Positions 1 to 64,000 of a stretch of DNA of 64,000 nt are shown one piece after another. Below the pieces are notes generated by a model. It was not told the origin of the DNA and did no database searches. It saw only the letters and a program-made list of their open reading frames with translations. Every line of letters begins with the position of its first letter. Position 1 is the first letter of the stretch. This DNA comes from Pseudoalteromonas piratica. Lineage in GTDB: Bacteria; Pseudomonadota; Gammaproteobacteria; Enterobacterales; Alteromonadaceae. The stretch lies in the NCBI RefSeq assembly GCF_000788395.1, contig NZ_CP009889.1, positions 1,240,001 through 1,304,000 of the forward strand, given 5' to 3'. A program made the translations under genes and the position numbers.

Positions 1-2
1 AA

Positions 3-128
3 CAACCGTCAGCGCAGTCAAAACCTCAAGGTAATTCAACTACCAACAAAGGTCGCAGTGATAAAAAAGGTCAAACGAAACGGCCTAAGCGTAAACCAAA
101 TAATGTGAAATTTAACGCCAACAAATAA
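3..128 (+). CDS. C-terminal end of a protein with a basic tail (5' end outside window)
   Basis: An open frame enters from the left edge and stops at 126-128. The 41 visible residues are rich in Lys, Arg, Gln and Asn. Such disordered basic tails are common at the C-terminus of DEAD-box RNA helicases (RhlE type) in marine gammaproteobacteria, but no catalytic motif is visible, so the helicase idea is only a guess. The gene converges on the CadC-type regulator gene that ends at 154. Confidence 0.55.
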   Translation, partial: QPSAQSKPQGNSTTNKGRSDKKGQTKRPKRKPNNVKFNANK

Positions 129-153
129 ACTGCAAAGTTAAGTGTAATTACGC

Positions 154-2271
154 TTACCAAGTTAAACGAATAATATCACTTTGTGCACTTAACGATTCCA
201 CCATAACTAGGGTGGAGTCGTTTGGTTGAATATCAAAATTTAAGCGAAACATGTTTTTACCTATCGCGGTACATTGCTCTGCATCTACGCTTGTTTGGGC
301 TTTTAGTGTTCGCTGACAAAGCAAGCCAACCCGCTGTTCCAATTTTGTGTAATAAAATACATCGTCAAAATAATCCCAACGATGCACATTTGCTGAGTGC
401 ACCTTGCCGAGCGCATTCACTTTTTGCCATTGCCCATCTTGTTTTGTTAAATGCCACGCCATTAAGCTTGGGTCGATTGCAACTGCACTTTTATTATCAG
501 AATGCTTTTTAAAACTCACAAACCCATCAATAACTCGACTTCGTTCATTCGTTTGCGTATTCAATTTAATAATGGCAGGTGAATTACCAACATAATGAGC
601 AAGGTATAAGTGAGTATTATCTTCATGCCATACTGGATTTTCTAAACGCTCAAGCGCTTTACTTACAAACTTCGGCGGGTGTGCTGTTTTAATCGAGTGA
701 ATATCATTAACAATAAATAAGCGCCCATCAACAACTCCCGCAATCCGATTCCCATCAAAAGAAGCAGCTATCGCACTAAGTCCTTCTGGCGTATCAAACG
801 CAACAATATCCTGCTCTTGGTTGTTGTTATTTAGTAACGTCAAGGCAAACTGATTAGCCTCTAATGAAGCATAAACGAGCGCTTTTCGCTCACCCACATA
901 CAGCGGTAAGTCCTGCGCGCCTGTTTTTTTCAATATCCGAGTATTAAAAAGGTGCGGTGTTTCGCTCTCATTCACTTGGTTTAATTTAGGCTGTGGTACT
1001 TCTTTTAAATCCAAGTAGTCACCATTGTGCTCTCTTAAGATCAAACAGCGTTCGCCACAACTTGCATAAATATCAATTGCATTAGGGGGAAGTTCGATAT
1101 CAAAAGCAAAGCCGTTATTTGCCATCTTGAACGTTGCAGCTTGGCCAAAAAAGTTACTAATAATCACACCACTGTCGTCAAACAACCATACCATGCGGTT
1201 TGCCGTAAAAGGCAGCAAGTGATTTGCAATCACATCATTGCTTATTAAATCCACAATAATTAAAGATGACTGATTGTTTTCGACTTCTCTCAAAATAGCT
1301 ATTCGCTCACCATTTTTTGACTGCGCAGCATAGTAATCACCACGACCAGAAACATTGGGTAAGGACACAGGCTCTATATTTTGCGTGTTAAAATCAAAAC
1401 GATAAATGCTGTGAGGGGTTGGATTCGTTACTTCATCTGCAAGCCATAGCCCTGACTGATCAATTTGCCAGCCTAGAATGTATTTTGGCGTATTTGCGGT
1501 TATTGCAAACGGTGTTACGTTAGTAACATTACGGTTTTCATCGAAGCTTGCAATAAAGTGTTTTACCTTCAGACCAAAGCCAGATGTAAAGACTAACTGT
1601 TTACCATCTGGCGACCAAAAACTATCGGTATAGTGTTTATCATCCCAGCTTAAACGTTGAATTTCATTCGTAATGAGATCTTTTATGTAAAGTTGCTGCG
1701 CACTGATATTTGACTCGCGATGAAGAAACACCAATTGTTGTGATACTTTATTGTAATCAGCAAATATTTCAGAACCAGATAACGTGGTTAATCGCTCAAT
1801 TGTGCTTTGTGGCGCAGCTTCGGGGATGTGTTTTGGGCTAAAAATCCAGAGTAAAAGTCCCAATACCGCCATCATCAAAACGATTAATACTGGCTTGAAA
1901 CCTTTGCGCTGTTGTTTTTGCTCTAACGATGGGGCTGTGATTTTCTCAACTGACGCCAGCCATTTATACCCTTGTTTGGGTATTGTTTTAATAAAAAGGG
2001 GTGCACGCGCATTGTCACCTAATAAATCACGTAGCTTTTTAATCGCAGCCCTAATCGATTCATCCGTTGCAGGACGCCCTGCCCAAACTACACTTTCTAT
2101 TTGCTCTCGCGAAACAATATTTGCGCGGTTTGCAACCAACAAATGCAACAAGCTAAATAACTGGGGTTCAATCGCAATGCGATTTCCTTGTTTAAAAAAC
2201 TGCTCAGAGGTAGTGCACAACTCAAACTCACCAATGCGATATCCTGCGCGTATTTCATAATTTTCTTCCAT
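154..2271 (-). CDS. CadC-type transmembrane transcriptional regulator with beta-propeller periplasmic domain
   Basis: A 705-aa one-component regulator. Residues 10-105 form an OmpR/PhoB-type winged helix (motif FIKTIPKQGYKW near 93-104). Residues about 126-145 form a single membrane helix. The remaining ~550 residues, outside the membrane, look like TolB/WD40-type beta-propeller blades (repeats such as FWSPDGKQLVF). By analogy with CadC and ToxR the protein binds DNA from the inner membrane and senses a periplasmic signal; the ligand is unknown. It is divergent from the serine hydrolase gene starting at 2427 with a 155-bp shared promoter region, so that gene is the obvious candidate target. 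There is no strong ribosome-binding site before the ATG. Confidence 0.85.
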   Translation of the reverse strand: MEENYEIRAGYRIGEFELCTTSEQFFKQGNRIAIEPQLFSLLHLLVANRANIVSREQIESVVWAGRPATDESIRAAIKKLRDLLGDNARAPLFIKTIPKQGYKWLASVEKITAPSLEQKQQRKGFKPVLIVLMMAVLGLLLWIFSPKHIPEAAPQSTIERLTTLSGSEIFADYNKVSQQLVFLHRESNISAQQLYIKDLITNEIQRLSWDDKHYTDSFWSPDGKQLVFTSGFGLKVKHFIASFDENRNVTNVTPFAITANTPKYILGWQIDQSGLWLADEVTNPTPHSIYRFDFNTQNIEPVSLPNVSGRGDYYAAQSKNGERIAILREVENNQSSLIIVDLISNDVIANHLLPFTANRMVWLFDDSGVIISNFFGQAATFKMANNGFAFDIELPPNAIDIYASCGERCLILREHNGDYLDLKEVPQPKLNQVNESETPHLFNTRILKKTGAQDLPLYVGERKALVYASLEANQFALTLLNNNNQEQDIVAFDTPEGLSAIAASFDGNRIAGVVDGRLFIVNDIHSIKTAHPPKFVSKALERLENPVWHEDNTHLYLAHYVGNSPAIIKLNTQTNERSRVIDGFVSFKKHSDNKSAVAIDPSLMAWHLTKQDGQWQKVNALGKVHSANVHRWDYFDDVFYYTKLEQRVGLLCQRTLKAQTSVDAEQCTAIGKNMFRLNFDIQPNDSTLVMVESLSAQSDIIRLTW

Positions 2272-2426
2272 TTAAAACAATACCTTATTGAGTTGTGACT
2301 TTTTGTGAACACGCTATTTTTGCATACTATCACAAGACATAACAAAACTTTCTTTGAATTTAGAAAAGCATTAAGCAAATCATGTTGCCATCACTTCGTC
2401 GTAATTAATAATCAAAAGGTGAATAC

Positions 2427-4256
2427 GTGAAATCTTTGTATTTTTTGATAAGTTTGTTACTTACAAGCTTAATTTTTAGCTATACCAACCTAGCCCATGC
2501 AAACAACAAACATGCGCTTGATAAACAAATAAATGAAATAGTAATAAAACATAAAATACCCTCGATTGCTTACGCAATCATAGAGCCTGGCAAGCCGCAA
2601 TATATCAAGGTAATCGGTAACGCCAATCAAAAACAGGCTCTACAAGCTACAACGTCAACTCAATACCGAATAGGTTCCGTGAGTAAACTGTTCGTTGGAA
2701 TTGCTGCATTGCAATTAATTGAACAAAATAAACTGTCTTTTGACGATACACTCAAAACCTTATTACCTGACTTGGAATATCATAACCCATGGGCCGATAG
2801 CCACCCCATTAAACTGATCCATTTATTGGAAAACACAGCAGGTTGGCGAGAAATCTCGTTAAGCGAATTTGCTTATTCCAACAATCCTCCTATGTCATTA
2901 GAGCAAGTTCTGGCGGTTAATCCCGATAGCCGCACCTCTCGTTGGCCTGCCGGCACACGTCATGCTTACACCAACACAGCATCAACTGTTGTCGCACTGA
3001 TTATCGAAAAAGTGACCGGGGTTGCTTTTGAAAGTTACGTTGAAGAACACATTCTCAAGCCGCTTGCGATGGAAAATACGACCTATGAAGGTTTTGAATC
3101 AGAAGCGTTAGCAACAGGGTATCGTAAACATAAACCTGTCGATTATAAACACATTCTGATGAAACCAGCGGGTGCGATATCTTCAACAATCACCGACATG
3201 GCAAAGCTGTTAACGCTATTCATTAAAAAAGACTCGACAATATTAAGTAATGATATGCTGAGCAGAATGGGATTCTCACATTCTACCAACGTAGGTAAAT
3301 TTGATGCTGGTTACGGTATTACAAATTCAGCACGTTTTTATAAAGGTGTAAAATATCGTGGTCACGATGGGTCATTGCCCGGCTGGATGACTGAATTCGT
3401 TTACTCGCCAAAATTCAATGCTGGGTTTGTGTTATTACAAAACAGTGATAATGCTCGAGCAATCCGAGAAATTGGTTTTGCTATCAGTAAATCGTTAGAG
3501 AAATATACCGACACAAACGCGCATAAGCCTTCCCCTATTCCAGCGGCTTTAATGGAACAATCTGGCTATTATCAATATATCAATCCGCGCTTCCAAAACC
3601 GCTACTTTCTTGAGCGCCTTAGTGCATTTAACAAATTACACATAACACCTGATGGCGCCTCTTTTAAGCAAGTTTTCCCGCCTGGCTGGCAGCGTTCTCT
3701 TACATTGAATGGTGAAAGTGATTGGCAAAACAGCCATGGGAATGTAGTAATGAAGCAAGGTGTTGATCCCATCGAAGGACTGGTTTTTCACTATGGCGAT
3801 CGTGTATTTAAACCAGTTTCAGCGCTCAATGCATGTGCAGATAAACTCATTTTATTTATTTGGCTAATACTATTACTGGGTATGTGCTTTTACAGCATTA
3901 TTTGGCCCATTCAAGTTAAGCGTAAAAAGCTTACAAACCAATTTGCTATATCACTTCGCAAAAACGTGTCATCTGCCGCGCTATCAAGCTTGCTGTTTTT
4001 AGTATTACTTGGGTTAGGCTTAGCCGAACCAATTGCACGCTTAGGTACACTGAGTATTTTCTCAATCGGCATCTTGTTTAGCAGTTTAATGATGTTGGTA
4101 ACGAGTGCTTTAACGCTGCGCTGTTTATATTTGGTTAAATCGAAGCTAACGCATAAAACGTTTTTTATTTTCTCTATGATTTTTATCTCTTTACAAAGCA
4201 TCATTGTTATTTATTTAGCATGGCATGGTGCCATTGGACTGCGCACTTGGGCATAA
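2427..4256 (+). CDS. Membrane-anchored serine hydrolase, class C beta-lactamase/PBP4* family
   Basis: A 609-aa exported protein with a signal peptide at residues 1-25. The beta-lactamase-fold motifs are complete: S84-V-S-K87 (nucleophile and general base), Y181-T-N183 and H313-D-G315. The family includes D-aminopeptidases, esterases and penicillin-binding-like hydrolases, so the substrate cannot be read from the sequence. After the catalytic domain (to ~350) and a linker domain, the C-terminus has about four membrane helices (roughly 465-485, 515-535, 542-570 and 578-600), which tether the enzyme to the inner membrane facing the periplasm. It is divergent from the CadC-type regulator and followed by a long spacer, so it is probably transcribed alone. 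Confidence 0.85.
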   Translation: MKSLYFLISLLLTSLIFSYTNLAHANNKHALDKQINEIVIKHKIPSIAYAIIEPGKPQYIKVIGNANQKQALQATTSTQYRIGSVSKLFVGIAALQLIEQNKLSFDDTLKTLLPDLEYHNPWADSHPIKLIHLLENTAGWREISLSEFAYSNNPPMSLEQVLAVNPDSRTSRWPAGTRHAYTNTASTVVALIIEKVTGVAFESYVEEHILKPLAMENTTYEGFESEALATGYRKHKPVDYKHILMKPAGAISSTITDMAKLLTLFIKKDSTILSNDMLSRMGFSHSTNVGKFDAGYGITNSARFYKGVKYRGHDGSLPGWMTEFVYSPKFNAGFVLLQNSDNARAIREIGFAISKSLEKYTDTNAHKPSPIPAALMEQSGYYQYINPRFQNRYFLERLSAFNKLHITPDGASFKQVFPPGWQRSLTLNGESDWQNSHGNVVMKQGVDPIEGLVFHYGDRVFKPVSALNACADKLILFIWLILLLGMCFYSIIWPIQVKRKKLTNQFAISLRKNVSSAALSSLLFLVLLGLGLAEPIARLGTLSIFSIGILFSSLMMLVTSALTLRCLYLVKSKLTHKTFFIFSMIFISLQSIIVIYLAWHGAIGLRTWA

Positions 4257-4264
4257 GCCTAATT

Positions 4265-4462
4265 TAACCTGAACCCGGAGTAAGAAGTTAACTAGTAACA
4301 TGTAATATATGTATTTTATTGTTTTAAACTTTTTAGCTTGATAGTTTTTCTTAGTACAAGGCAAATTTGAGCGCCAATAGCTCGTCTATTGCAAACTAAT
4401 TTAACGCAATAATAAGTTAAAGTTGCAGCTAGAAAGTAATTTATTATTCCGAGTTCAGGTTA
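4265..4462. repeat. MITE-like element, ~198 bp, with 19-bp imperfect terminal inverted repeats
   Basis: The ends 4265-4283 (taacctgaacccggagtaa) and 4444-4462 are inverted repeats matching at 17 of 19 positions. The interior is AT-rich, non-coding and not itself palindromic. This architecture suggests a non-autonomous miniature transposable element. No second copy was found in the window and a target-site duplication is not clear. Confidence 0.5.
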
Positions 4463-4470
4463 TATACATA

Positions 4471-4500
4471 CCCATGTTTAATTTCACTTCTAAACGTGGG
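4471..4500. terminator. Weak hairpin downstream of serine hydrolase
   Basis: The arms cccatgttta (4471-4480) and taaacgtggg (4491-4500) pair at 9 of 10 positions around a 10-base loop. There is no long T-run, so it may be only a secondary structure. Confidence 0.35.
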
Positions 4501-4534
4501 TAAAAATTGTTATTCGCAATCTAACGATTGTTCA

Positions 4535-4572
4535 AAAAGTGCTGGCAACAAGCAAAGGTTGCCAGCACTTTT
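4535..4572. terminator. Strong hairpin, probable bidirectional terminator
   Basis: A perfect 15-bp stem (4535-4549 with 4558-4572) has an 8-base loop. The A-tract on the left arm and T-tract on the right arm allow intrinsic termination in either direction. It isolates the downstream iron-uptake operon. Confidence 0.75.
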
Positions 4573-4742
4573 CTAAACGACCTTACACCCCTATTTTAAT
4601 GGCTCCTATGGGTATAAAGATCCGCTTCTTACATCGCTTTCAGTTTTCTAACATGTGTTGGTGTCTTTCCTAATGAGATAAAACTCATAAAAATCAATGT
4701 GACAGAATAAAGGTACAAATGAAAATAACGCAATAACGATAT

Positions 4743-4757
4743 TGAGATCGATTATCA
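4743..4757. promoter_or_regulatory. Candidate Fur box upstream of siderophore receptor
   Basis: The sequence tgagatcgattatca matches the 7-1-7 Fur dyad (tgataat-n-attatca) at 11 of 14 positions. It lies 56 bp before the receptor start, where repression by Fe-Fur would be expected. It was recognised by eye, not by a scored matrix. Confidence 0.45.
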
Positions 4758-4812
4758 TTTAGATTACTATGTTCGCAAATTTTTTAGTTACTCTCAATAT
4801 TAGGTCTTTGTT

Positions 4813-6948
4813 ATGAAATCTCGCGCATTTAAATTAAGTGCCCTATACCTTGCAACAACCTCTCTGCTAGCAACACCTGTTTTGGCAAATGATGAAACAG
4901 ATGACAACATCGAAAAAATCGAGGTGCTAGGGAAAAACCACGCAAACTATTTGGCTGTTGAATCAGAAACGGCCTCTAAACTAGGTATTTCGATCAAAGA
5001 AACACCGCAATCGGTGCGCGTCATTACCCGCGCATTAATGAACGACTTTTCACTGGATGATGTCAACCAAGTACTTGAAACAACCCCTGGCGTTTCTGTT
5101 GAAAAAATTGAAACCGATCGTACTTATTACAAAGCACGTGGTTTTGATATCACCAACTTCCAAGTAGACGGCCTTGGTTTACCACAAGAGCGCGGGTCAC
5201 TACAGGGCACGCTCGACACTGCAATTTACCAACGAGTTGAAGTGGTTATGGGTGCTAATGGCATGATGACAGGCGCCGGTAACCCTTCAGCCACAGTAAA
5301 CTTTATTCGCAAACGTCCAACGGATGATTTACGTGCAAATGTGTCATTCACTGCAGGCTCTTGGTCAAATAAGCGTTTAGATGCAGATTTGTCAGGCCGT
5401 TTTAATGACTATGCTGCAGGTCGTGCTGTAGTCGTAAAACAAAAGCGTGATTCGTATCTTGACCGTTACAGTGTAGAACGTGATGTATTCTATGGTATTG
5501 CAGAGTTAAACCTTACTGATACAACAACGCTAACAACCAGCCTTACTTACCAACAAAATGATGCTGATAGCCCTCTTTGGGGTGCACTTGCATTGTATGA
5601 TTCACAAGGTAACCCAACAAATTACGATACCTCGACTTCAACAGCAGCTGATTGGGCTTACTGGGATAACACGTCAGAGCAGGCGTTTGTAGAGTTAGAA
5701 CAACTTGTTGGTGATAACTGGAGTGTGATTGCACGTTACGCACATACACAAACAGAGCAAGACTCTAATCTCTTTTACGTTTATGGTACACCAGATGCAG
5801 AAACAGGTTTAGGCTTAACCGGCTACGCAAGTGACTATCAGTTGAAAGACCGCCTCAACTTATTTGATGTGTACACCAAAGGTAGCTTTGAACTTTTTGG
5901 TCAGGAACATTTAATTGCCGCTGGTGCAAGTATTGCTGATATGGCGTATGAAGATAGATCGCTTTATGACTACACCACTGGCAATGGTTTCCCACCTATG
6001 CCAGATCTGAATGAGTGGGATGGTGTTGCACCTGTTCCAGTATTAAAAGACGGTCTCAATGGCTCTCGTGTTGATAGTGAACAAGTATCCGAATACGTTT
6101 CTGCACGATTCTCAATTTCTGATGACTTAAAACTACTAGCAGGTATTCGTCACACAGCTTGGGAAACCAGCGGTCTTTCTTACGGTAACGATAAGTCACG
6201 TGATGTGAGCGATACCACGTCACACTTAGGTACAGTTTATCAAATTAACGATGACATTAATGTTTATGCATCGTACAGCGAAACATTTGCCCCGCAAGCA
6301 GAGCAAGATATTAACGGTCAAACGCTTGATCCAATTAGCGGCGATACTAAAGAAATTGGTATTAAAACCGAATTATTTAATGACCTAATGATGGTGAATG
6401 TGGCGCTTTTTGATACCGAGCAGAAAAACATTGCTGTTGCCGATACTGAAAACTCAACACCGGACAACACAGTTCACATTGCTGCACCAGGTATTCAATC
6501 ACAAGGTTTTGAATTGGAACTCAGTGGTGAAATTGGCTATGGCGTAAGTGCAAACTTAGGTTATACCTACACCGATATCGACGTTTCCGATACTTTCAAT
6601 GCAGGAAATACCGAAGCGCAATTAGTCAAAGACTACACACCTAAACAAGTATTCAAGCTTGCAGCTAAATATGATGCGGCATTTCTTGAAGGCTTAACCT
6701 TTGGTATGAATATGCGTTGGCAAGACGATATTAGCCGCGTGCAAAAGCAAACGCCTTATGTGGTGACCGAGCAAAGCGCTTATGCATTAGTTAACTTTAT
6801 GGCGAGTTATGAGATCAACTCTCAACTTAGTCTAACTGCCAATGTAAACAATGTATTTGATAAAAAATACCTTAACTCATTGTACTGGGCTCAAGGTTAC
6901 TACGGCGCACCTCGTAATTATGCGTTATCGCTTAATTGGTCGCTTTAA
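4813..6948 (+). CDS. TonB-dependent ferric-siderophore receptor, FhuE/FpvA family
   Basis: A 711-aa outer-membrane receptor. It has a signal peptide at 1-25, a short TonB-box region (IEKIEVLG near 32-39), then a plug domain beginning KETPQSVRVITR, which is typical of FhuE/FpvA-type hydroxamate or mixed siderophore receptors. The remainder forms the 22-strand barrel and ends in the expected C-terminal aromatic strand (LSLNWSL). It would import a ferric siderophore using TonB energy. A candidate Fur box lies upstream and a PepSY membrane protein gene downstream, supporting an iron-uptake role. No siderophore biosynthesis genes are nearby, so the ligand may be a xenosiderophore. Confidence 0.9.
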   Translation: MKSRAFKLSALYLATTSLLATPVLANDETDDNIEKIEVLGKNHANYLAVESETASKLGISIKETPQSVRVITRALMNDFSLDDVNQVLETTPGVSVEKIETDRTYYKARGFDITNFQVDGLGLPQERGSLQGTLDTAIYQRVEVVMGANGMMTGAGNPSATVNFIRKRPTDDLRANVSFTAGSWSNKRLDADLSGRFNDYAAGRAVVVKQKRDSYLDRYSVERDVFYGIAELNLTDTTTLTTSLTYQQNDADSPLWGALALYDSQGNPTNYDTSTSTAADWAYWDNTSEQAFVELEQLVGDNWSVIARYAHTQTEQDSNLFYVYGTPDAETGLGLTGYASDYQLKDRLNLFDVYTKGSFELFGQEHLIAAGASIADMAYEDRSLYDYTTGNGFPPMPDLNEWDGVAPVPVLKDGLNGSRVDSEQVSEYVSARFSISDDLKLLAGIRHTAWETSGLSYGNDKSRDVSDTTSHLGTVYQINDDINVYASYSETFAPQAEQDINGQTLDPISGDTKEIGIKTELFNDLMMVNVALFDTEQKNIAVADTENSTPDNTVHIAAPGIQSQGFELELSGEIGYGVSANLGYTYTDIDVSDTFNAGNTEAQLVKDYTPKQVFKLAAKYDAAFLEGLTFGMNMRWQDDISRVQKQTPYVVTEQSAYALVNFMASYEINSQLSLTANVNNVFDKKYLNSLYWAQGYYGAPRNYALSLNWSL

Positions 6949-6963
6949 TAGAGCTTAAAACGT

Positions 6964-6990
6964 AAAGGTCGCTTAATGCGGCCTTTTGTT
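6964..6990 (+). terminator. Hairpin between receptor and PepSY gene
   Basis: The arms aaaggtcgc (6964-6972) and gcggccttt (6978-6986) pair with one G-T and are followed by a T-rich tract. It may attenuate transcription between the highly expressed receptor and the downstream membrane protein. Confidence 0.55.
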
Positions 6991-7016
6991 GTTTTACAAA
7001 CTAACGTCACTGAATT

Positions 7017-8120
7017 ATGAAAAAGAAACTCCACCTTTGGCATCGCTATTTAGGCTTAGTAATAGCATTACCACTGATAATAATTTCGCTCACAGGCAGT
7101 ATTTTAGTCTTCAAGGAAGAGATAGATCACCTTATTATGCCGGAGCTTGCCACTGTAAACGCATCACCTGGCAGCCGCCTAAGTTATGATAGCCTTCACA
7201 ATACCATTAAACAAAATCTACCAAATTATGAAGTGGGTAGCTGGGAAGTCTTCGATGATGGCAAAACCGCTGATCGGGTATATGTACTAGAACACGGTAC
7301 AGACACATGGTCAAAAGTATATTTAGATCAATATCAGGGTATTGTCCGTGCCGCACCACAGCCGGTCGACTATTACCTAACCGATTGGCTATTAGACTTA
7401 CACTATAAGTTTTTAATTGGCGATACTGGCCTTTGGTTTACAGGTATCATATCGCTTATTTTGATGTTTATGGGCATCTCTGGCTTAGTAATTTATCGCC
7501 AATTTTGGAAAAAATTTTTCACCTTACGTGTAAAAGTTAAACGCATGGCCTTTTTTAGCGATTTACATAAATTAGTGGGCATTTGGTCAGCCCCTATTTT
7601 ACTGATATTAGGTTTTACTGGTGTCTATTGGAATATTTCAGAAATTATTCACCACGAATTTGAGCACGCGGATGAGCCACCGCATTTAGTTCAAGGCGCT
7701 TTATATAACCCGCAATTATCTATCGACAGCTTAATGGCAACCGCTAAAACCCAAATGGGCGGATTCAGAGCCACCTATTTAATGTTCCCTTATGAGCCCG
7801 ACTTACCCATCACCTTTTTTGGCGAAGTGGCTAATACCAGCTTTGTCACCAGTGAATATGCATCTGTCGTGAGCTTTGATAAGGAGACAGGTAAACAACT
7901 GCCTAATTATGATATTCGCGAAGCACCGTTTTTTTTAGTTGTGGTGGATAGCTTTAGAAAGCTGCATTTTGGCTATTTTGCAGGCTTAACAAGCCGTATT
8001 ATTTGGTGCTTAATCGGTTTAACACCGCTTATTTTTGCAATTACAGGCTGTTATTTATGGCTAAAACGCAGAAAGCCAACTCGTCGCAGACAAGACTCTA
8101 GCGCATATAGTGCCGCTTAA
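7017..8120 (+). CDS. PepSY-associated TM protein (iron-regulated membrane protein, PiuB-like)
   Basis: A 367-aa inner-membrane protein with PepSY_TM architecture. There is a membrane helix at ~13-35, a periplasmic PepSY-like segment, helices near 143-165 and 188-212, a second periplasmic segment, and a last helix near 328-348 followed by a basic tail. Members of this family often sit beside siderophore receptors and are thought to act in periplasmic ferric-siderophore reduction or iron release, though the biochemistry is poorly defined. It lies 68 bp after the receptor and before a strong terminator, so the two form an operon. The start is supported by the typical MKKKLHLWHRYLGL beginning; the ribosome-binding site is weak. 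Confidence 0.85.
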   Translation: MKKKLHLWHRYLGLVIALPLIIISLTGSILVFKEEIDHLIMPELATVNASPGSRLSYDSLHNTIKQNLPNYEVGSWEVFDDGKTADRVYVLEHGTDTWSKVYLDQYQGIVRAAPQPVDYYLTDWLLDLHYKFLIGDTGLWFTGIISLILMFMGISGLVIYRQFWKKFFTLRVKVKRMAFFSDLHKLVGIWSAPILLILGFTGVYWNISEIIHHEFEHADEPPHLVQGALYNPQLSIDSLMATAKTQMGGFRATYLMFPYEPDLPITFFGEVANTSFVTSEYASVVSFDKETGKQLPNYDIREAPFFLVVVDSFRKLHFGYFAGLTSRIIWCLIGLTPLIFAITGCYLWLKRRKPTRRRQDSSAYSAA

Positions 8121-8173
8121 TTAAATACTTTGCCGAACATGCTTCAATAAGGGCAATGTGTAGCCTATCAAAA

Positions 8174-8207
8174 TCAACACCTAAACATTTACATATTTAG
8201 GTGTTGA
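8174..8207. terminator. Terminator of the siderophore receptor operon
   Basis: A perfect 12-bp stem, tcaacacctaaa (8174-8185) with tttaggtgttga (8196-8207), followed by an A/T-rich tract. Confidence 0.65.
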
Positions 8208-8265
8208 AAAATCACCCGTGCAGACCCACTATTAGATATGTATTAACTTTGTAGTTGTCTCCGTT

Positions 8266-8541
8266 ATGCTTCGCTGGTTGTTTGTCGTTACAGTCGTATT
8301 TATGGCGCTTAATGTAAGCTCTGCGACTGCTTGTGCCTCCGATACTCAAGCCAGTGTGACAACGCATGATACTGCCGAGTTTACCTATCACGATCAAAAT
8401 GATTTTGATGATTTCCCTCCCCAGGCTTCACCCAATAGTCAGGCTAACAACCGTTATAAGCATTACCAGAAAGTTGCTTATTTACTTAATCTAACGCCTG
8501 TTTCAATTCAACCAATTAGAGCACCACCTAGCGTTCGTTAG
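8266..8541 (+). CDS. Small secreted protein of unknown function
   Basis: A 91-aa reading frame with a good signal peptide (hydrophobic 4-20, likely cleavage after ATA or ACA near 22-24). The mature part is acidic and His/Asp-rich, then Pro/Asn-rich, with no recognised domain. The upstream ribosome-binding site is weak, which lowers confidence. It is followed 50 bp later by the CBS-domain gene in the same direction. It might be a small periplasmic metal-binding protein given the His/Asp cluster at ~34-47, but that is speculation. Confidence 0.5.
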   Translation: MLRWLFVVTVVFMALNVSSATACASDTQASVTTHDTAEFTYHDQNDFDDFPPQASPNSQANNRYKHYQKVAYLLNLTPVSIQPIRAPPSVR

Positions 8542-8591
8542 TTTTTAATTCGTCTTAAATCTAACAATTAACATTATTAAAGGTGGTCGTT

Positions 8592-9182
8592 ATGAACCAA
8601 TTTACAGCATTTTCAACTAAGCCATTACTTGAAGGCGCACACTTATTCGCTCAAACACATTTAGATACTGGTATTTCACTGTCTAGCCCTGCCTCATTTG
8701 CGATGCATGGCTTTCACCTTGAACCATTGCAATACATTGATATTGAAACTAGTTTAGATGACGCAACCCGTATTTTAGAAAAAACACATATGCGCACCAG
8801 TTTCGTTGTCGATAGCCAAAATCAGTTAAAAGGGGTTATTTCTAAGGCCCGTTTAGCTAGTAGTTATGTGCTTAAAACGGCTGCTAAAAAAGGCTTAACA
8901 CGCGCGCAATTAACGATTGGCGATATCATGGTAAAACTTGCTGAAATAGACACAGTATCCGAGCTAATGCTTGCTAATGCAAAAGTGGGAGATGTGTTAA
9001 AAACCATGGAAAAAGCCAGCTATGAATACTTGCTGGTAACTGGAGCAAATCAAAGTGAGTTACGTGGTTATTTTGATTTAATTGATATTGCAAAAATGAC
9101 AGGCTATTCACTCAATCAGGCAAAAAGTGCGAAAACGTTTAGCCAATTGGTTGACTCATTGGTTAATCATAACGAAATTTAA
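8592..9182 (+). CDS. CBS-domain protein
   Basis: A 196-aa cytoplasmic protein with two CBS motifs. The first (~45-110) contains the strand DQNQLKGV-like pattern SFVVDSQNQLKGVISK; the second (~135-185) contains SYEYLLVTGANQSELRGYF. CBS pairs usually bind adenine nucleotides and regulate attached or partner proteins; here no catalytic domain is attached. I place the start at the ATG at 8592 because an aaaggtgg ribosome-binding site precedes it at ~8579-8586; a GTG three codons upstream overlaps that site and is less likely. The 3' end is followed by a clear terminator. Confidence 0.8.
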   Translation: MNQFTAFSTKPLLEGAHLFAQTHLDTGISLSSPASFAMHGFHLEPLQYIDIETSLDDATRILEKTHMRTSFVVDSQNQLKGVISKARLASSYVLKTAAKKGLTRAQLTIGDIMVKLAEIDTVSELMLANAKVGDVLKTMEKASYEYLLVTGANQSELRGYFDLIDIAKMTGYSLNQAKSAKTFSQLVDSLVNHNEI

Positions 9183-9189
9183 GATAAAA

Positions 9190-9210
9190 TCGCCCAGTGT
9201 TACTGGGCGA
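9190..9210. terminator. Terminator after CBS-domain gene
   Basis: A perfect 8-bp G+C-rich stem, tcgcccag (9190-9197) with ctgggcga (9203-9210). It lies between convergent genes and may serve both. Confidence 0.55.
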
Positions 9211-9241
9211 GAAGCTCTTTGCGGGCACAATACAAGCATTA

Positions 9242-9469
9242 CTAGCGGCTAAATCGAAATTTCTCACCCGCTTTTAGCTTCAAAATAAAAAATACAACCA
9301 GCAACACGCTGCCGAGCATTATAAAGCTAAGAGAAAGCGGTAAAAGAAAAAAAGCTTCCTTTAAAAACCCATTTTCATCAACTTTTATACCAATAAAAAG
9401 ATACGTCAAATAAGCGATAAGCGCTGAGCTAAAACATGCAATTGACGGCCAAATACTTCTAAACAACAT
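9242..9469 (-). CDS. Small two-helix membrane protein, DUF3955-like
   Basis: A 75-aa protein with two membrane helices (about 9-29 and 42-65) joined by the segment KVDENGFLKEAFFLLP. This linker closely resembles the DUF3955 pattern (D..G.L.E.FFLIP). Function is unknown in the family. The stop is followed by the basic residues of a cytoplasmic tail. It converges on the CBS-domain gene. The short length and absence of a strong ribosome-binding site leave some doubt, but the family-like central motif argues it is real. Confidence 0.6.
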   Translation of the reverse strand: MLFRSIWPSIACFSSALIAYLTYLFIGIKVDENGFLKEAFFLLPLSLSFIMLGSVLLVVFFILKLKAGEKFRFSR

Positions 9470-9552
9470 AATTTTCTCTGACGAGTTTAACCCTTATCAG
9501 TAGAACATACTTGTATTAAAAAGTTGCACGATTAAAGTATTAATTTACTTTA

Positions 9553-10461
9553 TTATTGTTTAAATGCGTTACCTGGTACATCCACATTAAACATTTCAAT
9601 GGCACCACGCTTCTGCATAGTCACAAACACGGTTTTACCGTCTTTGCCACCAAACGCGACATTTGTTGGAAACTGCCCTTTTAGCTTAATTTCTCTTATT
9701 AATTCACCCTTGGCAGACACCACCGCAATAACACCCGCACCATAACGCGCTATGTATAGATTGCCTTGTTTATCGGTACGCATGCCATCTAGGCCATGCT
9801 CGTTAAATTCAATCAGTAATGCTTTGTTCGAAACATTGCCTTTGCTGTCAAGATCATAACGCCATACTTTACGCTGCAGACTTTCATTAACATACAAGGT
9901 GTTATTGTCTGGGCTCACTTCAACACCATTTGTTGTGCCCATCTTGGCTTCTAGTAGTGGGGTTTCACCTTGTTGACTAATGCGCCATAAATTACCCGTG
10001 CTATGTTGCCAGTTTGGATCGCTGGCAAATAAAATGCCGTTATCCATAATAGCGAGATCGTTGGGCTGGTTCATTTTTGCATTATGGGCAAATACTTTTA
10101 CTTTAGTGCTCAAATCGCCGCCTTTGGCTAAGTCCACTGCACTGATAGTTAACACATTGTGGTTAACGTAATCAGCAATATACATATTGCCCTCGCTATC
10201 AAAGCGAATGCCATTACCGATAGATCCGTTTTTCAAGCTAACTAACTTAGTAACCTCATCCTTACCAGTCACTTTGCCGATGGTGCCTTGTTGCATAAAA
10301 TTTACTGCATAAAGATCCCCGTGTTTATCCACTGCTGGGCCTTCAACCCCTGTGGTAAAGGTGTTATCTGTTACCCAATCCGTCGCTTCAAATAACGTTT
10401 TACTGTGTACTTGGTTTGTTGCTAAGACCAGCACAAATGTGCAAATAAACTTTGTCTTCAT
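9553..10461 (-). CDS. Exported SMP-30/gluconolactonase-like beta-propeller protein
   Basis: A 302-aa protein with a signal peptide (residues 1-20) and an SMP-30/gluconolactonase/LRE-like six-blade propeller. Visible family features are GVEGPAVDKHGDLYAV, QPNDLAIMDNG, TTNGVEVSPDNNTLYVNES and LDGMRTDKQGNLYIARYG; conserved Glu, Asn and Asp in these strings usually bind the metal. The start at 10461 is chosen because an aggac ribosome-binding site precedes it and it does not overlap the upstream hexosaminidase gene (14-bp gap); a longer frame would overlap. It is the last gene of the eight-gene operon. A periplasmic aldonolactonase would fit, opening the 1,5-lactone left by C1-oxidising LPMOs, but the substrate is inferred only from context. 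Confidence 0.8.
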   Translation of the reverse strand: MKTKFICTFVLVLATNQVHSKTLFEATDWVTDNTFTTGVEGPAVDKHGDLYAVNFMQQGTIGKVTGKDEVTKLVSLKNGSIGNGIRFDSEGNMYIADYVNHNVLTISAVDLAKGGDLSTKVKVFAHNAKMNQPNDLAIMDNGILFASDPNWQHSTGNLWRISQQGETPLLEAKMGTTNGVEVSPDNNTLYVNESLQRKVWRYDLDSKGNVSNKALLIEFNEHGLDGMRTDKQGNLYIARYGAGVIAVVSAKGELIREIKLKGQFPTNVAFGGKDGKTVFVTMQKRGAIEMFNVDVPGNAFKQ

Positions 10462-10474
10462 TGTTTTGTCCTTT

Positions 10475-12859
10475 TTAATTTGTACAGGCAAGGTAAAGCT
10501 CACGCATTGGGTAAATGCCGGCAATCACCAACTCATCGGTTAGCGGCTGTAAAAAAAGTAAATCATTGCCAAGCATTGGTGTGTTTGTTTGACCTTGGCA
10601 ATGTGCAATTACATTTAGAGATAAAGCGATAAACTGTGTAAGTGCTATAGATTTGGCGCGTACCAAAGCGAGCTTATCACCACTATTAAGTAAGTTATCA
10701 CTAGCGCTCAATGCCTCACTCCAGAGGTTTAGCTGTGATTTAATTTTATCTAAAGCCGTTTTATCACCGTTAATAAAACCATCAACCCAATTGTTTAGCT
10801 GCCTGATAGCGTGACTTTCTACCGCTAAGTAATCTACAAAGTTATCAAGCGCTGCTTGTTGATGGTATTCATCGTTTAAATACTTAATATGATGGCGGGT
10901 ATAGTAATGCGCTGGCTCTAATAACTCTGCCATCACATTCAATAATGCAATAGTGCGCGCTTTTTTATCATTATCAAATGATTTTGGAAGTAATGCGTTA
11001 AAACCAGCTTTCTGCTGAGCTAAATGGGCGGCGCCAATTACTTCAGCTGCATATGTATTAATAAATCCTAAACGCTGGTACATATCGTTCGCGTCATTTT
11101 TTTGCTTGGGTGACCATAAACGCTCACTAATCGCATACAAACGTGGCCAAATACGCAGATCAATATTGTGATCGGTAACCATTTCACTCCAAATTGTTGC
11201 TTCTGCACCTAAAATGCGCTGTTTGCTCGCATCATTAAGCGACTGCGATAAGCTAACGGCTGATGGTGCATCCAGAGTGTTTAATTTCAAAGGATAGCGG
11301 CTGTTGCCTATCATCACTGCACTTTGTTCACCTTCGAGATCAAATTCAAAGGTCAACGGCCCCATCCAGCTGTCCATCCTTGCATTAAATCTGCGCGTTG
11401 TTTTGTCTGGTGTGTGACTCACTGAGGCTAATTGGTGATGATTGTTATTAAGTTTAATTAACACTTGCTCACCAAGCACAAGTAATTCACCTCGCACATC
11501 ACTGCCTTTCAGTCTATCGATAATAAATGACTTGGCTAAGGTCTGTGGCTTGGATAAATCAACACTTGGTAATGTACGAAGCGGATCGTTTCGGTAGTGA
11601 TAATCACTGTACTGTGGCTGATCAATGTAAAAACCGGTTGATAAAATCCCCTGATAACCACTGTTGGCAACTGCATTTAACGAATCATGACCACGCCATG
11701 ACTGCACTACAATATCTTTCGGTAAGTTTTCATGAAAAATTTCATCCCACCCCATCATAATGCGCTGATGCTTTTCAATAATCGGCTGAATTTGAGTATT
11801 AAAATAGTTCTGCAAATCCGCGCCATTTTTAAGCGAATGTTTAGCCATTAAACCTTGAATGTCTTTATTGTGTAACCACTGCTCAGGTTCCACTTCATCG
11901 CCACCAATGTGTAAATAGGGATCTGGGAAAATAGTAGTCATTTCTTCAATTAAACTATCGACAAACTGGTATACCTCAGGCTTTGAAATATTAAGTAATG
12001 GTTTAAATACCCCCCAGTGGCGTTCCATTTCGTAATTTTTTACCTCAGCCATCAGCTCTGGATAAGCTACCGCAATAGCGCTGGCATGACCCGGCATGCC
12101 AAATTCAGGCACCACACGAATGCCAAGCAAACTGGCATAATGAATCACATCCAATACCTCAGCTTGAGTGTAATATAGTCCGTCTGATGCTTTCTCGGTG
12201 AGTTTAGGAAAACGCTTACTTTCAATACGCCAACCTTGATCGTCGGTTAAATGCCAATGAAGTACATTTAATTTTGCCGATGCCATGGTACTTAATTGGC
12301 GTTTAATGGTTTCAATGGAGATAAAATGGCGTGCACTATCAATCAATAAACCGCGCCATGCAAAGCGAGGGTTATCACTAATAATAACACTGGGAACGTT
12401 GAGTGTTTGCGCTTTGCCATTAGCGGCCAGTTGCACTAACGTAGTTAAACCGTGCTGCGCACCAAACACAGTCTTAGCCGTTATTGTCACACTGCGATTA
12501 TCAACCTTTAACTGGTAACTTTCGTCCACATTTAACAAAGGCGTCTGTGTTGTGCGCTCTTTCTCCGCAACCACTATGCGCACCGTCGCATTTTTATCGA
12601 CTTCTTTTAGTACTACCTCTTTGCCAACAATACGTGAGAAATGCTGTTGGAGTCGCTGTAATTGAAATGCCTTTCGCTCAGCACTCATGCCATCAACTGA
12701 AATACTAATGGGACTGGTTAATTTGAGTTGCCCTTCTCCCATATCGATTGTTTTTGGCATCGGCATTAGCTGGCTTGAAGCAAACAAACTACCACTAAAC
12801 ACCAATAAAAAACTGACTTTTAAAAGATAAAATAGCTTACTAATAAAATGTATCGACAC
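10475..12859 (-). CDS. Exported GH20 beta-N-acetylhexosaminidase
   Basis: A ~794-aa enzyme that removes terminal GlcNAc (or GalNAc) from oligosaccharides. A signal sequence (~1-28) is followed by a GH20b domain (~30-145) and a TIM-barrel catalytic domain (~165-600). Catalytic motifs include LHWHLTDDQGWRIE and HIGGDEVEPEQW with the Asp-Glu pair at D321-E322, the acid/base and its helper in substrate-assisted catalysis. I use the GTG at 12859 because an AGGAG lies 8-9 nt before it, inside the end of the kinase gene (20-nt overlap, translational coupling); the longest frame would start with ATG at 12913. Located in the periplasm or outer membrane, it probably hydrolyses oxidised chitooligosaccharides and releases N-acetylglucosaminate plus GlcNAc. 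Confidence 0.9.
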   Translation of the reverse strand: MSIHFISKLFYLLKVSFLLVFSGSLFASSQLMPMPKTIDMGEGQLKLTSPISISVDGMSAERKAFQLQRLQQHFSRIVGKEVVLKEVDKNATVRIVVAEKERTTQTPLLNVDESYQLKVDNRSVTITAKTVFGAQHGLTTLVQLAANGKAQTLNVPSVIISDNPRFAWRGLLIDSARHFISIETIKRQLSTMASAKLNVLHWHLTDDQGWRIESKRFPKLTEKASDGLYYTQAEVLDVIHYASLLGIRVVPEFGMPGHASAIAVAYPELMAEVKNYEMERHWGVFKPLLNISKPEVYQFVDSLIEEMTTIFPDPYLHIGGDEVEPEQWLHNKDIQGLMAKHSLKNGADLQNYFNTQIQPIIEKHQRIMMGWDEIFHENLPKDIVVQSWRGHDSLNAVANSGYQGILSTGFYIDQPQYSDYHYRNDPLRTLPSVDLSKPQTLAKSFIIDRLKGSDVRGELLVLGEQVLIKLNNNHHQLASVSHTPDKTTRRFNARMDSWMGPLTFEFDLEGEQSAVMIGNSRYPLKLNTLDAPSAVSLSQSLNDASKQRILGAEATIWSEMVTDHNIDLRIWPRLYAISERLWSPKQKNDANDMYQRLGFINTYAAEVIGAAHLAQQKAGFNALLPKSFDNDKKARTIALLNVMAELLEPAHYYTRHHIKYLNDEYHQQAALDNFVDYLAVESHAIRQLNNWVDGFINGDKTALDKIKSQLNLWSEALSASDNLLNSGDKLALVRAKSIALTQFIALSLNVIAHCQGQTNTPMLGNDLLFLQPLTDELVIAGIYPMRELYLACTN

Positions 12860-13814
12860 CTGCACACTCCTGGTTCGAAAGTTTGGGAAGAAAATGAGAA
12901 GGAATAAGCGCACCGTGTTGCTTGATTACTGCGGCGGCAACTTTATGCGCATATGCTGTCGCTGCGTGAAAATCGTACCCAGCTAGATTGGCAACTAAAA
13001 AACCTGCTGCAAATGCATCACCCGCCGCGCAGGTATCAACAATCTCTTCAGGCGCTAATTGTAAAGCCGAAACACAAAACAGACTGCCTTGGTTTGGCGC
13101 TTTAATAACACAAGGTGCTGCCCCTTGACGGATCACTAAGGTTTGTTTAAATCCTGCCCCTTTATAATGTAAATCGATGATATCGCTCACCGATTGCTTG
13201 CCATACACCGCATACTCGTCTTCATCGGTTAAAAATGCCACATTGGCAAGTGCCATTAAGGCAAAATAATCGTGAATAGGGGAACATTGTTGCCAAAGTG
13301 TTGGTCGATAATTATTATCAAAATAAATAAAGCCACCTTGCATTTTAAACTGCTCAAGGGCTGAAATTAACAGCTTGCGATCTGCACTGTTTAAAATGGC
13401 AAGACTTATTCCTGACAGGTAAATTGCATCAATAGCGCATGTGTTAAGCGCATCAATTAACTTGTGTGACAGCGAAAAGTAGTCTCTTGCGGCGCTGTTT
13501 GAACGATCAAAGCGGAAAGTGCGCTCACCCTTTTCATCAAGGTTTACCCAGTATTGGCCGAGTGTCTTTGTGTCATGGATAATGCAAAAATCAGAAACAA
13601 TCTGAGATTGCGCCATCAATGCTTTAAATTGTTCGCTTTGCGAGTCTTTGCCTATAGCGGTTGCGTAATAGATTGATGGATTAAGATCGCAATTTTGCGC
13701 AAGCAAATGTTGCGAATAGTACGCAGTATTGAAGGTGTCGCCACCAAAGAAAACATCGCCATCAGCACGGTGTTCAACCATGCATTCGCCCAAAAACACA
13801 ATTGAGTTAACCAT
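12840..13814 (-). CDS. kdgK: 2-keto-3-deoxygluconate kinase (PfkB family)
   Basis: A 324-aa ribokinase-family sugar kinase. The N-terminal GG motif (FFGGDTFNTAYY, ~22-33) and the C-terminal anion-hole/catalytic motif DTCAAGDAFAAGF (~262-274, catalytic Asp near 268) are intact. The overall pattern is that of KdgK, which phosphorylates KDG to KDPG for the Entner-Doudoroff aldolase. Its ATG overlaps the symporter stop in a TAATG arrangement, and its own 3' end overlaps the hexosaminidase start, so the three are translationally coupled. In this operon the KDG would come from D-glucosaminate, which needs no prior phosphorylation. The exact substrate is inferred from family and context. Confidence 0.85.
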   Translation of the reverse strand: MVNSIVFLGECMVEHRADGDVFFGGDTFNTAYYSQHLLAQNCDLNPSIYYATAIGKDSQSEQFKALMAQSQIVSDFCIIHDTKTLGQYWVNLDEKGERTFRFDRSNSAARDYFSLSHKLIDALNTCAIDAIYLSGISLAILNSADRKLLISALEQFKMQGGFIYFDNNYRPTLWQQCSPIHDYFALMALANVAFLTDEDEYAVYGKQSVSDIIDLHYKGAGFKQTLVIRQGAAPCVIKAPNQGSLFCVSALQLAPEEIVDTCAAGDAFAAGFLVANLAGYDFHAATAYAHKVAAAVIKQHGALIPSHFLPKLSNQECAGVDTFY

Positions 13815-15271
13815 TATAGAACTGACTCCAATTCTTTGTTCGTCGAAGTAATCTCTGTAGGTTTATCAGGTTGGGTTAATAAGCTAACTAATACACCAAA
13901 AAACACCCCACTTATCACCGCGGGAATCGATGGGTTACCAAAATACGCGAGCCAACTTTCATTAAAACCAATCAATGCCGCGCTCAAAGTGCTTGAGAGC
14001 AAAATTGCAATGCTGCCTTGCCACGTTAACTTTTGCCAAAAGCGACCTAATAAGCCCATTACAAATAAGCCACACAACGCAAGTGAAATCATTTTTGTAA
14101 TGTAGGTAATTATATTGTTTGATAACAGCGCAAATAACAGCGCGATAGTCACAGTTAAAATCATCGAAAAGCGAGATAACACAAGTTGTTGTCTATCTGT
14201 GAGTTGCTTTTTGTCAGATGATTTTTGAAACAGCCACGCATAAATATCACTCACAAATACGCTCACCCCTGCAATGGCATCTGAGCTGGCGCTTGAAAGA
14301 GTCGCCGATATGCCCGCTAATAAAATAAGACCCCCCAACAAAACGGGTAATGTATTTAGCGCAATATAAGGAAATGCGTACGCAGGATTATCTAAATTGC
14401 CATTTATTAAAAACGCGCAAATGCCAATAATTGCTGGTACCAATGAAAAACCTAAATAAAGCACACCCGACATTACAAACGATTGGCGAATACTACTTAC
14501 ACTGTCACCTGAATAGATGCGCTGGCGAAATGATGGCGTTGCCATTACCCCAACCAATACCGCAAATGACATTGAAATGGCTGGAACAAGGCCAATATTT
14601 TGATAAGAAAATAAGCCACTTTCGTTGACCAGATGGTTATTTTGTACCGCTTGCCATCCCCCGACAAAATCGATAGCAAAATACGCCATTAGTAAAAAAC
14701 CAATAAATAAAATCACCGCTTGAATCGCATCGGTCCACACCACGGCTGAATAACCGCCCAAGGTAACATAAATGGCAAGCCCCACCCCGATAATTAATTT
14801 AGCCGTTGTATCATCAATGCCAGTCAGCCAAGCTAAATACATACCACCACCAATTAGGTGTGCACCTAACCAGCCAATACTGGCGGCATAAATAATCACA
14901 GCGAGAATTTTTTTAACTAGGGCATTATCATCAACATAACTGGCGAGCTCTTCACTCATGGTGGCAAATTGCTGTTTGCGCACTGGTGCAAATATCCAAG
15001 CTAACAACAAGATACCAATCGCGCCCCCTATGCCATAAAGTGCGCCGGCCCAAGCATTTTGATAGGCAAACCCTACAGCCCCCATTGATGAACCCGTGCC
15101 CACCATGGTTGCAACTGTGGTGCCGAGTGTTAGAAATAAAGGCACTTTTCGCCCTGCTAACAAAAAGTCACTGCCTGACTTTTGCCAACGCGAAACGAAC
15201 CAACTAATGGTAATCATTGCAAGCAAATATGTGAAAAATGCTGCTAAATACGTCATTTGTTGTGATGTCAT
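13814..15271 (-). CDS. Sodium:solute symporter (SSS family), probable N-acetylglucosaminate importer
   Basis: A 485-aa inner-membrane protein with about 13 hydrophobic helices and SSS-family signatures (AGRKVPLFLTLGTTVATMVGTGSSMGA split over helix 2, and the GLILLAGISATLSSASSDA segment that contributes to the Na+ site). A gggg ribosome-binding site precedes the ATG. The gene sits between the Rid-family gene and kdgK, so the cargo is probably the intermediate of this pathway, N-acetyl-D-glucosaminate or D-glucosaminate, carried from periplasm to cytoplasm with Na+. Direct substrate evidence is absent. Its TAA overlaps the kinase ATG by one base. Confidence 0.85.
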   Translation of the reverse strand: MTSQQMTYLAAFFTYLLAMITISWFVSRWQKSGSDFLLAGRKVPLFLTLGTTVATMVGTGSSMGAVGFAYQNAWAGALYGIGGAIGILLLAWIFAPVRKQQFATMSEELASYVDDNALVKKILAVIIYAASIGWLGAHLIGGGMYLAWLTGIDDTTAKLIIGVGLAIYVTLGGYSAVVWTDAIQAVILFIGFLLMAYFAIDFVGGWQAVQNNHLVNESGLFSYQNIGLVPAISMSFAVLVGVMATPSFRQRIYSGDSVSSIRQSFVMSGVLYLGFSLVPAIIGICAFLINGNLDNPAYAFPYIALNTLPVLLGGLILLAGISATLSSASSDAIAGVSVFVSDIYAWLFQKSSDKKQLTDRQQLVLSRFSMILTVTIALLFALLSNNIITYITKMISLALCGLFVMGLLGRFWQKLTWQGSIAILLSSTLSAALIGFNESWLAYFGNPSIPAVISGVFFGVLVSLLTQPDKPTEITSTNKELESVL

Positions 15272-15316
15272 AAATGCCCCTATTTTTATTATTTTAATGG
15301 CGTAGCATGCTTGCGT

Positions 15317-15703
15317 TTATTGACCTTTGTAACAGGTCACATCCACTTCAACTTTACAATCAACAACCAAGTCTGCCACCATGCAAATACGTGCTGGCGG
15401 GTGCTCGCCAAAGACTTCAGCAAATACTTTGTTAAACGACTGAAAATAGCGAGAATCGGTTAATACCACAGATACATGAGTAACAGTTTCAAGGCCATAA
15501 CCTGCTTCAGTCATAATGTCGATGCAGTTTTGAATCGCTAATCGCGATTGCTCAATAATGCCACCCTCAACTACTTCGCCATCACGCATTGGGGTTTGTC
15601 CCGATACTTTTAACCAACCACCCGCTTCCACAGCACGTGAAAAAGGTAAATGCTGACCGCCTGTGCCTGTGCCGCCCTCTGCGCCAATACGTTTAATTGT
15701 CAT
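15317..15703 (-). CDS. Rid family (RidA/YjgF) imine deaminase
   Basis: A 128-aa protein of the usual Rid length. It contains the conserved Arg in PPARICMV (~105) that binds the substrate carboxylate, plus the family strand pattern VSGQTPMRDGEV and the C-terminal KVEVDVTCY. Rid enzymes hydrolyse enamine/imine products of PLP-dependent dehydratases to keto acids and ammonia. A dedicated copy here fits the dehydratase encoded at 18110-19336, whose product from glucosaminate would be a 2-imino acid that becomes KDG. A strong GAGGAAG ribosome-binding site precedes the start. Confidence 0.9.
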   Translation of the reverse strand: MTIKRIGAEGGTGTGGQHLPFSRAVEAGGWLKVSGQTPMRDGEVVEGGIIEQSRLAIQNCIDIMTEAGYGLETVTHVSVVLTDSRYFQSFNKVFAEVFGEHPPARICMVADLVVDCKVEVDVTCYKGQ

Positions 15704-15754
15704 AACTTCCTCTTTTTAAAAATGCGTCGAGTATTCTCTCGACATTAAAAATAT

Positions 15755-17218
15755 TTATTCACCACGCGCTAAGAAGCGCCCAGCACGTCCATATCGCTTT
15801 ACAGACATCTCATTTAGCCCTTCGGCAAAGCTTACTATGCCATTTACCCACACCTGCTTAATGCCCTCGGCTTGCGCTTTTGGATTCTGGTAACAGGCGT
15901 TATCAATAATTGTATTCGCATCAAATAGCACTAAATCAGCAAAATAACCCTTTGCAATTTTTCCGCGTTTGCGCAATTTAAACCGCCGCGATGGCAGCGC
16001 TGTCATTTTGTGAATAGCGAGCGCGAGTGAAAGTGTGTTCTCATCTCTCGCGTAATGACCTAATACGCGCGGGAATGTTCCCCATAAACGCGGATGCGGG
16101 TGAGGATCACAAGGCAAACCATCCGACCCTATCATGCTGTTGTCGTAGCTTAAAAACTGTTTAACATCGTCTTCTAGCATGCAGTGATACACTGCGCCTG
16201 CAGGCATAAGTTTTTCAGCAGCTTGCATCAAGGATAATTGCCAAGCCTGTGCAATATCAGCCAATGTGCGTTGAGCCATTTCAGGGTGTGGTGTTGACCA
16301 AGTAATGTAAATATCTGTTTTATCAGTTACTTGATTTAAATCCAATGTGCTTGAACTGGCAGAATAAGGATAACAATCACAACAAGCTGGCTGTGATTTA
16401 CGGTTATTTTCTAAGTGCTGCAACACTTCCTGTGCACGACCCCAATTATCAATGCCCGCACACTTTAGATGAGAAATAACTAACGGCAAATTTGCTTTTT
16501 TTGCCGTTGAAAATGCTTCATCCATAGCATCGATAATGCCTTGAAATTCAGTGCGTAAATGAGTGGTATAAAGGCCATTAAAAGGCGTTACTTGTTCGGC
16601 AAGTTTGGCGACTTCATCACTGCTTGATGCTTTAGCATTGGGGTAAGCAAGGCCGGTACTTAGCCCCAATGCGCCTTGCTCCATTTGTGTTTTAAGTAAC
16701 CCCTGCATAGCGTTAATTTCGTTTTCTGAGGCGGGCCTGCTCAAATCACTCATGACTTGCGCACGAAGGCTTGTATGACCAATTAATTGCGCAAGGTTAA
16801 CGCTTGGCTTTAACTTATCGAAAGCATCTCTAAAATCAGCTAAATTGGGATACTTGAAATCTGCTTTCTGACCCAATAAGTTAATTGGATCAACCGGATC
16901 AATCTCCTCAACATAGGGCACACTACTAATACCACAATTACCTGCAATTACAGTGGTAACACCTTGGCTTACCTTACAGAGCATATTGGGGTTGCGCAAA
17001 ACTTCTAGGTCGTCATGGGTGTGTACATCTATAAAGCCAGGAGTAAGCACCAACCCTGTGCCATCAACATCATTATCACTGTACAAATGTTGGCAATCAC
17101 CCAGTGCAACAATCTTGTCATCGCCAATTGCCACATCGCCAATAAAACTGTCATTTAGCTCGCCGGTGTAAACAGTCGCATGACGAATCACTGTGGTAGT
17201 GTGGTATTTATCACTCAT
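15755..17218 (-). CDS. N-acyl-D-amino-acid deacylase-like amidohydrolase, probable N-acetylglucosaminate deacetylase
   Basis: A 487-aa amidohydrolase of the D-aminoacylase family. Metal and active-site motifs visible are GFIDVHTHDD (~57-66), NCGISS with the metal-bridging Cys (~94-99), ISHLKCAG (~244-251) and IGSDGLP with the catalytic Asp (~357-363). A typical C-terminal GKIAKGYFADLVLFD strand closes the small beta domain. Known members deacylate N-acyl-D-amino acids. In this operon the natural substrate is more likely 2-acetamido-2-deoxy-D-gluconate, chemically an N-acetylated D-amino acid; this agrees with the deacetylase of the P. prydzensis oxidative chitin pathway, recalled from the literature and not aligned here. 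It starts 2 nt after the RpiR stop. Confidence 0.85.
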   Translation of the reverse strand: MSDKYHTTTVIRHATVYTGELNDSFIGDVAIGDDKIVALGDCQHLYSDNDVDGTGLVLTPGFIDVHTHDDLEVLRNPNMLCKVSQGVTTVIAGNCGISSVPYVEEIDPVDPINLLGQKADFKYPNLADFRDAFDKLKPSVNLAQLIGHTSLRAQVMSDLSRPASENEINAMQGLLKTQMEQGALGLSTGLAYPNAKASSSDEVAKLAEQVTPFNGLYTTHLRTEFQGIIDAMDEAFSTAKKANLPLVISHLKCAGIDNWGRAQEVLQHLENNRKSQPACCDCYPYSASSSTLDLNQVTDKTDIYITWSTPHPEMAQRTLADIAQAWQLSLMQAAEKLMPAGAVYHCMLEDDVKQFLSYDNSMIGSDGLPCDPHPHPRLWGTFPRVLGHYARDENTLSLALAIHKMTALPSRRFKLRKRGKIAKGYFADLVLFDANTIIDNACYQNPKAQAEGIKQVWVNGIVSFAEGLNEMSVKRYGRAGRFLARGE

Positions 17219-17220
17219 AG

Positions 17221-18093
17221 TTAATCGCCCAGTGGAAAGCGTGTGTCGGCAGGTGGCGCATCACTTTTCTGATGACGATGTTGGTCTAATTGAATTTTTA
17301 AACGACGTAGTTTTTCTTTAGAACGACGCTGATTTTTTGTCGCCACTTCACTCGATAAAATATCAATAGCCGCCATCATCACATAGCGCGCGGCGCTCGG
17401 TTTAAAAATATAGTCACTTTCCTGTGTTTTGATCGGCAAATGCACATCGGCGAGTTCGGCGAGTTCACCTTCTGGACAGATGGCAATAATGTGTGCGCCA
17501 TACTCTTTTGCGATGCGTGCTGAATCAATCACATCGGGTGATACACCACTTAACGATAAACACAGCACCACATCATTCTTATTAATCGTTGATGCTGTCA
17601 TGCGCATCATCATAGGATCAGAATGGGCATTGCAGAGTATATCTAAGCGGAATAAACGATTTTGGCATTCCATCGCTAGCATGCTACTGCCACCACCTAC
17701 ACCAAAAATAAGGCAATGACGTGTATTGCAAATGAGTTCAGCTGCAGCATTTACTTCAGCTTCTTGAATAAGACCAACATTTAGCGCCAAGATTTCTTGT
17801 ATCGATGAATAAACATGAAAAATATCTTTTTTCTCAATCACATCTGCGTTTGTAAAGCGCTCACCAATCGCTGCCGATTGGGTAATTTGAAATTTTAAAT
17901 CACGTACATTGTCACAGCCTAAACTTTTGGCTAAACGCGTTATACTGGCGTGACTAACATTCGCTTTATTTGCTAACTCATTAATTGATGCAGTCGCAGC
18001 AAAATCGAGATCATCTAAAATCAAGCGCGCAACTTTATCTTCTGCTGGGCTGAAATGACCGAGTCCTTCTTTAATTTTATTAATAATATCCAC
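17221..18093 (-). CDS. RpiR-family transcriptional regulator (HTH_6 + SIS)
   Basis: A 290-aa regulator with an N-terminal HTH_6 domain (1-75, ASINELANKANVSHASITRLAKSLG) and a sugar-isomerase (SIS) effector domain (~115-250, GVGGGSSMLAME and LCLSLSGVSPDVID). The C-terminus is unusually basic (RRSKEKLRRLK). The start is GTG at 18093 with an aggaag site upstream. It probably senses an acidic sugar intermediate and controls this operon and the divergent receptor. The dyads between 19409 and 19511 are its candidate operators. It lies inside the operon, so it would also regulate itself. Confidence 0.9.
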   Translation of the reverse strand: MDIINKIKEGLGHFSPAEDKVARLILDDLDFAATASINELANKANVSHASITRLAKSLGCDNVRDLKFQITQSAAIGERFTNADVIEKKDIFHVYSSIQEILALNVGLIQEAEVNAAAELICNTRHCLIFGVGGGSSMLAMECQNRLFRLDILCNAHSDPMMMRMTASTINKNDVVLCLSLSGVSPDVIDSARIAKEYGAHIIAICPEGELAELADVHLPIKTQESDYIFKPSAARYVMMAAIDILSSEVATKNQRRSKEKLRRLKIQLDQHRHQKSDAPPADTRFPLGD

Positions 18094-18109
18094 TAATTAA
18101 GGCTTCCTG

Positions 18110-19336
18110 CTAAAAAAAGGTCGAAATGGTTTTGTGTATTACCCAGTCGTCATCGGCAATTGCAACTTGGCGCCACTTATCAAATGTTAAACAAGGATGA
18201 GAGGTGGAAAAACAGACCATGTCACCAACTTGTAAGCTGCAATTTTCGGGTATGCTTAACATAGCATGCTGATCCATTATTTTAACGGTTTCAATCAAGG
18301 CATCAGCCGGTTGCAATGTTTGGCTATCAACATGAAAGATTAACTCTGCTTTTGGTAATCCAGCATCAAACGCCACATCTCGTTTACCAAGACCCACAAT
18401 CGCAAGCCCAGCCTCAGGACGGGATACCACATACGCCCAAACAGTTAAACTAGAAGCTAATTCGCCCGTCACATCGCAGGCCAATTGACTGCGTGCAACT
18501 ACCGCATTTTGAGCGTCTTGATAAATACCCGTATCATGAATTAAGTAGCAGCCAGGGCGAACAACTAAATTAAAGTCTTTTTGCTGATTATGCTTGGCGA
18601 GTGTCGAGGCAACCACATCGTACCAAGCAGAGCCGGCACCAGTGATAATGGGTTTAGACTGGCTAAACACATTACGTTGGTTAAGTAGATGTGCCAGTTG
18701 ATATATGTCCTCAACAAATGTTGTGACTTTTTCAAATGCGTCACTGCCCCCAATGACCCCTTCATAGAAGCCAATACCCGAAAATTTTAAACTTGGATGT
18801 TGCTCACAAACAGCTAAAAATGCATCGGCATTGTTTACGTCACGCCAGCCACAACGCCCTCCTTGTGCACCAATTTCCAGCAAAATATTAATAGGGGTAT
18901 TTCGCGCATCAAAAAATGCGCCTATTTGCTTCGCATTTTCAACCGAATCAACAAAACAATAAAACTCAACATCGGTGGTTTCAAGTAATTGCGCAATTTG
19001 CTTAAAGTGATACTTACCCACCAGCTGATTTGCCAATATAATGCGCGTTACACCATGATTAGCTGCGTTAAGAACTTGTGCAACAGTAGCAAGAGTAATA
19101 CCCCAAGCACCGTGTTCAAGCTGCATTTTAAAAAGCTCTGGGGCCATTGTTGTTTTGCCATGTGGCGCTAAATTAACATTCGCCTCTTGGCAGAATTCAC
19201 TCATCCATTTTGCATTATTACTGATCGCTGACTGCGATAGCACCGCAACTGGAAAGCTCACTTCTTCACGTAAAATGTGCCAACCCGTTTTTGTTAAGGA
19301 CTGTGGGTTACCTGAACCTTTTAAGACTTCATTCAT
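18110..19336 (-). CDS. D-threonine aldolase/D-serine dehydratase-fold PLP enzyme, probable D-glucosaminate dehydratase
   Basis: A 408-aa fold-III (alanine-racemase-like) PLP enzyme. The PLP lysine is K61 in LAPHGKTTM. The C-terminal metal site typical of the DSD/D-threonine aldolase group is present as H380-P-C382 in SHPCLTFDKW. The family includes a Mn2+-dependent D-glucosaminate dehydratase from Pseudomonas, which also shows aldolase activity. In this operon the likely reaction is D-glucosaminate -> 2-keto-3-deoxygluconate + NH3, with the Rid protein clearing the imine. It is the first gene of the operon, transcribed from the intergenic region shared with the TonB receptor. Confidence 0.85.
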   Translation of the reverse strand: MNEVLKGSGNPQSLTKTGWHILREEVSFPVAVLSQSAISNNAKWMSEFCQEANVNLAPHGKTTMAPELFKMQLEHGAWGITLATVAQVLNAANHGVTRIILANQLVGKYHFKQIAQLLETTDVEFYCFVDSVENAKQIGAFFDARNTPINILLEIGAQGGRCGWRDVNNADAFLAVCEQHPSLKFSGIGFYEGVIGGSDAFEKVTTFVEDIYQLAHLLNQRNVFSQSKPIITGAGSAWYDVVASTLAKHNQQKDFNLVVRPGCYLIHDTGIYQDAQNAVVARSQLACDVTGELASSLTVWAYVVSRPEAGLAIVGLGKRDVAFDAGLPKAELIFHVDSQTLQPADALIETVKIMDQHAMLSIPENCSLQVGDMVCFSTSHPCLTFDKWRQVAIADDDWVIHKTISTFF

Positions 19337-19408
19337 GAAAAATTGTTACCAAACTGCGCATAACAAAAAGACTAACTAATACAATTCTATCCAATGTAAA
19401 TGCATTTC

Positions 19409-19511
19409 TAACATTTTTGTTATCAAAGTGTTGCTTTTGTGGTCATGTTAGTGTTAAAAAGTAACAAGTTCAAGGTTTTTATTTGTTACTTTCTAACATT
19501 ACACAGTAACA
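19409..19511. promoter_or_regulatory. Cluster of TGTTA/TAACA dyads, candidate RpiR operators
   Basis: Three inverted dyads share the half-site TGTTA/TAACA: 19409-19422 (taaca-4-tgtta), 19446-19466 (tgtta-11-taaca) and 19484-19498 (tgtta-5-taaca). A further half-site lies at 19507-19511. They lie 70-175 bp upstream of the minus-strand operon and about 240-340 bp upstream of the receptor. The repetition in a short AT-rich region suggests binding sites; assignment to the local RpiR protein is inference. Confidence 0.45.
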
Positions 19512-19641
19512 AATCACTACTTTGGATTCGGTGAATAAGCCTGCGAGTACCAGCTAAACTGGGCAGTTAAAAGTTTAGCGCTGCGTTTATTAAGCTGTAA
19601 AACGTACATGTTACTCCCCACTTATGACCCGAAATTTTTTT

Positions 19642-19673
19642 GGTAACTTTTGACAACGCTGTCAAAAGTTGCC
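19642..19673. promoter_or_regulatory. 32-bp palindrome with central CG, LacI-family-type operator
   Basis: The dyad 19642-19673, centred on CG at 19657-19658, pairs at 14 of 16 positions (core ttttgacaacgctgtcaaaa). This form is typical of LacI-family operators and resembles motifs described for sugar regulons in Alteromonadales. It lies 80 bp upstream of the receptor start, overlapping or just before the likely promoter. No LacI-family gene is in the window, so a distant regulator is implied. Confidence 0.55.
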
Positions 19674-19752
19674 AAGCAGATTGTAAGTAATCACAACAAT
19701 AAGGTTTCTCAGAACTAATTCTGATAGAACTAAACACTAATAGGGGAAGACT

Positions 19753-22700
19753 GTGTCCAACAGAACATTTAAACGAAGCGTGTTGTCTTCAACCATCGCT
19801 GTAGCGCTCTCAGCGGGTTTTGCCAACAATGTTATGGCAGAAGAAAAATCAGCTGCTGAAGCTGAAATGGAAGTAATCCAGGTTAAGGGTATTCGTGCCA
19901 GTACGGTTAAATCAATTAATGTAAAGCGTTTTGCACCTTCACAAGTTGACGGTATCGCGTCAGAAGACATCGGTAAACTACCGGATGTAACAATTTCAGA
20001 TTCACTGCAACGTATCACCGGTGTACAAGTAGAGCGTACTGCAGGTGAAGGTGGTCCGGTACAAATCCGTGGTTTACCTCAAGTAGACAGCACACTTAAC
20101 GGCGAAGTATTTTTAAGTGCAACAACCATCGACTCATCAGGCGCTGATTTTGGTGATTTACCAGCACAGCTTTTCTCGGGTGTTGATGTTTATAAAACAA
20201 GTGAATCTAAGCGTTCTGCCGCAGGTATTTCAGGTTCGATTGACCTTAAAACCCGCCGTCCATTCGATATGAGCGAAGGTTGGACAACAAACGTAAGCGC
20301 AGATGTGACACAGGGCTCTATTAGTGATGAAACAGATCCAAATCTAAACGGCCTAATCAGTTATAATGCTGATAAATGGGGTGTTTTATTCTCTGCGGTA
20401 ACACAAGAAGCAACCCTAGCTACAGACTACAACGGTTATTTCGATACCTCTGAAAATGGTGGTATCGGGGCTGCAAACAACAACTTTACATGGGGTCAAA
20501 ACCCACAAGGTAATGATGTACGTCACGTAGTACCACAAGGTTTTGCAGCTTTCAATAAGCAAGAAAAACGTGAGCGTCAAGGTTTCCAATTTGCTTTCCA
20601 AGCGGATTTAGGTGAAGGTTTTGAGCTAGTTTTCGAAGCATTCTATACCGATCAAGAGCGTTTTAACGAGCGTCAAGGTTTATCACAAAATAACCGTTGG
20701 TACTCTTTCAACGATTACGCATTCCCAACAGAATCAGGTTGGACTGGCGACACGTTTACTGATGAAGATGGCAATGCATGGGGTGCGGTAAATGATTTTT
20801 ACTTACAACCATGGCGTTTACAAACCTTCACTCAGGTTAACAACAACTACGAAACCTCAACTAACTTAAACTTAGAGCTTAACTTTAATAACGGTGGCCC
20901 GCTTTCAGGTCAAGTTCGTGTTACACGTGCTAAAGCGGATGCAAGCATGCGTCACGGCTATGGTGAAGGTGATTTACTGAGTATTGATCAAGGGACTCGT
21001 GTAACTGGCCCGGGTCAGTTTACACCGGCTGAATACTGTGGCGATGGTGATACCATTGTGGGCGACCAAGGTGGTTGTTACGCGCAATTCTCACCAGGCG
21101 GTATTGAAGATGATTCATTCCTACTACGTTATGATGCACGTGGTGAATCGCCAGTATTTAGTGGTTTTGATCAACTGGTAAATGGCGGCCAAGGCTTAAT
21201 GAGCGTTGCTGATTACATGGGCAGCTTAGATTCATACCACATTGGTGCATTCTCGTCTGAAGGTAATACAGACGACGAAGGTGAAATCAACACATTCAGC
21301 ACGAAATGGAACTATCAATTTGACGACATGGAATTCATCACGAGTGTTGATTTTGGTGTGCGCTTTATGGAACGTAAAGTGGACCATGACCAATTTACAT
21401 ACACATCTGAATTTGGTGATGGCTGTGATATCGCACAGTGGAAAGCGGTTGACCAATATCACACTGTTGATACCTGTGAAGGCAACCCAGCAGCAGGTGA
21501 ATACCTAACAGAAGATGTGGGTGATTTAACTGCGGGTACTTGGGTGCCTTACACATTACTTAACCCTACTCGTCTTGATACACATACCACTGTTAGCCAG
21601 ATTTCTAACTTCGGTAGTGTAAAAGGCATTCCAACAATGTGGGCGATTGATCCGAGTAACTTCCGCGATCCACGTCAGTTCCACCTAGACACATTTGGTA
21701 ATGTACAGCGCACTGAAAACGCAGGTGCTTCTTTCGATGTCAAATTGAACGAATTCAGCTACTTTGCACAAGCCAACTTTGAGTGGGAAATGATCCGCGG
21801 TAACTTTGGTGTTAAAGTGGTTGAAACTGACCTATACGTGAAGCAAAACCTTGCGGGTTCTAACTTACCTCACTCAGGTTTAGGTCCAGATATTGGCGAC
21901 GTAGTAACAGAGCGCAGCTATACAGATTACCTACCATCATTAAACGTGTCAGCTGATGTAACAGAAGACGTGATTGTACGTGGTGCATACGCAAAAAACA
22001 TGCAAGCACTTGACCTTGCAAGTTGGGGCGGTGGTAAAACGGTTGGTAAAGCAATTAACGGTGAGTGTGACTGTTTACGCGTAGTAAATGGTAACCTAAC
22101 AGGTAACCCGGCACTTAACCCATGGCGTTCAGATAACTACTCACTATCAGCTGAGTGGTATAATGGCGAAGCGTCAATGATGTTCTTATCACTTTACCGC
22201 ATCGAAATTGAAAGCTTCACAGAAAGCGGTACCGTTTGGATTGATGAGCCAGATGATGATGGTATCAGCCGTGGTCCATGGCCTTTCAGTACGCAAGTAC
22301 AAGGTAAAGGTGGTGATGTAAGCGGTCTAGAAGTGGGTATTCGTGCTGCAATGAGCGACTACACTGATATCGCAATTCTTAATAACTTCGGTATCGATGC
22401 TAACTACACATACAGTGATAGCTCGCAACAAAACAAAGACGTAAATGGCGACGATTTACCATTCGTTGGTATGTCAAAAGATACATACAACTTTGTGCTT
22501 TGGTATGAGCAAGAAGAGTTCTCAACGCGTTTAGCATGGAACTCGCGTAGCCCGCGCTTAATCACACAAGGTTCAAGTGCAGTAGGCGGACAATCACTGT
22601 ACCAAGATACGTATTCACAACTTGATTTCAGTGCAACCTACCACGCAACTGATTATCTAGATATTTACTTACACGGTTCGAACATAACTGAAGAAGTTCA

Positions 22701-22788
22701 ACAAACTTACCTTGAATTCTCTTCACAAAAAGCGTTCCGTAACGAGTATGAATCGCGTTGGACCCTTGGTGTTAGGGCAACATTTTAA
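19753..22788 (+). CDS. Large carbohydrate-type TonB-dependent receptor
   Basis: A 1011-aa outer-membrane receptor. A signal peptide (~1-29) is followed by the TonB-box-like EVIQVKGIR, a plug with the string ASEDIGKLPDVTISDSLQRI split across the conserved plug start, and a large barrel ending in LGVRATF. This plug signature marks the Xanthomonas/Caulobacter/Alteromonas group of oligosaccharide receptors rather than siderophore receptors. The start is GTG at 19753 with a ggggaag ribosome-binding site. Facing the oxidative amino-sugar operon, it probably imports oxidised chitooligosaccharides into the periplasm for the GH20 enzyme. Several Cys residues occur in predicted extracellular loops. Confidence 0.92.
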   Translation: MSNRTFKRSVLSSTIAVALSAGFANNVMAEEKSAAEAEMEVIQVKGIRASTVKSINVKRFAPSQVDGIASEDIGKLPDVTISDSLQRITGVQVERTAGEGGPVQIRGLPQVDSTLNGEVFLSATTIDSSGADFGDLPAQLFSGVDVYKTSESKRSAAGISGSIDLKTRRPFDMSEGWTTNVSADVTQGSISDETDPNLNGLISYNADKWGVLFSAVTQEATLATDYNGYFDTSENGGIGAANNNFTWGQNPQGNDVRHVVPQGFAAFNKQEKRERQGFQFAFQADLGEGFELVFEAFYTDQERFNERQGLSQNNRWYSFNDYAFPTESGWTGDTFTDEDGNAWGAVNDFYLQPWRLQTFTQVNNNYETSTNLNLELNFNNGGPLSGQVRVTRAKADASMRHGYGEGDLLSIDQGTRVTGPGQFTPAEYCGDGDTIVGDQGGCYAQFSPGGIEDDSFLLRYDARGESPVFSGFDQLVNGGQGLMSVADYMGSLDSYHIGAFSSEGNTDDEGEINTFSTKWNYQFDDMEFITSVDFGVRFMERKVDHDQFTYTSEFGDGCDIAQWKAVDQYHTVDTCEGNPAAGEYLTEDVGDLTAGTWVPYTLLNPTRLDTHTTVSQISNFGSVKGIPTMWAIDPSNFRDPRQFHLDTFGNVQRTENAGASFDVKLNEFSYFAQANFEWEMIRGNFGVKVVETDLYVKQNLAGSNLPHSGLGPDIGDVVTERSYTDYLPSLNVSADVTEDVIVRGAYAKNMQALDLASWGGGKTVGKAINGECDCLRVVNGNLTGNPALNPWRSDNYSLSAEWYNGEASMMFLSLYRIEIESFTESGTVWIDEPDDDGISRGPWPFSTQVQGKGGDVSGLEVGIRAAMSDYTDIAILNNFGIDANYTYSDSSQQNKDVNGDDLPFVGMSKDTYNFVLWYEQEEFSTRLAWNSRSPRLITQGSSAVGGQSLYQDTYSQLDFSATYHATDYLDIYLHGSNITEEVQQTYLEFSSQKAFRNEYESRWTLGVRATF

Positions 22789-22833
22789 TCCTTAGAATTA
22801 TTAGGATTTAGGTTGAATTAACACTTTCTGCCC

Positions 22834-22866
22834 AAGACTGCCGTCATTTGGCGGCAGTCTTTTCTT
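22834..22866 (+). terminator. Rho-independent terminator after the receptor
   Basis: The arms aagactgccg (22834-22843) and cggcagtctt (22852-22861) form a 10-bp stem followed by T-rich sequence. Confidence 0.8.
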
Positions 22867-22977
22867 TTGGTTTCATCACGATACAATGCAAATACCCATT
22901 TGATTAACTAATTGCCTATTTACTTAATCAAGTTACTTAATCAAATTGGTATTGAAGTATAAGCACGAGTGTGAACC

Positions 22978-24516
22978 ATGACAGAAGCGACAAAAACAAT
23001 AAATTCCATCGTCATCGTTGGCGGCGGTACGTCTGGCTGGATGACAGCTGCAGCCCTTGCTAATCACGCCCCGCTAAAACACTGTAAAATTACCCTCATC
23101 GAATCAAGTAAACTTGGCACCATAGGTGTCGGTGAAGCCACTATCCCAACTTTGCGCCGCTTTTATCAAAACTTAGGTCTTAGTGATATTGACGTACTAA
23201 AAGCCACCAAAGGCAGCTGCAAACTTGGCATTGAATTTCAGGGTTGGGCAGGTGAAAACTCGCGCTTTATTCACCCATTCGGCATTTACGGGCAAAGCAC
23301 ACCCACCACCCCATTTCACCATTATTGGTTACGCGCCGAACAAGCAGGTACACACAGCGATTTAACTGATTATTCTCTTGGCGTGCAAATGGCAAAACAC
23401 AATAAATTTGTGACGCCAAAAATAAAACCACAAAACCAGTTAGAAATTTTTGATTGGGCACTGCATTTTGATGCCAGCTTGTTTGCAAAACTGATGTTTG
23501 ATTATTCAACCAATAAAGGCGTTAAGCATATCGATAACACCATCAGTAACATCGAAAATCACCCTGATGGCAGTATTAGCCAATTACACTTTGAAGATGG
23601 CTCTAGCATCGCCGCAGATTTATTTATTGATTGTTCAGGCTTTAAAGCGCTGTTAATTGGTGAAAACCAAGCTGTTGAATATGAAAATTGGAGCCACTGG
23701 CTATTAAATGACAGCGCTATCGCAGTGCAAACAAGCGCAACGTCTGAACCCATCACCCGTACCCTCGCTATTGCGAAAAAAGGCGGCTGGCAATGGCGTA
23801 TACCGCTTCAGCATCGCGTTGGCAATGGCTACGTTTACAGCAGCAAATACCTTTCCCATGAAGAAGCAGAAAAAAGTTTGCTTGCATCAATCGATGGCGA
23901 CATTTTACAGCCACCACGTAAATTTAGTTTTACCCCTGGGCGGCGAAAATCTGCATGGCATAACAACTGTGTCGCCATTGGTTTAAGCTCTGGCTTTTTA
24001 GAACCATTAGAGAGCACCAGCATTGCATTGGTTGAAACAGCAATCGAAAAACTCTTGCTTACTTTCACGAGCAATCATTACTCAACACACAATGTCGCTA
24101 AATTTAATGATGTGAATGCACAAGAATATGAGCGTGTACGTGACTTTATTATTTTGCACTATAAGTTAAACGGCCGCAGCGACAGCCCTATGTGGCAGTA
24201 TTACCGCGATATGGCAATTCCGGCATCACTCGAAGAGAAAATGCTAACCTTTGCTAAAACTGGCGAGTTAAAACGTCTGCCTTGGGAAATGTTTGGCCCT
24301 GACAGTTGGCTGGCTATTTACCACGGTTTAAATTTTTTACCCGAAAACTACCAAGCAAGCGCAGATAATATGCCGCTCAATTACTTAAATGAACATTTAA
24401 CTAAAATGCGCGAAATGGTTTCAAGCCAAGTAAACAATGCGCCTACCCACAGCGAATTTTTAGAAAAGCACTGTGGCTATCAACCAATCAAGCAACAGGA
24501 AGCGGTATGCAGTTAA
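22978..24516 (+). CDS. Tryptophan-halogenase-family FAD protein, copy 1
   Basis: A 512-aa flavoprotein. The FAD-binding GGGTSGW (15-21) is near the N-terminus. The position equivalent to the catalytic lysine of flavin halogenases is K82 (SCKLGIEF), and the WQWRIP motif and the PLEST motif are all present. Despite these features, family members located next to TonB receptors in Alteromonadales and Caulobacterales are widespread in sugar loci and have no proven halogenase substrate. There are no natural-product biosynthesis genes here. It overlaps the next, homologous gene by 10 nt, so the two are co-translated. It may modify a ligand or a protein linked to receptor function. Confidence 0.88.
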   Translation: MTEATKTINSIVIVGGGTSGWMTAAALANHAPLKHCKITLIESSKLGTIGVGEATIPTLRRFYQNLGLSDIDVLKATKGSCKLGIEFQGWAGENSRFIHPFGIYGQSTPTTPFHHYWLRAEQAGTHSDLTDYSLGVQMAKHNKFVTPKIKPQNQLEIFDWALHFDASLFAKLMFDYSTNKGVKHIDNTISNIENHPDGSISQLHFEDGSSIAADLFIDCSGFKALLIGENQAVEYENWSHWLLNDSAIAVQTSATSEPITRTLAIAKKGGWQWRIPLQHRVGNGYVYSSKYLSHEEAEKSLLASIDGDILQPPRKFSFTPGRRKSAWHNNCVAIGLSSGFLEPLESTSIALVETAIEKLLLTFTSNHYSTHNVAKFNDVNAQEYERVRDFIILHYKLNGRSDSPMWQYYRDMAIPASLEEKMLTFAKTGELKRLPWEMFGPDSWLAIYHGLNFLPENYQASADNMPLNYLNEHLTKMREMVSSQVNNAPTHSEFLEKHCGYQPIKQQEAVCS

Positions 24517-26030
24517 CACACAATCCCATTGAAAAGTTTGTTATTGTCGGTGGCGGCACCGCAGGTTGGCTTGCTGCAGCAACGCTTGGCAATATTTTTA
24601 AAGACAGCAACACCCAAGTTGAGCTGATTGAATCAGACGAAGTCAATATTATTGGTGTCGGTGAAGCCACGATTCCACCACTCATTGATACCCTTGAAAG
24701 CTTAGGCATCGATTTAGTTGAGTTTATAAAAGCCACTCAAGCCAGTTTTAAATGGGGCATTCAGTTTGAAAACTGGTATCAAGAATCACACAGCTATTTT
24801 CACCCCTTTGGGGAAGTTGGCCAAAAGATTGATGGTCACGATTTTTACCAATGTTGGCTTAAACAAAAAGCTGAAGGCGACAACACCCCATTAATGGCTT
24901 ATTCGCCAGAGGCGGTATTATCTGAAAAGAATCGTTTTTTTGTACCGCATCAAGCGATGAATACGCCACTTGCAGGCGCCCGCTTTGCGCTGCACCTTGA
25001 TGCGGTGCTGGCAGGCCAATACTTACGTAAATTCTCTGAAAATATTGGTGTAAAACGCACCGTTGGCCACGTGGAATCAATTAGCAAAACGATTGACGGA
25101 AATATATCGTCCGTCACATTAAAATCAGGCGAAACAATAAGCGGCGACTTTTTTATTGATTGTACAGGCTTTAAGGGCTTACTGATTGCTAATGCACTCA
25201 ATACCGAATACCAAGATTGGTCCGAGCATTTACCCTGCAACCGCGCAGTTGCAGTGCAAACCAAACTCACAGGTAATACCAAACCTTATACCGTTTCGCG
25301 CGGCCAAAAAGCGGGGTGGAGTTGGCATATTCCGCTGCAACACCGCACAGGTAATGGTTATGTATTTTGCGATAAATACATCACCGATGAAGAAGCTATT
25401 CAAACCTTACTTGATAATGTGGATGGCGAGCCATTGACTGAGCCAAGAGTGATCCCGTTTGTTACCGGTGTGCGCGATAAAGTGTGGAATAAAAACTGCC
25501 TATCACTTGGTCTTGCACAGGGGTTTTTAGAGCCGCTTGAATCCACTGCAATTCATTTAGTGTCTAAATCACTGGCATTGTTTGTACGCATGTTTCCAAC
25601 CAAAAAGCCAAATGCGGTATTACAAAATGAGTTTAACCGCCGCATTATTGGTGATTATCAAGAAATTCGCGACTTTCTAGTGCTGCACTACTGCACCACA
25701 AAACGCGACGACTCAGCGTTTTGGCGTGATTGGCAACAAAAACAAGTTCCAGCAAGCCTATCTGAGCGCATTGAGTTTTTTAGACAAAGCGGCGGATTGA
25801 TCCCAGGTGTTGAAGAGCTATTCCAACCCACCAGCTGGTATGCAGTGTTTGATGGGATGGGAGTAATACCCAATGGCTACAACCCAACCTTAGATGCGCT
25901 TAACAGTGAAACGCTGGCAAAAAGCCTTGCAGCAGGCAGAAGTGCACTTGAAAAATGCGCTGAAGCACAGCCTAGCCATGATGAATTTTTGCAACAATAT
26001 TGCCCTGCCGATGAGGCGATTTTTAACTAA
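24507..26030 (+). CDS. Tryptophan-halogenase-family FAD protein, copy 2
   Basis: A 507-aa paralogue of the preceding protein, sharing colinear motifs: GGGTAGW (15-21), K82 in ASFKWGIQF, WSWHIP, and EPLESTAIHLV. Retention of both the lysine and the glutamate of the halogenase active site in both copies argues that both are enzymes rather than one being a decayed duplicate. Its ATG lies inside the end of copy 1. A heteromeric pair is possible. The cofactor would be FADH2 from an unlinked reductase; none is adjacent. Confidence 0.88.
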   Translation: MQLTHNPIEKFVIVGGGTAGWLAAATLGNIFKDSNTQVELIESDEVNIIGVGEATIPPLIDTLESLGIDLVEFIKATQASFKWGIQFENWYQESHSYFHPFGEVGQKIDGHDFYQCWLKQKAEGDNTPLMAYSPEAVLSEKNRFFVPHQAMNTPLAGARFALHLDAVLAGQYLRKFSENIGVKRTVGHVESISKTIDGNISSVTLKSGETISGDFFIDCTGFKGLLIANALNTEYQDWSEHLPCNRAVAVQTKLTGNTKPYTVSRGQKAGWSWHIPLQHRTGNGYVFCDKYITDEEAIQTLLDNVDGEPLTEPRVIPFVTGVRDKVWNKNCLSLGLAQGFLEPLESTAIHLVSKSLALFVRMFPTKKPNAVLQNEFNRRIIGDYQEIRDFLVLHYCTTKRDDSAFWRDWQQKQVPASLSERIEFFRQSGGLIPGVEELFQPTSWYAVFDGMGVIPNGYNPTLDALNSETLAKSLAAGRSALEKCAEAQPSHDEFLQQYCPADEAIFN

Positions 26031-26109
26031 ATCGCCCTTTGCTTTTATAAAAAGCTCAGTTAAAGTGGCTGAAATTGTTTCACAACCTGTTGTAAAAGGC
26101 TTTTTTATC

Positions 26110-26568
26110 ATGCGCTTATTAGCTTTTATTGTTGGTTTATTGTTTTCTCAAACTGTGCTCGCAACACCTGACACGCTATTTTTGTTGCGTCACGCTGAGA
26201 AACGCGATGGCATCAATCCGAACCTTTCTCAAGCGGGTCAAGCCCGTGCAGAGCATCTTGTTAGCATATTAAAAGATAATAAAATTAAGCATATTTTTAG
26301 CACCAACTACAATCGCACATTAGAAACCGTAAAACCGCTCAGTCAAGAATTAGACATTGTAGTAACCCATTATAACCCGCGTCAGTTAACAGCATTGGTT
26401 AAGCAACTCAAAACATTACAAGGCAATACCGTGATTGTGGGGCACAGCAACACCACACCCCAGCTTGTAAAATTATTGACAGGCCAAGACGTTACTATCA
26501 ATGAAGACCAGTTTGATAAACTGTTTGTTGTAAGAGGAAAATCTGTACAAGAATTAAGTTCAAACTAA
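26110..26568 (+). CDS. Exported histidine phosphatase family protein (SixA/phosphoglycerate-mutase-like)
   Basis: A 152-aa protein with a signal peptide (MRLLAFIVGLLFSQTVLA) and a short histidine-phosphatase domain. The catalytic RHAEK motif (phosphohistidine) lies near residue 27, and the second catalytic His is in VVGHSNTTPQ. The start at 26110 is preferred over a longer frame overlapping the flavoprotein gene because it gives a clean signal peptide, with aaaagg upstream. It is a small periplasmic phosphatase, substrate unknown. It is 79 bp downstream of the flavoprotein pair and may be cotranscribed with it. Confidence 0.78.
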   Translation: MRLLAFIVGLLFSQTVLATPDTLFLLRHAEKRDGINPNLSQAGQARAEHLVSILKDNKIKHIFSTNYNRTLETVKPLSQELDIVVTHYNPRQLTALVKQLKTLQGNTVIVGHSNTTPQLVKLLTGQDVTINEDQFDKLFVVRGKSVQELSSN

Positions 26569-26696
26569 ATTAAATTGAGAACATTTATGTGTTTACAATT
26601 CATCACAAAATCAACATATTATTAAATGCTCTTACTTCAAAGTTAAAAAATTTGTAAGTAAGATTACCTCCCTTTTAAAATAGCAATTACATTTAT

Positions 26697-29141
26697 ATGG
26701 ATATTCATTTCAACAAATCTTGTTTGCTTGTTGTAAGCGCACTCAGTTTAATTGGCTGTGGCGGTGGCAGTAGCTCAAAAGAAAACACAAACACCAATAA
26801 CGAAAACATTGTTCAAAATATCGCTCCTAGCGTATCACTTACAAATCAGACCGTTATAGAAAAGTCCGAAGTCATCATTTCAGCTTCAGCTTCCGACACA
26901 GATGGCACAATTCAGTCATACCAATGGCAACAAACCAGCGGTATTAATGTTGAATTATCAAATACAACCGGCAATCAGCTGACATTTTCTGCGCCATCGA
27001 TTGTAGAAAAAACAGAATTAACGTTTAAGGTAACGGTTGCCGATGATGATGGCGCACAAACATCTGAAAGTATAACACTCACCATCGAACCAAATATCAT
27101 TGCCAGCTTTACCCTCTCTGGTGAAATCACAACAGGTAAGGCAATCGCAAATGCTAATATTACGGCGCAATTAGGTGATCTGCAATTTACTACCCAATCC
27201 AATGAAGTGGGCAGTTATCAACTCAACATTAATGTTGATGATGACTACCAAGACAAACTATTAACATTATCAGCAACAGGTTCCAGCACCAATAGTGTGA
27301 TCAAATTAGTTTCTGAACTTGGAAACATAGATGATGTTGTTGAACTTGCAGAAAGTCACGAAAACAAATTATCAACTGATGAACATATTGGTTTAAAACT
27401 TAGCCATTTTAGTACCGTAGTTGCAGCGTTAATGGTGCAGCAAAACAGTAATCAAGCTTTAGCCAATGTTGAACAATACCAATTAGCACTAAATAACTTA
27501 AATTTCGGTATCGTTAAAACCTATGCTGCAATGAATAAGTATTTGATTGATAATATTATTGATTTACCAACTGAACTTGTGCCAGACAATTTCGAAAATA
27601 CTTATCAGCTTTTTACAAATAAGCAGGCCATTTCGAGTCTATTTTATGCTTTCAATAACTATGACCGTTATTTATTAAATGATCTTGAACATGACGTTTT
27701 AGTGACTGATCAAGCGTTTGGAAAAAGTGTTAAGCTAGAATTTAATAAACCTTACTACTTAGGTTTTGGAAAACTGGTACTTAATGAGAATGGGACTGGT
27801 TCGTTAATAACATTACAGGCAAAAGAACAAAGCGCGATTACTTGGACTCAAAATGATTCAGGCCTAAATATAGTGTTTGACGAACCGATTTTCTATCATA
27901 TTGAGTATATCTATCCTAAAAACTCTTATGAACAAGTACAAGCATTTGGCTACATTAAAAATTATAATATTACTACTGTATTTACAGATAATAATCGATC
28001 TATCTTGCGTGTTAGTTTTGTAATCGAATACAAAGATATCTTCACTAAAGAAGTAATAGAAACCAATAACGAAATAACAGAAACATTCTTCAGTACCTTA
28101 TCTCAAAATAAGAAACTAACCAACGAGGTTTTAACGCCAATAAAACCAAGTAAAGACTACATAATTAGTATGTCTTTGCCAAATTTGCCACTGCATTATA
28201 ACTCTCCAAATGATCCTTCACCGGTAGCAATTGAAATGACTGCTGCAAAGGTTCGCTTTAATGCTGAGTCGAGCAAAACTGCAACAATCGAATCTGTTAT
28301 TGATAAAGATTTTAATACCGAGCTGCAAAATACTGAGTGGTCTATCAATAATGATGGTGAACTTGAACTAGCAACTGACAAACTTAACGTTAAAATTGCT
28401 AAATTACAGGATAAAGGTGAAGCGCAAGCTAAGGTTATGACATTCACTCAAGAGGTAATTGAATCGAATAAAGTGTCACCTGAAATCGGTAAAATATATG
28501 AAATAGATACTTCATTAACTTGGACTAATGAGAATGTACCTGGGGTATATATCTCCGAGAATAAATCTCAAGACTTAGACCCGTTAAATGTCGGATGGTA
28601 TGAATTAAGAGAAGATGGCTCGTTATCCTATTTTTATGTCTACCAATGGGCGGCAGCAGCTTCAGGAGAGATTGAAGATTACGCTATATTTGAATCCGTT
28701 GGCCTTTGGCGTATTATTGATAATGAGCTTGTTTTAAGGCGTTACCGAGGCAATGAAGATATCGTTGGTAATGTCGCTCATTGTCATTCAGAAAGCTGGG
28801 AAACAAATGCTAATAGTGAATGTATTTTGTATATTGAACGCCGTTGGCAAAATGTACAATTAACGGCTCAGCCAGACAATCAGCATGTTGTATTGCAAAA
28901 AACGCATTATTACATGGATTTTCAACGCTCGTACTTAGATCCTGACAATGAAATACCCGCAAATGAGCATATTTACTGGGATATTTCACAGCGCGTAACT
29001 GAGTTTACTAGATCCAATGAAAGGCCTGTTCAATTACCTGAGGATTATATTCCTATAAAAGATCGTACTAGCAGTAAAGCGACATCAGTCAAAACTAACG
29101 ATCCTCTATTCAATGATAAGTTAGAACTTGGTTTAAATTAA
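26697..29141 (+). CDS. Large surface lipoprotein with Ig/PKD-like N-terminal domain
   Basis: An 814-aa protein. The lipobox LIGC near residues 18-21 is followed by a Gly/Ser/Asn-rich linker. A K319-type Ig/PKD domain (about 45-130, SASASDTDGTIQSYQWQQ-like) comes next, then a carboxypeptidase-regulatory-like segment (ISGEI..GKAIANANITAQLG type, ~140-190). The C-terminal ~600 residues have no domain I recognise. It is probably anchored in the outer membrane. It stands alone between the phosphatase gene and a clear terminator. Confidence 0.75.
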   Translation: MDIHFNKSCLLVVSALSLIGCGGGSSSKENTNTNNENIVQNIAPSVSLTNQTVIEKSEVIISASASDTDGTIQSYQWQQTSGINVELSNTTGNQLTFSAPSIVEKTELTFKVTVADDDGAQTSESITLTIEPNIIASFTLSGEITTGKAIANANITAQLGDLQFTTQSNEVGSYQLNINVDDDYQDKLLTLSATGSSTNSVIKLVSELGNIDDVVELAESHENKLSTDEHIGLKLSHFSTVVAALMVQQNSNQALANVEQYQLALNNLNFGIVKTYAAMNKYLIDNIIDLPTELVPDNFENTYQLFTNKQAISSLFYAFNNYDRYLLNDLEHDVLVTDQAFGKSVKLEFNKPYYLGFGKLVLNENGTGSLITLQAKEQSAITWTQNDSGLNIVFDEPIFYHIEYIYPKNSYEQVQAFGYIKNYNITTVFTDNNRSILRVSFVIEYKDIFTKEVIETNNEITETFFSTLSQNKKLTNEVLTPIKPSKDYIISMSLPNLPLHYNSPNDPSPVAIEMTAAKVRFNAESSKTATIESVIDKDFNTELQNTEWSINNDGELELATDKLNVKIAKLQDKGEAQAKVMTFTQEVIESNKVSPEIGKIYEIDTSLTWTNENVPGVYISENKSQDLDPLNVGWYELREDGSLSYFYVYQWAAAASGEIEDYAIFESVGLWRIIDNELVLRRYRGNEDIVGNVAHCHSESWETNANSECILYIERRWQNVQLTAQPDNQHVVLQKTHYYMDFQRSYLDPDNEIPANEHIYWDISQRVTEFTRSNERPVQLPEDYIPIKDRTSSKATSVKTNDPLFNDKLELGLN

Positions 29142-29149
29142 GACGTTTT

Positions 29150-29174
29150 GAGCAGCTGAATAAATCAGCTGCTC
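29150..29174 (+). terminator. Terminator after lipoprotein gene
   Basis: A perfect 10-bp stem, gagcagctga (29150-29159) with tcagctgctc (29165-29174), followed by agctttt. Confidence 0.75.
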
Positions 29175-29478
29175 AGCTTTTCTAAAACGGTACGCATTTC
29201 TAACTAAATTCCAATACTCGCTCATCGCTAAAAAAACAAAACTCTCTAACTCAACTATCTAGCTAATTTCAATCTTTGCTAACTTAGCGCAAAAAACTTT
29301 TTGTTATATTAAAATTTAAGCCATTGTTTTATCAGTGTTTAAATATCGTCATTTCACAGTTCAATGTAACAAATTCAAAATTTTTTGTTTCTTTTTTAAA
29401 CCTTTTTAAGCCTTGCTTCGACTTAATAAATAACCTAAGCGAAAAATGCTTTACTTAACACACAATAGGAATAGAGAT
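29175..29478. other. Non-coding AT-rich spacer upstream of small peptide gene
   Basis: No gene is supported here. The stretch is AT-rich with A and T tracts and probably holds the promoter of the small peptide gene at 29479. Confidence 0.4.
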
Positions 29479-29619
29479 ATGAACACTTCAAACGCATTTG
29501 ATTTATTATTTACAGCGGGTTTAACCACTTTTGTTGTAGCAAGCCTGATTACGGCAGGTATGACAATGGCACTTGTAACTGGAACATTAATTGGCGCTAC
29601 TTACCTAGTGTTTAAATAA
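29479..29619 (+). CDS. Small (46-aa) hydrophobic membrane peptide
   Basis: The frame starts with ATG at 29479, with a purine-rich aggaatagag ribosome-binding site, and ends with TAA at 29617-29619. Residues ~10-44 are almost entirely hydrophobic or small (Gly, Ala, Thr, Val, Leu), giving one long or two short membrane helices, and the peptide ends in Lys. Conservation of the last 21 codons in a decayed second copy at 32557-32622 supports real coding. It is followed by a strong hairpin. Function is unknown; size and composition resemble type I toxin or other small membrane peptides, but there is no antitoxin evidence. Confidence 0.6.
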   Translation: MNTSNAFDLLFTAGLTTFVVASLITAGMTMALVTGTLIGATYLVFK

Positions 29620-29716
29620 CCAAATAAAGAGATAACCCAAGAAAACAAGGAATTGCTTATGCACAAAAGTATACGTTATTAAAAAGGCACTGAGTTTAAA
29701 ACTGAGTGCCTTTTTA
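29554..29716 (+). repeat. Direct repeat copy A (peptide 3' half + hairpin)
   Basis: This segment aligns without gaps to 32557-32719, an exact offset of 3003 bp. The most conserved blocks are the 3' coding end, the string gaattgct.atgcacaaaagta and the hairpin aaaaggcactgag. It includes the 3' half of the intact small peptide gene. Confidence 0.75.
29681..29716. terminator. Bidirectional hairpin terminator of copy A
   Basis: The arms aaaaaggcact (29681-29691) and agtgccttttt (29705-29715) pair around a gagtttaaaactg loop. It could end both the small peptide transcript and the convergent aerolysin gene. Confidence 0.75.
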
Positions 29717-29807
29717 TTTAAGAGTTTTCAAAAGTATTATTCGGGGATGGATTTAATTTATTCTTAATAAATAAAACTTAACAACACCACTCCCAAAGAC
29801 CTTTTGA

Positions 29808-31268
29808 TTAAATGTCTTTCATTTCAATTTTAACCACCACATTTGTAAAGCCTGCTTCTTCTAGTTGCTGCTTTAAAAGTGCCTGATGGGTGCGAGCATC
29901 GTAAGCACGCGATGTATTAAAAGTACGTGCGCCATTATTAAGAGGTGCCTCGTCTCCAAAGTAAACATTACCGGCAAATTGGCTTTGCGCATAGAAGTGC
30001 CCTGTTAGTGTGGTTTTCTTTGGTCTTAATACACGGCTTAACCAGTATTGCATGGTTGTTAAACTTGTTTGTTCTATCATCCAAGGCCAATCCCACTTTT
30101 TGTTTTCTCCTGGAATATTTCGGTGCTCCCACTGATAAGGGATACTTTTCTCTTGCCCTGCCCATCGACCAATAACAAAGTTAGCTGTTTCATTTGGACG
30201 GTTATCAGGGTGCGTTAATAAACCATTGCCACTCCATCGCATAAACCCATTAATTGTTAGGTCATAGGTAATGTCAGTATCAAATTCATAGGGATATGAG
30301 ATAGAAGACTTAAAGAGATCTACTTTGGCATTTAAACGTGTGAATGGTGGCACATTCGTACGCGCCTGCACAACAACACGTTCGCTCTCAGAACCACCAT
30401 TACTTTCACCCCAAGCTTGGTTTGCCGAGATTGTGACCGACAGCGAAGTATCCGATCCCCCTGTCACCGATGGTGATTTCCAAGTATTTGATAATGTCAC
30501 CGATTCAGAAATGCTATAGTCGTTGGTCTTAGACCAATTTGTTGACGTATCGTACTCTATGGTTACAACCGACATCTGATCTGCTGAAGTATTGTTAATT
30601 GCTGGCACAGAGACCGTTCTAATTAACTCTTTCTCAGTCGCAATCACATCACCAGTAATCTTATAAGAATCGGTATCCATTACGTATTCGAAGTTAGATA
30701 CATTAATGGTACTTTTCTCACCACAGCGATAACCAGAACAACTGCCCCCATTATAACCTCGGATATTCCAGCCATCACCTGCCCGCGTAACCTCCATATC
30801 CTCACCAACATAACTAGAACGATTACCTCCCACCCAAGCAAAACCCATATAATGAGCAAGATAGGAAAGCGGCTTAATAAAAGCTTCTTTTTGGTTTACC
30901 AATTGCCATTCAATTTGACTTTGGCTGCCCGGAGTAACATTAATAGCGCTTAATGTTGGGATTTCAGTCATCGGATTTTTCGGGTAACACCATGAGTTTG
31001 ACGCTGTACCGCGTTTAATTTCACCTGAATATCCCGGCCCCATAATTACCCAACCATCATCAAGACCTGTGATTTGCCATTTACCCATTTTTTTAACAAT
31101 ATCATTTCGGTAAATCTCAGCTTCACTTTTGGTGATCAGCCTATTTTGAGCAGAGCAAACACCTTCGCCTAGCGCTTCATATTGAATTTGATCGAGATAA
31201 ATAACCGAAGAGTTTGCATGGGTAAGACCTGCTTGGCCAATGAGCATTAACGCGAATAATTTTTTCAT
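29808..31268 (-). CDS. aerA: Aerolysin-family pore-forming toxin
   Basis: A 486-aa protoxin with a signal peptide of ~18 residues. Similarity to Aeromonas aerolysin runs over the whole length and is visible from memory: GKWQITGLDDGWVIMGPGY, SYLAHYMGFAWVGGN, YVGEDM, NWSKTNDY, SYPYEFDTDITYDLT, HPDNRPN, FAGNVYFG. All four disulfide cysteines are at matching mature positions (~20, 76, 159, 164). The beta-hairpin-forming Ser/Thr segment lies at ~240-280. The C-terminal activation region contains Arg448, Arg454 and Arg459, but no KVRRAR-type furin site. It should be secreted by a type II system, activated by proteolysis, and form heptameric pores in GPI-protein-bearing cells. A strong aggaag site precedes the ATG. 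The nearest gene, upstream, is a LysR regulator in the same direction. Confidence 0.95.
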   Translation of the reverse strand: MKKLFALMLIGQAGLTHANSSVIYLDQIQYEALGEGVCSAQNRLITKSEAEIYRNDIVKKMGKWQITGLDDGWVIMGPGYSGEIKRGTASNSWCYPKNPMTEIPTLSAINVTPGSQSQIEWQLVNQKEAFIKPLSYLAHYMGFAWVGGNRSSYVGEDMEVTRAGDGWNIRGYNGGSCSGYRCGEKSTINVSNFEYVMDTDSYKITGDVIATEKELIRTVSVPAINNTSADQMSVVTIEYDTSTNWSKTNDYSISESVTLSNTWKSPSVTGGSDTSLSVTISANQAWGESNGGSESERVVVQARTNVPPFTRLNAKVDLFKSSISYPYEFDTDITYDLTINGFMRWSGNGLLTHPDNRPNETANFVIGRWAGQEKSIPYQWEHRNIPGENKKWDWPWMIEQTSLTTMQYWLSRVLRPKKTTLTGHFYAQSQFAGNVYFGDEAPLNNGARTFNTSRAYDARTHQALLKQQLEEAGFTNVVVKIEMKDI

Positions 31269-31455
31269 TTACTACTTCCTTTTTAGTCATATATAAATTC
31301 AGTCCATGTATTTATAAACATCAGAAATAATGGACTGTTTGGAATAGTAAAAATGGCTAAAGCAGATTAATAGAGGCATCAATGAAAGTTAAATTTTCAA
31401 AAATGTTAGTTGTAATTTAGCTTTTTGGTTGGCAAATCAAACCTGGCTGACGACG

Positions 31456-32337
31456 TTAAATATCTATGCCACTCAAAGAACAGGTCAAAAAATCAATTAA
31501 ATAACGCGTACTTTTAGGGATTAATTTATCAGGCCAAATTAAATTAATGTCACGCTTAATAGGCTTAACATCGTCAAGGACATTTATGAGACGATTAGTG
31601 TTTAAGAATGGCTTTACACAATAAGCGGGACCGTAATAAATTCCGCGCCCTTCAACTGCAGCTAATGCGCACATTTCAATGTCATTTGAGACAAAATCTG
31701 GATGAGGTTGGAACACATGGCGTTCACCTGTGAGCGTGATAAAACCCCAATTCTCAAAAGGTGAGCAACAAATATGTGGAAAATGAGCCAGGTCATCAAA
31801 GTTTGCAGGCTTGCCATATTTCTCAATAAGAGTGGATGAGCATGCCATGACAAAATGCATCTGATTTATCACCTTACACATATACTGCGAATTTTCGAGC
31901 TGGCCAATTCTAATAGCCAAATCGAACTCGGTGGCTTTTAAATCTAATCGCTCATCAGACAGTAGCATATGTATCTTTATATTGGGGTGTAAGGTATTGA
32001 ATCGGCTTATCAAACCTGTGAAGTAAACACTTTTAATAAAGTTCTGTGGTGCAATCAGTTTAATTGTACTTACCTTATCTTCACCAATATTCTTAAAATC
32101 ACACAGAATACTTTGTAAATCTTCAACATGATTCAAACAATGCGCGTAAAAACTTTTACCCGGCTCAGTTAACCTTAAACTACCTCGCTCACGATAAAAC
32201 AGGGCTAGAGATAAATCGTCTTCAAGTTTTTTAATGCGTCTTTGTAACGTTGGCAATGGGATATTAAGTTTAACTGAAGCTTCATGAAAAGTTTTAAATT
32301 GGTTTGTTTTGATGAACAATGCCACGATATCTAGCAA
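31456..32337 (-). CDS. LysR-family transcriptional regulator
   Basis: A 293-aa regulator with an N-terminal winged helix (residues ~5-62, FHEASVKLNIPLPTLQRRIKKLE) and a substrate-binding effector domain (~90-290). The start codon is TTG at 32337, supported by a perfect AGGAGGT at 32343-32349 with 5-nt spacing; the first helix-turn-helix residues fit family length. It lies 187 bp upstream of the aerolysin gene in the same orientation, inside the pair of direct repeats, and may control the toxin. Unlike typical LysR loci it is not divergent from its presumed target. Confidence 0.88.
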   Translation of the reverse strand: MLDIVALFIKTNQFKTFHEASVKLNIPLPTLQRRIKKLEDDLSLALFYRERGSLRLTEPGKSFYAHCLNHVEDLQSILCDFKNIGEDKVSTIKLIAPQNFIKSVYFTGLISRFNTLHPNIKIHMLLSDERLDLKATEFDLAIRIGQLENSQYMCKVINQMHFVMACSSTLIEKYGKPANFDDLAHFPHICCSPFENWGFITLTGERHVFQPHPDFVSNDIEMCALAAVEGRGIYYGPAYCVKPFLNTNRLINVLDDVKPIKRDINLIWPDKLIPKSTRYLIDFLTCSLSGIDI

Positions 32338-32556
32338 GGTATACCTCCTGTAACGATTGAAGATAACTGCTCAGTCATATCTAAAATAAACAATTTATTT
32401 AGCGCAAATGTAAAACTGAGTTTTTATTCAAACTACTTAAGCGTACCTATTTAGGCAACAACTTTTTATTACTGTCATTAGTCAAACCGAAAGAAGAGCA
32501 GAAAATTCAAGGGCAGCGACATTGTGAAGAAATGAAAATGGCGGCTGATCTTTCCT

Positions 32557-32622
32557 GCAAGTATGACTATGGCTCATGTTGCAGGAACCTAATTTGGCGA
32601 AACTTGTTTAGTGGTTAAATAA
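32557..32622 (+). pseudogene. Remnant of second small membrane peptide gene
   Basis: Read in the frame homologous to codons 26-47 of the gene at 29479, it gives A-S-M-T-M-A-H-V-A-G-T-stop-F-G-E-T-C-L-V-V-K-stop. An in-frame TAA replaces the TTA of the intact copy, and the upstream sequence is no longer an intact frame. It is therefore a decayed duplicate. Confidence 0.65.
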
Positions 32623-32683
32623 CCTAATAAACAGATAGCACCAGAAAACAAAGAATTGCTGATGCACAAAAGTACATCCTATA

Positions 32684-32719
32684 AAAAAGGCACTGAGTTT
32701 AAAACTCAGTGCCTTTTTT
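32684..32719. terminator. Bidirectional hairpin terminator of copy B
   Basis: The stem aaaaggcactgag pairs perfectly with ctcagtgcctttt around tttaaaa. It ends 20 bp from the stop of the convergent S41 peptidase gene and probably terminates it. Confidence 0.8.
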
Positions 32720-32738
32720 ATTTACTATTTAGCATTGC

Positions 32739-33827
32739 TTATAACGCTAATCGCTCTATGCGCTTTTGCATTCTGTCGGCACGGGCAAGGTTTGTTTCGT
32801 TAGCTTTTAACTTCATTAATATGTGTTGTTGCGCAGCATTAAGCGCCTTATCAGCAGCTGTTTTGATATTTGGTTGCACACCGACACCTTCCCAATTAGT
32901 TTTTGTAATTGGATTAATCGAACGACCATTTGGTATAAAACTTTCAAAGTGACTTGTTAGCTTGATCATATCGCCTGGGTGGGCGCCGCCCCCCGTGACT
33001 TCACCAATAATGACAGCACGATTCAAATGCTTTAGCGTGTAGGCTAAATCCTCAGCTGCCGAAAACGTATCTTGACTAGTTAATATATAAACGGGGCGCT
33101 GTTGTCCATAGTGCTTACCACTCACTTGGTTGACAGTAAAACGTTTTTCCAGACGGTCTTCTTTACGGTAATAAATATCGCTGGTATTAGTACGCTCGTC
33201 CATAAAGTAGCTGGTAATTAAATCCACCATAGCCGGTTCGCCACCGCGACTTTCTCTTAAATCAAGAATAAGCGCATTAGTATAGCTAAGTAAATTCATG
33301 GCTGACGCAAGTTGAGGCCCGCCTTGGGCTGTTTCAGCAAATAACAACAAGTTGATATAACCAATATTAAACGGTAAACGCTGTACTTTTTCAAAACCAT
33401 AATTTAGCGACTTCATAAATTCAGCTTCATGCGCGGCAAATGCAGCTTTAGATTCTGGTGTTTCATCTGGGATCGGATGTGGGCTATACACAACATGTAA
33501 ATGTTTATCATCCGTAATTTTCATCAATTGCTCATTAATAATATTTGCGAAACTATCGCAATCATTGATTTTTGCAAATGCCTTTTGTGCTTGCTGCGCC
33601 TTTATATGAATCGCGAATTGCTCAGCCTTTTTAGGAAAAATATACCCATTCGTTAGCTGCTGTTGCAATGCATCTAATACGTTCTGCTGCACTTGGTGTG
33701 ATGCGCAATTTATTTCTGCTGCTTCAGCATCTGATTGTGCTTTGGCTACACCGCTAAAAGTCAGTAACGATAGTAGTAATGAGGCTAAAAAGCCCGGTTT
33801 TCTTGCATAATTGATTGTGCGTTCCAT
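32739..33827 (-). CDS. Exported S41-family peptidase
   Basis: A 362-aa protein with a signal peptide (to ~30) and a C-terminal S41 (tail-specific protease/IRBP) domain. Visible motifs are LILDLRESRGGEP (~190-202), the nucleophile region TSQDTFSAAEDLAYTL (~250-265) and GEVTGGGAHPG (~277-287). The N-terminal helical part (35-130) replaces the PDZ found in larger members. It is probably a periplasmic or secreted protease with unknown substrate. It follows the MarR gene by 14 bp, so the two form an operon under the MarR operator. Confidence 0.88.
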   Translation of the reverse strand: MERTINYARKPGFLASLLLSLLTFSGVAKAQSDAEAAEINCASHQVQQNVLDALQQQLTNGYIFPKKAEQFAIHIKAQQAQKAFAKINDCDSFANIINEQLMKITDDKHLHVVYSPHPIPDETPESKAAFAAHEAEFMKSLNYGFEKVQRLPFNIGYINLLLFAETAQGGPQLASAMNLLSYTNALILDLRESRGGEPAMVDLITSYFMDERTNTSDIYYRKEDRLEKRFTVNQVSGKHYGQQRPVYILTSQDTFSAAEDLAYTLKHLNRAVIIGEVTGGGAHPGDMIKLTSHFESFIPNGRSINPITKTNWEGVGVQPNIKTAADKALNAAQQHILMKLKANETNLARADRMQKRIERLAL

Positions 33828-33841
33828 AGTGTTCCCCTTGG

Positions 33842-34306
33842 TTACTTTAGTTTTTGATGTGCTTGTTTTATTCGTTCTAGGAATGAGTGCCTTTCTAATG
33901 CTTCAATCGCTTGTTCAGCAATAACACTCAGTGGTATTTGTAGTTCATTGTCGAGTGATTCAGCAGCAATGGCCGTTGCTCGCCAACACTTTTCAAGCTG
34001 CGTCATCATCGACTGGCCCTTTGTCGATAAGCTTATTTGCTTTTGCCGACTGTCTTTTTTGCTCACAGATATAGTTACAAGGCCCTTTTTTGCCATTGCT
34101 TGTACCGTTTGTGTAGCTGCTGGCTGCGTTATACCCACTTCTTTTGCTAGCTCACTTACCGAAGCAAGTTCATTTTTTGCAAGCATGCGCATAATAGGTG
34201 TGAAACGCGGCTTATAATCTAGTTCAAAGTCACGGTAGACCTGCTCTACCGAACCATCTAACAGTTCTATAAGGTGTCTAAGTGTCGTGCCTAATGTTCG
34301 TTTCAT
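33842..34306 (-). CDS. MarR-family transcriptional regulator
   Basis: A 154-aa MarR-type winged-helix protein (LASVSELAKEVGITQPAATQTVQAMAKKGLV as recognition region, split by eye at ~48-78; wing KDSRQKQISLS). I start at the ATG at 34306 because tgaggc lies 8 nt upstream; the longest frame begins at 34342, inside the operator. It probably represses itself and the S41 peptidase gene through the tandem dyads at 34326-34362. Confidence 0.88.
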   Translation of the reverse strand: MKRTLGTTLRHLIELLDGSVEQVYRDFELDYKPRFTPIMRMLAKNELASVSELAKEVGITQPAATQTVQAMAKKGLVTISVSKKDSRQKQISLSTKGQSMMTQLEKCWRATAIAAESLDNELQIPLSVIAEQAIEALERHSFLERIKQAHQKLK

Positions 34307-34325
34307 TTGTTGCCTCAAAATAATA

Positions 34326-34362
34326 CATAAGTGCTTATGCAAATAAATATATAAGTGCTTAT
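34326..34362. promoter_or_regulatory. Tandem MarR-type operator
   Basis: Two copies of ataagtgcttat occur at 34327-34338 and 34351-34362, spaced 24 bp apart. Each is an inverted repeat (ATAAG-TG-CTTAT). They lie immediately upstream of the MarR start, as expected for autoregulation. Confidence 0.7.
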
Positions 34363-34370
34363 GAAATATT

Positions 34371-34716
34371 AAAAGAGCTAGATTGTTACTAAATGTAATA
34401 CATGCTCGGTTTTATCATCTGCAATACGTTTAAAGCTAGGTTCGAGCATTTTTTATGTTCACTACCCCATACTAAATCATCAACAAAACACAACTCATTT
34501 ACATCTATTAACAAATAAACAGCAAAATACATCTCAATGAAATAATTGAAATAATTACTCTAAAATCACCTTCGACTGTGCTTACTGCTGTTTTTTAAAC
34601 CACTTTTTGGACAAAAAACATTGAATTGTTAATTTTTAGTAACAATACTGAGTTGACCTCTGAGGTCTGACAACCCAGAAAAACACACAATGACAACAAT
34701 TAGCTTGGAAGTTGAT
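34371..34716. other. Spacer upstream of lipase-like gene
   Basis: AT-rich with no supported gene. It presumably contains the promoter of the gene at 34717. A short frame starting at 34690 has a poorer ribosome-binding site. Confidence 0.35.
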
Positions 34717-35781
34717 ATGAATAAAAATAAAAGCAGTATCACGTTAAGCAGTATCTTTGCATGCGCAGCAGCGCTTTCAACAAGCTTTGCAGCAGCAAGT
34801 AAAGAATATAAAACAATCCTGATCCATGGATTTCAACCCGCACAATTACTTAATGCAGCAGGCACTGATGTGACAGCTGATGGTGCTAACTATTGGTCAT
34901 CTTACTGGGATCAACTGGCAGATGAACGTATAGACTGGCCGTCTTATGAACGTGTTGAAGGTAAAATTGCATCAGATTGGGTTTGGCCCAAACTAAAACA
35001 ATTTTCCCAATCAGGGTTATGTGACGCAGGCTGCGTTTTTGTCACCCACTCAACTGGAGACTTAGTTGCTCGTTATATTATCGACAACCAAGCAAATTGG
35101 TTGCAAAATGCCGGATTAAAGCCGTTGAATATTGTTGCAACCTTTGATATAGCTGGCGCCGGTGGTGGTAGTGAGTTGGCAGATATTGCTGTCAGTGCAT
35201 TATCAGGGGCAGCCTCTTGGAACCCACTTGTTGATGCTGCGCTCGAGTGGTGGCTAGGCAGCAATATTAATGAGGCAGTGGGTGTATTACACGACTTAAA
35301 AGTAAACAACGCACGTAACCTTGCGCCTATGCCCGATAGCAGAGCCCCCCGCTTACGCTTTGTTGCCGATGGTGATGACTTTTTTGGCGCAACTTCGTTA
35401 TTTATTCGTGGCAATGATGATGGCGTTGTAGCCACTCATTCCGCATGTGGTGCAAGTAGTGTTGCAGCTTATGGTAGCTGCAGTACAGATGTTGACACAA
35501 ACGGCCGAATCAAAACTCAAAACGACGCTGTATCTGGTTTTATGCCTTATCACTATCCAATGTTAATGTCTGACAATTACAGTCATAATAATATTCGTGA
35601 TGGCAGACATCGTGGTGATGTAACTGTTGCGATTAATCGTGTTGGGATTGCTGCAAATACAGTGTCATTTGATAGCTATGAAAAAACAACCGGCGCGTGG
35701 TTTTGGAAAAAAGAGTATCGCCTTGTTAATCAATCCGATCAGCTAAGCGCATCAGAATTAATTTATAACGCGATTCCCTAA
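34717..35781 (+). CDS. Secreted alpha/beta-hydrolase (lipase-like)
   Basis: A 354-aa exported protein with a signal peptide to ~28. The fold signature begins with the oxyanion strand TILIHGFQ (~33-40). The nucleophile elbow reads T-H-S112-T-G, so the first Gly of the usual GxSxG is replaced by Thr. A possible acid is in FVADGDD, and the His may be in the PYHYPM or DGRHRGD segment. Conserved Cys pairs (CDAGC; CGASS..GSC) suggest a disulfide-stabilised secreted enzyme. I use the second ATG (34717) because ggaag lies upstream. The substrate is probably a lipid or ester, not determinable here. It is followed 55 bp later by a membrane-anchored protein gene. Confidence 0.75.
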   Translation: MNKNKSSITLSSIFACAAALSTSFAAASKEYKTILIHGFQPAQLLNAAGTDVTADGANYWSSYWDQLADERIDWPSYERVEGKIASDWVWPKLKQFSQSGLCDAGCVFVTHSTGDLVARYIIDNQANWLQNAGLKPLNIVATFDIAGAGGGSELADIAVSALSGAASWNPLVDAALEWWLGSNINEAVGVLHDLKVNNARNLAPMPDSRAPRLRFVADGDDFFGATSLFIRGNDDGVVATHSACGASSVAAYGSCSTDVDTNGRIKTQNDAVSGFMPYHYPMLMSDNYSHNNIRDGRHRGDVTVAINRVGIAANTVSFDSYEKTTGAWFWKKEYRLVNQSDQLSASELIYNAIP

Positions 35782-35836
35782 CCCCTGGGCCCTGTTAACT
35801 TGCGGTTGGCAGGGCTATTTCTAGATGTGATATTTT

Positions 35837-36895
35837 ATGAAAAAACCTATTATTGCACTTGCACTTACTACGGTATTCGGTCTTTTAATATGGCTGTTTT
35901 TCTCTGATAAAAGCGTTGCACAACCTAATACATTTAAAACATTACCGGCAAAAGCATCTGTTATAACACCAGCTGTTCAACCAAAAGCTTCAAACGTTAC
36001 CCAACAAAATTTGACGATTGCACAAGCAAAAAAGCACTTTGATGAATCCATTAAATCTGCGGCAAAACAGGTATCCCACCAATATGCTGCCGCACTGAAT
36101 TTTCCTCCTTATTCGCAACCACTTACTTCGCTTGATACAGACCGGCTAGAACCCAACAAGTTTAACCCTGTCGCCGTACCTATTAACAACGATGGCGCTG
36201 ACTTGGTATTAAGTTTAAGTAAATATCGCTTTGTATACCCAGAGCCAATAGTTGTGCGTATTGAAGGCGAAAATATCGGCGCGGTGACATTAAGTTTAAT
36301 GGACGTCGACAGCAAAAAAGTGTTGGCATCACAACGAATTAATAATGCTAAACAGAGCTATGACTTTTCATTTTCGGCCCGCGAAGATTACCCGAGAAAT
36401 TTGCAAATCTTAGCTGAGGCACAAATTAATGCGGAGCAAGTACCGATTGTTGCGCACTTACAATATATGAATCCGAGCGCTGTGTTGATGGGGTTTGATA
36501 ACGCTTGGCCTAACAGGGATAAAATGACCATTCCCGCCAAGCTAAAAGTTTACAAAGCAGGTATGTACCGCATTAGGGCCAACTTGTATATCGGTGAGCA
36601 ACCCATTGCGCATTTAGTCTCGCGAGAACGCTTAGAAACTGGCAGCCAAACTATTGCATTAGATGCTCATTGGTCAGTGTTGAAAGCCACTGATCAACCT
36701 ATGCATCTGCATGGTTTTGTCATTGAATTAATGTCACCCGCACCTGGAGAGCCAAGTGTTTTTGGCCATAGCGAAATAAAATCGTTCACGATTAGTGAGT
36801 TTCCAGTTGATAGTTTAAATAAAACCCCATATCACCCCACAAATGCTGAGCGCCAAAGTTTACAGTTTCTAAAAAGCTTAGGCACAACCAGTTAG
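35837..36895 (+). CDS. Membrane-anchored periplasmic protein of unknown function (possibly DUF4785-like)
   Basis: A 352-aa protein with a single N-terminal membrane helix (residues 4-22) and a periplasmic remainder. It includes an Ala/Pro/Gln-rich linker (~28-60), the segment FPPYSQPL (~90-97) and two beta-rich domains (~120-200, 205-320). The FPPYSQPL and following RLEPNKFNP strings resemble my memory of DUF4785, but that is uncertain. Its position just after a secreted lipase-like gene, and its topology, recall lipase foldase (Lif) operons, although I see no Lif motif. A strong terminator follows at 36924. Confidence 0.65.
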   Translation: MKKPIIALALTTVFGLLIWLFFSDKSVAQPNTFKTLPAKASVITPAVQPKASNVTQQNLTIAQAKKHFDESIKSAAKQVSHQYAAALNFPPYSQPLTSLDTDRLEPNKFNPVAVPINNDGADLVLSLSKYRFVYPEPIVVRIEGENIGAVTLSLMDVDSKKVLASQRINNAKQSYDFSFSAREDYPRNLQILAEAQINAEQVPIVAHLQYMNPSAVLMGFDNAWPNRDKMTIPAKLKVYKAGMYRIRANLYIGEQPIAHLVSRERLETGSQTIALDAHWSVLKATDQPMHLHGFVIELMSPAPGEPSVFGHSEIKSFTISEFPVDSLNKTPYHPTNAERQSLQFLKSLGTTS

Positions 36896-36923
36896 TAGGG
36901 CTATTAAACGATTAGATGAAATA

Positions 36924-36953
36924 AAAATAGGGATCACAATCGATCCCTATTTT
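36924..36953. terminator. Bidirectional terminator between convergent genes
   Basis: A perfect 12-bp stem, aaaatagggatc (36924-36935) with gatccctatttt (36942-36953), and a 6-base loop. Confidence 0.85.
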
Positions 36954-36988
36954 CTTGTAGAAACATTTATTATGCATTTTCCCACAAT

Positions 36989-38731
36989 TTAACGGGAATA
37001 AACTGTTTTTCCTCGACTAATTGTTTGCTCTACGTATAAATCTTTTAATGTTTCAGGCGCTACTTTTAATGGGTTTTTATTCAAAATAATCAAATCCGCT
37101 TGTTTACCCACTTTCAAACTGCCTTTAATATTTTCTTCAAAATGTTGATAGGCAGGCCATAGCGTCATTGACTTTAAACCTGTATAGGCATCAACGCGCT
37201 GCTCAGGTCCAAGCACTTTATTTGTGCGCGTGGTGCGATTAACCGTTGCATCAAGCACTCTAAAAGAGCTTGGCAATGCCACTGGCGCGTCATGATGACT
37301 GCTGAAAATCAGTCCCGCATCAAGCATGGCTTTGGTTGGTGAGATAAAATCGGCACGTGGTTCACCTAGCACCGAATCTCGGTGCCAATCTCCCCAATAA
37401 AAGGTATGCATAGGGAAAAGCGCCGGGAAGATCCCCGCATCTTTTAATCGTGCAATTTGATCTTGGCGAATGGTTTGGCCGTGAATAAGCACTGGGCGTC
37501 TATCTTTCTTGCCAAGTTTTGTATTCGCCTTTTCTACCGCAGTGATAAATTGCTCAATTGCCGCATCACCATTGGCATGGGTTAATACCTGCCAATCGTT
37601 TTTAAATGCAGTTTCAACATAATTGTAGGCTGTCTCATCTTTAAATGTTGAATAACCTGCATACTCTTTATCCTGGCCATGAGGGGGATGAAAATACGGC
37701 TCAGTCAGCCATGCCGTTTTGCCCTGTGGTGAACCATCAAAGTTCAGTTTGACACCACCAATACGAAAATGATTAGTATAAGTCGGCCCATGATAAGGTG
37801 AATTCATAAAGTCACTGCTCGATACCATATCAGCGTAGGCGACCACATCAATCAGTAATTCACCTTTAGTAGATGCACGCTTGAGCGCTTCATAACCATC
37901 GGTCGTTGCACGCCCTTCTTGTGCCGTTGTATATCCGAATTTGGCATACATCTTTTGCGCAGCCTCAAGCATCGTATCTTGCAAGGTTTGATCAATTAAT
38001 TTATTAAGCCCAAATAACACCGCAAAATGGGCATTTTCTTCAAGCACACCATTTGGTTCTTGGCTGCCTTCGATACGACGAATAACACCGCCTGCTGGGT
38101 TTTTTGAATCTGCATTAATGCCGCTTAATTCTAGTGCTTTGCTATTTGCCACACTTAAATGGCCGGAAGTATGCACAATAAGTACTGGTTTTTCTGTACT
38201 CACCTTATCAAGGTCGTCTTTAGTTGGGTAGCGGTCAAGCTCGGCATCGTCATAACCAAAACCCAAAATCCAGCCTGTTTTTTCAATAAATAAACGCTGT
38301 GTCTCATCTTGGTCAGCAGCTTTTAGGATTTCAACAATGCTATCAACAGTATTCGCATTACCGTCAGGTGGCGGTAAAACATTGGCAACGACTGCTTGTA
38401 AGCCCACACCATATACATGGCTGTGTGGGTCAACAAAGCCAGGTAAGAGTGCTTTACCCTTTAAATCAACTAACTCTGTTTTACCAAATTTATGGGACAG
38501 GGCGCTTTGTTTGTCGCCGACATAAATAATCTTTTCACCAAGGGTAGCAATTGCTTCTACATATTCAGGCGCATCACCGTCCAGTGTTAATATATCACCA
38601 CCGAAATAGATTTTATCAGCCGCAGTTACAGCAAGCGGTTTAGTAGTAGCATCGCTTTGTGTTGGTTTTTCTGAGAAGCACCCAGTCAACGACAGTCCTA
38701 CCACACTCGCCATCATCCAATGCCATTTCAT
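36989..38731 (-). CDS. Amidohydrolase lipoprotein (YtcJ-like)
   Basis: A 580-aa protein starting at the ATG at 38731 (aggag 8 nt upstream); the longest frame starts seven codons earlier. The lipobox LTGC near 16-19 predicts a lipoprotein. The enzyme part is a YtcJ/amidohydrolase-3 type: LPGFVDPHSHVYG (metal His-x-His near 95-105), a central HANGDAAI (~390), VLIHGQ (~425), SHHDAPV (~485) and a closing GKQADLIILNKNP. Members are metal-dependent amide or ester hydrolases of uncertain substrate. It seems to be a single-gene unit. Confidence 0.88.
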   Translation of the reverse strand: MKWHWMMASVVGLSLTGCFSEKPTQSDATTKPLAVTAADKIYFGGDILTLDGDAPEYVEAIATLGEKIIYVGDKQSALSHKFGKTELVDLKGKALLPGFVDPHSHVYGVGLQAVVANVLPPPDGNANTVDSIVEILKAADQDETQRLFIEKTGWILGFGYDDAELDRYPTKDDLDKVSTEKPVLIVHTSGHLSVANSKALELSGINADSKNPAGGVIRRIEGSQEPNGVLEENAHFAVLFGLNKLIDQTLQDTMLEAAQKMYAKFGYTTAQEGRATTDGYEALKRASTKGELLIDVVAYADMVSSSDFMNSPYHGPTYTNHFRIGGVKLNFDGSPQGKTAWLTEPYFHPPHGQDKEYAGYSTFKDETAYNYVETAFKNDWQVLTHANGDAAIEQFITAVEKANTKLGKKDRRPVLIHGQTIRQDQIARLKDAGIFPALFPMHTFYWGDWHRDSVLGEPRADFISPTKAMLDAGLIFSSHHDAPVALPSSFRVLDATVNRTTRTNKVLGPEQRVDAYTGLKSMTLWPAYQHFEENIKGSLKVGKQADLIILNKNPLKVAPETLKDLYVEQTISRGKTVYSR

Positions 38732-38841
38732 ACTGTATTCTCCTTTACACAATTTTGACTAATTTACACCCAGTAAAACGCATCTCAAGCAAAAAAGGAA
38801 CAGCTTTATTAAGCGCTTGTTATTCCATATCAAAAAAGCGT

Positions 38842-39735
38842 TTATGTCAGCTTGTTTTGCAATAACTCAACGAACTTTCTTACCTTGGGCGATAAGTGTT
38901 TTCGGCTAGGATAAACCGCGTAGACATGCACTTCTTTTGCAGGAAAATCTGCAAATAGTACTTCAATATCCTTGTTTTCTAATGCCTCAGCTAAAAAGAA
39001 CTCAGGTAACCGAACAATGCCATGGCCATCTAACGCCATTGCTAATTCCATATGGCCGTTATTGCAGCGAATGCGTTCTTTTACGGGCACTGTAAATTCA
39101 CTGCCATTTTTATCAATAAACTCCCATTTATCAGCCTTTTTCAAGTTGCTATAGCAAATGCAATGATGATTAGAAAGTTCCCGTGGATGATGGGGTTTAC
39201 CATACCGTTCAATATATTTTTTACTAATAACGGTATAGGTCGGCACACTGGTCAGTCGTTTACAAATTAAGGTTGAGTCATCAAGTGCTGGTGTAGCACG
39301 AATGGCTAAATCGTAACCTTCGTTTATTAGGTCGACTTTTTCATCGCTAATGTTCCATTCCAAACTGACATTGGGATAAAGCGATAAATACTCCGACAAT
39401 GCAGGTTGTAACAGCCCCTTACTTAAGCCGAGTGGGCAACTCACCTTTAAGCTTCCTTTGGGTTTTTCATCACTTGGCGAGATCGATTGTAATGCTTGCT
39501 CAGTATCATTAACCAATTGTTCACAGTGATTAAAAAACACTTGTCCCTCTGGCGTAAGTGAAATTGAGCGCGTTGTACGATTTAGTAAACGAACGCCAAC
39601 ACGTTCTTCTAACTTACTAATGACTTTACTGACATGAGAGTTAGAATGATTCATTGCTTCGGCCGCTGCGCCAAAACCACCGAGTTTTACTACTTGCACA
39701 AAGATGGGAATACCATCAAATATATTATTAGCCAT
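38842..39735 (-). CDS. LysR-family transcriptional regulator
   Basis: A 297-aa LysR protein with an N-terminal helix-turn-helix (~5-65, GFGAAAEAMNHSNSHVSKVISKLE) and an effector domain of the type close to CrgA/AaeR-like regulators. It is divergent from the FMN reductase gene (112-bp shared intergenic region), so the classical LysR arrangement suggests that it regulates that gene. Confidence 0.9.
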   Translation of the reverse strand: MANNIFDGIPIFVQVVKLGGFGAAAEAMNHSNSHVSKVISKLEERVGVRLLNRTTRSISLTPEGQVFFNHCEQLVNDTEQALQSISPSDEKPKGSLKVSCPLGLSKGLLQPALSEYLSLYPNVSLEWNISDEKVDLINEGYDLAIRATPALDDSTLICKRLTSVPTYTVISKKYIERYGKPHHPRELSNHHCICYSNLKKADKWEFIDKNGSEFTVPVKERIRCNNGHMELAMALDGHGIVRLPEFFLAEALENKDIEVLFADFPAKEVHVYAVYPSRKHLSPKVRKFVELLQNKLT

Positions 39736-39847
39736 ATGGAAACAGTATTTTAATTTTAGAGATATTAATGTCGTTAAGGAATTAATATAACCTTATATTC
39801 AACAAGTCAAGGTAACTACTTATTTAGAATTCGTGTCGGAGAGCATT

Positions 39848-40369
39848 ATGAAACTTTTAGCATTTGCAGCAACAAACAACAGTCAGTCTATTAACAAGCA
39901 ATTAGTACAATACGCAGCATCATTAGTGAATGCAGACGTTGAAATTTTAGATTTAAACGACTTTGAGATGCCAATTTACAGCCAAGATCGTGAACAACAA
40001 GGCGGTATTCCCGAGCAAGCACAAACCTTTTACAAAAAAATCGGTGATGCAGATGCGGTTGTAATTTCATTTGCTGAGCATAACGGCTCTTACACAGCGG
40101 CTTACAAAAACTTATTCGATTGGACATCTCGCATTAATATGAAAGTTTACCAAGATAAACCTGTGGTATTAATGGCAACATCACCGGGTCCAGGTGGTGC
40201 GCAAAGTGTCTTAGGTGCAGCAACAGGTTCCGCTGGTTTCTTTGCGATGGATGTTAAAGGCAGTTTTTCACTACCAAGCTTTTTCGATAACTTTGATGTA
40301 GAAAAAGGCCAAATCACTAACAGCGAATTTACCGATAAATTATCAACCATTATGGCGCAACTTGGTTAA
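39848..40369 (+). CDS. NADPH-dependent FMN reductase
   Basis: A 173-aa flavodoxin-fold reductase. The FMN phosphate loop (ATNNSQSINKQL, ~6-17), the YNGS-type loop replaced by FAEHNGSYTAA (~72-82), and the glycine-rich ATSPGPGGAQ (~110-119) are conserved as in ArsH/YieF/SsuE-like quinone and chromate reductases. It is cytoplasmic. I use the ATG at 39848 with ggag upstream; a GTG five codons earlier is less likely. A clear terminator follows at 40397. Confidence 0.88.
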   Translation: MKLLAFAATNNSQSINKQLVQYAASLVNADVEILDLNDFEMPIYSQDREQQGGIPEQAQTFYKKIGDADAVVISFAEHNGSYTAAYKNLFDWTSRINMKVYQDKPVVLMATSPGPGGAQSVLGAATGSAGFFAMDVKGSFSLPSFFDNFDVEKGQITNSEFTDKLSTIMAQLG

Positions 40370-40396
40370 TAAATAATATTAAACACCCCTCCCTTT

Positions 40397-40421
40397 AACA
40401 GGTGCATTGCACCTGTTTTTT
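40397..40421 (+). terminator. Terminator after FMN reductase
   Basis: The arms aacaggtg (40397-40404) and cacctgtt (40410-40417) are followed by a T-run. Confidence 0.8.
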
Positions 40422-40481
40422 ATTTTTACTGCTCGTTATTTCATTGATAGCTAGCTAATACCTTTTACTCATTTTTCAGTT

Positions 40482-40543
40482 TTTACTACAAAATAGTAAA
40501 AACTATTTGCATCTTTTATTTTAAAAACCTATTTTGTAGTAAA
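40482..40543. promoter_or_regulatory. Inverted pair of 15-bp sites upstream of padR-type gene
   Basis: The site tttactacaaaatag (40482-40496) and its exact reverse complement (40529-40543) lie 32 bp apart. The first copy also contains the small dyad tacta-5-tagta. They end 30 bp before the PadR start and are the natural candidate for its operator. A regulatory hairpin is an alternative. Confidence 0.55.
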
Positions 40544-40573
40544 TTAAGCATTAATGGCTTTTATAGGTGGTTT

Positions 40574-40909
40574 GTGGGTAAAAGTGATAAATTTTTAGGT
40601 GAGTTTGAGCAAATGGTATTGCTCGCTTTATTGCAGCTAAAAGATAACGCGTATGGCGCAGCTATTCGCCAACTGTTAGACCAACAAATTGCACGCACGG
40701 TTGCCCTAGGCGCACTTTACGCCACCCTTGAACGTCTTGAAAAGAAAGGCTTAGTGTCATCAAAACTAGGGGAAGCAACCCCCGAACGCGGCGGTCGTCC
40801 AAAACGTTTTTTTAAAGTGACCAATGATGGATTAAATGCGTTACAGCGGGCAAAAGACGCCATGGATACCCTTTGGCAAAACGTTCCAAATCAACCTTTT
40901 GAAGTATAA
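40574..40909 (+). CDS. PadR-family transcriptional regulator
   Basis: A 111-aa PadR N-terminal winged-helix protein (EFEQMVLLALLQLKDNAYG; TLERLEKKGLVSSK; wing RGGRPKRFFKVT). The start is GTG at 40574, with aggtgg upstream. It is short, with only the DNA-binding domain and one C-terminal helix (PadR-s1 type). It lies 12 bp before a membrane protein with a permease-prefix domain, a pairing often seen in Gammaproteobacteria, and probably autoregulates through the inverted sites upstream. Confidence 0.9.
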   Translation: MGKSDKFLGEFEQMVLLALLQLKDNAYGAAIRQLLDQQIARTVALGALYATLERLEKKGLVSSKLGEATPERGGRPKRFFKVTNDGLNALQRAKDAMDTLWQNVPNQPFEV

Positions 40910-40921
40910 ACGGTAAGTATC

Positions 40922-41656
40922 ATGGCTAATAATAACTCTACCCCGCCAAAATTCGCTGCATGGTTAATCGAGCGTTTCACCCCGAAGCACCATCAAGATG
41001 CGTTGTTAGGCGATTTATATGAAGAGTATTTTGTACTAAAAGAACAAAACCTTTCTATTGCTAACCGCTGGTTTTGGCTGCAAACCTACCTTAGTGGCAA
41101 GGCCGCCTTTAATCGCCTGTTAACGAATGCACATGTTATTAAAGCCTTTATCTTTAGTATCGGACTTAGTGTTTTTACCATTATAGCCCTACTAGTAATG
41201 TGGCTAAGCAGCATGGATAACGTTGATGGCTTTAGTGACGGATTTTGGCAATCACTTTTAAATGGCAATATTCACCTCGCCCTGTTGGAAGGTGCATTTT
41301 GGTCAGGCACACCCGAATACATTATGAAAAGTACCAATGAAGGTATTTGGCAGTTTATTGGACTGTTTATTCACCTACCAGCACTGATCCTAGCATCAGC
41401 TTCACTTCTTGCTATTCACTATTTAAGTAAAACAGCCAAGCTCAAATCACTTATTTTAAGCAGTGTGGCACTGGTTTTAATGCCTTACCTTTATGGGATG
41501 TTTTTGCTTAATAACTATGATTATGCCGCAACCCAAACTGGGCCTATTCTCGCAAGCATGCTGCTGAGTGTGCTCTATTTAGTGCTGCCAAGCTGCTATG
41601 TTATTGCCAAACGATTCCGTTCAGAGCACACCAATATCTGGCAATCTGATAGTTAA
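40922..41656 (+). CDS. Membrane protein with permease-prefix-domain-like N-terminus
   Basis: A 244-aa protein. Residues ~5-60 (PPKFAAWLIERF, LLGDLYEEY, NRWFWLQ) resemble the permease prefix domain 2 found before MacB/FtsX-like permeases controlled by PadR regulators. The rest holds four or five membrane helices (about 68-92, 140-165, 175-192, 205-225), but the FtsX core is absent, so this is a short stand-alone form. Function is unknown. It is cotranscribed with the PadR gene. Confidence 0.7.
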   Translation: MANNNSTPPKFAAWLIERFTPKHHQDALLGDLYEEYFVLKEQNLSIANRWFWLQTYLSGKAAFNRLLTNAHVIKAFIFSIGLSVFTIIALLVMWLSSMDNVDGFSDGFWQSLLNGNIHLALLEGAFWSGTPEYIMKSTNEGIWQFIGLFIHLPALILASASLLAIHYLSKTAKLKSLILSSVALVLMPYLYGMFLLNNYDYAATQTGPILASMLLSVLYLVLPSCYVIAKRFRSEHTNIWQSDS

Positions 41657-41675
41657 CAAAAGCAGAAGTATCATC

Positions 41676-42500
41676 ATGGAAAATCACGACTTTATTGATG
41701 AAAAAGCTAAAGGTGCGCCGAATTGGATGACGACGTTTGCCGATTTAATGTCACTGCTCATGTGTTTTTTTGTTTTGCTGTTATCTTATTCCGTAATGGA
41801 TGTTGAAAAGTTTAAACACATTGCAGGTTCAATGAAAAAAGCCTTTGGTGTGCAATCTGATGTGATATTAGAAGACATACCAAAAGGTACATCAGTTATC
41901 GCCACTGAGTTTTCACCAGGAGAACCAAAACCTACCCCCATTGAGTCTGTAAAACAGCTCACAACTGACAGTGAACAGCGTAATTTACAAACGCAAAAAG
42001 CGGAGAATGAAGCATCTAAAATCAATCTTAAACTAAAAGAAACACTCGAACACTTACTAAAAAGCGAGATTGAAAACGAGTTAATTGAACTTGAAATGCT
42101 TGGACAGCAACTGATTATTCGATTAAACGAGCGTGGTAGTTTTCCCTCTGGTTCCAGCTTTTTACAGCCACGATTCAAACCTGTTTTAACAACCATTGCC
42201 GAACAACTTGGACGTATTCCGGGGCAAATTTCGGTTTCGGGTCACAGTGATGATTTGCAGGTAAGTAACGAGCTGCATGGCAACAATTGGGAATTATCTT
42301 CAAAACGCGCTAATGCGGTGCTGCAAACTTTACTTGGTACAAACCAACTGGAGAGTCACCGTATGCATATTGCAGCTTATGCTGACACAAAGCCCTTGCT
42401 ACCAAATACATCGCAGCAAAACAGAGCTAAAAATCGCCGCGTTGAAATCGCAATTTCACAAGGCAATGCCTTCGAACTTCAACCTTCTCACTCTTTTTAG
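41676..42500 (+). CDS. MotB-family stator protein (OmpA-like C-terminus)
   Basis: A 274-aa protein. A single N-terminal membrane helix (22-40) begins with the essential aspartate D23 in TFADLMSLLMCF, as in MotB/PomB. A plug/linker region (~45-140) precedes an OmpA-like peptidoglycan-binding domain (~150-265, GHSDD, WELSSKRANAV, NRAKNRRVEI). The start is chosen at the ATG at 41676; a longer frame would overlap the upstream gene. It is followed 8 bp later by a MotA homologue. The order B-then-A is the reverse of the usual motAB or pomAB, and no flagellar genes are nearby. Confidence 0.88.
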   Translation: MENHDFIDEKAKGAPNWMTTFADLMSLLMCFFVLLLSYSVMDVEKFKHIAGSMKKAFGVQSDVILEDIPKGTSVIATEFSPGEPKPTPIESVKQLTTDSEQRNLQTQKAENEASKINLKLKETLEHLLKSEIENELIELEMLGQQLIIRLNERGSFPSGSSFLQPRFKPVLTTIAEQLGRIPGQISVSGHSDDLQVSNELHGNNWELSSKRANAVLQTLLGTNQLESHRMHIAAYADTKPLLPNTSQQNRAKNRRVEIAISQGNAFELQPSHSF

Positions 42501-42508
42501 GAGTTTCT

Positions 42509-43297
42509 ATGGATTCAGCAAGTGGCTTTGGCCTATCAACTATTATTTTGGCACTGATATTTGGTATTTTTGCCAGCGGCGCTGCACCTGAAGCTTACGC
42601 GAATTTATCATCCATTTGTATTGTGCTTGGCGGCACCTTAGGTGCGGTGATGCTAAGTTACCGTTTATCCAAATTCGTTGCTGCCATCAAACACATTAAA
42701 TGGGTGTTTAGTAAATCCACGCCCGATTTATTTAGTACCATGGATGAATTGGTAGAACTGGCCGAGGTTTCACGTAAAAGCGGCTTTTTGGGCTTAGAAG
42801 AAAAACCCATTAACGACCCATTTATGGCCAAAGCAATTAATTTATTAGTGGATGGCCACAGCCCTGAAGCCATTGAGTTTACAATGAATCGCGATATTTT
42901 ACATACGCGACAGAACAATAACGATGCCATTAAAGTGATGAATAGCTTTACTGAACTTGCCCCCGCTATGGGTATGATAGGCACATTAATTGGCTTAGTT
43001 GCCATGCTAATCGCCATGGATGACCCAAAAACCATCGGCCCACAAATGTCTGTTGCGCTATTAACGACCCTGTATGGTGCACTGATTGCCAATGGCATTA
43101 CAGGACCTTTTGCGAACAAACTTGGTGAGCGCGCAGAAGAAATAAAACACCATATGTGCTTAGTGCGTGATGGAATAATGCATATTGCTAAAGGCGATAA
43201 TCCAAAAACCATGATGAATTTATTAGCCGGCTATTTAGGCGAAGACTTAACGTCAAACTCAGGATTGCTCGATGAAAAAACAGAGGTTAGCCAGTAA
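42509..43297 (+). CDS. MotA/PomA-family stator protein
   Basis: A 262-aa protein with four membrane helices (about 5-22, 32-52, 148-168, 182-202) and the conserved cytoplasmic loop. The helix-3/4 signature is APAMGMIGTLIGLVAMLIAM ... ALLTTLYGALIANGITGP, with the Pro and Gly residues characteristic of MotA. A taggag ribosome-binding site precedes it. With the adjacent MotB homologue it would form an ion-driven stator around MotA5B2. The ion (H+ or Na+) cannot be assigned with certainty. Confidence 0.9.
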   Translation: MDSASGFGLSTIILALIFGIFASGAAPEAYANLSSICIVLGGTLGAVMLSYRLSKFVAAIKHIKWVFSKSTPDLFSTMDELVELAEVSRKSGFLGLEEKPINDPFMAKAINLLVDGHSPEAIEFTMNRDILHTRQNNNDAIKVMNSFTELAPAMGMIGTLIGLVAMLIAMDDPKTIGPQMSVALLTTLYGALIANGITGPFANKLGERAEEIKHHMCLVRDGIMHIAKGDNPKTMMNLLAGYLGEDLTSNSGLLDEKTEVSQ

Positions 43298-43350
43298 TCA
43301 TTTTGTTATAGTAACGACTTGATAAAAAACCAATTACGGGTTGGCCAACA

Positions 43351-43749
43351 ATGATTTTAGGGCTCAATCATATTACTATTGCGGTGAGCGATTTACCTCG
43401 CTCCCTAGCGTTTTATATCGACATCCTCGGTTTTAAAGGCCATGTTAAATGGCTGAACGGCGCCTATTTGTCTGTTGGTGATTTATGGTTTTGCCTGAAT
43501 GTTGATAAACCGTCAACTCAAGCTGATTATTCACATATCGCGTTTGATATCGCTAAAGCTGACTTTGACGCCTTTAAAACACGAATAGCGCAGCACAATA
43601 TTCCCCTTTGGAAAAACAACAAAAGCGAAGGCGATTCTCTGTACTTTTTAGACCCAGATGGTCATCAATTAGAAGTGCATGTAGGCTCGCTGGCTACCCG
43701 CTTGCAAGCACTTAAACACTCCCCTTACAAAAACCTTGAATGGTTATAA
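43351..43749 (+). CDS. fosA: FosA-type fosfomycin glutathione transferase
   Basis: A 132-aa VOC-fold protein of exact FosA length. The Mn2+ ligands H7, H62 and E108 are present, as are the K+-loop region (KSEGDSLYF) and the strings NHITIAVSDLPRSLAFY, GAYLSVGDLWFCL and LDPDGHQLEVHVG, all close to Pseudomonas FosA. It would inactivate fosfomycin by adding glutathione in the cytoplasm. Its surroundings (stator genes, DUF3088) show no mobile element, suggesting an intrinsic chromosomal gene. Confidence 0.88.
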   Translation: MILGLNHITIAVSDLPRSLAFYIDILGFKGHVKWLNGAYLSVGDLWFCLNVDKPSTQADYSHIAFDIAKADFDAFKTRIAQHNIPLWKNNKSEGDSLYFLDPDGHQLEVHVGSLATRLQALKHSPYKNLEWL

Positions 43750-43774
43750 ACACTCAGATTGAATGGAATAAACA

Positions 43775-44074
43775 ATGAAACCAATTTTATTTATTTTAAA
43801 CATGCCATTTGAAGATGGACCAGGAAAGATGTGGGTATGCTCTCATTGCGCCATGATCGAGGGTGCATTGCAATTTAACCTGCATTGGCAAGAGCATGTG
43901 GATATTCGCCGTATTGATTTTGCTAAACCAAGAGAGCAAGTGGTTGAATTATTGGGTGAAGATAATCAGTGGTTGCCAGTGCTTATTTTAAAAGACAAAC
44001 GCACAATTACCGATCCAGTGGCAATTATTAATCACCTAGCAAATGAATTCGGTGGTGCTGCAGCACATCCATAA
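43775..44074 (+). CDS. DUF3088 protein (thioredoxin-like)
   Basis: A 99-aa protein with the DUF3088 pattern: FEDGPGKMWVCSHCAMIEG with a CxxC pair at ~22-25, then RRIDFAKPREQVVELLGE and a central LPVLIL strand. The fold is predicted to be thioredoxin-like, function unknown. It follows fosA by 25 bp and is probably cotranscribed. A bidirectional terminator lies at 44095. Confidence 0.8.
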   Translation: MKPILFILNMPFEDGPGKMWVCSHCAMIEGALQFNLHWQEHVDIRRIDFAKPREQVVELLGEDNQWLPVLILKDKRTITDPVAIINHLANEFGGAAAHP

Positions 44075-44094
44075 TCCAATACTCAATAAAAGAA

Positions 44095-44120
44095 GGCATG
44101 CTACTTATTGCATGCCCTTT
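44095..44120. terminator. Bidirectional terminator
   Basis: The arms ggcatgc (44095-44101) and gcatgcc (44110-44116) are followed by T-rich sequence, between convergent genes. Confidence 0.7.
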
Positions 44121-44138
44121 TGCAACAAATGCTTGTTT

Positions 44139-44489
44139 TTATTTATCACTCCACACAGCAAACTCATTGCCACAGGGGTCACTAAAGTGAAAACGTTTAC
44201 CACCTGGAAATTCAAACGTTTCAACCACCACTTTACCACCAGCAGCGATAATTTTATCTTGTGTTTCAGCTAAATTTTCACTGTAAAACACCACCAGTGC
44301 AGAGCCCTTAGTTGTTGCCATCACATTCTTTGAGTAGTAAAAGCCGCCATCAATACCTGCGTTATTAAACGCCGTATACTCCGGGCCATAATCGGTAAAT
44401 TCAAAAGCAAACACTGTTTCAAAGAAGCCTTTTACTTTAGCTAAATCGCTGGCTGGAAACTCAAGATAATTAATTTTTTCGTGTTGCAT
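44139..44489 (-). CDS. VOC-family (glyoxalase/bleomycin-resistance-like) protein
   Basis: A 116-aa protein with the paired beta-alpha-beta-beta-beta motifs of the VOC superfamily. The start NYLEFPASDLAKVKGFFETVF and the end GKRFHFSDPCGNEFAVW are of the short YqjC-like type. Only part of the usual metal-ligand set is visible, so no reaction is proposed. An aagga ribosome-binding site precedes the ATG. It is a single-gene unit. Confidence 0.85.
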   Translation of the reverse strand: MQHEKINYLEFPASDLAKVKGFFETVFAFEFTDYGPEYTAFNNAGIDGGFYYSKNVMATTKGSALVVFYSENLAETQDKIIAAGGKVVVETFEFPGGKRFHFSDPCGNEFAVWSDK

Positions 44490-44643
44490 ATCGCATCCTT
44501 GTTATTGTTATGTTCAATTCACTAAAACCATTGTCAAGCCTCAGGTACAGCCATCTAAATAAGCATCGATTTATAAAACAATGGCATACCATCAATAAAA
44601 TAATCAACAACACTTTTCTTTCAACTAGTTAAACAACATACAC

Positions 44644-45681
44644 TCAAATAATGGGTGCTGTCTCAGCCAATGTTGACAAATTTCTCTCTAAACAACTAAG
44701 TTTGTTGAATGAAAACTCATCTGATACATTAAACTGTTCAACTTTTTTAAACTCTTCAGGGGAAATCTTTTTCATAATTGCGACATTAAACTCAAATTCT
44801 TTAACTGCAACGTTTGGTGGCTGCTGAACGTCTATCCCTTTGGACTCTCTTTGAAAAGACACCAACTCCTTAATCTTTGATAATTTTAATCGTATGTTTT
44901 CATTATGCTCACGATTGTGCTCGTCCAAATTGATAAACGATAAGAACGGTTCCTTTGAAGTAATCGCCCCAAAAGCAATTAGCCCACTTTCATTTACGTT
45001 TTCTAACCCCCACAACACAAATGCTAACGCATTTTCAATGTGATGTTTGGCTTTATCTCTCGATTTAGTTTGTTTATATATAGTTTTAGCTATTACTAAC
45101 TCATCTCTTACAAAATAACTTAAAGCGTAATATGACATTCCTTCAACAAGTAACTCTTTAGCTATTTCAAGTTTTTCTTGCCGATATTTTGGATTAGTTG
45201 TCTGTTGTACATAAGCCACTTTAGCCCATTTATTATCCTTCAACGCCAAAGATAATAATTCCTCAGTATTTAAATGTTCATACGGCGCCACTAAGGCATT
45301 GAGTGGATACCAATCTTCATCAGCATAAGCAGAAGGATTTTCGTTTAGTCTTGATTTTCCTATAACTTCATACCAATTGTTTAACTCACTTTTATACAAT
45401 TGATAGTCTTCTTCACTCAGTTGCTTTTTTGCGTGGCACCAATTTCCTTCCAATGGGACTTTACTCGTATTTTTGTTCGTATCCTGATCATCGTTGTTAC
45501 TTGTTCTATTACTTGTCAAAAGCTTCACTGGAGCGTTTTGAATACTGTTATAACTTTCCTGAGTTTCAGTAACAGTTTCAAACTCAAACCCAATATCTAA
45601 GCTATTGCTATATATAAAAATCTCTAAGATCAACAGTGTTACAACAACGCACAATAAAATAATTATTTTACTACTTTTCAT
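44644..45681 (-). CDS. Membrane-anchored hypothetical protein
   Basis: A 345-aa protein with one N-terminal membrane helix (residues 5-24) and a hydrophilic, mostly helical periplasmic part (~120-330) with no domain I recognise. I begin at the methionine directly before the helix; the longest frame adds 15 residues and starts 4 nt after the nhaC stop, so translational coupling from that earlier ATG cannot be excluded. Both candidate ribosome-binding sites are weak. It is probably in one transcript with nhaC. Confidence 0.6.
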   Translation of the reverse strand: MKSSKIIILLCVVVTLLILEIFIYSNSLDIGFEFETVTETQESYNSIQNAPVKLLTSNRTSNNDDQDTNKNTSKVPLEGNWCHAKKQLSEEDYQLYKSELNNWYEVIGKSRLNENPSAYADEDWYPLNALVAPYEHLNTEELLSLALKDNKWAKVAYVQQTTNPKYRQEKLEIAKELLVEGMSYYALSYFVRDELVIAKTIYKQTKSRDKAKHHIENALAFVLWGLENVNESGLIAFGAITSKEPFLSFINLDEHNREHNENIRLKLSKIKELVSFQRESKGIDVQQPPNVAVKEFEFNVAIMKKISPEEFKKVEQFNVSDEFSFNKLSCLERNLSTLAETAPII

Positions 45682-45730
45682 TACATGTTTTTTAAGGCTG
45701 TGGCATTTAAACACAGCCCTGTTCATTCAC

Positions 45731-47089
45731 TTAAATAATAACGCTGCCAACCACAACGTAAAGCACTAAGCTCACTAGAGCAATCGCCATACAATACGGT
45801 AACTGTGTTTTAACGTGTTCAATATGATCGCACCCACTGGCGATTGACGCGACGATTGTAGAGTCTGAAATTGGTGAAGCATGATCGCCAAATACTCCCC
45901 CACCAAGCACCGCGGCGAGTAAAAACGCTGGTTCAATGCCTGTTTGTAACGCAATTGGTAAGGCTATTGGGAATAAAATTGCAAAGGTTCCCCAAGAAGT
46001 ACCGGTAGCAAATGCCATGATCCCAGCAGTAATAAACAGTAGCGGCGCAATCCAAAGTAGAGACACCTCAGAGCTCATCAAACCACTAACATAGGTGCCT
46101 GTACCAAAGGCTTTTACTGCATCGCCGAAGGCAAACGAAAGCACTAAAACCATCACGGCTGGCACCAAATTTTTAATGCCCTTAATACTGTGCGTTAACA
46201 GCTCTTTACTAGAAAATACCTTATCTTTTAATAGCATTAAAATTAAGATTAGGTAGCTCGTTACAACCGCCCAAAGTACTGAAAACGAACCACTGCCACG
46301 GCGTAAGTCGCCATCACCAGTGTAATAAAGTAAGCCTAAAGTAATAAAAATAATGCCCATCATAGGTACCACTAGGTAACTTGCTTTGCCTCTGGTATCG
46401 CTCTTTTCGAACTTTGATTCAACCATGCTGTTGGCGTCTTTCAGCGGGCCAAATACACGGCCACTGAGCGCGGTATAGTAAACCACACACACCACAATAA
46501 TCGGGTAAAAGTTATAGCCAATCGTACTTATCAATACACCGACTTCATCTGATAGGTTATAGCCATCAAGCAAACCTAAAATATACGCACCCCAACCATT
46601 TATTAGCAGTAAAATACTGATAGGCGAACAGGTAGAATCGAGAATAAATGCAAGGCGTGCTCGCGATAGTTTGTATTTATCAAAAATGCTTTGTGATGCA
46701 AGGCCCGCGGTAAACATACTTAAGTTGGTATCAGTAAAAATCGATGAACCAATCAAGGTCGGAACCATCGCCGCTTTTCTGTCGTTATCAACCCAGTGCT
46801 TTTTATTAAGGGCATGTATAAAGCCGGTTACACCACCACTGGCATTCACTAATGCCAGCACAGCGCCAATTAATAAACTAAATATAATAATACGTTGGTT
46901 ATAGGTGGATGTTGCCACATCAATTACACCCGTTGTCATCGCTGAAATACTAGTGAGTGGTGCAAAACTAGACGACATAAAGTAGGTAAGTACTAACCCC
47001 ACCAATAACGCTTGAATCGCGCTTTTACGCCAAATGGCAACTAATATGGCCACGATCGGCGGGATAATGGTATAAATTGAATCGTTCAT
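45731..47089 (-). CDS. nhaC: NhaC-family Na+/H+ antiporter
   Basis: A 452-aa inner-membrane protein with ~11 helices and NhaC-family motifs: IFTDTNLSMFTAG (~116-128), ATGTSWGTFAILFPIALP (~362-379) and GGGVFGDHASPISDSTI (~395-411). The last carries the acidic residues needed for cation exchange. It is expected to extrude Na+ in exchange for H+, or to couple to an organic ion as some NhaC relatives do. It lies downstream of a PLP-dependent cysteine-synthase-like gene (67-bp gap), which could point to a substrate-linked role, but that is speculation. Confidence 0.88.
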   Translation of the reverse strand: MNDSIYTIIPPIVAILVAIWRKSAIQALLVGLVLTYFMSSSFAPLTSISAMTTGVIDVATSTYNQRIIIFSLLIGAVLALVNASGGVTGFIHALNKKHWVDNDRKAAMVPTLIGSSIFTDTNLSMFTAGLASQSIFDKYKLSRARLAFILDSTCSPISILLLINGWGAYILGLLDGYNLSDEVGVLISTIGYNFYPIIVVCVVYYTALSGRVFGPLKDANSMVESKFEKSDTRGKASYLVVPMMGIIFITLGLLYYTGDGDLRRGSGSFSVLWAVVTSYLILILMLLKDKVFSSKELLTHSIKGIKNLVPAVMVLVLSFAFGDAVKAFGTGTYVSGLMSSEVSLLWIAPLLFITAGIMAFATGTSWGTFAILFPIALPIALQTGIEPAFLLAAVLGGGVFGDHASPISDSTIVASIASGCDHIEHVKTQLPYCMAIALVSLVLYVVVGSVII

Positions 47090-47156
47090 TATTATTCTCA
47101 GGACGCAATAAGCGGCTTATTTTGAACAGTTAAAATTATAATTGCAAAAAAATGCT

Positions 47157-48200
47157 TTAAACTAAGCTACAAAGCCATTTCTGATATTCAGAATCAATTG
47201 GAATATGTGCTTGCTGCCAGTTTAAATCATAATAGGTATTTAAATAGCGCTCACCGCTATCGCAAATTAAACTGACAATCGAGCCCGACTCGCCAGCTTC
47301 TTGCATTTGATTAGCTAGGTGTAACATACCTACTAAATTAGTGCCTGTTGATGGCCCCACTTTGCGTCCGAGTAAACTGCTTAACCACTGCATTGCCGCA
47401 ATACTTTGCCCATCTGGTACTTTTAGCATGTCGTCAATCACACCCGGAATAAATGAGGGCTCTACCCGCGGTCGTCCAATACCTTCAATGCGGCTACCGG
47501 TTTGGTTTGTTAAAGTGTTATCACCGTTTTTATAAAAATCATAAAAAACGGAATTATCTGGGTCGACCACCAATAATTGCGTATCAACACCTTGATAACG
47601 CACGTAACGACCGATAGTGGCCGAAGTACCACCGGTACCAGGGCTCATTACAATCCATTTTGGAATTGGATTGGGTTCGTTTGCCATTTGAGTATAAATA
47701 CTCTCAGCAATATTATTATTTCCACGCCAATCGGTTGCTCGCTCAGCATAGGTGAATTGATCCATATAATGACCGCCGAGTTCATCGGCTAAGCGTTCAG
47801 ACTCTGCGTAGATTTGCGTTGTGTTTTCAACTAAATGACATTTTCCGCCATAAAATTCAATTTGTTTTATTTTCTCTTTCGCTGTGGTTTTTGCCATAAC
47901 AGCAATAAAAGGCAAGCCCAATAACTTAGCAAAATAGGCCTCAGAGACGGCGGTTGAACCACTCGAAGATTCAATTATTGGGGTACTTTCATTGATCCAA
48001 CCATTACTTAGCGCATATAAAAAAAGTGAACGTGCTAAACGGTGCTTTAACGAACCGGTAGGATGGGTACTTTCATCTTTAAAATAAAAATCAATATTGG
48101 GGTAGGCATTTAAACTAAACGATATTAAATGGGTATCAGCTGAACGAGTGTAGTCTGCAGCAATTTTAGCAAATGCTTGTTTTGTCCAATTGTTATTCAT
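47157..48200 (-). CDS. PLP-dependent cysteine synthase/lyase family protein (fold II)
   Basis: A 347-aa fold-II PLP enzyme. The Schiff-base lysine is in [11 protein letters not shown] (~42-52), the substrate loop is [12 protein letters not shown] (~85-96), and the phosphate-binding glycines are in [12 protein letters not shown] (~190-201). The sequence is closer to the stand-alone cysteine synthase/desulfhydrase-like group than to CysK or CysM. It likely acts on cysteine, O-acetylserine or a related beta-substituted amino acid. I start at the ATG at 48200 because ggggaa precedes it; an in-frame ATG five codons upstream has too close a site. It is divergent from the DUF4136 lipoprotein. Confidence 0.8.
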
Positions 48201-48228
48201 TATTTCCCCGTTCATTCTCTATTAATTT

Positions 48229-48270
48229 AAAAGCTGTAATCTTTACCTTAGGATAGAGATTACAGTTTTT
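48229..48270. promoter_or_regulatory. Inverted repeat in divergent promoter region
   Basis: The arms aaaagctgtaatct (48229-48242) and agattacagttttt (48257-48270) pair at 13 of 14 positions. Because it lies between divergently transcribed genes, an operator is more likely than a terminator. Confidence 0.4.
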
Positions 48271-48332
48271 AATTTCTATGTTATCTTTCCTTAGCAAAAC
48301 ACAAATTTGTTAGCTAGCCAAGGAGCTTGATT

Positions 48333-48896
48333 ATGAAAAACCTTTTTTTAGCATGTGGCATATTACTTTTAGCTGCCTGTGCCAAAACCCCTGATTGGGA
48401 TTATGACCGCACAGCCAATTTTGCAAGTTATAAAACCTTTGCATTTGTTGATAATGCAAATCTTGCAAAAAATACAACCAATTACCAAATTAGCCCGCTT
48501 ATGGAACAGCGCGTTCGTGAAGCGGTAACACGCGAACTAAAAGCGAAAGGTTTTTCACAAGTTGCATCGACTCAAGCTGACGTTTTAATCAATTACCATG
48601 CATCAGTCGAAAAGAAAATTGACGTTGATACTATTTCATACAATGCTGGCATGGGACACCCTTACAGCGCACGCTGGGGTTATTGGGGTGTAGGTTATGA
48701 AACTCATACATCAACGCGTGAGTATGAAGTGGGTACGCTAGTGCTTGATGTGATTGATCGCAACGAAAAAGCCTTAGTGTGGCGTGGTGCGAAAGGCGGC
48801 AAACTTAAAAAGAACCAATCACCTGAACAGCGCACTCAAGTTGCGAATGAGCTTATTGCTGAAATTTTATCAAACTTCCCACCAGAACTTATGTAA
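48333..48896 (+). CDS. DUF4136 lipoprotein
   Basis: A 187-aa protein with a lipoprotein signal (LLLAAC, Cys near 16) and the DUF4136 pattern: FASYKTFAFVD, RVREAVTRELKAKGF, ADVLINYHA, GTLVLDVIDRNEKALVWRG. It is probably anchored in the outer membrane; the function of the family is unknown. A strong aaggag lies 7 nt before the ATG at 48333. A strong terminator follows. Confidence 0.88.
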   Translation: MKNLFLACGILLLAACAKTPDWDYDRTANFASYKTFAFVDNANLAKNTTNYQISPLMEQRVREAVTRELKAKGFSQVASTQADVLINYHASVEKKIDVDTISYNAGMGHPYSARWGYWGVGYETHTSTREYEVGTLVLDVIDRNEKALVWRGAKGGKLKKNQSPEQRTQVANELIAEILSNFPPELM

Positions 48897-48913
48897 GTCA
48901 GTTCAGGTATGAT

Positions 48914-48942
48914 AAAAAAGCCATCATTTAGATGGCTTTTTT
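48914..48942. terminator. Bidirectional terminator
   Basis: A perfect 12-bp stem, aaaaaagccatc (48914-48925) with gatggctttttt (48931-48942). Confidence 0.85.
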
Positions 48943-48964
48943 GTATCTTTTCTTATTTGGTGTA

Positions 48965-49213
48965 TCAAGTAGCACCTTCTAAATAACTAATAATCTTCAT
49001 GGCTTCATCATTCGTTTTACCACACACATCTTCGGTTGGTTTGAAGTCTAAGCACACTTTTGGTCGAGTTTTATCACCAAACAACCGGCATAGATTGTTT
49101 TCGTCTAATTGCACACAGCGTACACCTGCAGGTTTGCCAAGTGGCATACCTGGAATTGAAGATGAGATACTTGGTGCAATGCAACATGCGCCACACCCTA
49201 AACGACACTCCAC
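48965..49213 (-). CDS. YkgJ-family cysteine-cluster protein
   Basis: An 82-aa protein with the CxxxCGxCC-type cluster (CRLGCGACC at 3-11) and further Cys in RCVQLDENNLCRLF, KVCLDF and DVCGK, as in YkgJ/YcgN-like proteins thought to bind Zn or Fe-S. The start is GTG at 49213 with aggggt upstream. It is a single short gene convergent with the DUF4136 gene. Function is unknown. Confidence 0.85.
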   Translation of the reverse strand: MECRLGCGACCIAPSISSSIPGMPLGKPAGVRCVQLDENNLCRLFGDKTRPKVCLDFKPTEDVCGKTNDEAMKIISYLEGAT

Positions 49214-49379
49214 GTTTTAACCCCTTTAATTTCTCGCTGCTAGTATAAAACATTCTGTGCGCGCTTGCGATAATTCAACAATATCTTCAGTTAAACGAGT
49301 TAATTGTAAAAAAATATGTATTTATGCAATCTTTAAATTAAGTTTAGAAATTATATATTTCATATAGTTATGAGCTTAT

Positions 49380-49394
49380 TAGTAATCATTATCA
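49380..49394. promoter_or_regulatory. Candidate Fur box upstream of RND pump
   Basis: The sequence tagtaatcattatca matches the 7-1-7 Fur dyad at 12 of 14 positions, better than the site at 4743. It lies 96 bp upstream of the adaptor gene. It was recognised by eye only. Confidence 0.4.
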
Positions 49395-49490
49395 TGTAAT
49401 AAACACAGTTTGTTACATCTGGGTCATCTCTATAAACATTCTCTTTTCTATAGTAAGCGCGTCATCAATAGAAAAATGTAGGGATTTACA

Positions 49491-50690
49491 ATGGCGAGCA
49501 AACTAAAACTGACCGGGATCACCCTAGCCGTTTTGCTAGGCTCTGTGGGCATTGCAGCTGGTTTAGGTGCGATGAAAAAGCCACCGGAAAAGAAAGAAGA
49601 AAAAGAGTCAATTCCAGTTGTGGTAGTTGAAGATAATAGCGTTGAGACAATTACACTTAACGTTAATTCTTACGGACTGGTTAACCCGAAATACCACACA
49701 TCACTTACTGCACAAGTTACAGGGCAAGTTACTGAAATCTCAGAAGCCTTTGTTAAAGGTGGGTTTGTAAAAGAAGGCGATGTGTTAGCGCGTATTGATC
49801 CAAATGATTACGAAGCGGCACTGACAGAAGCTGAAGCAAGTCTTGCGCAAGCACGCGCAGCGCTCGAACTAGAGCGCGCACAAAAACGCGTTGCTGAATC
49901 AGAATGGGAACGCATCAAAGAAAGTGCTAAAAACGAATTTGTGCCAACTGAGCTTTATCTACGTAAACCACAGTTAGCTGAAAAAGTTGCGCGTTTTCGC
50001 GCTGCAGAAGCAGGTGTTAAACGTGCTAAACGCAATTTAGAGCGCACGTACATCAAAGCCCCTTATGACGCAATCATTACTGCTCGTACAGTGGCACTGG
50101 GTTCGGTAGTTAACTTTGGCAGCCCTATTGGCGAATTAAGTAACACTGATTATGCCGAAGTTCGCTTACCGGTAGCTGACAAAGAATTACAATTCTTAAT
50201 GCAAGGCGGTATTGATGCTGATGTTGACTTGGTAACAAATTTCCAAGGTAAATTACATCACTGGCAAGCAAAAGTAGTACGCAGCGAAGGTCAAGTAGAT
50301 AACAAGAGCCGTATGTCGTACTTAGTTGCTGAAATTAAAGACCCTTACGGCCTAGTGTCAAATAATACCCCACTTCGTTACGGTTCGTATGTTAATGCTG
50401 CTATTTCAGGTTTATCTGTTGAAGGCGTTAGCCGCGTTAAGTCTCACCTTGTAAAGGATGGCAAAATTGCTGTGCTAGAAGATGGGGTGTTAGCCTACCG
50501 TGCCGTTGAAGTGCTGCGAGAAGAAGGCCGCGACTTCATTGTAAAAGGTGATCTTGCTAATAACGAACAAATCATTGCATCTAATATTAAGCGCCCTAAA
50601 GCTGGTATGAAATTGTCTAATGCGGCGTTATCAGAGGCTGCAAAACCTGCACAACCGGTTGCAGAATTGGCGATGAAAAAAGAGGACTAA
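49491..50690 (+). CDS. RND efflux periplasmic adaptor (membrane fusion protein)
   Basis: A 399-aa protein with a hydrophobic N-terminal anchor (7-25), a barrel/lipoyl start (LTAQVTGQVTEISEAFVKGGFVKEGDVL split at ~65-92), an alpha-helical hairpin (~105-165), the second lipoyl half (TYIKAPYDAIITART), and beta-barrel and membrane-proximal domains. It links an inner-membrane RND pump to an outer-membrane channel. No TolC-like gene follows, so it must use an unlinked one. It lies 3 nt before the permease gene. Confidence 0.9.
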   Translation: MASKLKLTGITLAVLLGSVGIAAGLGAMKKPPEKKEEKESIPVVVVEDNSVETITLNVNSYGLVNPKYHTSLTAQVTGQVTEISEAFVKGGFVKEGDVLARIDPNDYEAALTEAEASLAQARAALELERAQKRVAESEWERIKESAKNEFVPTELYLRKPQLAEKVARFRAAEAGVKRAKRNLERTYIKAPYDAIITARTVALGSVVNFGSPIGELSNTDYAEVRLPVADKELQFLMQGGIDADVDLVTNFQGKLHHWQAKVVRSEGQVDNKSRMSYLVAEIKDPYGLVSNNTPLRYGSYVNAAISGLSVEGVSRVKSHLVKDGKIAVLEDGVLAYRAVEVLREEGRDFIVKGDLANNEQIIASNIKRPKAGMKLSNAALSEAAKPAQPVAELAMKKED

Positions 50691-50693
50691 ACC

Positions 50694-53600
50694 ATGATCG
50701 ATACAAATAAAGGTATCATTGCATGGTTTACTCGCAACCCTGTTGCTGCAAACCTGTTAATGATCATCATTTTGGTGGGCGGTTTATTTACTGCCATGAC
50801 CATTCGCAAACAAATGTTTCCGCAATTTGAAAACAGCTGGATGTCAATTCAAGTTGCATACCCTGGCGCTGCCCCACAAGAGGTAGAAGAAGGGATAACC
50901 ATGAAGATTGAAGAGGCATTAGAGGGGATGCAAGGCTTAGAGCGCTTGATCACTTACTCTAATCGCGGCTTTTCACAAACATGGATCCGCATCGATGAAA
51001 GCTACGACACCAAAGAAGTGCTAGATGAAGTTAAAATGCAAATTGACTCCATCTCAACGTTTCCTGATGGTATGGAGCGCCCAATTGTTGCGAAGGAAAA
51101 ATACCGCCAAGAAGTGATGTTTTTATCGCTGCACGGACCGTTATCACAACGCGATTTAAAAGATTTAGGCTCTAAAGTACACGATGAGTTACTTGCCTTA
51201 CCAGGAATTAATATTGCCGAATACTACAGTGGCTTACGCTATGAAATCGGCATCGAAATCAGCCCTGATAAATTACGTGAATATGGCTTAACATTTAGAG
51301 ATGTGGCCAATGCGGTACGTGCATCCTCAGCAAATATGTCAGCGGGTCAAATTCGCGCTGAAAATGGCTATATTTCAATGCGTGTTGAAAACCAGGCTTA
51401 CCGTGGTAATGAGTTTGAAAAACTACCGTTACTTAGCTTACCTGATGGTAGCCAGATCTTATTAGGTGACGTAGCCACGATTAACGATGGCTTCCAAGAA
51501 GGCATTCAATTCTCTAAATTTAATGGTGATAACTCGCGCACCTTCTTTATCGGTGCATCAGAAGATCAAGATATCACTAAAGTAGCGGATACAATTAACA
51601 CCTACCTTGATAAAAAAGCAAAAGAACTTCCTGAGGGTGTGACGCTAGAATCGTTTGTTGATATGACCTACTACCTTGAAGGTCGATTAAATATGATGAT
51701 TGAAAACATGGCATGGGGTGGCTTATTAGTTATTCTCAGCTTAGCGCTATTCTTACGCATCAAACTCGCGTTTTGGGTAATGATGGGTTTACCTGTGTCG
51801 TTCCTGGGTGCATTGCTATTTATGCCTTTAGGCGGCTTAGATATCACCATTAACATTATGTCGCTATTTGCCTTTATATTGGTACTGGGTATTGTGGTGG
51901 ATGATGCCATCGTCATCGGTGAGTCGGCCCATAGTGAAATTGAAAAGCACGGCCACTCAACCGAAAATGTGATTCGTGGTGTAAAACGCGTTGCCGTACC
52001 TGCAACCTTTGGTGTGTTAACCACTATTGCAGCTTTCTTACCAATGATGCTAGATACTGGTCCTGAAGCCGCTGTATCCAAATCAATTGGTGGCGTAATT
52101 ATTTTATGTTTAATTTTCTCACTCATTGAATCTAAACTGATTTTGCCTGCGCACTTAGCGAAGATGAAGTTAAAACCGCACAACCCTAAAAATCCACTTC
52201 ACCGTATGCGTGAGGGTTTAGATGGCGGGTTAAAACGCTTTATTGATAACTACTACCGTCCAATGATTGTTAAATTCATTGAGTTCCGTTACCCAGTTAT
52301 CTTCGCATTTATTGGCTTAATGATTATCAGTGGCGGATTATTCGCAGGTGGTTTCGTTAAATTTGTTGCCAACCCAAAAATCCCCCATGACTTTGCCAAT
52401 ATTAATATTGATATGGAGCAAGCAACCGCAGAACGCACTACCCTTGAAACCGCACTGCAAGTTGAACAGCTTATCTTGAACGAAGACAAACTAATCGAAC
52501 AAGAGTTTGGTCAAAAGATGGTTGAAGATATTTCGGTTCGCCTACAAGGCCGCACCGGTGCACGTATTATGGCTAAACTAGTCGACCCAGATCTGCGCCC
52601 TATGGATACCTTTGAACTAGCTGATCGCTGGCGTAGCAAAATGCCAGAGTTCTCAGCAGTAAAAACACTTAATATTCGTGACAGCATTGGTGGCAATGAC
52701 CGTGATGATGGCGATATTAGCTTCCGCTTGGAAGGCAAAGACATGGCTGAACTACGTTTAGCTGCTGCTGAATTAAAAGCTCACCTCAATACCATTAAAG
52801 GTGTGGGGGATGTGAACGATTCAATGCAAACAGCGACCGATGAAGTGCAGTTTGAACTAAAACCTGTAGCCTATAGTTTAGGCCTAACGCTCGCGGATGT
52901 TGCATCACAAGTGAGCTTTAGTTTTTACGGCCTTGAAGCGCAACGTATTTTACGTGACGGTGAAGAAGTACGCGTAATGATCCGTTACCCAGAAGAAGAG
53001 CGTAACGCGGTGAGCCGAATTCATGATGTACGCATTATCACCCCTCAAGGTGCTGAAGTGCTACTTTCTGAAGTTGCTGAAGTGAAACTGGTTGATGGCG
53101 TAAGCAGCATTCGCCGTGAAAATGCGCGCCGTACAATTAACGTGTGGGCGAGTATTGACGCTGAACAAGTAGAACCCTTCAAAGTGGCTGAAGATATTCG
53201 TGAAGAATACATTCCAACATTACTTGAGAAATACCCAAGTATCACTACGAACTTAACAGGTCGTGTACAAGAAGAAATGGATTCTATCTGGGAGCAAATG
53301 AAAAACTTCATTATCTCGTTAATGGTTATTTATAGCTTACTGGCAATTCCACTTCGCTCGTACTCGCAACCACTGCTGATTATGTCGGTTATTCCATTTG
53401 GTATTATTGGCGCCATGTTTGGCCACATGTTCTTAGGCATGACAATGAGTGCACTATCGATGTTCGGTATCATTGCTGCGGCGGGTGTAGTTGTAAATGA
53501 CTCATTAGTTATGGTGGACTTTGTGAACCGTGCGCGAAAAGAAGGTGTAGCACTTAAAGACGCTGTGGTAGAAGCCGGTTGTAAACGTTTCCGCGCTATT

Positions 53601-53852
53601 TTACTAACATCAGCAACGACGTTTATTGGTTTAATTCCAATTTTAAGTGAAACCAGCTTACAAGCTCAGCTTGTAGTGCCAATGGCGGTATCGCTGGCAT
53701 TTGGGGTACTGTTTGCAACGGTGATTACACTAGTATTAATTCCATGTCAGTACGTGGCATTGGAAGATATCAAAGGTCTTATTAGACGAGGCAAAGAGAA
53801 AAAGGAGCTTTCTCAATCAGACATTGATGACGACGCTACTGTAAAAATCTGA
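50694..53852 (+). CDS. RND efflux permease (AcrB/MdtB-like superfamily)
   Basis: A 1052-aa inner-membrane pump of the expected HAE-RND size. There is one helix at ~12-30, two large periplasmic loops (~40-330 and ~565-865) and two six-helix bundles. The proton-relay motif is present as GIVVDDAIVIGESAH (Asp-Asp near 403-404) and the second repeat has GVVVNDSLVMVDF. The branch is the divergent group with short loops and cargo that is often unknown. Part of its 3' coding region (53552-53646) has a decayed near-copy at 60186-60279. Confidence 0.92.
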   Translation: MIDTNKGIIAWFTRNPVAANLLMIIILVGGLFTAMTIRKQMFPQFENSWMSIQVAYPGAAPQEVEEGITMKIEEALEGMQGLERLITYSNRGFSQTWIRIDESYDTKEVLDEVKMQIDSISTFPDGMERPIVAKEKYRQEVMFLSLHGPLSQRDLKDLGSKVHDELLALPGINIAEYYSGLRYEIGIEISPDKLREYGLTFRDVANAVRASSANMSAGQIRAENGYISMRVENQAYRGNEFEKLPLLSLPDGSQILLGDVATINDGFQEGIQFSKFNGDNSRTFFIGASEDQDITKVADTINTYLDKKAKELPEGVTLESFVDMTYYLEGRLNMMIENMAWGGLLVILSLALFLRIKLAFWVMMGLPVSFLGALLFMPLGGLDITINIMSLFAFILVLGIVVDDAIVIGESAHSEIEKHGHSTENVIRGVKRVAVPATFGVLTTIAAFLPMMLDTGPEAAVSKSIGGVIILCLIFSLIESKLILPAHLAKMKLKPHNPKNPLHRMREGLDGGLKRFIDNYYRPMIVKFIEFRYPVIFAFIGLMIISGGLFAGGFVKFVANPKIPHDFANINIDMEQATAERTTLETALQVEQLILNEDKLIEQEFGQKMVEDISVRLQGRTGARIMAKLVDPDLRPMDTFELADRWRSKMPEFSAVKTLNIRDSIGGNDRDDGDISFRLEGKDMAELRLAAAELKAHLNTIKGVGDVNDSMQTATDEVQFELKPVAYSLGLTLADVASQVSFSFYGLEAQRILRDGEEVRVMIRYPEEERNAVSRIHDVRIITPQGAEVLLSEVAEVKLVDGVSSIRRENARRTINVWASIDAEQVEPFKVAEDIREEYIPTLLEKYPSITTNLTGRVQEEMDSIWEQMKNFIISLMVIYSLLAIPLRSYSQPLLIMSVIPFGIIGAMFGHMFLGMTMSALSMFGIIAAAGVVVNDSLVMVDFVNRARKEGVALKDAVVEAGCKRFRAILLTSATTFIGLIPILSETSLQAQLVVPMAVSLAFGVLFATVITLVLIPCQYVALEDIKGLIRRGKEKKELSQSDIDDDATVKI

Positions 53853-53870
53853 TTACTTGTCTAACCTACC

Positions 53871-53900
53871 AAAGCCCACACTCTGTTGTGGGCTTTTTAT
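53871..53900 (+). terminator. Terminator of the RND operon
   Basis: The arms aaagcccaca (53871-53880) and tgtgggcttt (53887-53896) are followed by a T-run. Confidence 0.85.
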
Positions 53901-54116
53901 TGGGAATAATCATTAGAAAGAGTGAAAAAAGCAAAACATTACTAACTGAGTTCAAAATATGCTTCAGCGAATGGCTTAATGGATATTTCATTTAAAGAGG
54001 TGTTTTAGTAACAACTTATGCAACGAATAATAACGGCTTTTGATTGAGACGGTATGCTATTTTCTCATCAACGCATAATATAATATGAGTATACTTCAGG
54101 CATCCTGCCTTTCGCT

Positions 54117-54372
54117 CTATAGGGCCAGCTTGCGCTGTTGTAAAACATTCCCGATGTTTTGCTGGTTACTCATCACTGCATAGGCGCCTAAATCAATGCA
54201 AAGTACTTTACCGAGTGCGAGTAATTTGTCTTTCACCCACCCCTTAGGTAATCATAACTCTTGCATAATACTTTATCTTCGCCACATAAAAACGCTCTGC
54301 GTACACAACGAGGAATACAATGTTAATATGGTGTGTCAACAAGCTCTCCTGCTGTTTTCTAGGAAACGCCAT
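54117..54372 (-). pseudogene. Decayed REP-associated/Y1-type transposase fragment
   Basis: Read on the minus strand from the ATG at 54372, the frame gives MAFPRKQQESLL, then AERFLCGEDK, then a frameshift and WVKDKLLAL, IDLGAYAVMSN, ending at the stop at 54117-54119. These strings match in order the N-terminus of Y1_Tnp-family transposases (PRKQQ, RRAFLCGED, WVEDRL, CAYAVMSNHYH). The sequence diverges exactly before the HUH histidines, so the catalytic part is gone. It is a relic adjoining the truncated Rhs-like gene. Confidence 0.7.
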
Positions 54373-54534
54373 ACATGAGCACAAATGAAGTAAAAAAGAA
54401 CTCCTCGATAAATAAAAAAACACCCAAACTAAATCAAATTAGAGTGGGAGTCTTTGTTATTTGTTGGTGTTCCGATATTTAAACGCGACATTTTTATTTT
54501 GATCAAAATATTGAAAAAAGAGTAATGTAACCAA

Positions 54535-57500
54535 CTATAGTGTTTCGGCAACTGGACTACCTAACAAATCCGTGTGGATATAGATAATTTTCTTTTTAGA
54601 TAATGGTTCCCAAACATTACTCCATGCAGTACAACTTTCATCGGCAAAACAGGCTTTAACACGGTAGGCTCGTTTTACTTCATCGGCCGGTAAAATATAT
54701 GAAGTTGCTGTGTCAGACTGCGCAGGTTGCGCAGGTTGCCAATTAATTTCAATATAGTTGCCACAACTTTCACCACATGCGTAATACTGAAGTTCATAAC
54801 TTTCTGCATTAGCGATGATTGACCAGGTTAATGTACCTTCAGTTTTTTCAAGTAATGGAATCGTGACGCCGTCAGGTTCAGTAATTACAAAATCACCATC
54901 ACTATTTTGAATTAGCACAAGATCGTTACTGCCATCGGATAAGGTTATATCCACTAGACCGTCTTGGCTCAAATCTGTAACCGTTACAGAATAACTACTC
55001 AAACTAAAATTGCTATAAGCATCCAAGGCATGCCATGCATCTTCAGTTAATGAGTTAATTTGCCATTCATCATTGACTTGAATTAATGACAAATAACGCA
55101 CGCCAGCTTCAGTGGCAATCACTACATAATGGGTATTACCGCTTTGCATCACCCCTGAAACATAAACATTGAGTTTGGCTTTGTCATTGCCACAGCCTTT
55201 ATCAGCATTGCAAGCTTCAAGATAAAACTGATGTTTACCTGGCATGTTAATTTGACGATTGTGCTTTGTCGCCTCACTATTTTGCAAAAAGACAAAATCA
55301 TTACCGTTAGGCTTAAGCACCCCAAGATTAAAAGTCACTGCTTCTTGGTAATTTGGACTCATAGTCCAAGTAAAACTAACAATATCTCGAACAGTAATAT
55401 TAGCGTTATCAACGGTAAACGTATGCGGTGCAGGTGGTGGCCCTTGCACTGTCACTTCTACTTGCTGAAGTTGCTCGCTACAGCCATGTGCATTACATGC
55501 TCGAATATCGATAGTTTGAGTGCCGATGCGTTGAATACCAGTATCTCTTCCACGACTAATGGCATGAACCTTAACGTTATCTTCCCATAAAAATCTTGGC
55601 ACAGTAGGATACCCATCACCACTTGGCTTAGTGACATGAAGTTGATAGTAAAAATCTTTGCTGTAGTTATCAGGTCGCTCCCAAAATAATTGAATCGACT
55701 CACCTGGCTCAATGGAGGTTTTATCTACAAAAAAATTATTTACCGTTAATGGCTTTTCCGTGAATGAGTAAATGCCGTTCGATACCCGAAAACGCCCTTT
55801 ACAACCTGCCCAGCGGCACGCTTTAACACGGTATTTAGTCCCAGCTGTTGCTACGCCAGTAAAAGCTAATGCAGTTGTATCAAAAACTGTTAATGTGGTT
55901 AAAGTTTCACCATCATTTGCAGTATAGGTGCGTTGAGGATCGCCGCTTTGTGGCGTAACTGGCTGCCAACTTACCCCGTTATCGGTACTTTTATCTAACA
56001 AATATCCTAGTGCAGATGCAGTTTCCGACCAATCGAGATAAGTCTTATTGTCATCAACTTTTACAGTTAAATGATATGGTTCACGAACGATCACAGTTGT
56101 CGCGGTAACATAGCCAGGCTCTGGACAATTACCTATCCCTGAACAGGCAATACGAAAATCATAAATCCCCGTTTCTAAAGGCACATCGCTTTCAAACTCA
56201 GTATTAACGCCTTTATAAAACGTTTGCCACGCGGACTGCTTACGTTCCTTATACTCAAGATGGTATACGGCATTGGGTTGATAAAATTGACTCCAGCCCG
56301 TTTTCACTAAACCCGAATAGTTAGAATAATACGACGTTAATGTTGGGTCTGTTTGTGCTAAGCCACCACCTTCGTAAAGCTGCACATCATCTAAGGTGAT
56401 ATTAGCGCTCCCTTCGTCCATTAAACGCACTGAAAAATATAAACGCTTAATTTTATTTTCAGGCTTATCTTCACTGTCTAACCACACAGCGCCTTTAAGT
56501 TGAATATTTCGCCCGATATCACTGGCGTCAAACTCAAGTTTTTGCCCTTCAACACGATGGTTATAACCATCGTAATAAGCAATCGGTAAAATGCTAATGC
56601 GGCTGTCTTTATCAATACTGTTAATGCGTAAACGGCCAGTGATAGTTGCACCGTTTAAAATAGGATAATCTTCTTCTGCATATCGATGAATATACTGTAC
56701 TAAACCGTAATTTTTTAAATCAATGGTTAAGCTTTTTTGTTGGTTGATTGGTGCGCTACTATCAATAGCGAGCGTTGCCCCGACATCAGCCTCAAATTGC
56801 ACTTGCCCTTGCTCAAAGCCAGGATCTGAAATTAATCCATTCAAGTTAACAATGGGTAATACTTTCGAGTATTCATCTTCGCCACATTGCTGTGTTGCAC
56901 AGGCGCGCACTCGGTATTGTAATTCTGAGCCCACTTCATAAGCGCTATTAGTGCTGGTTGCTGAACTCGTCATTTGGCGGGTGTTATCTGCCCCAGAAGC
57001 TTGGGTTTTCTTGGCGTTAACCCATTGTTTGTGTAATGCTTTTGCCGCTTGAATACCTTGAGTAACCACCTCGTTAGATAATACCACGTGGTTTTGGGTA
57101 TGAATTTGCCCAGAATAGTTATCACCCTGATATTCAACTCCTGTTCCCTGCTCAGGGTTCATCGCTTGCCAGCTTTGGCCATTATCTGCGGTTTGCTCAA
57201 CGGTGTAACCAGCAACTTGGGCTAAATCACTCCAATAAACGTGAACGCTTTGTTGTTGGTGATCAAATTCTGCATTGACAAAACTGGGTTTTTGTACAAT
57301 GTCGATAGTACTAGTGATATAGCCTTCGGCTGGACAACCTTGCACCCCATCACAGCTTAAGCGAAATGTATAGGTGCCCGACGCTAAGGTGTTAGCCGTA
57401 GCAAAATAACTTTGCTCACCTTGATATAGCTCTACCCACTCATTGCTACCTGCCAACTGAAAAGACAAGGTATAGATATACCCTTCGCCGCCAAAGTTAT

Positions 57501-57693
57501 GCCAATCAATCAATGAACTTTCTTGAAAGTTATTGCTTATTAGTGCTATTTCAGGTTGCGGTGCCGACAGCGGGGTATCTGCGTTAATGTAGTGAACAAC
57601 ATTTGGTAGCCACCCCATCGACGCGTAACCTGAAAAACTAAACACAAGTAAATTGGCCAAGCCTAACAGCTTTAGTAATTTATTCCTTGTCAT
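54535..57693 (-). CDS. Secreted multidomain Fn3/Ig-like protein truncated at an Rhs core
   Basis: A 1052-aa exported protein. The start at 57693 follows the upstream stop by 1 nt, with aggag 7 nt before; the longest frame has seven more codons. After a signal segment it has two homologous Fn3-like blocks (~30-230 and ~450-640), an intervening galactose-binding/CBM-like jelly-roll (~285-445), two Ig-like domains with the ACN.HGC type Cys pair (~645-845), an FG-GAP-like stretch (~850-935) and a last Fn3 domain. The final residues are YIHTDLLGSPVAET followed by Leu-stop. That string is the classic start of an Rhs/YD-repeat core, where homologues continue for hundreds of residues. The gene is therefore probably a truncated Rhs-type polymorphic surface protein. 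It is the last gene of the minus-strand island operon. Confidence 0.8.
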   Translation of the reverse strand: MTRNKLLKLLGLANLLVFSFSGYASMGWLPNVVHYINADTPLSAPQPEIALISNNFQESSLIDWHNFGGEGYIYTLSFQLAGSNEWVELYQGEQSYFATANTLASGTYTFRLSCDGVQGCPAEGYITSTIDIVQKPSFVNAEFDHQQQSVHVYWSDLAQVAGYTVEQTADNGQSWQAMNPEQGTGVEYQGDNYSGQIHTQNHVVLSNEVVTQGIQAAKALHKQWVNAKKTQASGADNTRQMTSSATSTNSAYEVGSELQYRVRACATQQCGEDEYSKVLPIVNLNGLISDPGFEQGQVQFEADVGATLAIDSSAPINQQKSLTIDLKNYGLVQYIHRYAEEDYPILNGATITGRLRINSIDKDSRISILPIAYYDGYNHRVEGQKLEFDASDIGRNIQLKGAVWLDSEDKPENKIKRLYFSVRLMDEGSANITLDDVQLYEGGGLAQTDPTLTSYYSNYSGLVKTGWSQFYQPNAVYHLEYKERKQSAWQTFYKGVNTEFESDVPLETGIYDFRIACSGIGNCPEPGYVTATTVIVREPYHLTVKVDDNKTYLDWSETASALGYLLDKSTDNGVSWQPVTPQSGDPQRTYTANDGETLTTLTVFDTTALAFTGVATAGTKYRVKACRWAGCKGRFRVSNGIYSFTEKPLTVNNFFVDKTSIEPGESIQLFWERPDNYSKDFYYQLHVTKPSGDGYPTVPRFLWEDNVKVHAISRGRDTGIQRIGTQTIDIRACNAHGCSEQLQQVEVTVQGPPPAPHTFTVDNANITVRDIVSFTWTMSPNYQEAVTFNLGVLKPNGNDFVFLQNSEATKHNRQINMPGKHQFYLEACNADKGCGNDKAKLNVYVSGVMQSGNTHYVVIATEAGVRYLSLIQVNDEWQINSLTEDAWHALDAYSNFSLSSYSVTVTDLSQDGLVDITLSDGSNDLVLIQNSDGDFVITEPDGVTIPLLEKTEGTLTWSIIANAESYELQYYACGESCGNYIEINWQPAQPAQSDTATSYILPADEVKRAYRVKACFADESCTAWSNVWEPLSKKKIIYIHTDLLGSPVAETL

Positions 57694-57694
57694 G

Positions 57695-58036
57695 TTACGG
57701 CTCCTGATCTGCAATTAACGCCACAGATCGTGGTCGTTCAATACCGGGCGCGTGCTTGCAATCTCCCGCAGTTTTTACCTCGACCGATAACTGGTTTGCT
57801 ACCGCAGTAAGTAAAGTCGCATACATCATTTGACCTGAGCGAGTACTGAGCGCCACCGCCCAACGGTTATTCGTTGCAACAGAAACGCATTCAGGGCTAG
57901 CTTCTGTTTTTGAAGAATTGATAGAAAAATACAAGACATCCGCTTCAACATTGATGTAATCAACGGTACTGGCATGAAGACTAAATACTGGCAATGCCAC
58001 TAATGCAGTGCAAGCCAAAGTTAACAATCGCTTCAT
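57695..58036 (-). CDS. Small secreted protein, N-terminal-domain-only paralogue
   Basis: A 113-aa protein with a signal peptide to ~22, starting at the ATG at 58036 (aggaag upstream). The mature part is a diverged copy of the ~95-residue N-terminal domain of the next two upstream proteins: VDYINVEADVLYFSIN, two conserved Cys (SPECV and AGDCK), a GQMMYATLLTA helix and GIERPRSVAL. It has no C-terminal extension. Function is unknown. It lies in the operon 1 nt before the Fn3/Rhs-like gene. Confidence 0.75.
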   Translation of the reverse strand: MKRLLTLACTALVALPVFSLHASTVDYINVEADVLYFSINSSKTEASPECVSVATNNRWAVALSTRSGQMMYATLLTAVANQLSVEVKTAGDCKHAPGIERPRSVALIADQEP

Positions 58037-58040
58037 CAGG

Positions 58041-58814
58041 TTATTCTTCCTTGAATATGCATGGGCCATTGCCGCAGATAGGATCTTGGTGAGGTGTGGC
58101 TATTGTTGCCCGCTGATTAGGATAATTATATGAAACACATTCACCACTATTATTCTTAATGCTTTTAAAGTTATAATAGGAGCTGCTACCTGTAGCCGAA
58201 AGCAAATTCCCATCGTTATAGCCAATATTTTTGACATATCTTGGAGTATTCGCTCCATGATATTGAACTAAAGCAGCTCCCTGACATTCCGTTTCGCTAA
58301 AATATAGCTGGTGTTGAGGGCTGTAATATATCGTCCAAATTGTATTTCTATATTCTCTTAGTTTTGTATTATCATCTAACGGGAAGTAATAGAAATGATT
58401 AATATTCTCAGAGTTATAAATACGCCCAAGCTTTGTGACACCATCGCTTTTGTATAAGTACATGGCTTTGGCTGAGCCTCCAGCGGCACTAACATCTGGC
58501 ATTAAACTAATACTCTGTGCTCGTTCAACCCCAGCAACATCGTTACAGTCATTGCCACTCACGACACTTACCGCTTGTTTGCTCGACATCGCAGTGATTA
58601 ACAGCGAATACATTGCTCGGCCTGCTTCAGTTAACAAAGAAACGCCATAGTGCTGATTGGTTTCAGCGATTGCACAACTGGGGATTGTATGCGTTTTATC
58701 GGCTGCTAACGTAAAATGGACATTGTTGCCATCAACATTTAAGTAAGAAATTTTAGCATTTGCCTGAGCAATTATTGGCGCAAATAGTATTGCCAGAGAT
58801 AAAAGAAGTTTCAT
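58041..58814 (-). CDS. Secreted protein with conserved N-terminal domain and variable C-terminus (paralogue 2)
   Basis: A 257-aa protein starting at the ATG at 58814 with aagga upstream. The signal peptide and first ~110 residues are nearly identical to those of paralogue 1 (same strings KISYLNVDGNNVHF and NQHYGVSLLTEAGRAMYS). The C-terminal ~145 residues are unrelated to it: rich in Tyr and Asn, four Cys near the end, with AKAMYLYKSDGVTKLGRIY and YFSETECQGAALV. This looks like a binding or effector module, not one I can name. It overlaps or nearly abuts its operon neighbours. Confidence 0.78.
   Translation of the reverse strand: MKLLLSLAILFAPIIAQANAKISYLNVDGNNVHFTLAADKTHTIPSCAIAETNQHYGVSLLTEAGRAMYSLLITAMSSKQAVSVVSGNDCNDVAGVERAQSISLMPDVSAAGGSAKAMYLYKSDGVTKLGRIYNSENINHFYYFPLDDNTKLREYRNTIWTIYYSPQHQLYFSETECQGAALVQYHGANTPRYVKNIGYNDGNLLSATGSSSYYNFKSIKNNSGECVSYNYPNQRATIATPHQDPICGNGPCIFKEE
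58500..58814 (-). repeat. Duplicated N-terminal domain coding block (copy in paralogue 2)
   Basis: The nucleotide sequence is about 85-90% identical by eye to 59311-59625 and then ends abruptly where the C-terminal domains differ. Confidence 0.65.
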
Positions 58815-58836
58815 GAGAATCCTTGTCAATGACTTA

Positions 58837-59625
58837 TCATTTAACACACGAAATTTTTAAAGAACTGCTGCAACTTTCTATAACTAACTTACCCACTGCG
58901 GTTAAAGAAATACCCTTTGCACCGTTAGAGTTACTTTCCCAATCACTACACGAAGCATTTGCTCGAAGAGACCAGTAGCTAAAATTTCGACTAGATCCAG
59001 AGGATTCATAAATGAGGGTTTCGCTCGATTTCAATACTAACGTTTCTTGAATACCATAATGGCCTGAATTAGCAACGCCGATCGTTTGAATGGCATCAAG
59101 TAACCATACGCTTTCACTATGTGGGTACTGATTAATAACATTAATATAGTCATCCCAAAGCATGACTCGTGAACCTTCATACTGTGCAGCACACATTTCT
59201 GATGCTGTTCTTATTGCACCACTTCCTGTACTTCGATTAAAAGCACCATTAACTGGAGTGGTATAACCAACCCACCGTAACTTAGCACTTTCTGTTGACT
59301 CGACTTGAGGCGTTAAAATAACACTCTTTGCACGCTCAACCCCTTCAACATCACTACAATCGTTACCACTAACTACACTAACTGCTTGTTTGCTTGACAT
59401 GGCAGTGATCAACAGCGAGTACATCGCGCGCCCCGCTTCAGTTAACAATGAAACGCCATAATGCTGATTGGTTTCAGCGATTGCACAACTGGGGATGGTA
59501 TGGGTTTTATCGCTTGCCAAGGCAAAATGGACATTGTTGCCATCGACATTTAAGTAAGAAATTTTGGCATTTGCTTGAGCGATAAATGGCGCACATAGGA
59601 TGGCCAGCGATAAAATAGTTTTCAT
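58837..59625 (-). CDS. Secreted protein with conserved N-terminal domain and lectin-like C-terminus (paralogue 1)
   Basis: A 262-aa protein with a signal peptide to ~19 and aggac before the ATG. The N-terminal domain (20-115) carries two Cys (IPSCAIAET, NDCSDV). The C-terminal domain (~120-262) has the pattern of secreted C-type-lectin-like proteins: VGYTTPVNGAF, ASEMCAAQYEGSRVMLWDDYI, WSLRANASCSDW and a final SCSSSLKISC. It shares only the N-terminal domain with paralogue 2. Function is unknown. Confidence 0.78.
   Translation of the reverse strand: MKTILSLAILCAPFIAQANAKISYLNVDGNNVHFALASDKTHTIPSCAIAETNQHYGVSLLTEAGRAMYSLLITAMSSKQAVSVVSGNDCSDVEGVERAKSVILTPQVESTESAKLRWVGYTTPVNGAFNRSTGSGAIRTASEMCAAQYEGSRVMLWDDYINVINQYPHSESVWLLDAIQTIGVANSGHYGIQETLVLKSSETLIYESSGSSRNFSYWSLRANASCSDWESNSNGAKGISLTAVGKLVIESCSSSLKISCVK
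59311..59625 (-). repeat. Duplicated N-terminal domain coding block (copy in paralogue 1)
   Basis: See the partner at 58500-58814. The similarity runs from the start codon to the end of the GVERAKS strand and then stops. Confidence 0.65.
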
Positions 59626-59730
59626 GATGTCCTTTAAAAATATTTTGATGATTTTTTACAGAAAAAAGGGGGCAAAATTTATTGGCTACGCCTGTTATAA
59701 ATCATTCCACAACCAAGGCTTTCGCTTCTA

Positions 59731-60072
59731 TTACAACGACAGAAACATACCCAATGAATTGAAACCAATAGTTGGATTACACGCACTTATGTAAAAGCTG
59801 TGGACTCCATTTTTATTAATAAAGCGATTAAAAGAGTTTGAAGTATAACCTCGCCTAAATGTTAACCAATGAGATGCTCCTGGTTTTAAAACATTTAGAT
59901 CATAATATGTGGCATTTTGTGGTGTGTTCCACGACAGCGTGACTGTATTTCCACGATAGATACTAGTTTTATCAATTGTAAAGTTAACAGAGCCAATACT
60001 AGCTTGAGCCTGGAAAACCGTTAAGAATAAAACCCAATAAAAAAAAGCTTTCAAACCTATGACTTTAAACAC
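59731..60072 (-). CDS. Short secreted Ig/Fn3-like protein, probably a truncated paralogue
   Basis: A 113-aa protein with a signal peptide (to ~24) and one Ig-like domain: VNFTIDKTSIYRGNTVTLSWNTP, LNVLKPGASHWLTF, VHSFYISACNP. These strings match the two Ig-like domains of the 1052-aa protein in this operon (VDKTSI, LGVLKPNG, FYLEACNAD). The frame ends soon after the ACN motif, where the long protein continues. It is likely the N-terminal remnant of a second large gene, though a functional short form cannot be excluded. It is the first gene of the minus-strand operon. Confidence 0.6.
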   Translation of the reverse strand: MFKVIGLKAFFYWVLFLTVFQAQASIGSVNFTIDKTSIYRGNTVTLSWNTPQNATYYDLNVLKPGASHWLTFRRGYTSNSFNRFINKNGVHSFYISACNPTIGFNSLGMFLSL

Positions 60073-60185
60073 AAATTTCCCTTTACTTATAAGCTTTCAA
60101 AATTTTCGCTATGATAGAGCACGTTAAATACTTGTCAATTTTTTATTTACAAAAATGTAAGCAAATGTAAAAGGTGTCGCTTTAA

Positions 60186-60279
60186 ACTTAAAGAAGCTGT
60201 GGAAGAAGCAAGTTGTAAACGTTTACGCGCTCTTATTAACATCAGTAACGACTTTTATTGGCTTAATTCCAATTTTAGG
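60186..60279 (+). pseudogene. Fragment of an RND permease gene
   Basis: About 95 bp align to 53552-53646 of the intact permease gene with roughly 86% identity by eye, beginning acttaaaga and ending aattccaatttta. A 2-nt deletion breaks the frame. It is a relic of a duplicated or second RND permease gene. Confidence 0.7.
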
Positions 60280-60332
60280 CAGTTGTTTTTGTTATTTCTT
60301 AAAATTGTAGTTTTAGAAACCCTGCGGCTAGT

Positions 60333-60700
60333 ATGAGTTTTGAAAGACTAAGATGTTACCCGGCATACTCAAATGCAAATCTTGTTGCCTCCTACCATCA
60401 AAGCGCTGGGTGTACAGATTGTTTAGATAATGGCGTACCTGTTACAGATTTATCTGGTGCAGCAAATAGCCAAACAATCTACAAGATTGAAGTACCAGCC
60501 AATCAAACACTCACAGTATCTACTGCTAATGGTTCTGGTGATGTTGACTTATATGTTAAAAAGGGAAGTCAGCCTACGACATCTGATTACGATTGTAGAC
60601 CTTATCGCTGGGTAATAATGAAACTTGCAGCTTAACTTACTACATTATGCTCAATGTTTACAGTACGCTTGCTGGTGTTACACTTACGGCAAGCTATTAA
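60333..60700 (+). pseudogene. Frameshifted C-terminus of a secreted protease: two PPC domains
   Basis: The frame from 60333 encodes the end of one pre-peptidase C-terminal (PPC) domain (YSNANLVASY) and most of a second (GVPVTDLSG, IYKIEVPANQTLTVST, GDVDLYVKKG, DYDCRPY). After a one-base deletion near 60610 the second continues in another frame as GNNETCSLT, YYIML and GVTLTASY, with its stop at 60698-60700. Such tandem PPC domains end secreted proteases in Pseudoalteromonas; the catalytic part is absent. Confidence 0.72.
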
Positions 60701-60705
60701 AAAGG

Positions 60706-60735
60706 TAATGCCGGCAAACTAATTTGCCGGCATTA
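60706..60735. terminator. Strong bidirectional terminator
   Basis: A perfect 13-bp stem (60706-60718 with 60723-60735) closed by the loop ctaa. It probably ends the convergent outer-membrane protein gene. Confidence 0.8.
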
Positions 60736-60744
60736 TTTCATTTA

Positions 60745-61371
60745 TTAAAAACTATAACGTGCAGAAATACCGATATCATTAAACTCATCTGCATCTTTGT
60801 ACGACAAACCAACACTAAATTGATTAGTAAAGTAATACTGCGCACCTACTCGATACACAAAATTATTTTCACTTTCATCGTCATGCAAACGCTCATAACC
60901 AACCAGTGCGTTCACTTCAAATTGGTCGCTTAAGAGGTGGCGAATTTGAGCATGTGTAAAAAATGTATCTGTAGTGTCTGAATCAGAGCCCATATCATTA
61001 TAACTTGATTTAACTTTAAACTGGCCTAGCTGCGCGCTGAAATCCAACGTTGTACTCTCATTAATTGGGTAAATATAACCACCACCAAATGAATAACGTG
61101 AAAAGTCAAAATCAACTGTGAAAGTTTCTGAGTAATCTCCGTATGTAAACGTCTCTCTCATTTCATCTTGTTGGTTAGCGTATGAGCCTGTGATGTACCA
61201 GTTTTCAAATTGTTTACTAGCGACTAGGTTAAAACCTTTAGGTTCAACAAAACCTGAAATGTCAAAATCTGTTTGTAGGTAACCCACTTCAACGTGATTA
61301 AAATTTAATGTATTTGCAAAAGAAGAAAAAGATAAAATTGATACTGCAATACCTGAAAAAATATATTTCAT
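60745..61371 (-). CDS. Outer-membrane beta-barrel protein
   Basis: A 208-aa protein with a signal peptide (MKYIFSGIAVSILSFSSFA). The rest is made of alternating amphipathic strands of about ten residues rich in Tyr, Phe and Gly, ending in a terminal Phe (SARYSF) as needed for BAM insertion. The size suggests an 8-strand barrel of the OmpA/OmpX-like type. Function is unknown. It is a single-gene unit with its own terminator. Confidence 0.82.
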   Translation of the reverse strand: MKYIFSGIAVSILSFSSFANTLNFNHVEVGYLQTDFDISGFVEPKGFNLVASKQFENWYITGSYANQQDEMRETFTYGDYSETFTVDFDFSRYSFGGGYIYPINESTTLDFSAQLGQFKVKSSYNDMGSDSDTTDTFFTHAQIRHLLSDQFEVNALVGYERLHDDESENNFVYRVGAQYYFTNQFSVGLSYKDADEFNDIGISARYSF

Positions 61372-61498
61372 AAAATCCCTGAAATCGTATATTAAAAGCG
61401 GCGTAGAGTTTAATGATGTTTCTATTTAAGGTAAACAAAACAAGTGTAAGTTATTGTAAAAATTAAAATAAGCTTGAGAGAAGCGTTTAGAATTGAAA

Positions 61499-61515
61499 AT
61501 GGGCTGATAGCCCAT
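61499..61515. terminator. Short hairpin between barrel gene and lyase-like gene
   Basis: A perfect 7-bp stem, atgggct (61499-61505) with agcccat (61509-61515). The triloop is short and no long T-run follows, so function is uncertain. Confidence 0.4.
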
Positions 61516-61547
61516 TCAAATTCATATTCATTTTTCCGATTCAAAAC

Positions 61548-62531
61548 TTATTTATAAATGGCAGGTAATGCCGAAAAGTAACGATTTGAATGTATTTCAT
61601 CAATGAATAAAGTTATATCTGAACTTGCGCTGCCATAAATACCAAATTCCAATGAGTGTGATACATGTCCATCGGGTCTAACTTTACCCCCTAGCACAGC
61701 GCTAATATCATGAGTAAAAGTAGAAAAGGTTGGGCGCTTTCCACCTTTTGTATCTAAACCATGATACCAAAACATCTGCCAACCCTCGTTCTCTTGCTTA
61801 ATTGCTGCCGATAAACTGCCTGAAGCAACCTCGTTCTGATATTCAGAATTGTTAGGCCAATCAGCTCGAATATTGTATCGAATATGATTCCATTTACCGA
61901 CGGTAAAAGGTACACGCTTAAATGCAACGGTTACTTTTTCAGATGTCTGTATTGGACATAATTTATCACCATCTGCGTTTACTAAAGAATCCCAATTATT
62001 ATCTCGACAATTTGCTAAATATGCGAAATTAACATAATTGATGCCATCTACAACAGTCAAATAAAAGTGTATTTTAGGCCCATTTGATGGGGCGCTGTAA
62101 AGCTGATGGATAATAAGTGGCATACCTGGTGTTAACTGGCTGTCTAACTTAAAACTAAATGCATTCCAACGTGACTGCCCTTTTTCGAGATCAACGAATG
62201 AGTTTTGTGTTCCATCGCAGTAGCTATTTTTGTAGCCCATAAACTCTGAAGCAAATACTTCGACTCTACTGCCACCTTTAGGCAGATGAAATTTTAACCC
62301 TGGACCATTATTCACACCATAATTATCTCCCCACTTCACAAAGCTAGATGAAGAGTTCCATACTTTTGCTACAAATGGTCCCTCAGGGTTTCTTGTGTGG
62401 GGTGCCGCATTAAATGCGTTACAGGTAGTAATTTCGACAGGGTTATTAAAATTACCGTTATATACAAATTCGTTTGCATGTGTGTTGAATGCACTAAACA
62501 CTAACAGTGTTGAGAAGATCGTTTTTTTCAT
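61548..62531 (-). CDS. Secreted jelly-roll protein, polysaccharide-lyase/lectin-like
   Basis: A 327-aa protein starting at the ATG at 62531 (tggat upstream), with a signal peptide to ~19; the longest frame adds 23 residues without signal character. Strings such as SRWNAFSFKLD, LIIHQLYSAPSNGPKIHFYL, VPFTVGKWNHIRYNIRADW and a closing LFIDEIHSNRY follow the beta-jelly-roll pattern of heparin-lyase-I-like/Polysaccharide_lyase (PF14099-type) proteins. I cannot identify catalytic residues, so it may be only a binding protein. It has several Cys. Confidence 0.6.
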   Translation of the reverse strand: MKKTIFSTLLVFSAFNTHANEFVYNGNFNNPVEITTCNAFNAAPHTRNPEGPFVAKVWNSSSSFVKWGDNYGVNNGPGLKFHLPKGGSRVEVFASEFMGYKNSYCDGTQNSFVDLEKGQSRWNAFSFKLDSQLTPGMPLIIHQLYSAPSNGPKIHFYLTVVDGINYVNFAYLANCRDNNWDSLVNADGDKLCPIQTSEKVTVAFKRVPFTVGKWNHIRYNIRADWPNNSEYQNEVASGSLSAAIKQENEGWQMFWYHGLDTKGGKRPTFSTFTHDISAVLGGKVRPDGHVSHSLEFGIYGSASSDITLFIDEIHSNRYFSALPAIYK

Positions 62532-62756
62532 TTTATATCCATATAACAAAAATAGGTTTTTAAACCGGGCACCCAGATGGGCGATAACTTTAAATAGCAT
62601 GTCAAACGGTACAAAAAAAACTTACACAAGTAAATAAAAACATATTTAAATCATATAATTAAATAATTTAATAGCGTTCGAAATGAATAAAACCTCATAT
62701 ATGACTTTTACACTACACTTATAATTTTAATGCAGTCTGTTTCGAGGGATTATGAA

Positions 62757-63458
62757 ATGGCAAGATTAAAACGGATTTGCCCTCCAAACATTTCACAACA
62801 TATTATTCAGCGCGGCAATAATCGACAAATATGTTTTGCGTGCGAACAAGACTTTGAAGCCTACATCGCTTGGTTAAAGCAGTATAGCGAAGAATACAAT
62901 GTACAGGTACATGCATGGGTTTTGATGACAAATCATGTCCACTTATTGTGTACACCTACTTCTCAAGAGGGAATTAGTAAGTTGATGCAGTCTCTTGGCC
63001 GACAATATGTCAGGTACTTTAACAACACTTATAAGCGCACTGGTACACTTTGGGAAGGCCGCTTCAAATCATGCCTAGTCGATAGTGACAACTACTTGCT
63101 CACACTTTATCGATATATAGAACTAAACCCTGTTCGCGCCCATATGGTCAATCACCCAGCCGAATACAAATGGTCGAGTTATCAAATAAATGCTATCGGG
63201 AAACCAAGTTCACTTTGCACAGCACATGCTGCTTATGAATCTTTAAGTAGAACCAAAATTCAATGGCTCAAAGTTTATACGCTGCTTGTAAATGAGCCAT
63301 TGTCACACAGTCAGATCGAGCAGATTAGAATTCAAACTAACAAAGGAATGGCGATTGGAAGTGAGAAATTTAAGGAACAAATTACCGCTTTAACTGGACA
63401 ACGCGTACAACCCTCCAAGTTAGGCAGGCCAGCAAAAAGTAACATGGCGACAGACTAA
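62757..63458 (+). CDS. REP-associated tyrosine transposase (RAYT, Y1_Tnp family)
   Basis: A 233-aa protein. The HUH motif is H60-V-H62 in MTNHVHLL, and the catalytic tyrosine is in the conserved RYIELNPVRAHMV (~119-131). Other family strings are HIIQRGNNRQICF, GRQYVRYFNNTYKRTGTLWEGRFKS and EYKWSSY. A C-terminal ~60-residue extension has a basic RPAKSN end. The start at 62757 (gaggg upstream) is chosen over a frame starting nine codons earlier. RAYTs process palindromic REP sequences; a set of 66-bp repeats with inverted ends follows directly. Confidence 0.92.
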   Translation: MARLKRICPPNISQHIIQRGNNRQICFACEQDFEAYIAWLKQYSEEYNVQVHAWVLMTNHVHLLCTPTSQEGISKLMQSLGRQYVRYFNNTYKRTGTLWEGRFKSCLVDSDNYLLTLYRYIELNPVRAHMVNHPAEYKWSSYQINAIGKPSSLCTAHAAYESLSRTKIQWLKVYTLLVNEPLSHSQIEQIRIQTNKGMAIGSEKFKEQITALTGQRVQPSKLGRPAKSNMATD

Positions 63459-63516
63459 ATCAAAATCAGCTAGAGCTAACTATTTTGATTAAGTTTACTC
63501 TGGCCCTAGTTTTTAA
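63451..63516. repeat. 66-bp repeat unit A next to transposase gene
   Basis: It matches 63621-63686 at 58 of 66 positions. The inner ends cagactaaa and tttactctg form an imperfect inverted repeat. It begins inside the end of the transposase coding region. A partial tail copy, gtttactctgaccctag, follows at about 63517-63540. Confidence 0.7.
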
Positions 63517-63620
63517 GTTTACTCTGACCCTAGTTTTTATGAAGCAATCTTTTCTTCTGTCGTTGGATTAAAAATACAGGTAGTCCCGGTCAAGCAGACC
63601 AACAAAAAGAATCAAGGTGG

Positions 63621-63686
63621 CAGAGTAAATCAAAATCAGCAATAGATTACTATTTCAATTAAGTTTACTCTGACCCTAGTTTTTAA
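63621..63686. repeat. 66-bp repeat unit B
   Basis: The ends cagagtaaa (63621-63629) and tttactctg (63664-63672) are perfect 9-bp inverted repeats. A partial tail duplication (ctagtttttaatc) follows. Confidence 0.7.
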
Positions 63687-63699
63687 TCTAGTTTTTAAT

Positions 63700-63972
63700 C
63701 AATCAGATCTTGTCGGAAAAGTTTTATGGGGCATTGTTATTGATGACCCTACTTGCCGATTCGCTGGAGAAGATTATGTTTGTACATCTCAGATTATGAA
63801 GGTCTATATCGACAAGCAAGTTATTGAAACCGCATCAGGTAGTTTTTACAAAGCTATTGGCAAAGGCCAAGAGGCAATAGTAGAATTTGAAGATTTTGAA
63901 CTATTGAGAAACGGCTTTAGTCCAAAACAAATTTGGCAAATGAACCGTAACTCTGGTGGTAAACTTCATTAG
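63700..63972 (+). pseudogene. 5'-truncated gene fragment downstream of repeats
   Basis: A coherent open frame runs from the repeat boundary to the TAG at 63970-63972, with protein-like composition (strings GKVLWGIVIDD, CRFAGEDYVC, FELLRNGFSPKQIW). No start codon with a ribosome-binding site occurs before the coherent part; the only in-frame ATG is internal. It therefore looks like the C-terminal part of a gene of unknown function cut by the repeat insertion. Confidence 0.5.
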
Positions 63973-64000
63973 CGAACTTGCTTAAAGCTAATCGCAAACC

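What the first reader, a model, noticed from the sequence alone, without database searches (positions are those of the whole stretch)
57695..60072. Tandem secreted paralogues: identical N-terminal domain, unrelated C-terminal domains, beside a truncated Rhs-like protein
Paralogues at 58837-59625 and 58041-58814 share an N-terminal block (~85-90% identical DNA) that stops sharply, after which one carries a C-type-lectin-like module and the other an unrelated Tyr/Cys-rich module. A third gene (57695-58036) has only the N-terminal domain. They lie in one operon with a 1052-aa Fn3/Ig/Rhs-like protein and a shortened Ig-like relative. This is the signature of a diversifying system in which a constant domain is joined to exchangeable tips, perhaps docking on the large surface protein. 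I do not recognise a described system.
Basis: partly seen in the sequence, partly recalled or inferred. Interest (0 to 1): 0.78.

Follow-up and report, generated by a model that had tools for sequence, protein, structure and literature searches.

The report
Split toxin barrel with plug-in adaptors
Small, likely secreted proteins that share one domain but carry unrelated tips are encoded beside a large protein whose last few residues match a piece missing from a nearby predicted toxin, so the large protein would likely plug into that toxin and give it exchangeable targeting parts.

Summary
Two likely secreted paralogues share a block of 85% identical DNA, then carry unrelated C-terminal modules. 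A bare copy and a 1052-aa Ig/Fn3-like protein follow in one packed gene row. AlphaFold2 plus Foldseek make the shared domain an OB fold of the AB5 B-subunit type. One tip looks C-type-lectin/endostatin-like. In relatives the domain carries at least five mutually unrelated tips, including fibrinogen-like ones.

The large protein is not a truncated Rhs. Its last ~17 residues (IIYIHTDLLGSPVAETL) match a predicted hairpin of the Rhs barrel. In the same genome, about 8 kb away, an Rhs protein lacks this segment, and the gene before it encodes another Ig/Fn3-like protein ending in it. Of 45 Rhs proteins examined with a split core, 43 have a donor-tail gene next door; of 18 with the segment in place, none has. 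Two break positions occur, and donors match them (10 of 10 and, one scoring error corrected, 32 of 32). The tree needs at least five switches.

I conclude that such adaptors likely complete Rhs barrels by donating a hairpin, and that the tipped OB-fold proteins likely serve as exchangeable receptor-binding parts. The link from the OB-fold proteins to the adaptor rests on gene order and fusions only.

The parts
59731..60072 (-). 113-aa ORF with one Ig-like domain, probable remnant of another Ig/Fn3-like protein
   Evidence: 36% to residues 758-833 of the large protein, E 4.6e-6
58837..59625 (-). likely secreted protein: predicted OB-fold N-domain + C-type-lectin/endostatin-like tip (tip type B)
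58041..58814 (-). likely secreted protein: predicted OB-fold N-domain + Tyr/Cys-rich tip (tip type A, the commonest tip in the relatives examined, 28 of 53 extensions)
57695..58036 (-). likely secreted bare copy of the N-domain
54535..57693 (-). likely secreted 1052-aa Ig/Fn3-like protein ending in the predicted donor hairpin
54538..54588 (-). codons of the C-terminal predicted donor hairpin IIYIHTDLLGSPVAETL
59309..59608 (-). shared N-domain DNA block, copy 1 (85% to copy 2)
58498..58797 (-). shared N-domain DNA block, copy 2
60111..60138 (-). promoter-like site TTGACA-16-TATCAT (11 of 12) ahead of the row of genes; consensus match only, 18 sites found against 19.9 expected in the region

Best explanation
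A tightly packed row of genes encodes two likely secreted proteins with one shared domain and unrelated tips, a bare copy of that domain, and an Ig/Fn3-like protein whose C-terminal end matches a segment missing from an Rhs protein about 8 kb away; the Ig/Fn3-like protein is predicted to donate this segment as a hairpin to the Rhs barrel, and the tipped proteins would likely act as its exchangeable, glycan-binding targeting parts. Shown: the shared block and unrelated tips; the conserved tail; the association of split Rhs cores with tail-bearing neighbours; the matching of break position and tail length. Predicted: the OB fold of the AB5 B-subunit type and the lectin-like fold of one tip. Inferred: secretion, from signal-like N-termini; that the segment is a hairpin, from its YD-like motif and its place by homology at the last barrel turns before the C-terminal plug in a solved Rhs shell; that it inserts in trans; that the OB-fold proteins form a mixed ring (tipped plus bare subunits, as recalled for pertussis toxin) on or near the Ig/Fn3-like protein; that the Rhs partner carries a toxin; and that the window's protein uses the Rhs 8 kb away.
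For: Own genome: two matches to the tail pattern, one on each of two Ig/Fn3-like proteins, and one Rhs core hit at E 1e-10, whose core lacks the segment. 60 Rhs loci of the family: donor-tail gene adjacent in 42 of 44 with split core, 0 of 16 with intact core, Fisher p 1.0e-12; three loci from another family of the order: 1 of 1 and 0 of 2. Break positions match: Rhs keeping the Y.PFG stretch go with tails lacking it (31 of 31, plus L148 scored wrongly by the pattern), Rhs lacking it go with tails that end in it (10 of 10). Tree: at least 5 switches on supported branches; the donor goes with the split in 4.7 of 5 independent pairs on average, never against it. Over the ten residues from the T of HTD, tails are 58% (16 domain-locus proteins) and 65% (28 Rhs-adjacent donors) identical, against 7-9% in ungapped register 11-60 residues earlier; with tails removed, 256 of 378 pairs of Rhs-adjacent donors show no similarity at E 1e-3. 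Codons differ in 66% of identical residue pairs of 32 tails, so the protein is conserved, not a DNA site. Link to the OB-fold domain: one protein has the domain and the tail and lies 14 nt before a split Rhs (L062); L059 has a domain protein, two tail proteins and an Rhs-type gene in a row; 17 of 27 bare copies directly precede an Ig/Fn3-like or Rhs gene; the domain heads a SpvB-TcdB-RHS giant. Fold: 45 of 50 and 46 of 50 listed structural matches are AB5 B subunits (my count; many are the same protein), Foldseek top hit a cholera-like B subunit, probability 1.00.
Confidence: 0.6

Rival explanations
1. The tail is a vestige: the large protein descends from a full Fn3-Rhs fusion cut at a recombination hot spot, and the remaining piece of core has no role.
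For: The tail is a piece of Rhs core sequence; in L059 and L172 longer pieces of core remain; tandem arrays in G079 repeat units ending in it; domain-locus tail proteins are mostly related to each other.
Against: Tail much more conserved than the residues before it, also between donors with no other detectable similarity; neighbours lack the matching piece in 43 of 45 cases; two break classes match; no Rhs remnant after the window protein's stop.
Confidence: 0.15
2. The tail DNA is a site for exchange of upstream modules by recombination, conserved as DNA.
For: Different upstream proteins share it; tandem arrays.
Against: Codons differ in 66% of identical-residue pairs; the downstream split Rhs lacks that sequence, so there is no matching DNA partner in it.
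Confidence: 0.05
3. The tipped OB-fold proteins are free secreted lectins or surface-binding proteins that share a gene row with the Ig/Fn3-like protein but never contact it or the Rhs.
For: Many Ig partners lack the Rhs hairpin; no complex could be modelled; 10 of 27 bare copies are not directly followed by an Ig/Fn3-like or Rhs gene.
Against: Fusion of the domain to the tail (L062) and to TcB/Rhs giants; 76 of 84 strong copies lie within four ORFs of Ig/Fn3-like or Rhs genes.
Confidence: 0.3
4. C-terminal tips are one family diverged beyond recognition by rapid change.
For: Types A and B have similar length (about 150 aa).
Against: All 28 tip-type pairs under 3% HHalign probability; predicted secondary structures differ; a fibrinogen-like tip is recognised by Pfam.
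Confidence: 0.05

Closest known systems
Rhs/YD-repeat polymorphic toxins (Tse5, RhsA, Rhs1)
   Same: RHS repeats and core with ARYYDP...DPDG; sequence match to solved shells 8h8a, 7q97 and others; an intact-core relative aligns with Tse5 (8cp6) across the HTDxLGTP segment
   Different: the segment is absent from the core and present on the C-terminus of a neighbouring protein; signal-like N-terminus (by eye)
TcB-TcC of Tc toxins
   Same: a YD shell made with more than one chain (TcB/TcC complex named in passages of PMC8636562; the two-chain barrel is recalled); a giant with the OB domain carries SpvB and TcdB_midN
   Different: here one short segment, not half a barrel, sits on the partner, and the partner is variable
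AB5 toxin B subunits, pertussis toxin S2-S5 in particular
   Same: predicted OB fold; bare subunits and subunits with an added lectin-like domain encoded together (the pertussis comparison is recalled)
   Different: no sequence match; tip is C-terminal; no enzymatic A subunit found; partner is Ig/Fn3-like or Rhs
Endostatin / C-type-lectin fold
   Different: no sequence-level match; part of the model under pLDDT 50
Chaperone-usher donor-strand complementation (recalled)
   Same: a subunit completed by a strand of its partner
   Different: YD barrel, not an Ig pilin

Membership tests
AB5 toxin B subunit | OB fold | tested here: met
   AF2 pLDDT 92-97 over the domain, Foldseek probability 1.00 to 2wv6, AB5 B subunits in 45 and 46 of 50 VIA rows; predicted model only, E-values weak
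AB5 toxin B subunit | sequence membership in a known B-subunit family | tested here: not met
   no B-subunit family in Pfam or NCBIfam at E 1; profile against PDB sequences at E 10 found only CipA (0.43) and two unrelated chains
AB5 toxin B subunit | pentameric ring | not testable with these tools
   monomer prediction only
AB5 toxin B subunit | enzymatic A subunit encoded with it | tested here: not met
   partner has no enzyme family above cut-off
AB5 toxin B subunit | glycan binding | not testable with these tools
   needs protein
Rhs polymorphic toxin (the acceptor L101:5684-10399) | RHS repeats and core | tested here: met
   PF05593 E 2.4e-6; shell matches
Rhs polymorphic toxin (the acceptor L101:5684-10399) | complete core in one chain | tested here: not met
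   HTDxLGSP segment absent
Rhs polymorphic toxin (the acceptor L101:5684-10399) | C-terminal toxin followed by immunity gene | tested here: inconclusive
   C-terminal extension after DPDG and two small ORFs downstream, no Pfam family at E 0.01
Rhs protein (the window's 1052-aa protein) | RHS repeats / barrel of its own | tested here: not met
   no RHS_repeat hit at E 1; only the last ~17 residues are core-like
C-type lectin / endostatin fold (tip B) | fold | tested here: inconclusive
Fibrinogen-related domain (tip E in relatives) | PF00147 | tested here: met
   precomputed Pfam PF00147 on P0014, P0015 and P0016

The most novel reading that the evidence does not exclude
Rhs toxins of Alteromonadales are modular holotoxins: the toxin barrel is made with one hairpin missing, and any secreted protein that ends in that hairpin plugs in as its targeting adaptor. 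In this genome two adaptors compete for one barrel, and one of them brings an AB5-like mixed ring of OB-fold subunits with recombining lectin tips, so that one toxin is given changing receptor specificities.
Probability: 0.4. Interest if true: 0.9.

Novelty: new variant of a known kind. Interest (0 to 1): 0.8.

Why it matters
It would give Rhs toxins a docking rule that can be read from sequence: a core with a gap, and every protein in the genome whose C-terminus fills it. That turns the question of how such Rhs proteins find targets into a list of testable adaptor-toxin pairs. It would also show a toxin barrel completed in trans, with the break placed in two ways, and an AB5-type fold used as a holder of exchangeable tips outside the known AB5 toxins.

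Tried and rejected
Tail as truncation scar: rejected as main reading. Tail II (VxKLxAPxL) as a second docking strand: first thought so, then found that these proteins share the same kind of last Ig domain and end without the hairpin. YD-like tail of the domain protein in L063 as a further donor: dropped, because the Rhs after it has its own HNDHLGRP segment; the like tail in L041 was not settled. An A2-like peptide threading a B ring: replaced by the Rhs reading. RNA families, PHROGs, PADLOC, phages, plasmids and viral contigs were not searched. Literature: nine searches of open-licence PMC papers; no listing or passage that I saw describes an Rhs core split in this way; subscription papers and preprints are not held. 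Rows set aside: L231 (contig starts inside the Rhs gene) and L232 (fetched, not analysed). Only places with mostly long open frames out of the hit list were fetched, so stand-alone core-toxin modules were not classified; the core query itself was a split one, which favours split hits. L148 was scored as lacking Y.PFG by the pattern; its core reads QHAYPYG. One search counted 76 of 84, dropping 10 of 94 weaker copies. Tip type D: four members by clustering, two added by eye. The first related-loci scan found no relative.

Full report
Observation. On the minus strand of the window, 59625 to 54535, lie four packed genes: a 262-aa protein, a 257-aa protein, a 113-aa protein and a 1052-aa protein. 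The first two share 300 nt at 85% identity; as protein the N-domains are 92% identical and the tips are unrelated. The third is a bare, diverged copy (31%). A 113-aa ORF upstream (59731-60072) matches an Ig-like part of the large protein. A promoter-like site precedes it at 60138-60111 (18 such sites in the region against 19.9 expected). The genome holds no further clear copy of the domain: the only other match has stops and E 0.026. The large protein has only sub-threshold Pfam matches, so 'Ig/Fn3-like' is a loose name.

The family. In an order-wide draw, 11 of 394 had a match at E 1e-5, with at most 13 candidates scored per genome. From 36 fetched loci I collected 95 domain matches in 94 ORFs. 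Of C-terminal extensions of 40-419 aa, 53 were clustered; after separating two types that a shared linker had merged, there are tip types A (28), B (4, plus P0002 and P0005), C (7), D (6, two of them placed by eye, plus P0006), E fibrinogen-like (2, plus P0014) and three singletons; all 28 profile pairs score under 3%. The other three extensions (L041, L062, L063) are large-protein-like. Pairs in the same locus with different tips have N-domains 64% identical on average (n=11; 91, 90, 88, 84% at the top, 33% at the bottom), against 41% for the same tip type in different genomes (n=370). In Thalassotalea ganghwensis, the closest named relative, the two tipped paralogues have N-domains 93% identical; across the two species, proteins with the same tip have N-domains 87% and 91% identical but tips only 42% and 49%. 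So the constant part stays alike within a genome while tips diverge, as expected if tips and constant parts recombine or convert; the margins in this pair of species are small. 76 of 84 strong copies lie within four ORFs of an Ig/Fn3-like or Rhs gene on the same strand, fusions counted; 17 of 27 assessable bare copies directly precede one.

The tail. The large protein ends ...KKKIIYIHTDLLGSPVAETL. Nothing Rhs-like follows in any frame over the ~130 nt looked at. In the same genome a second Ig/Fn3-like protein (L101:10404-14516, minus) ends KKKIIFIHTDLLGSPVAETKE and is followed after 4 nt by a 1571-aa Rhs protein with a signal-like start. The core of that Rhs reads YIYLGKKLIAKYGDVEPAASIDESRQHYRPYGE, without the HTDxLGSPVAETD segment that intact-core relatives have at this place (YIYLANKLIAKDKGGTVTYLHTDNLGSPVAQTSASGSVTKRMHYLAFGE in L161). 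An exact-match search with a tail pattern finds two places in this genome, on the two Ig/Fn3-like proteins. Residues 936-1051 of the window protein are 74% identical to the end of the second one.

Survey. From the hits of one core query (72 of 295 genomes) I fetched places with mostly long frames and classified 60 Rhs proteins, L062 and L101 included. Split core: 44; a gene for a protein ending in the missing segment lies next door in 42 (L154 divergent, L157 with one gene between, L155 about 310 nt off; none found for L138 and L214). Intact core: 16; none has such a neighbour. Fisher p 1.0e-12. Three loci from another family add one split with donor and two intact without. Between two landmarks the core has 11-20 residues in 30 of 31 split cores and 30-31 in 6 of 10 intact ones, the rest not measured. 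A second break class lacks also the following Y.PFGE stretch; its donors end in such a stretch, eight of them after HTDxLGS or a like motif, two without it (L215, L216). Matching is 31 of 31 and 10 of 10, with one pattern error (L148) on the first class. On a tree made without the segment, at least five switches between split and intact are needed on supported branches; in five independent pairs the donor goes with the split in 4.7 on average and never against it, though five pairs cannot reach 0.05 in a sign test.

What the segment is. An intact-core relative aligns across it with Tse5 (8cp6), chain positions 1015 on. The Tse5 paper (PMC10684867; passages seen) describes a barrel of 40 hairpins with the consensus YDxxGRLV and a C-terminal plug at residues 1092-1168. 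If the chain starts at residue 48, the segment falls about residues 1062-1078, in the last barrel turns before the plug; its TDxLGSPV resembles the YD consensus. That it is a hairpin which inserts in trans is inference. Over ten residues from the T of HTD, tails are 58% identical in 16 domain-locus proteins and 65% in 28 Rhs-adjacent donors, 23% and 30% over the ten residues before, and 7-9% earlier, in ungapped register. With the last 30 residues removed, 122 of 378 pairs of Rhs-adjacent donors and 92 of 120 pairs of domain-locus proteins are detectably similar; lengths run from 134 to 1370 aa. So donors adjacent to Rhs are of many kinds, while the domain-locus ones are mostly one family. Codons differ in 66% of identical residue pairs (32 tails). 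Simple gene fission would separate N- and C-terminal parts; here an internal piece sits on the C-terminus of another protein.

Link to the tipped proteins. One donor is itself a domain protein (L062, 322 aa, 14 nt before a split Rhs). L059 carries in a row a domain protein, two donors of the long class and the start of a gene like the Rhs of L213, cut by the contig end. The domain heads a 2546-aa SpvB-TcdB-RHS giant in G079, preceded by a tail protein. Nine of 14 domain genomes have the Rhs core hit against 63 of 281 others, p 0.0014. Against this, many domain loci have Ig partners without the hairpin, and the window's own donor has no Rhs gene beside it.

Mechanism, in steps. (1) Rhs shell and Ig/Fn3-like protein are exported separately (inferred). 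(2) The tail closes the last turns of the barrel (predicted; best supported). (3) Bare and tipped OB-fold subunits assemble, perhaps as a mixed ring, on the Ig/Fn3-like protein (inferred, weakest). (4) Tips bind glycans or proteins of the target and bring the Rhs cargo there (inferred). Two donors for one acceptor in this genome would let adaptors compete.

Literature seen. Passages of PMC10684867, PMC8636562, PMC3482391 (only the first 300,000 characters are held) and PMC9120245; other papers only as listings. B subunits without A subunits and independent evolution of the two are told in the passages of PMC9120245. No listing or passage that I saw describes a donated Rhs hairpin.

Noticed in passing
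window 60186-60277 against 53552-53645: A fragment 87-88% identical to the 3' part of the RND-pump-like gene (50694-53852) lies on the far side of the locus, as if the island had come in by recombination within such a gene.
   Followed up: no
window 60333-60635: Short ORF that looks like a truncated pre-peptidase C-terminal domain (recalled, not searched).
   Followed up: no
window 62730-63458 and 63414-63686: ORF resembling a REP-associated tyrosine transposase (recalled, not searched) with a 103-nt repeat (82%) at and after its end.
   Followed up: no
   Followed up: no
L040-L041 (G079:C1:2277000-2316800): Tandem units of OB-domain proteins and Ig-like proteins, four exact-pattern tails in 22 kb, ending in an OB-domain SpvB/TcdB/RHS giant.
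   Followed up: partly
L215, L216: Donors next to long-class split Rhs keep YQPFGESIDN but have lost the HTDxLG motif; they could show which part of the tail is needed.
   Followed up: no
L042-L056 Ig proteins (tail II): Ig partners of the OB-domain proteins that end right after a like last Ig domain, with a V.KL.AP.L ending and no Rhs hairpin; what they dock to, if anything, is open.
   Followed up: partly
L154 (G043:C2:95000-104500): The donor gene is transcribed divergently from its split Rhs, so the pairing does not need one operon.
   Followed up: yes
G000:C1:2147353-2147622: Very weak, stop-ridden match to the OB-fold domain (E 0.026).
   Followed up: no
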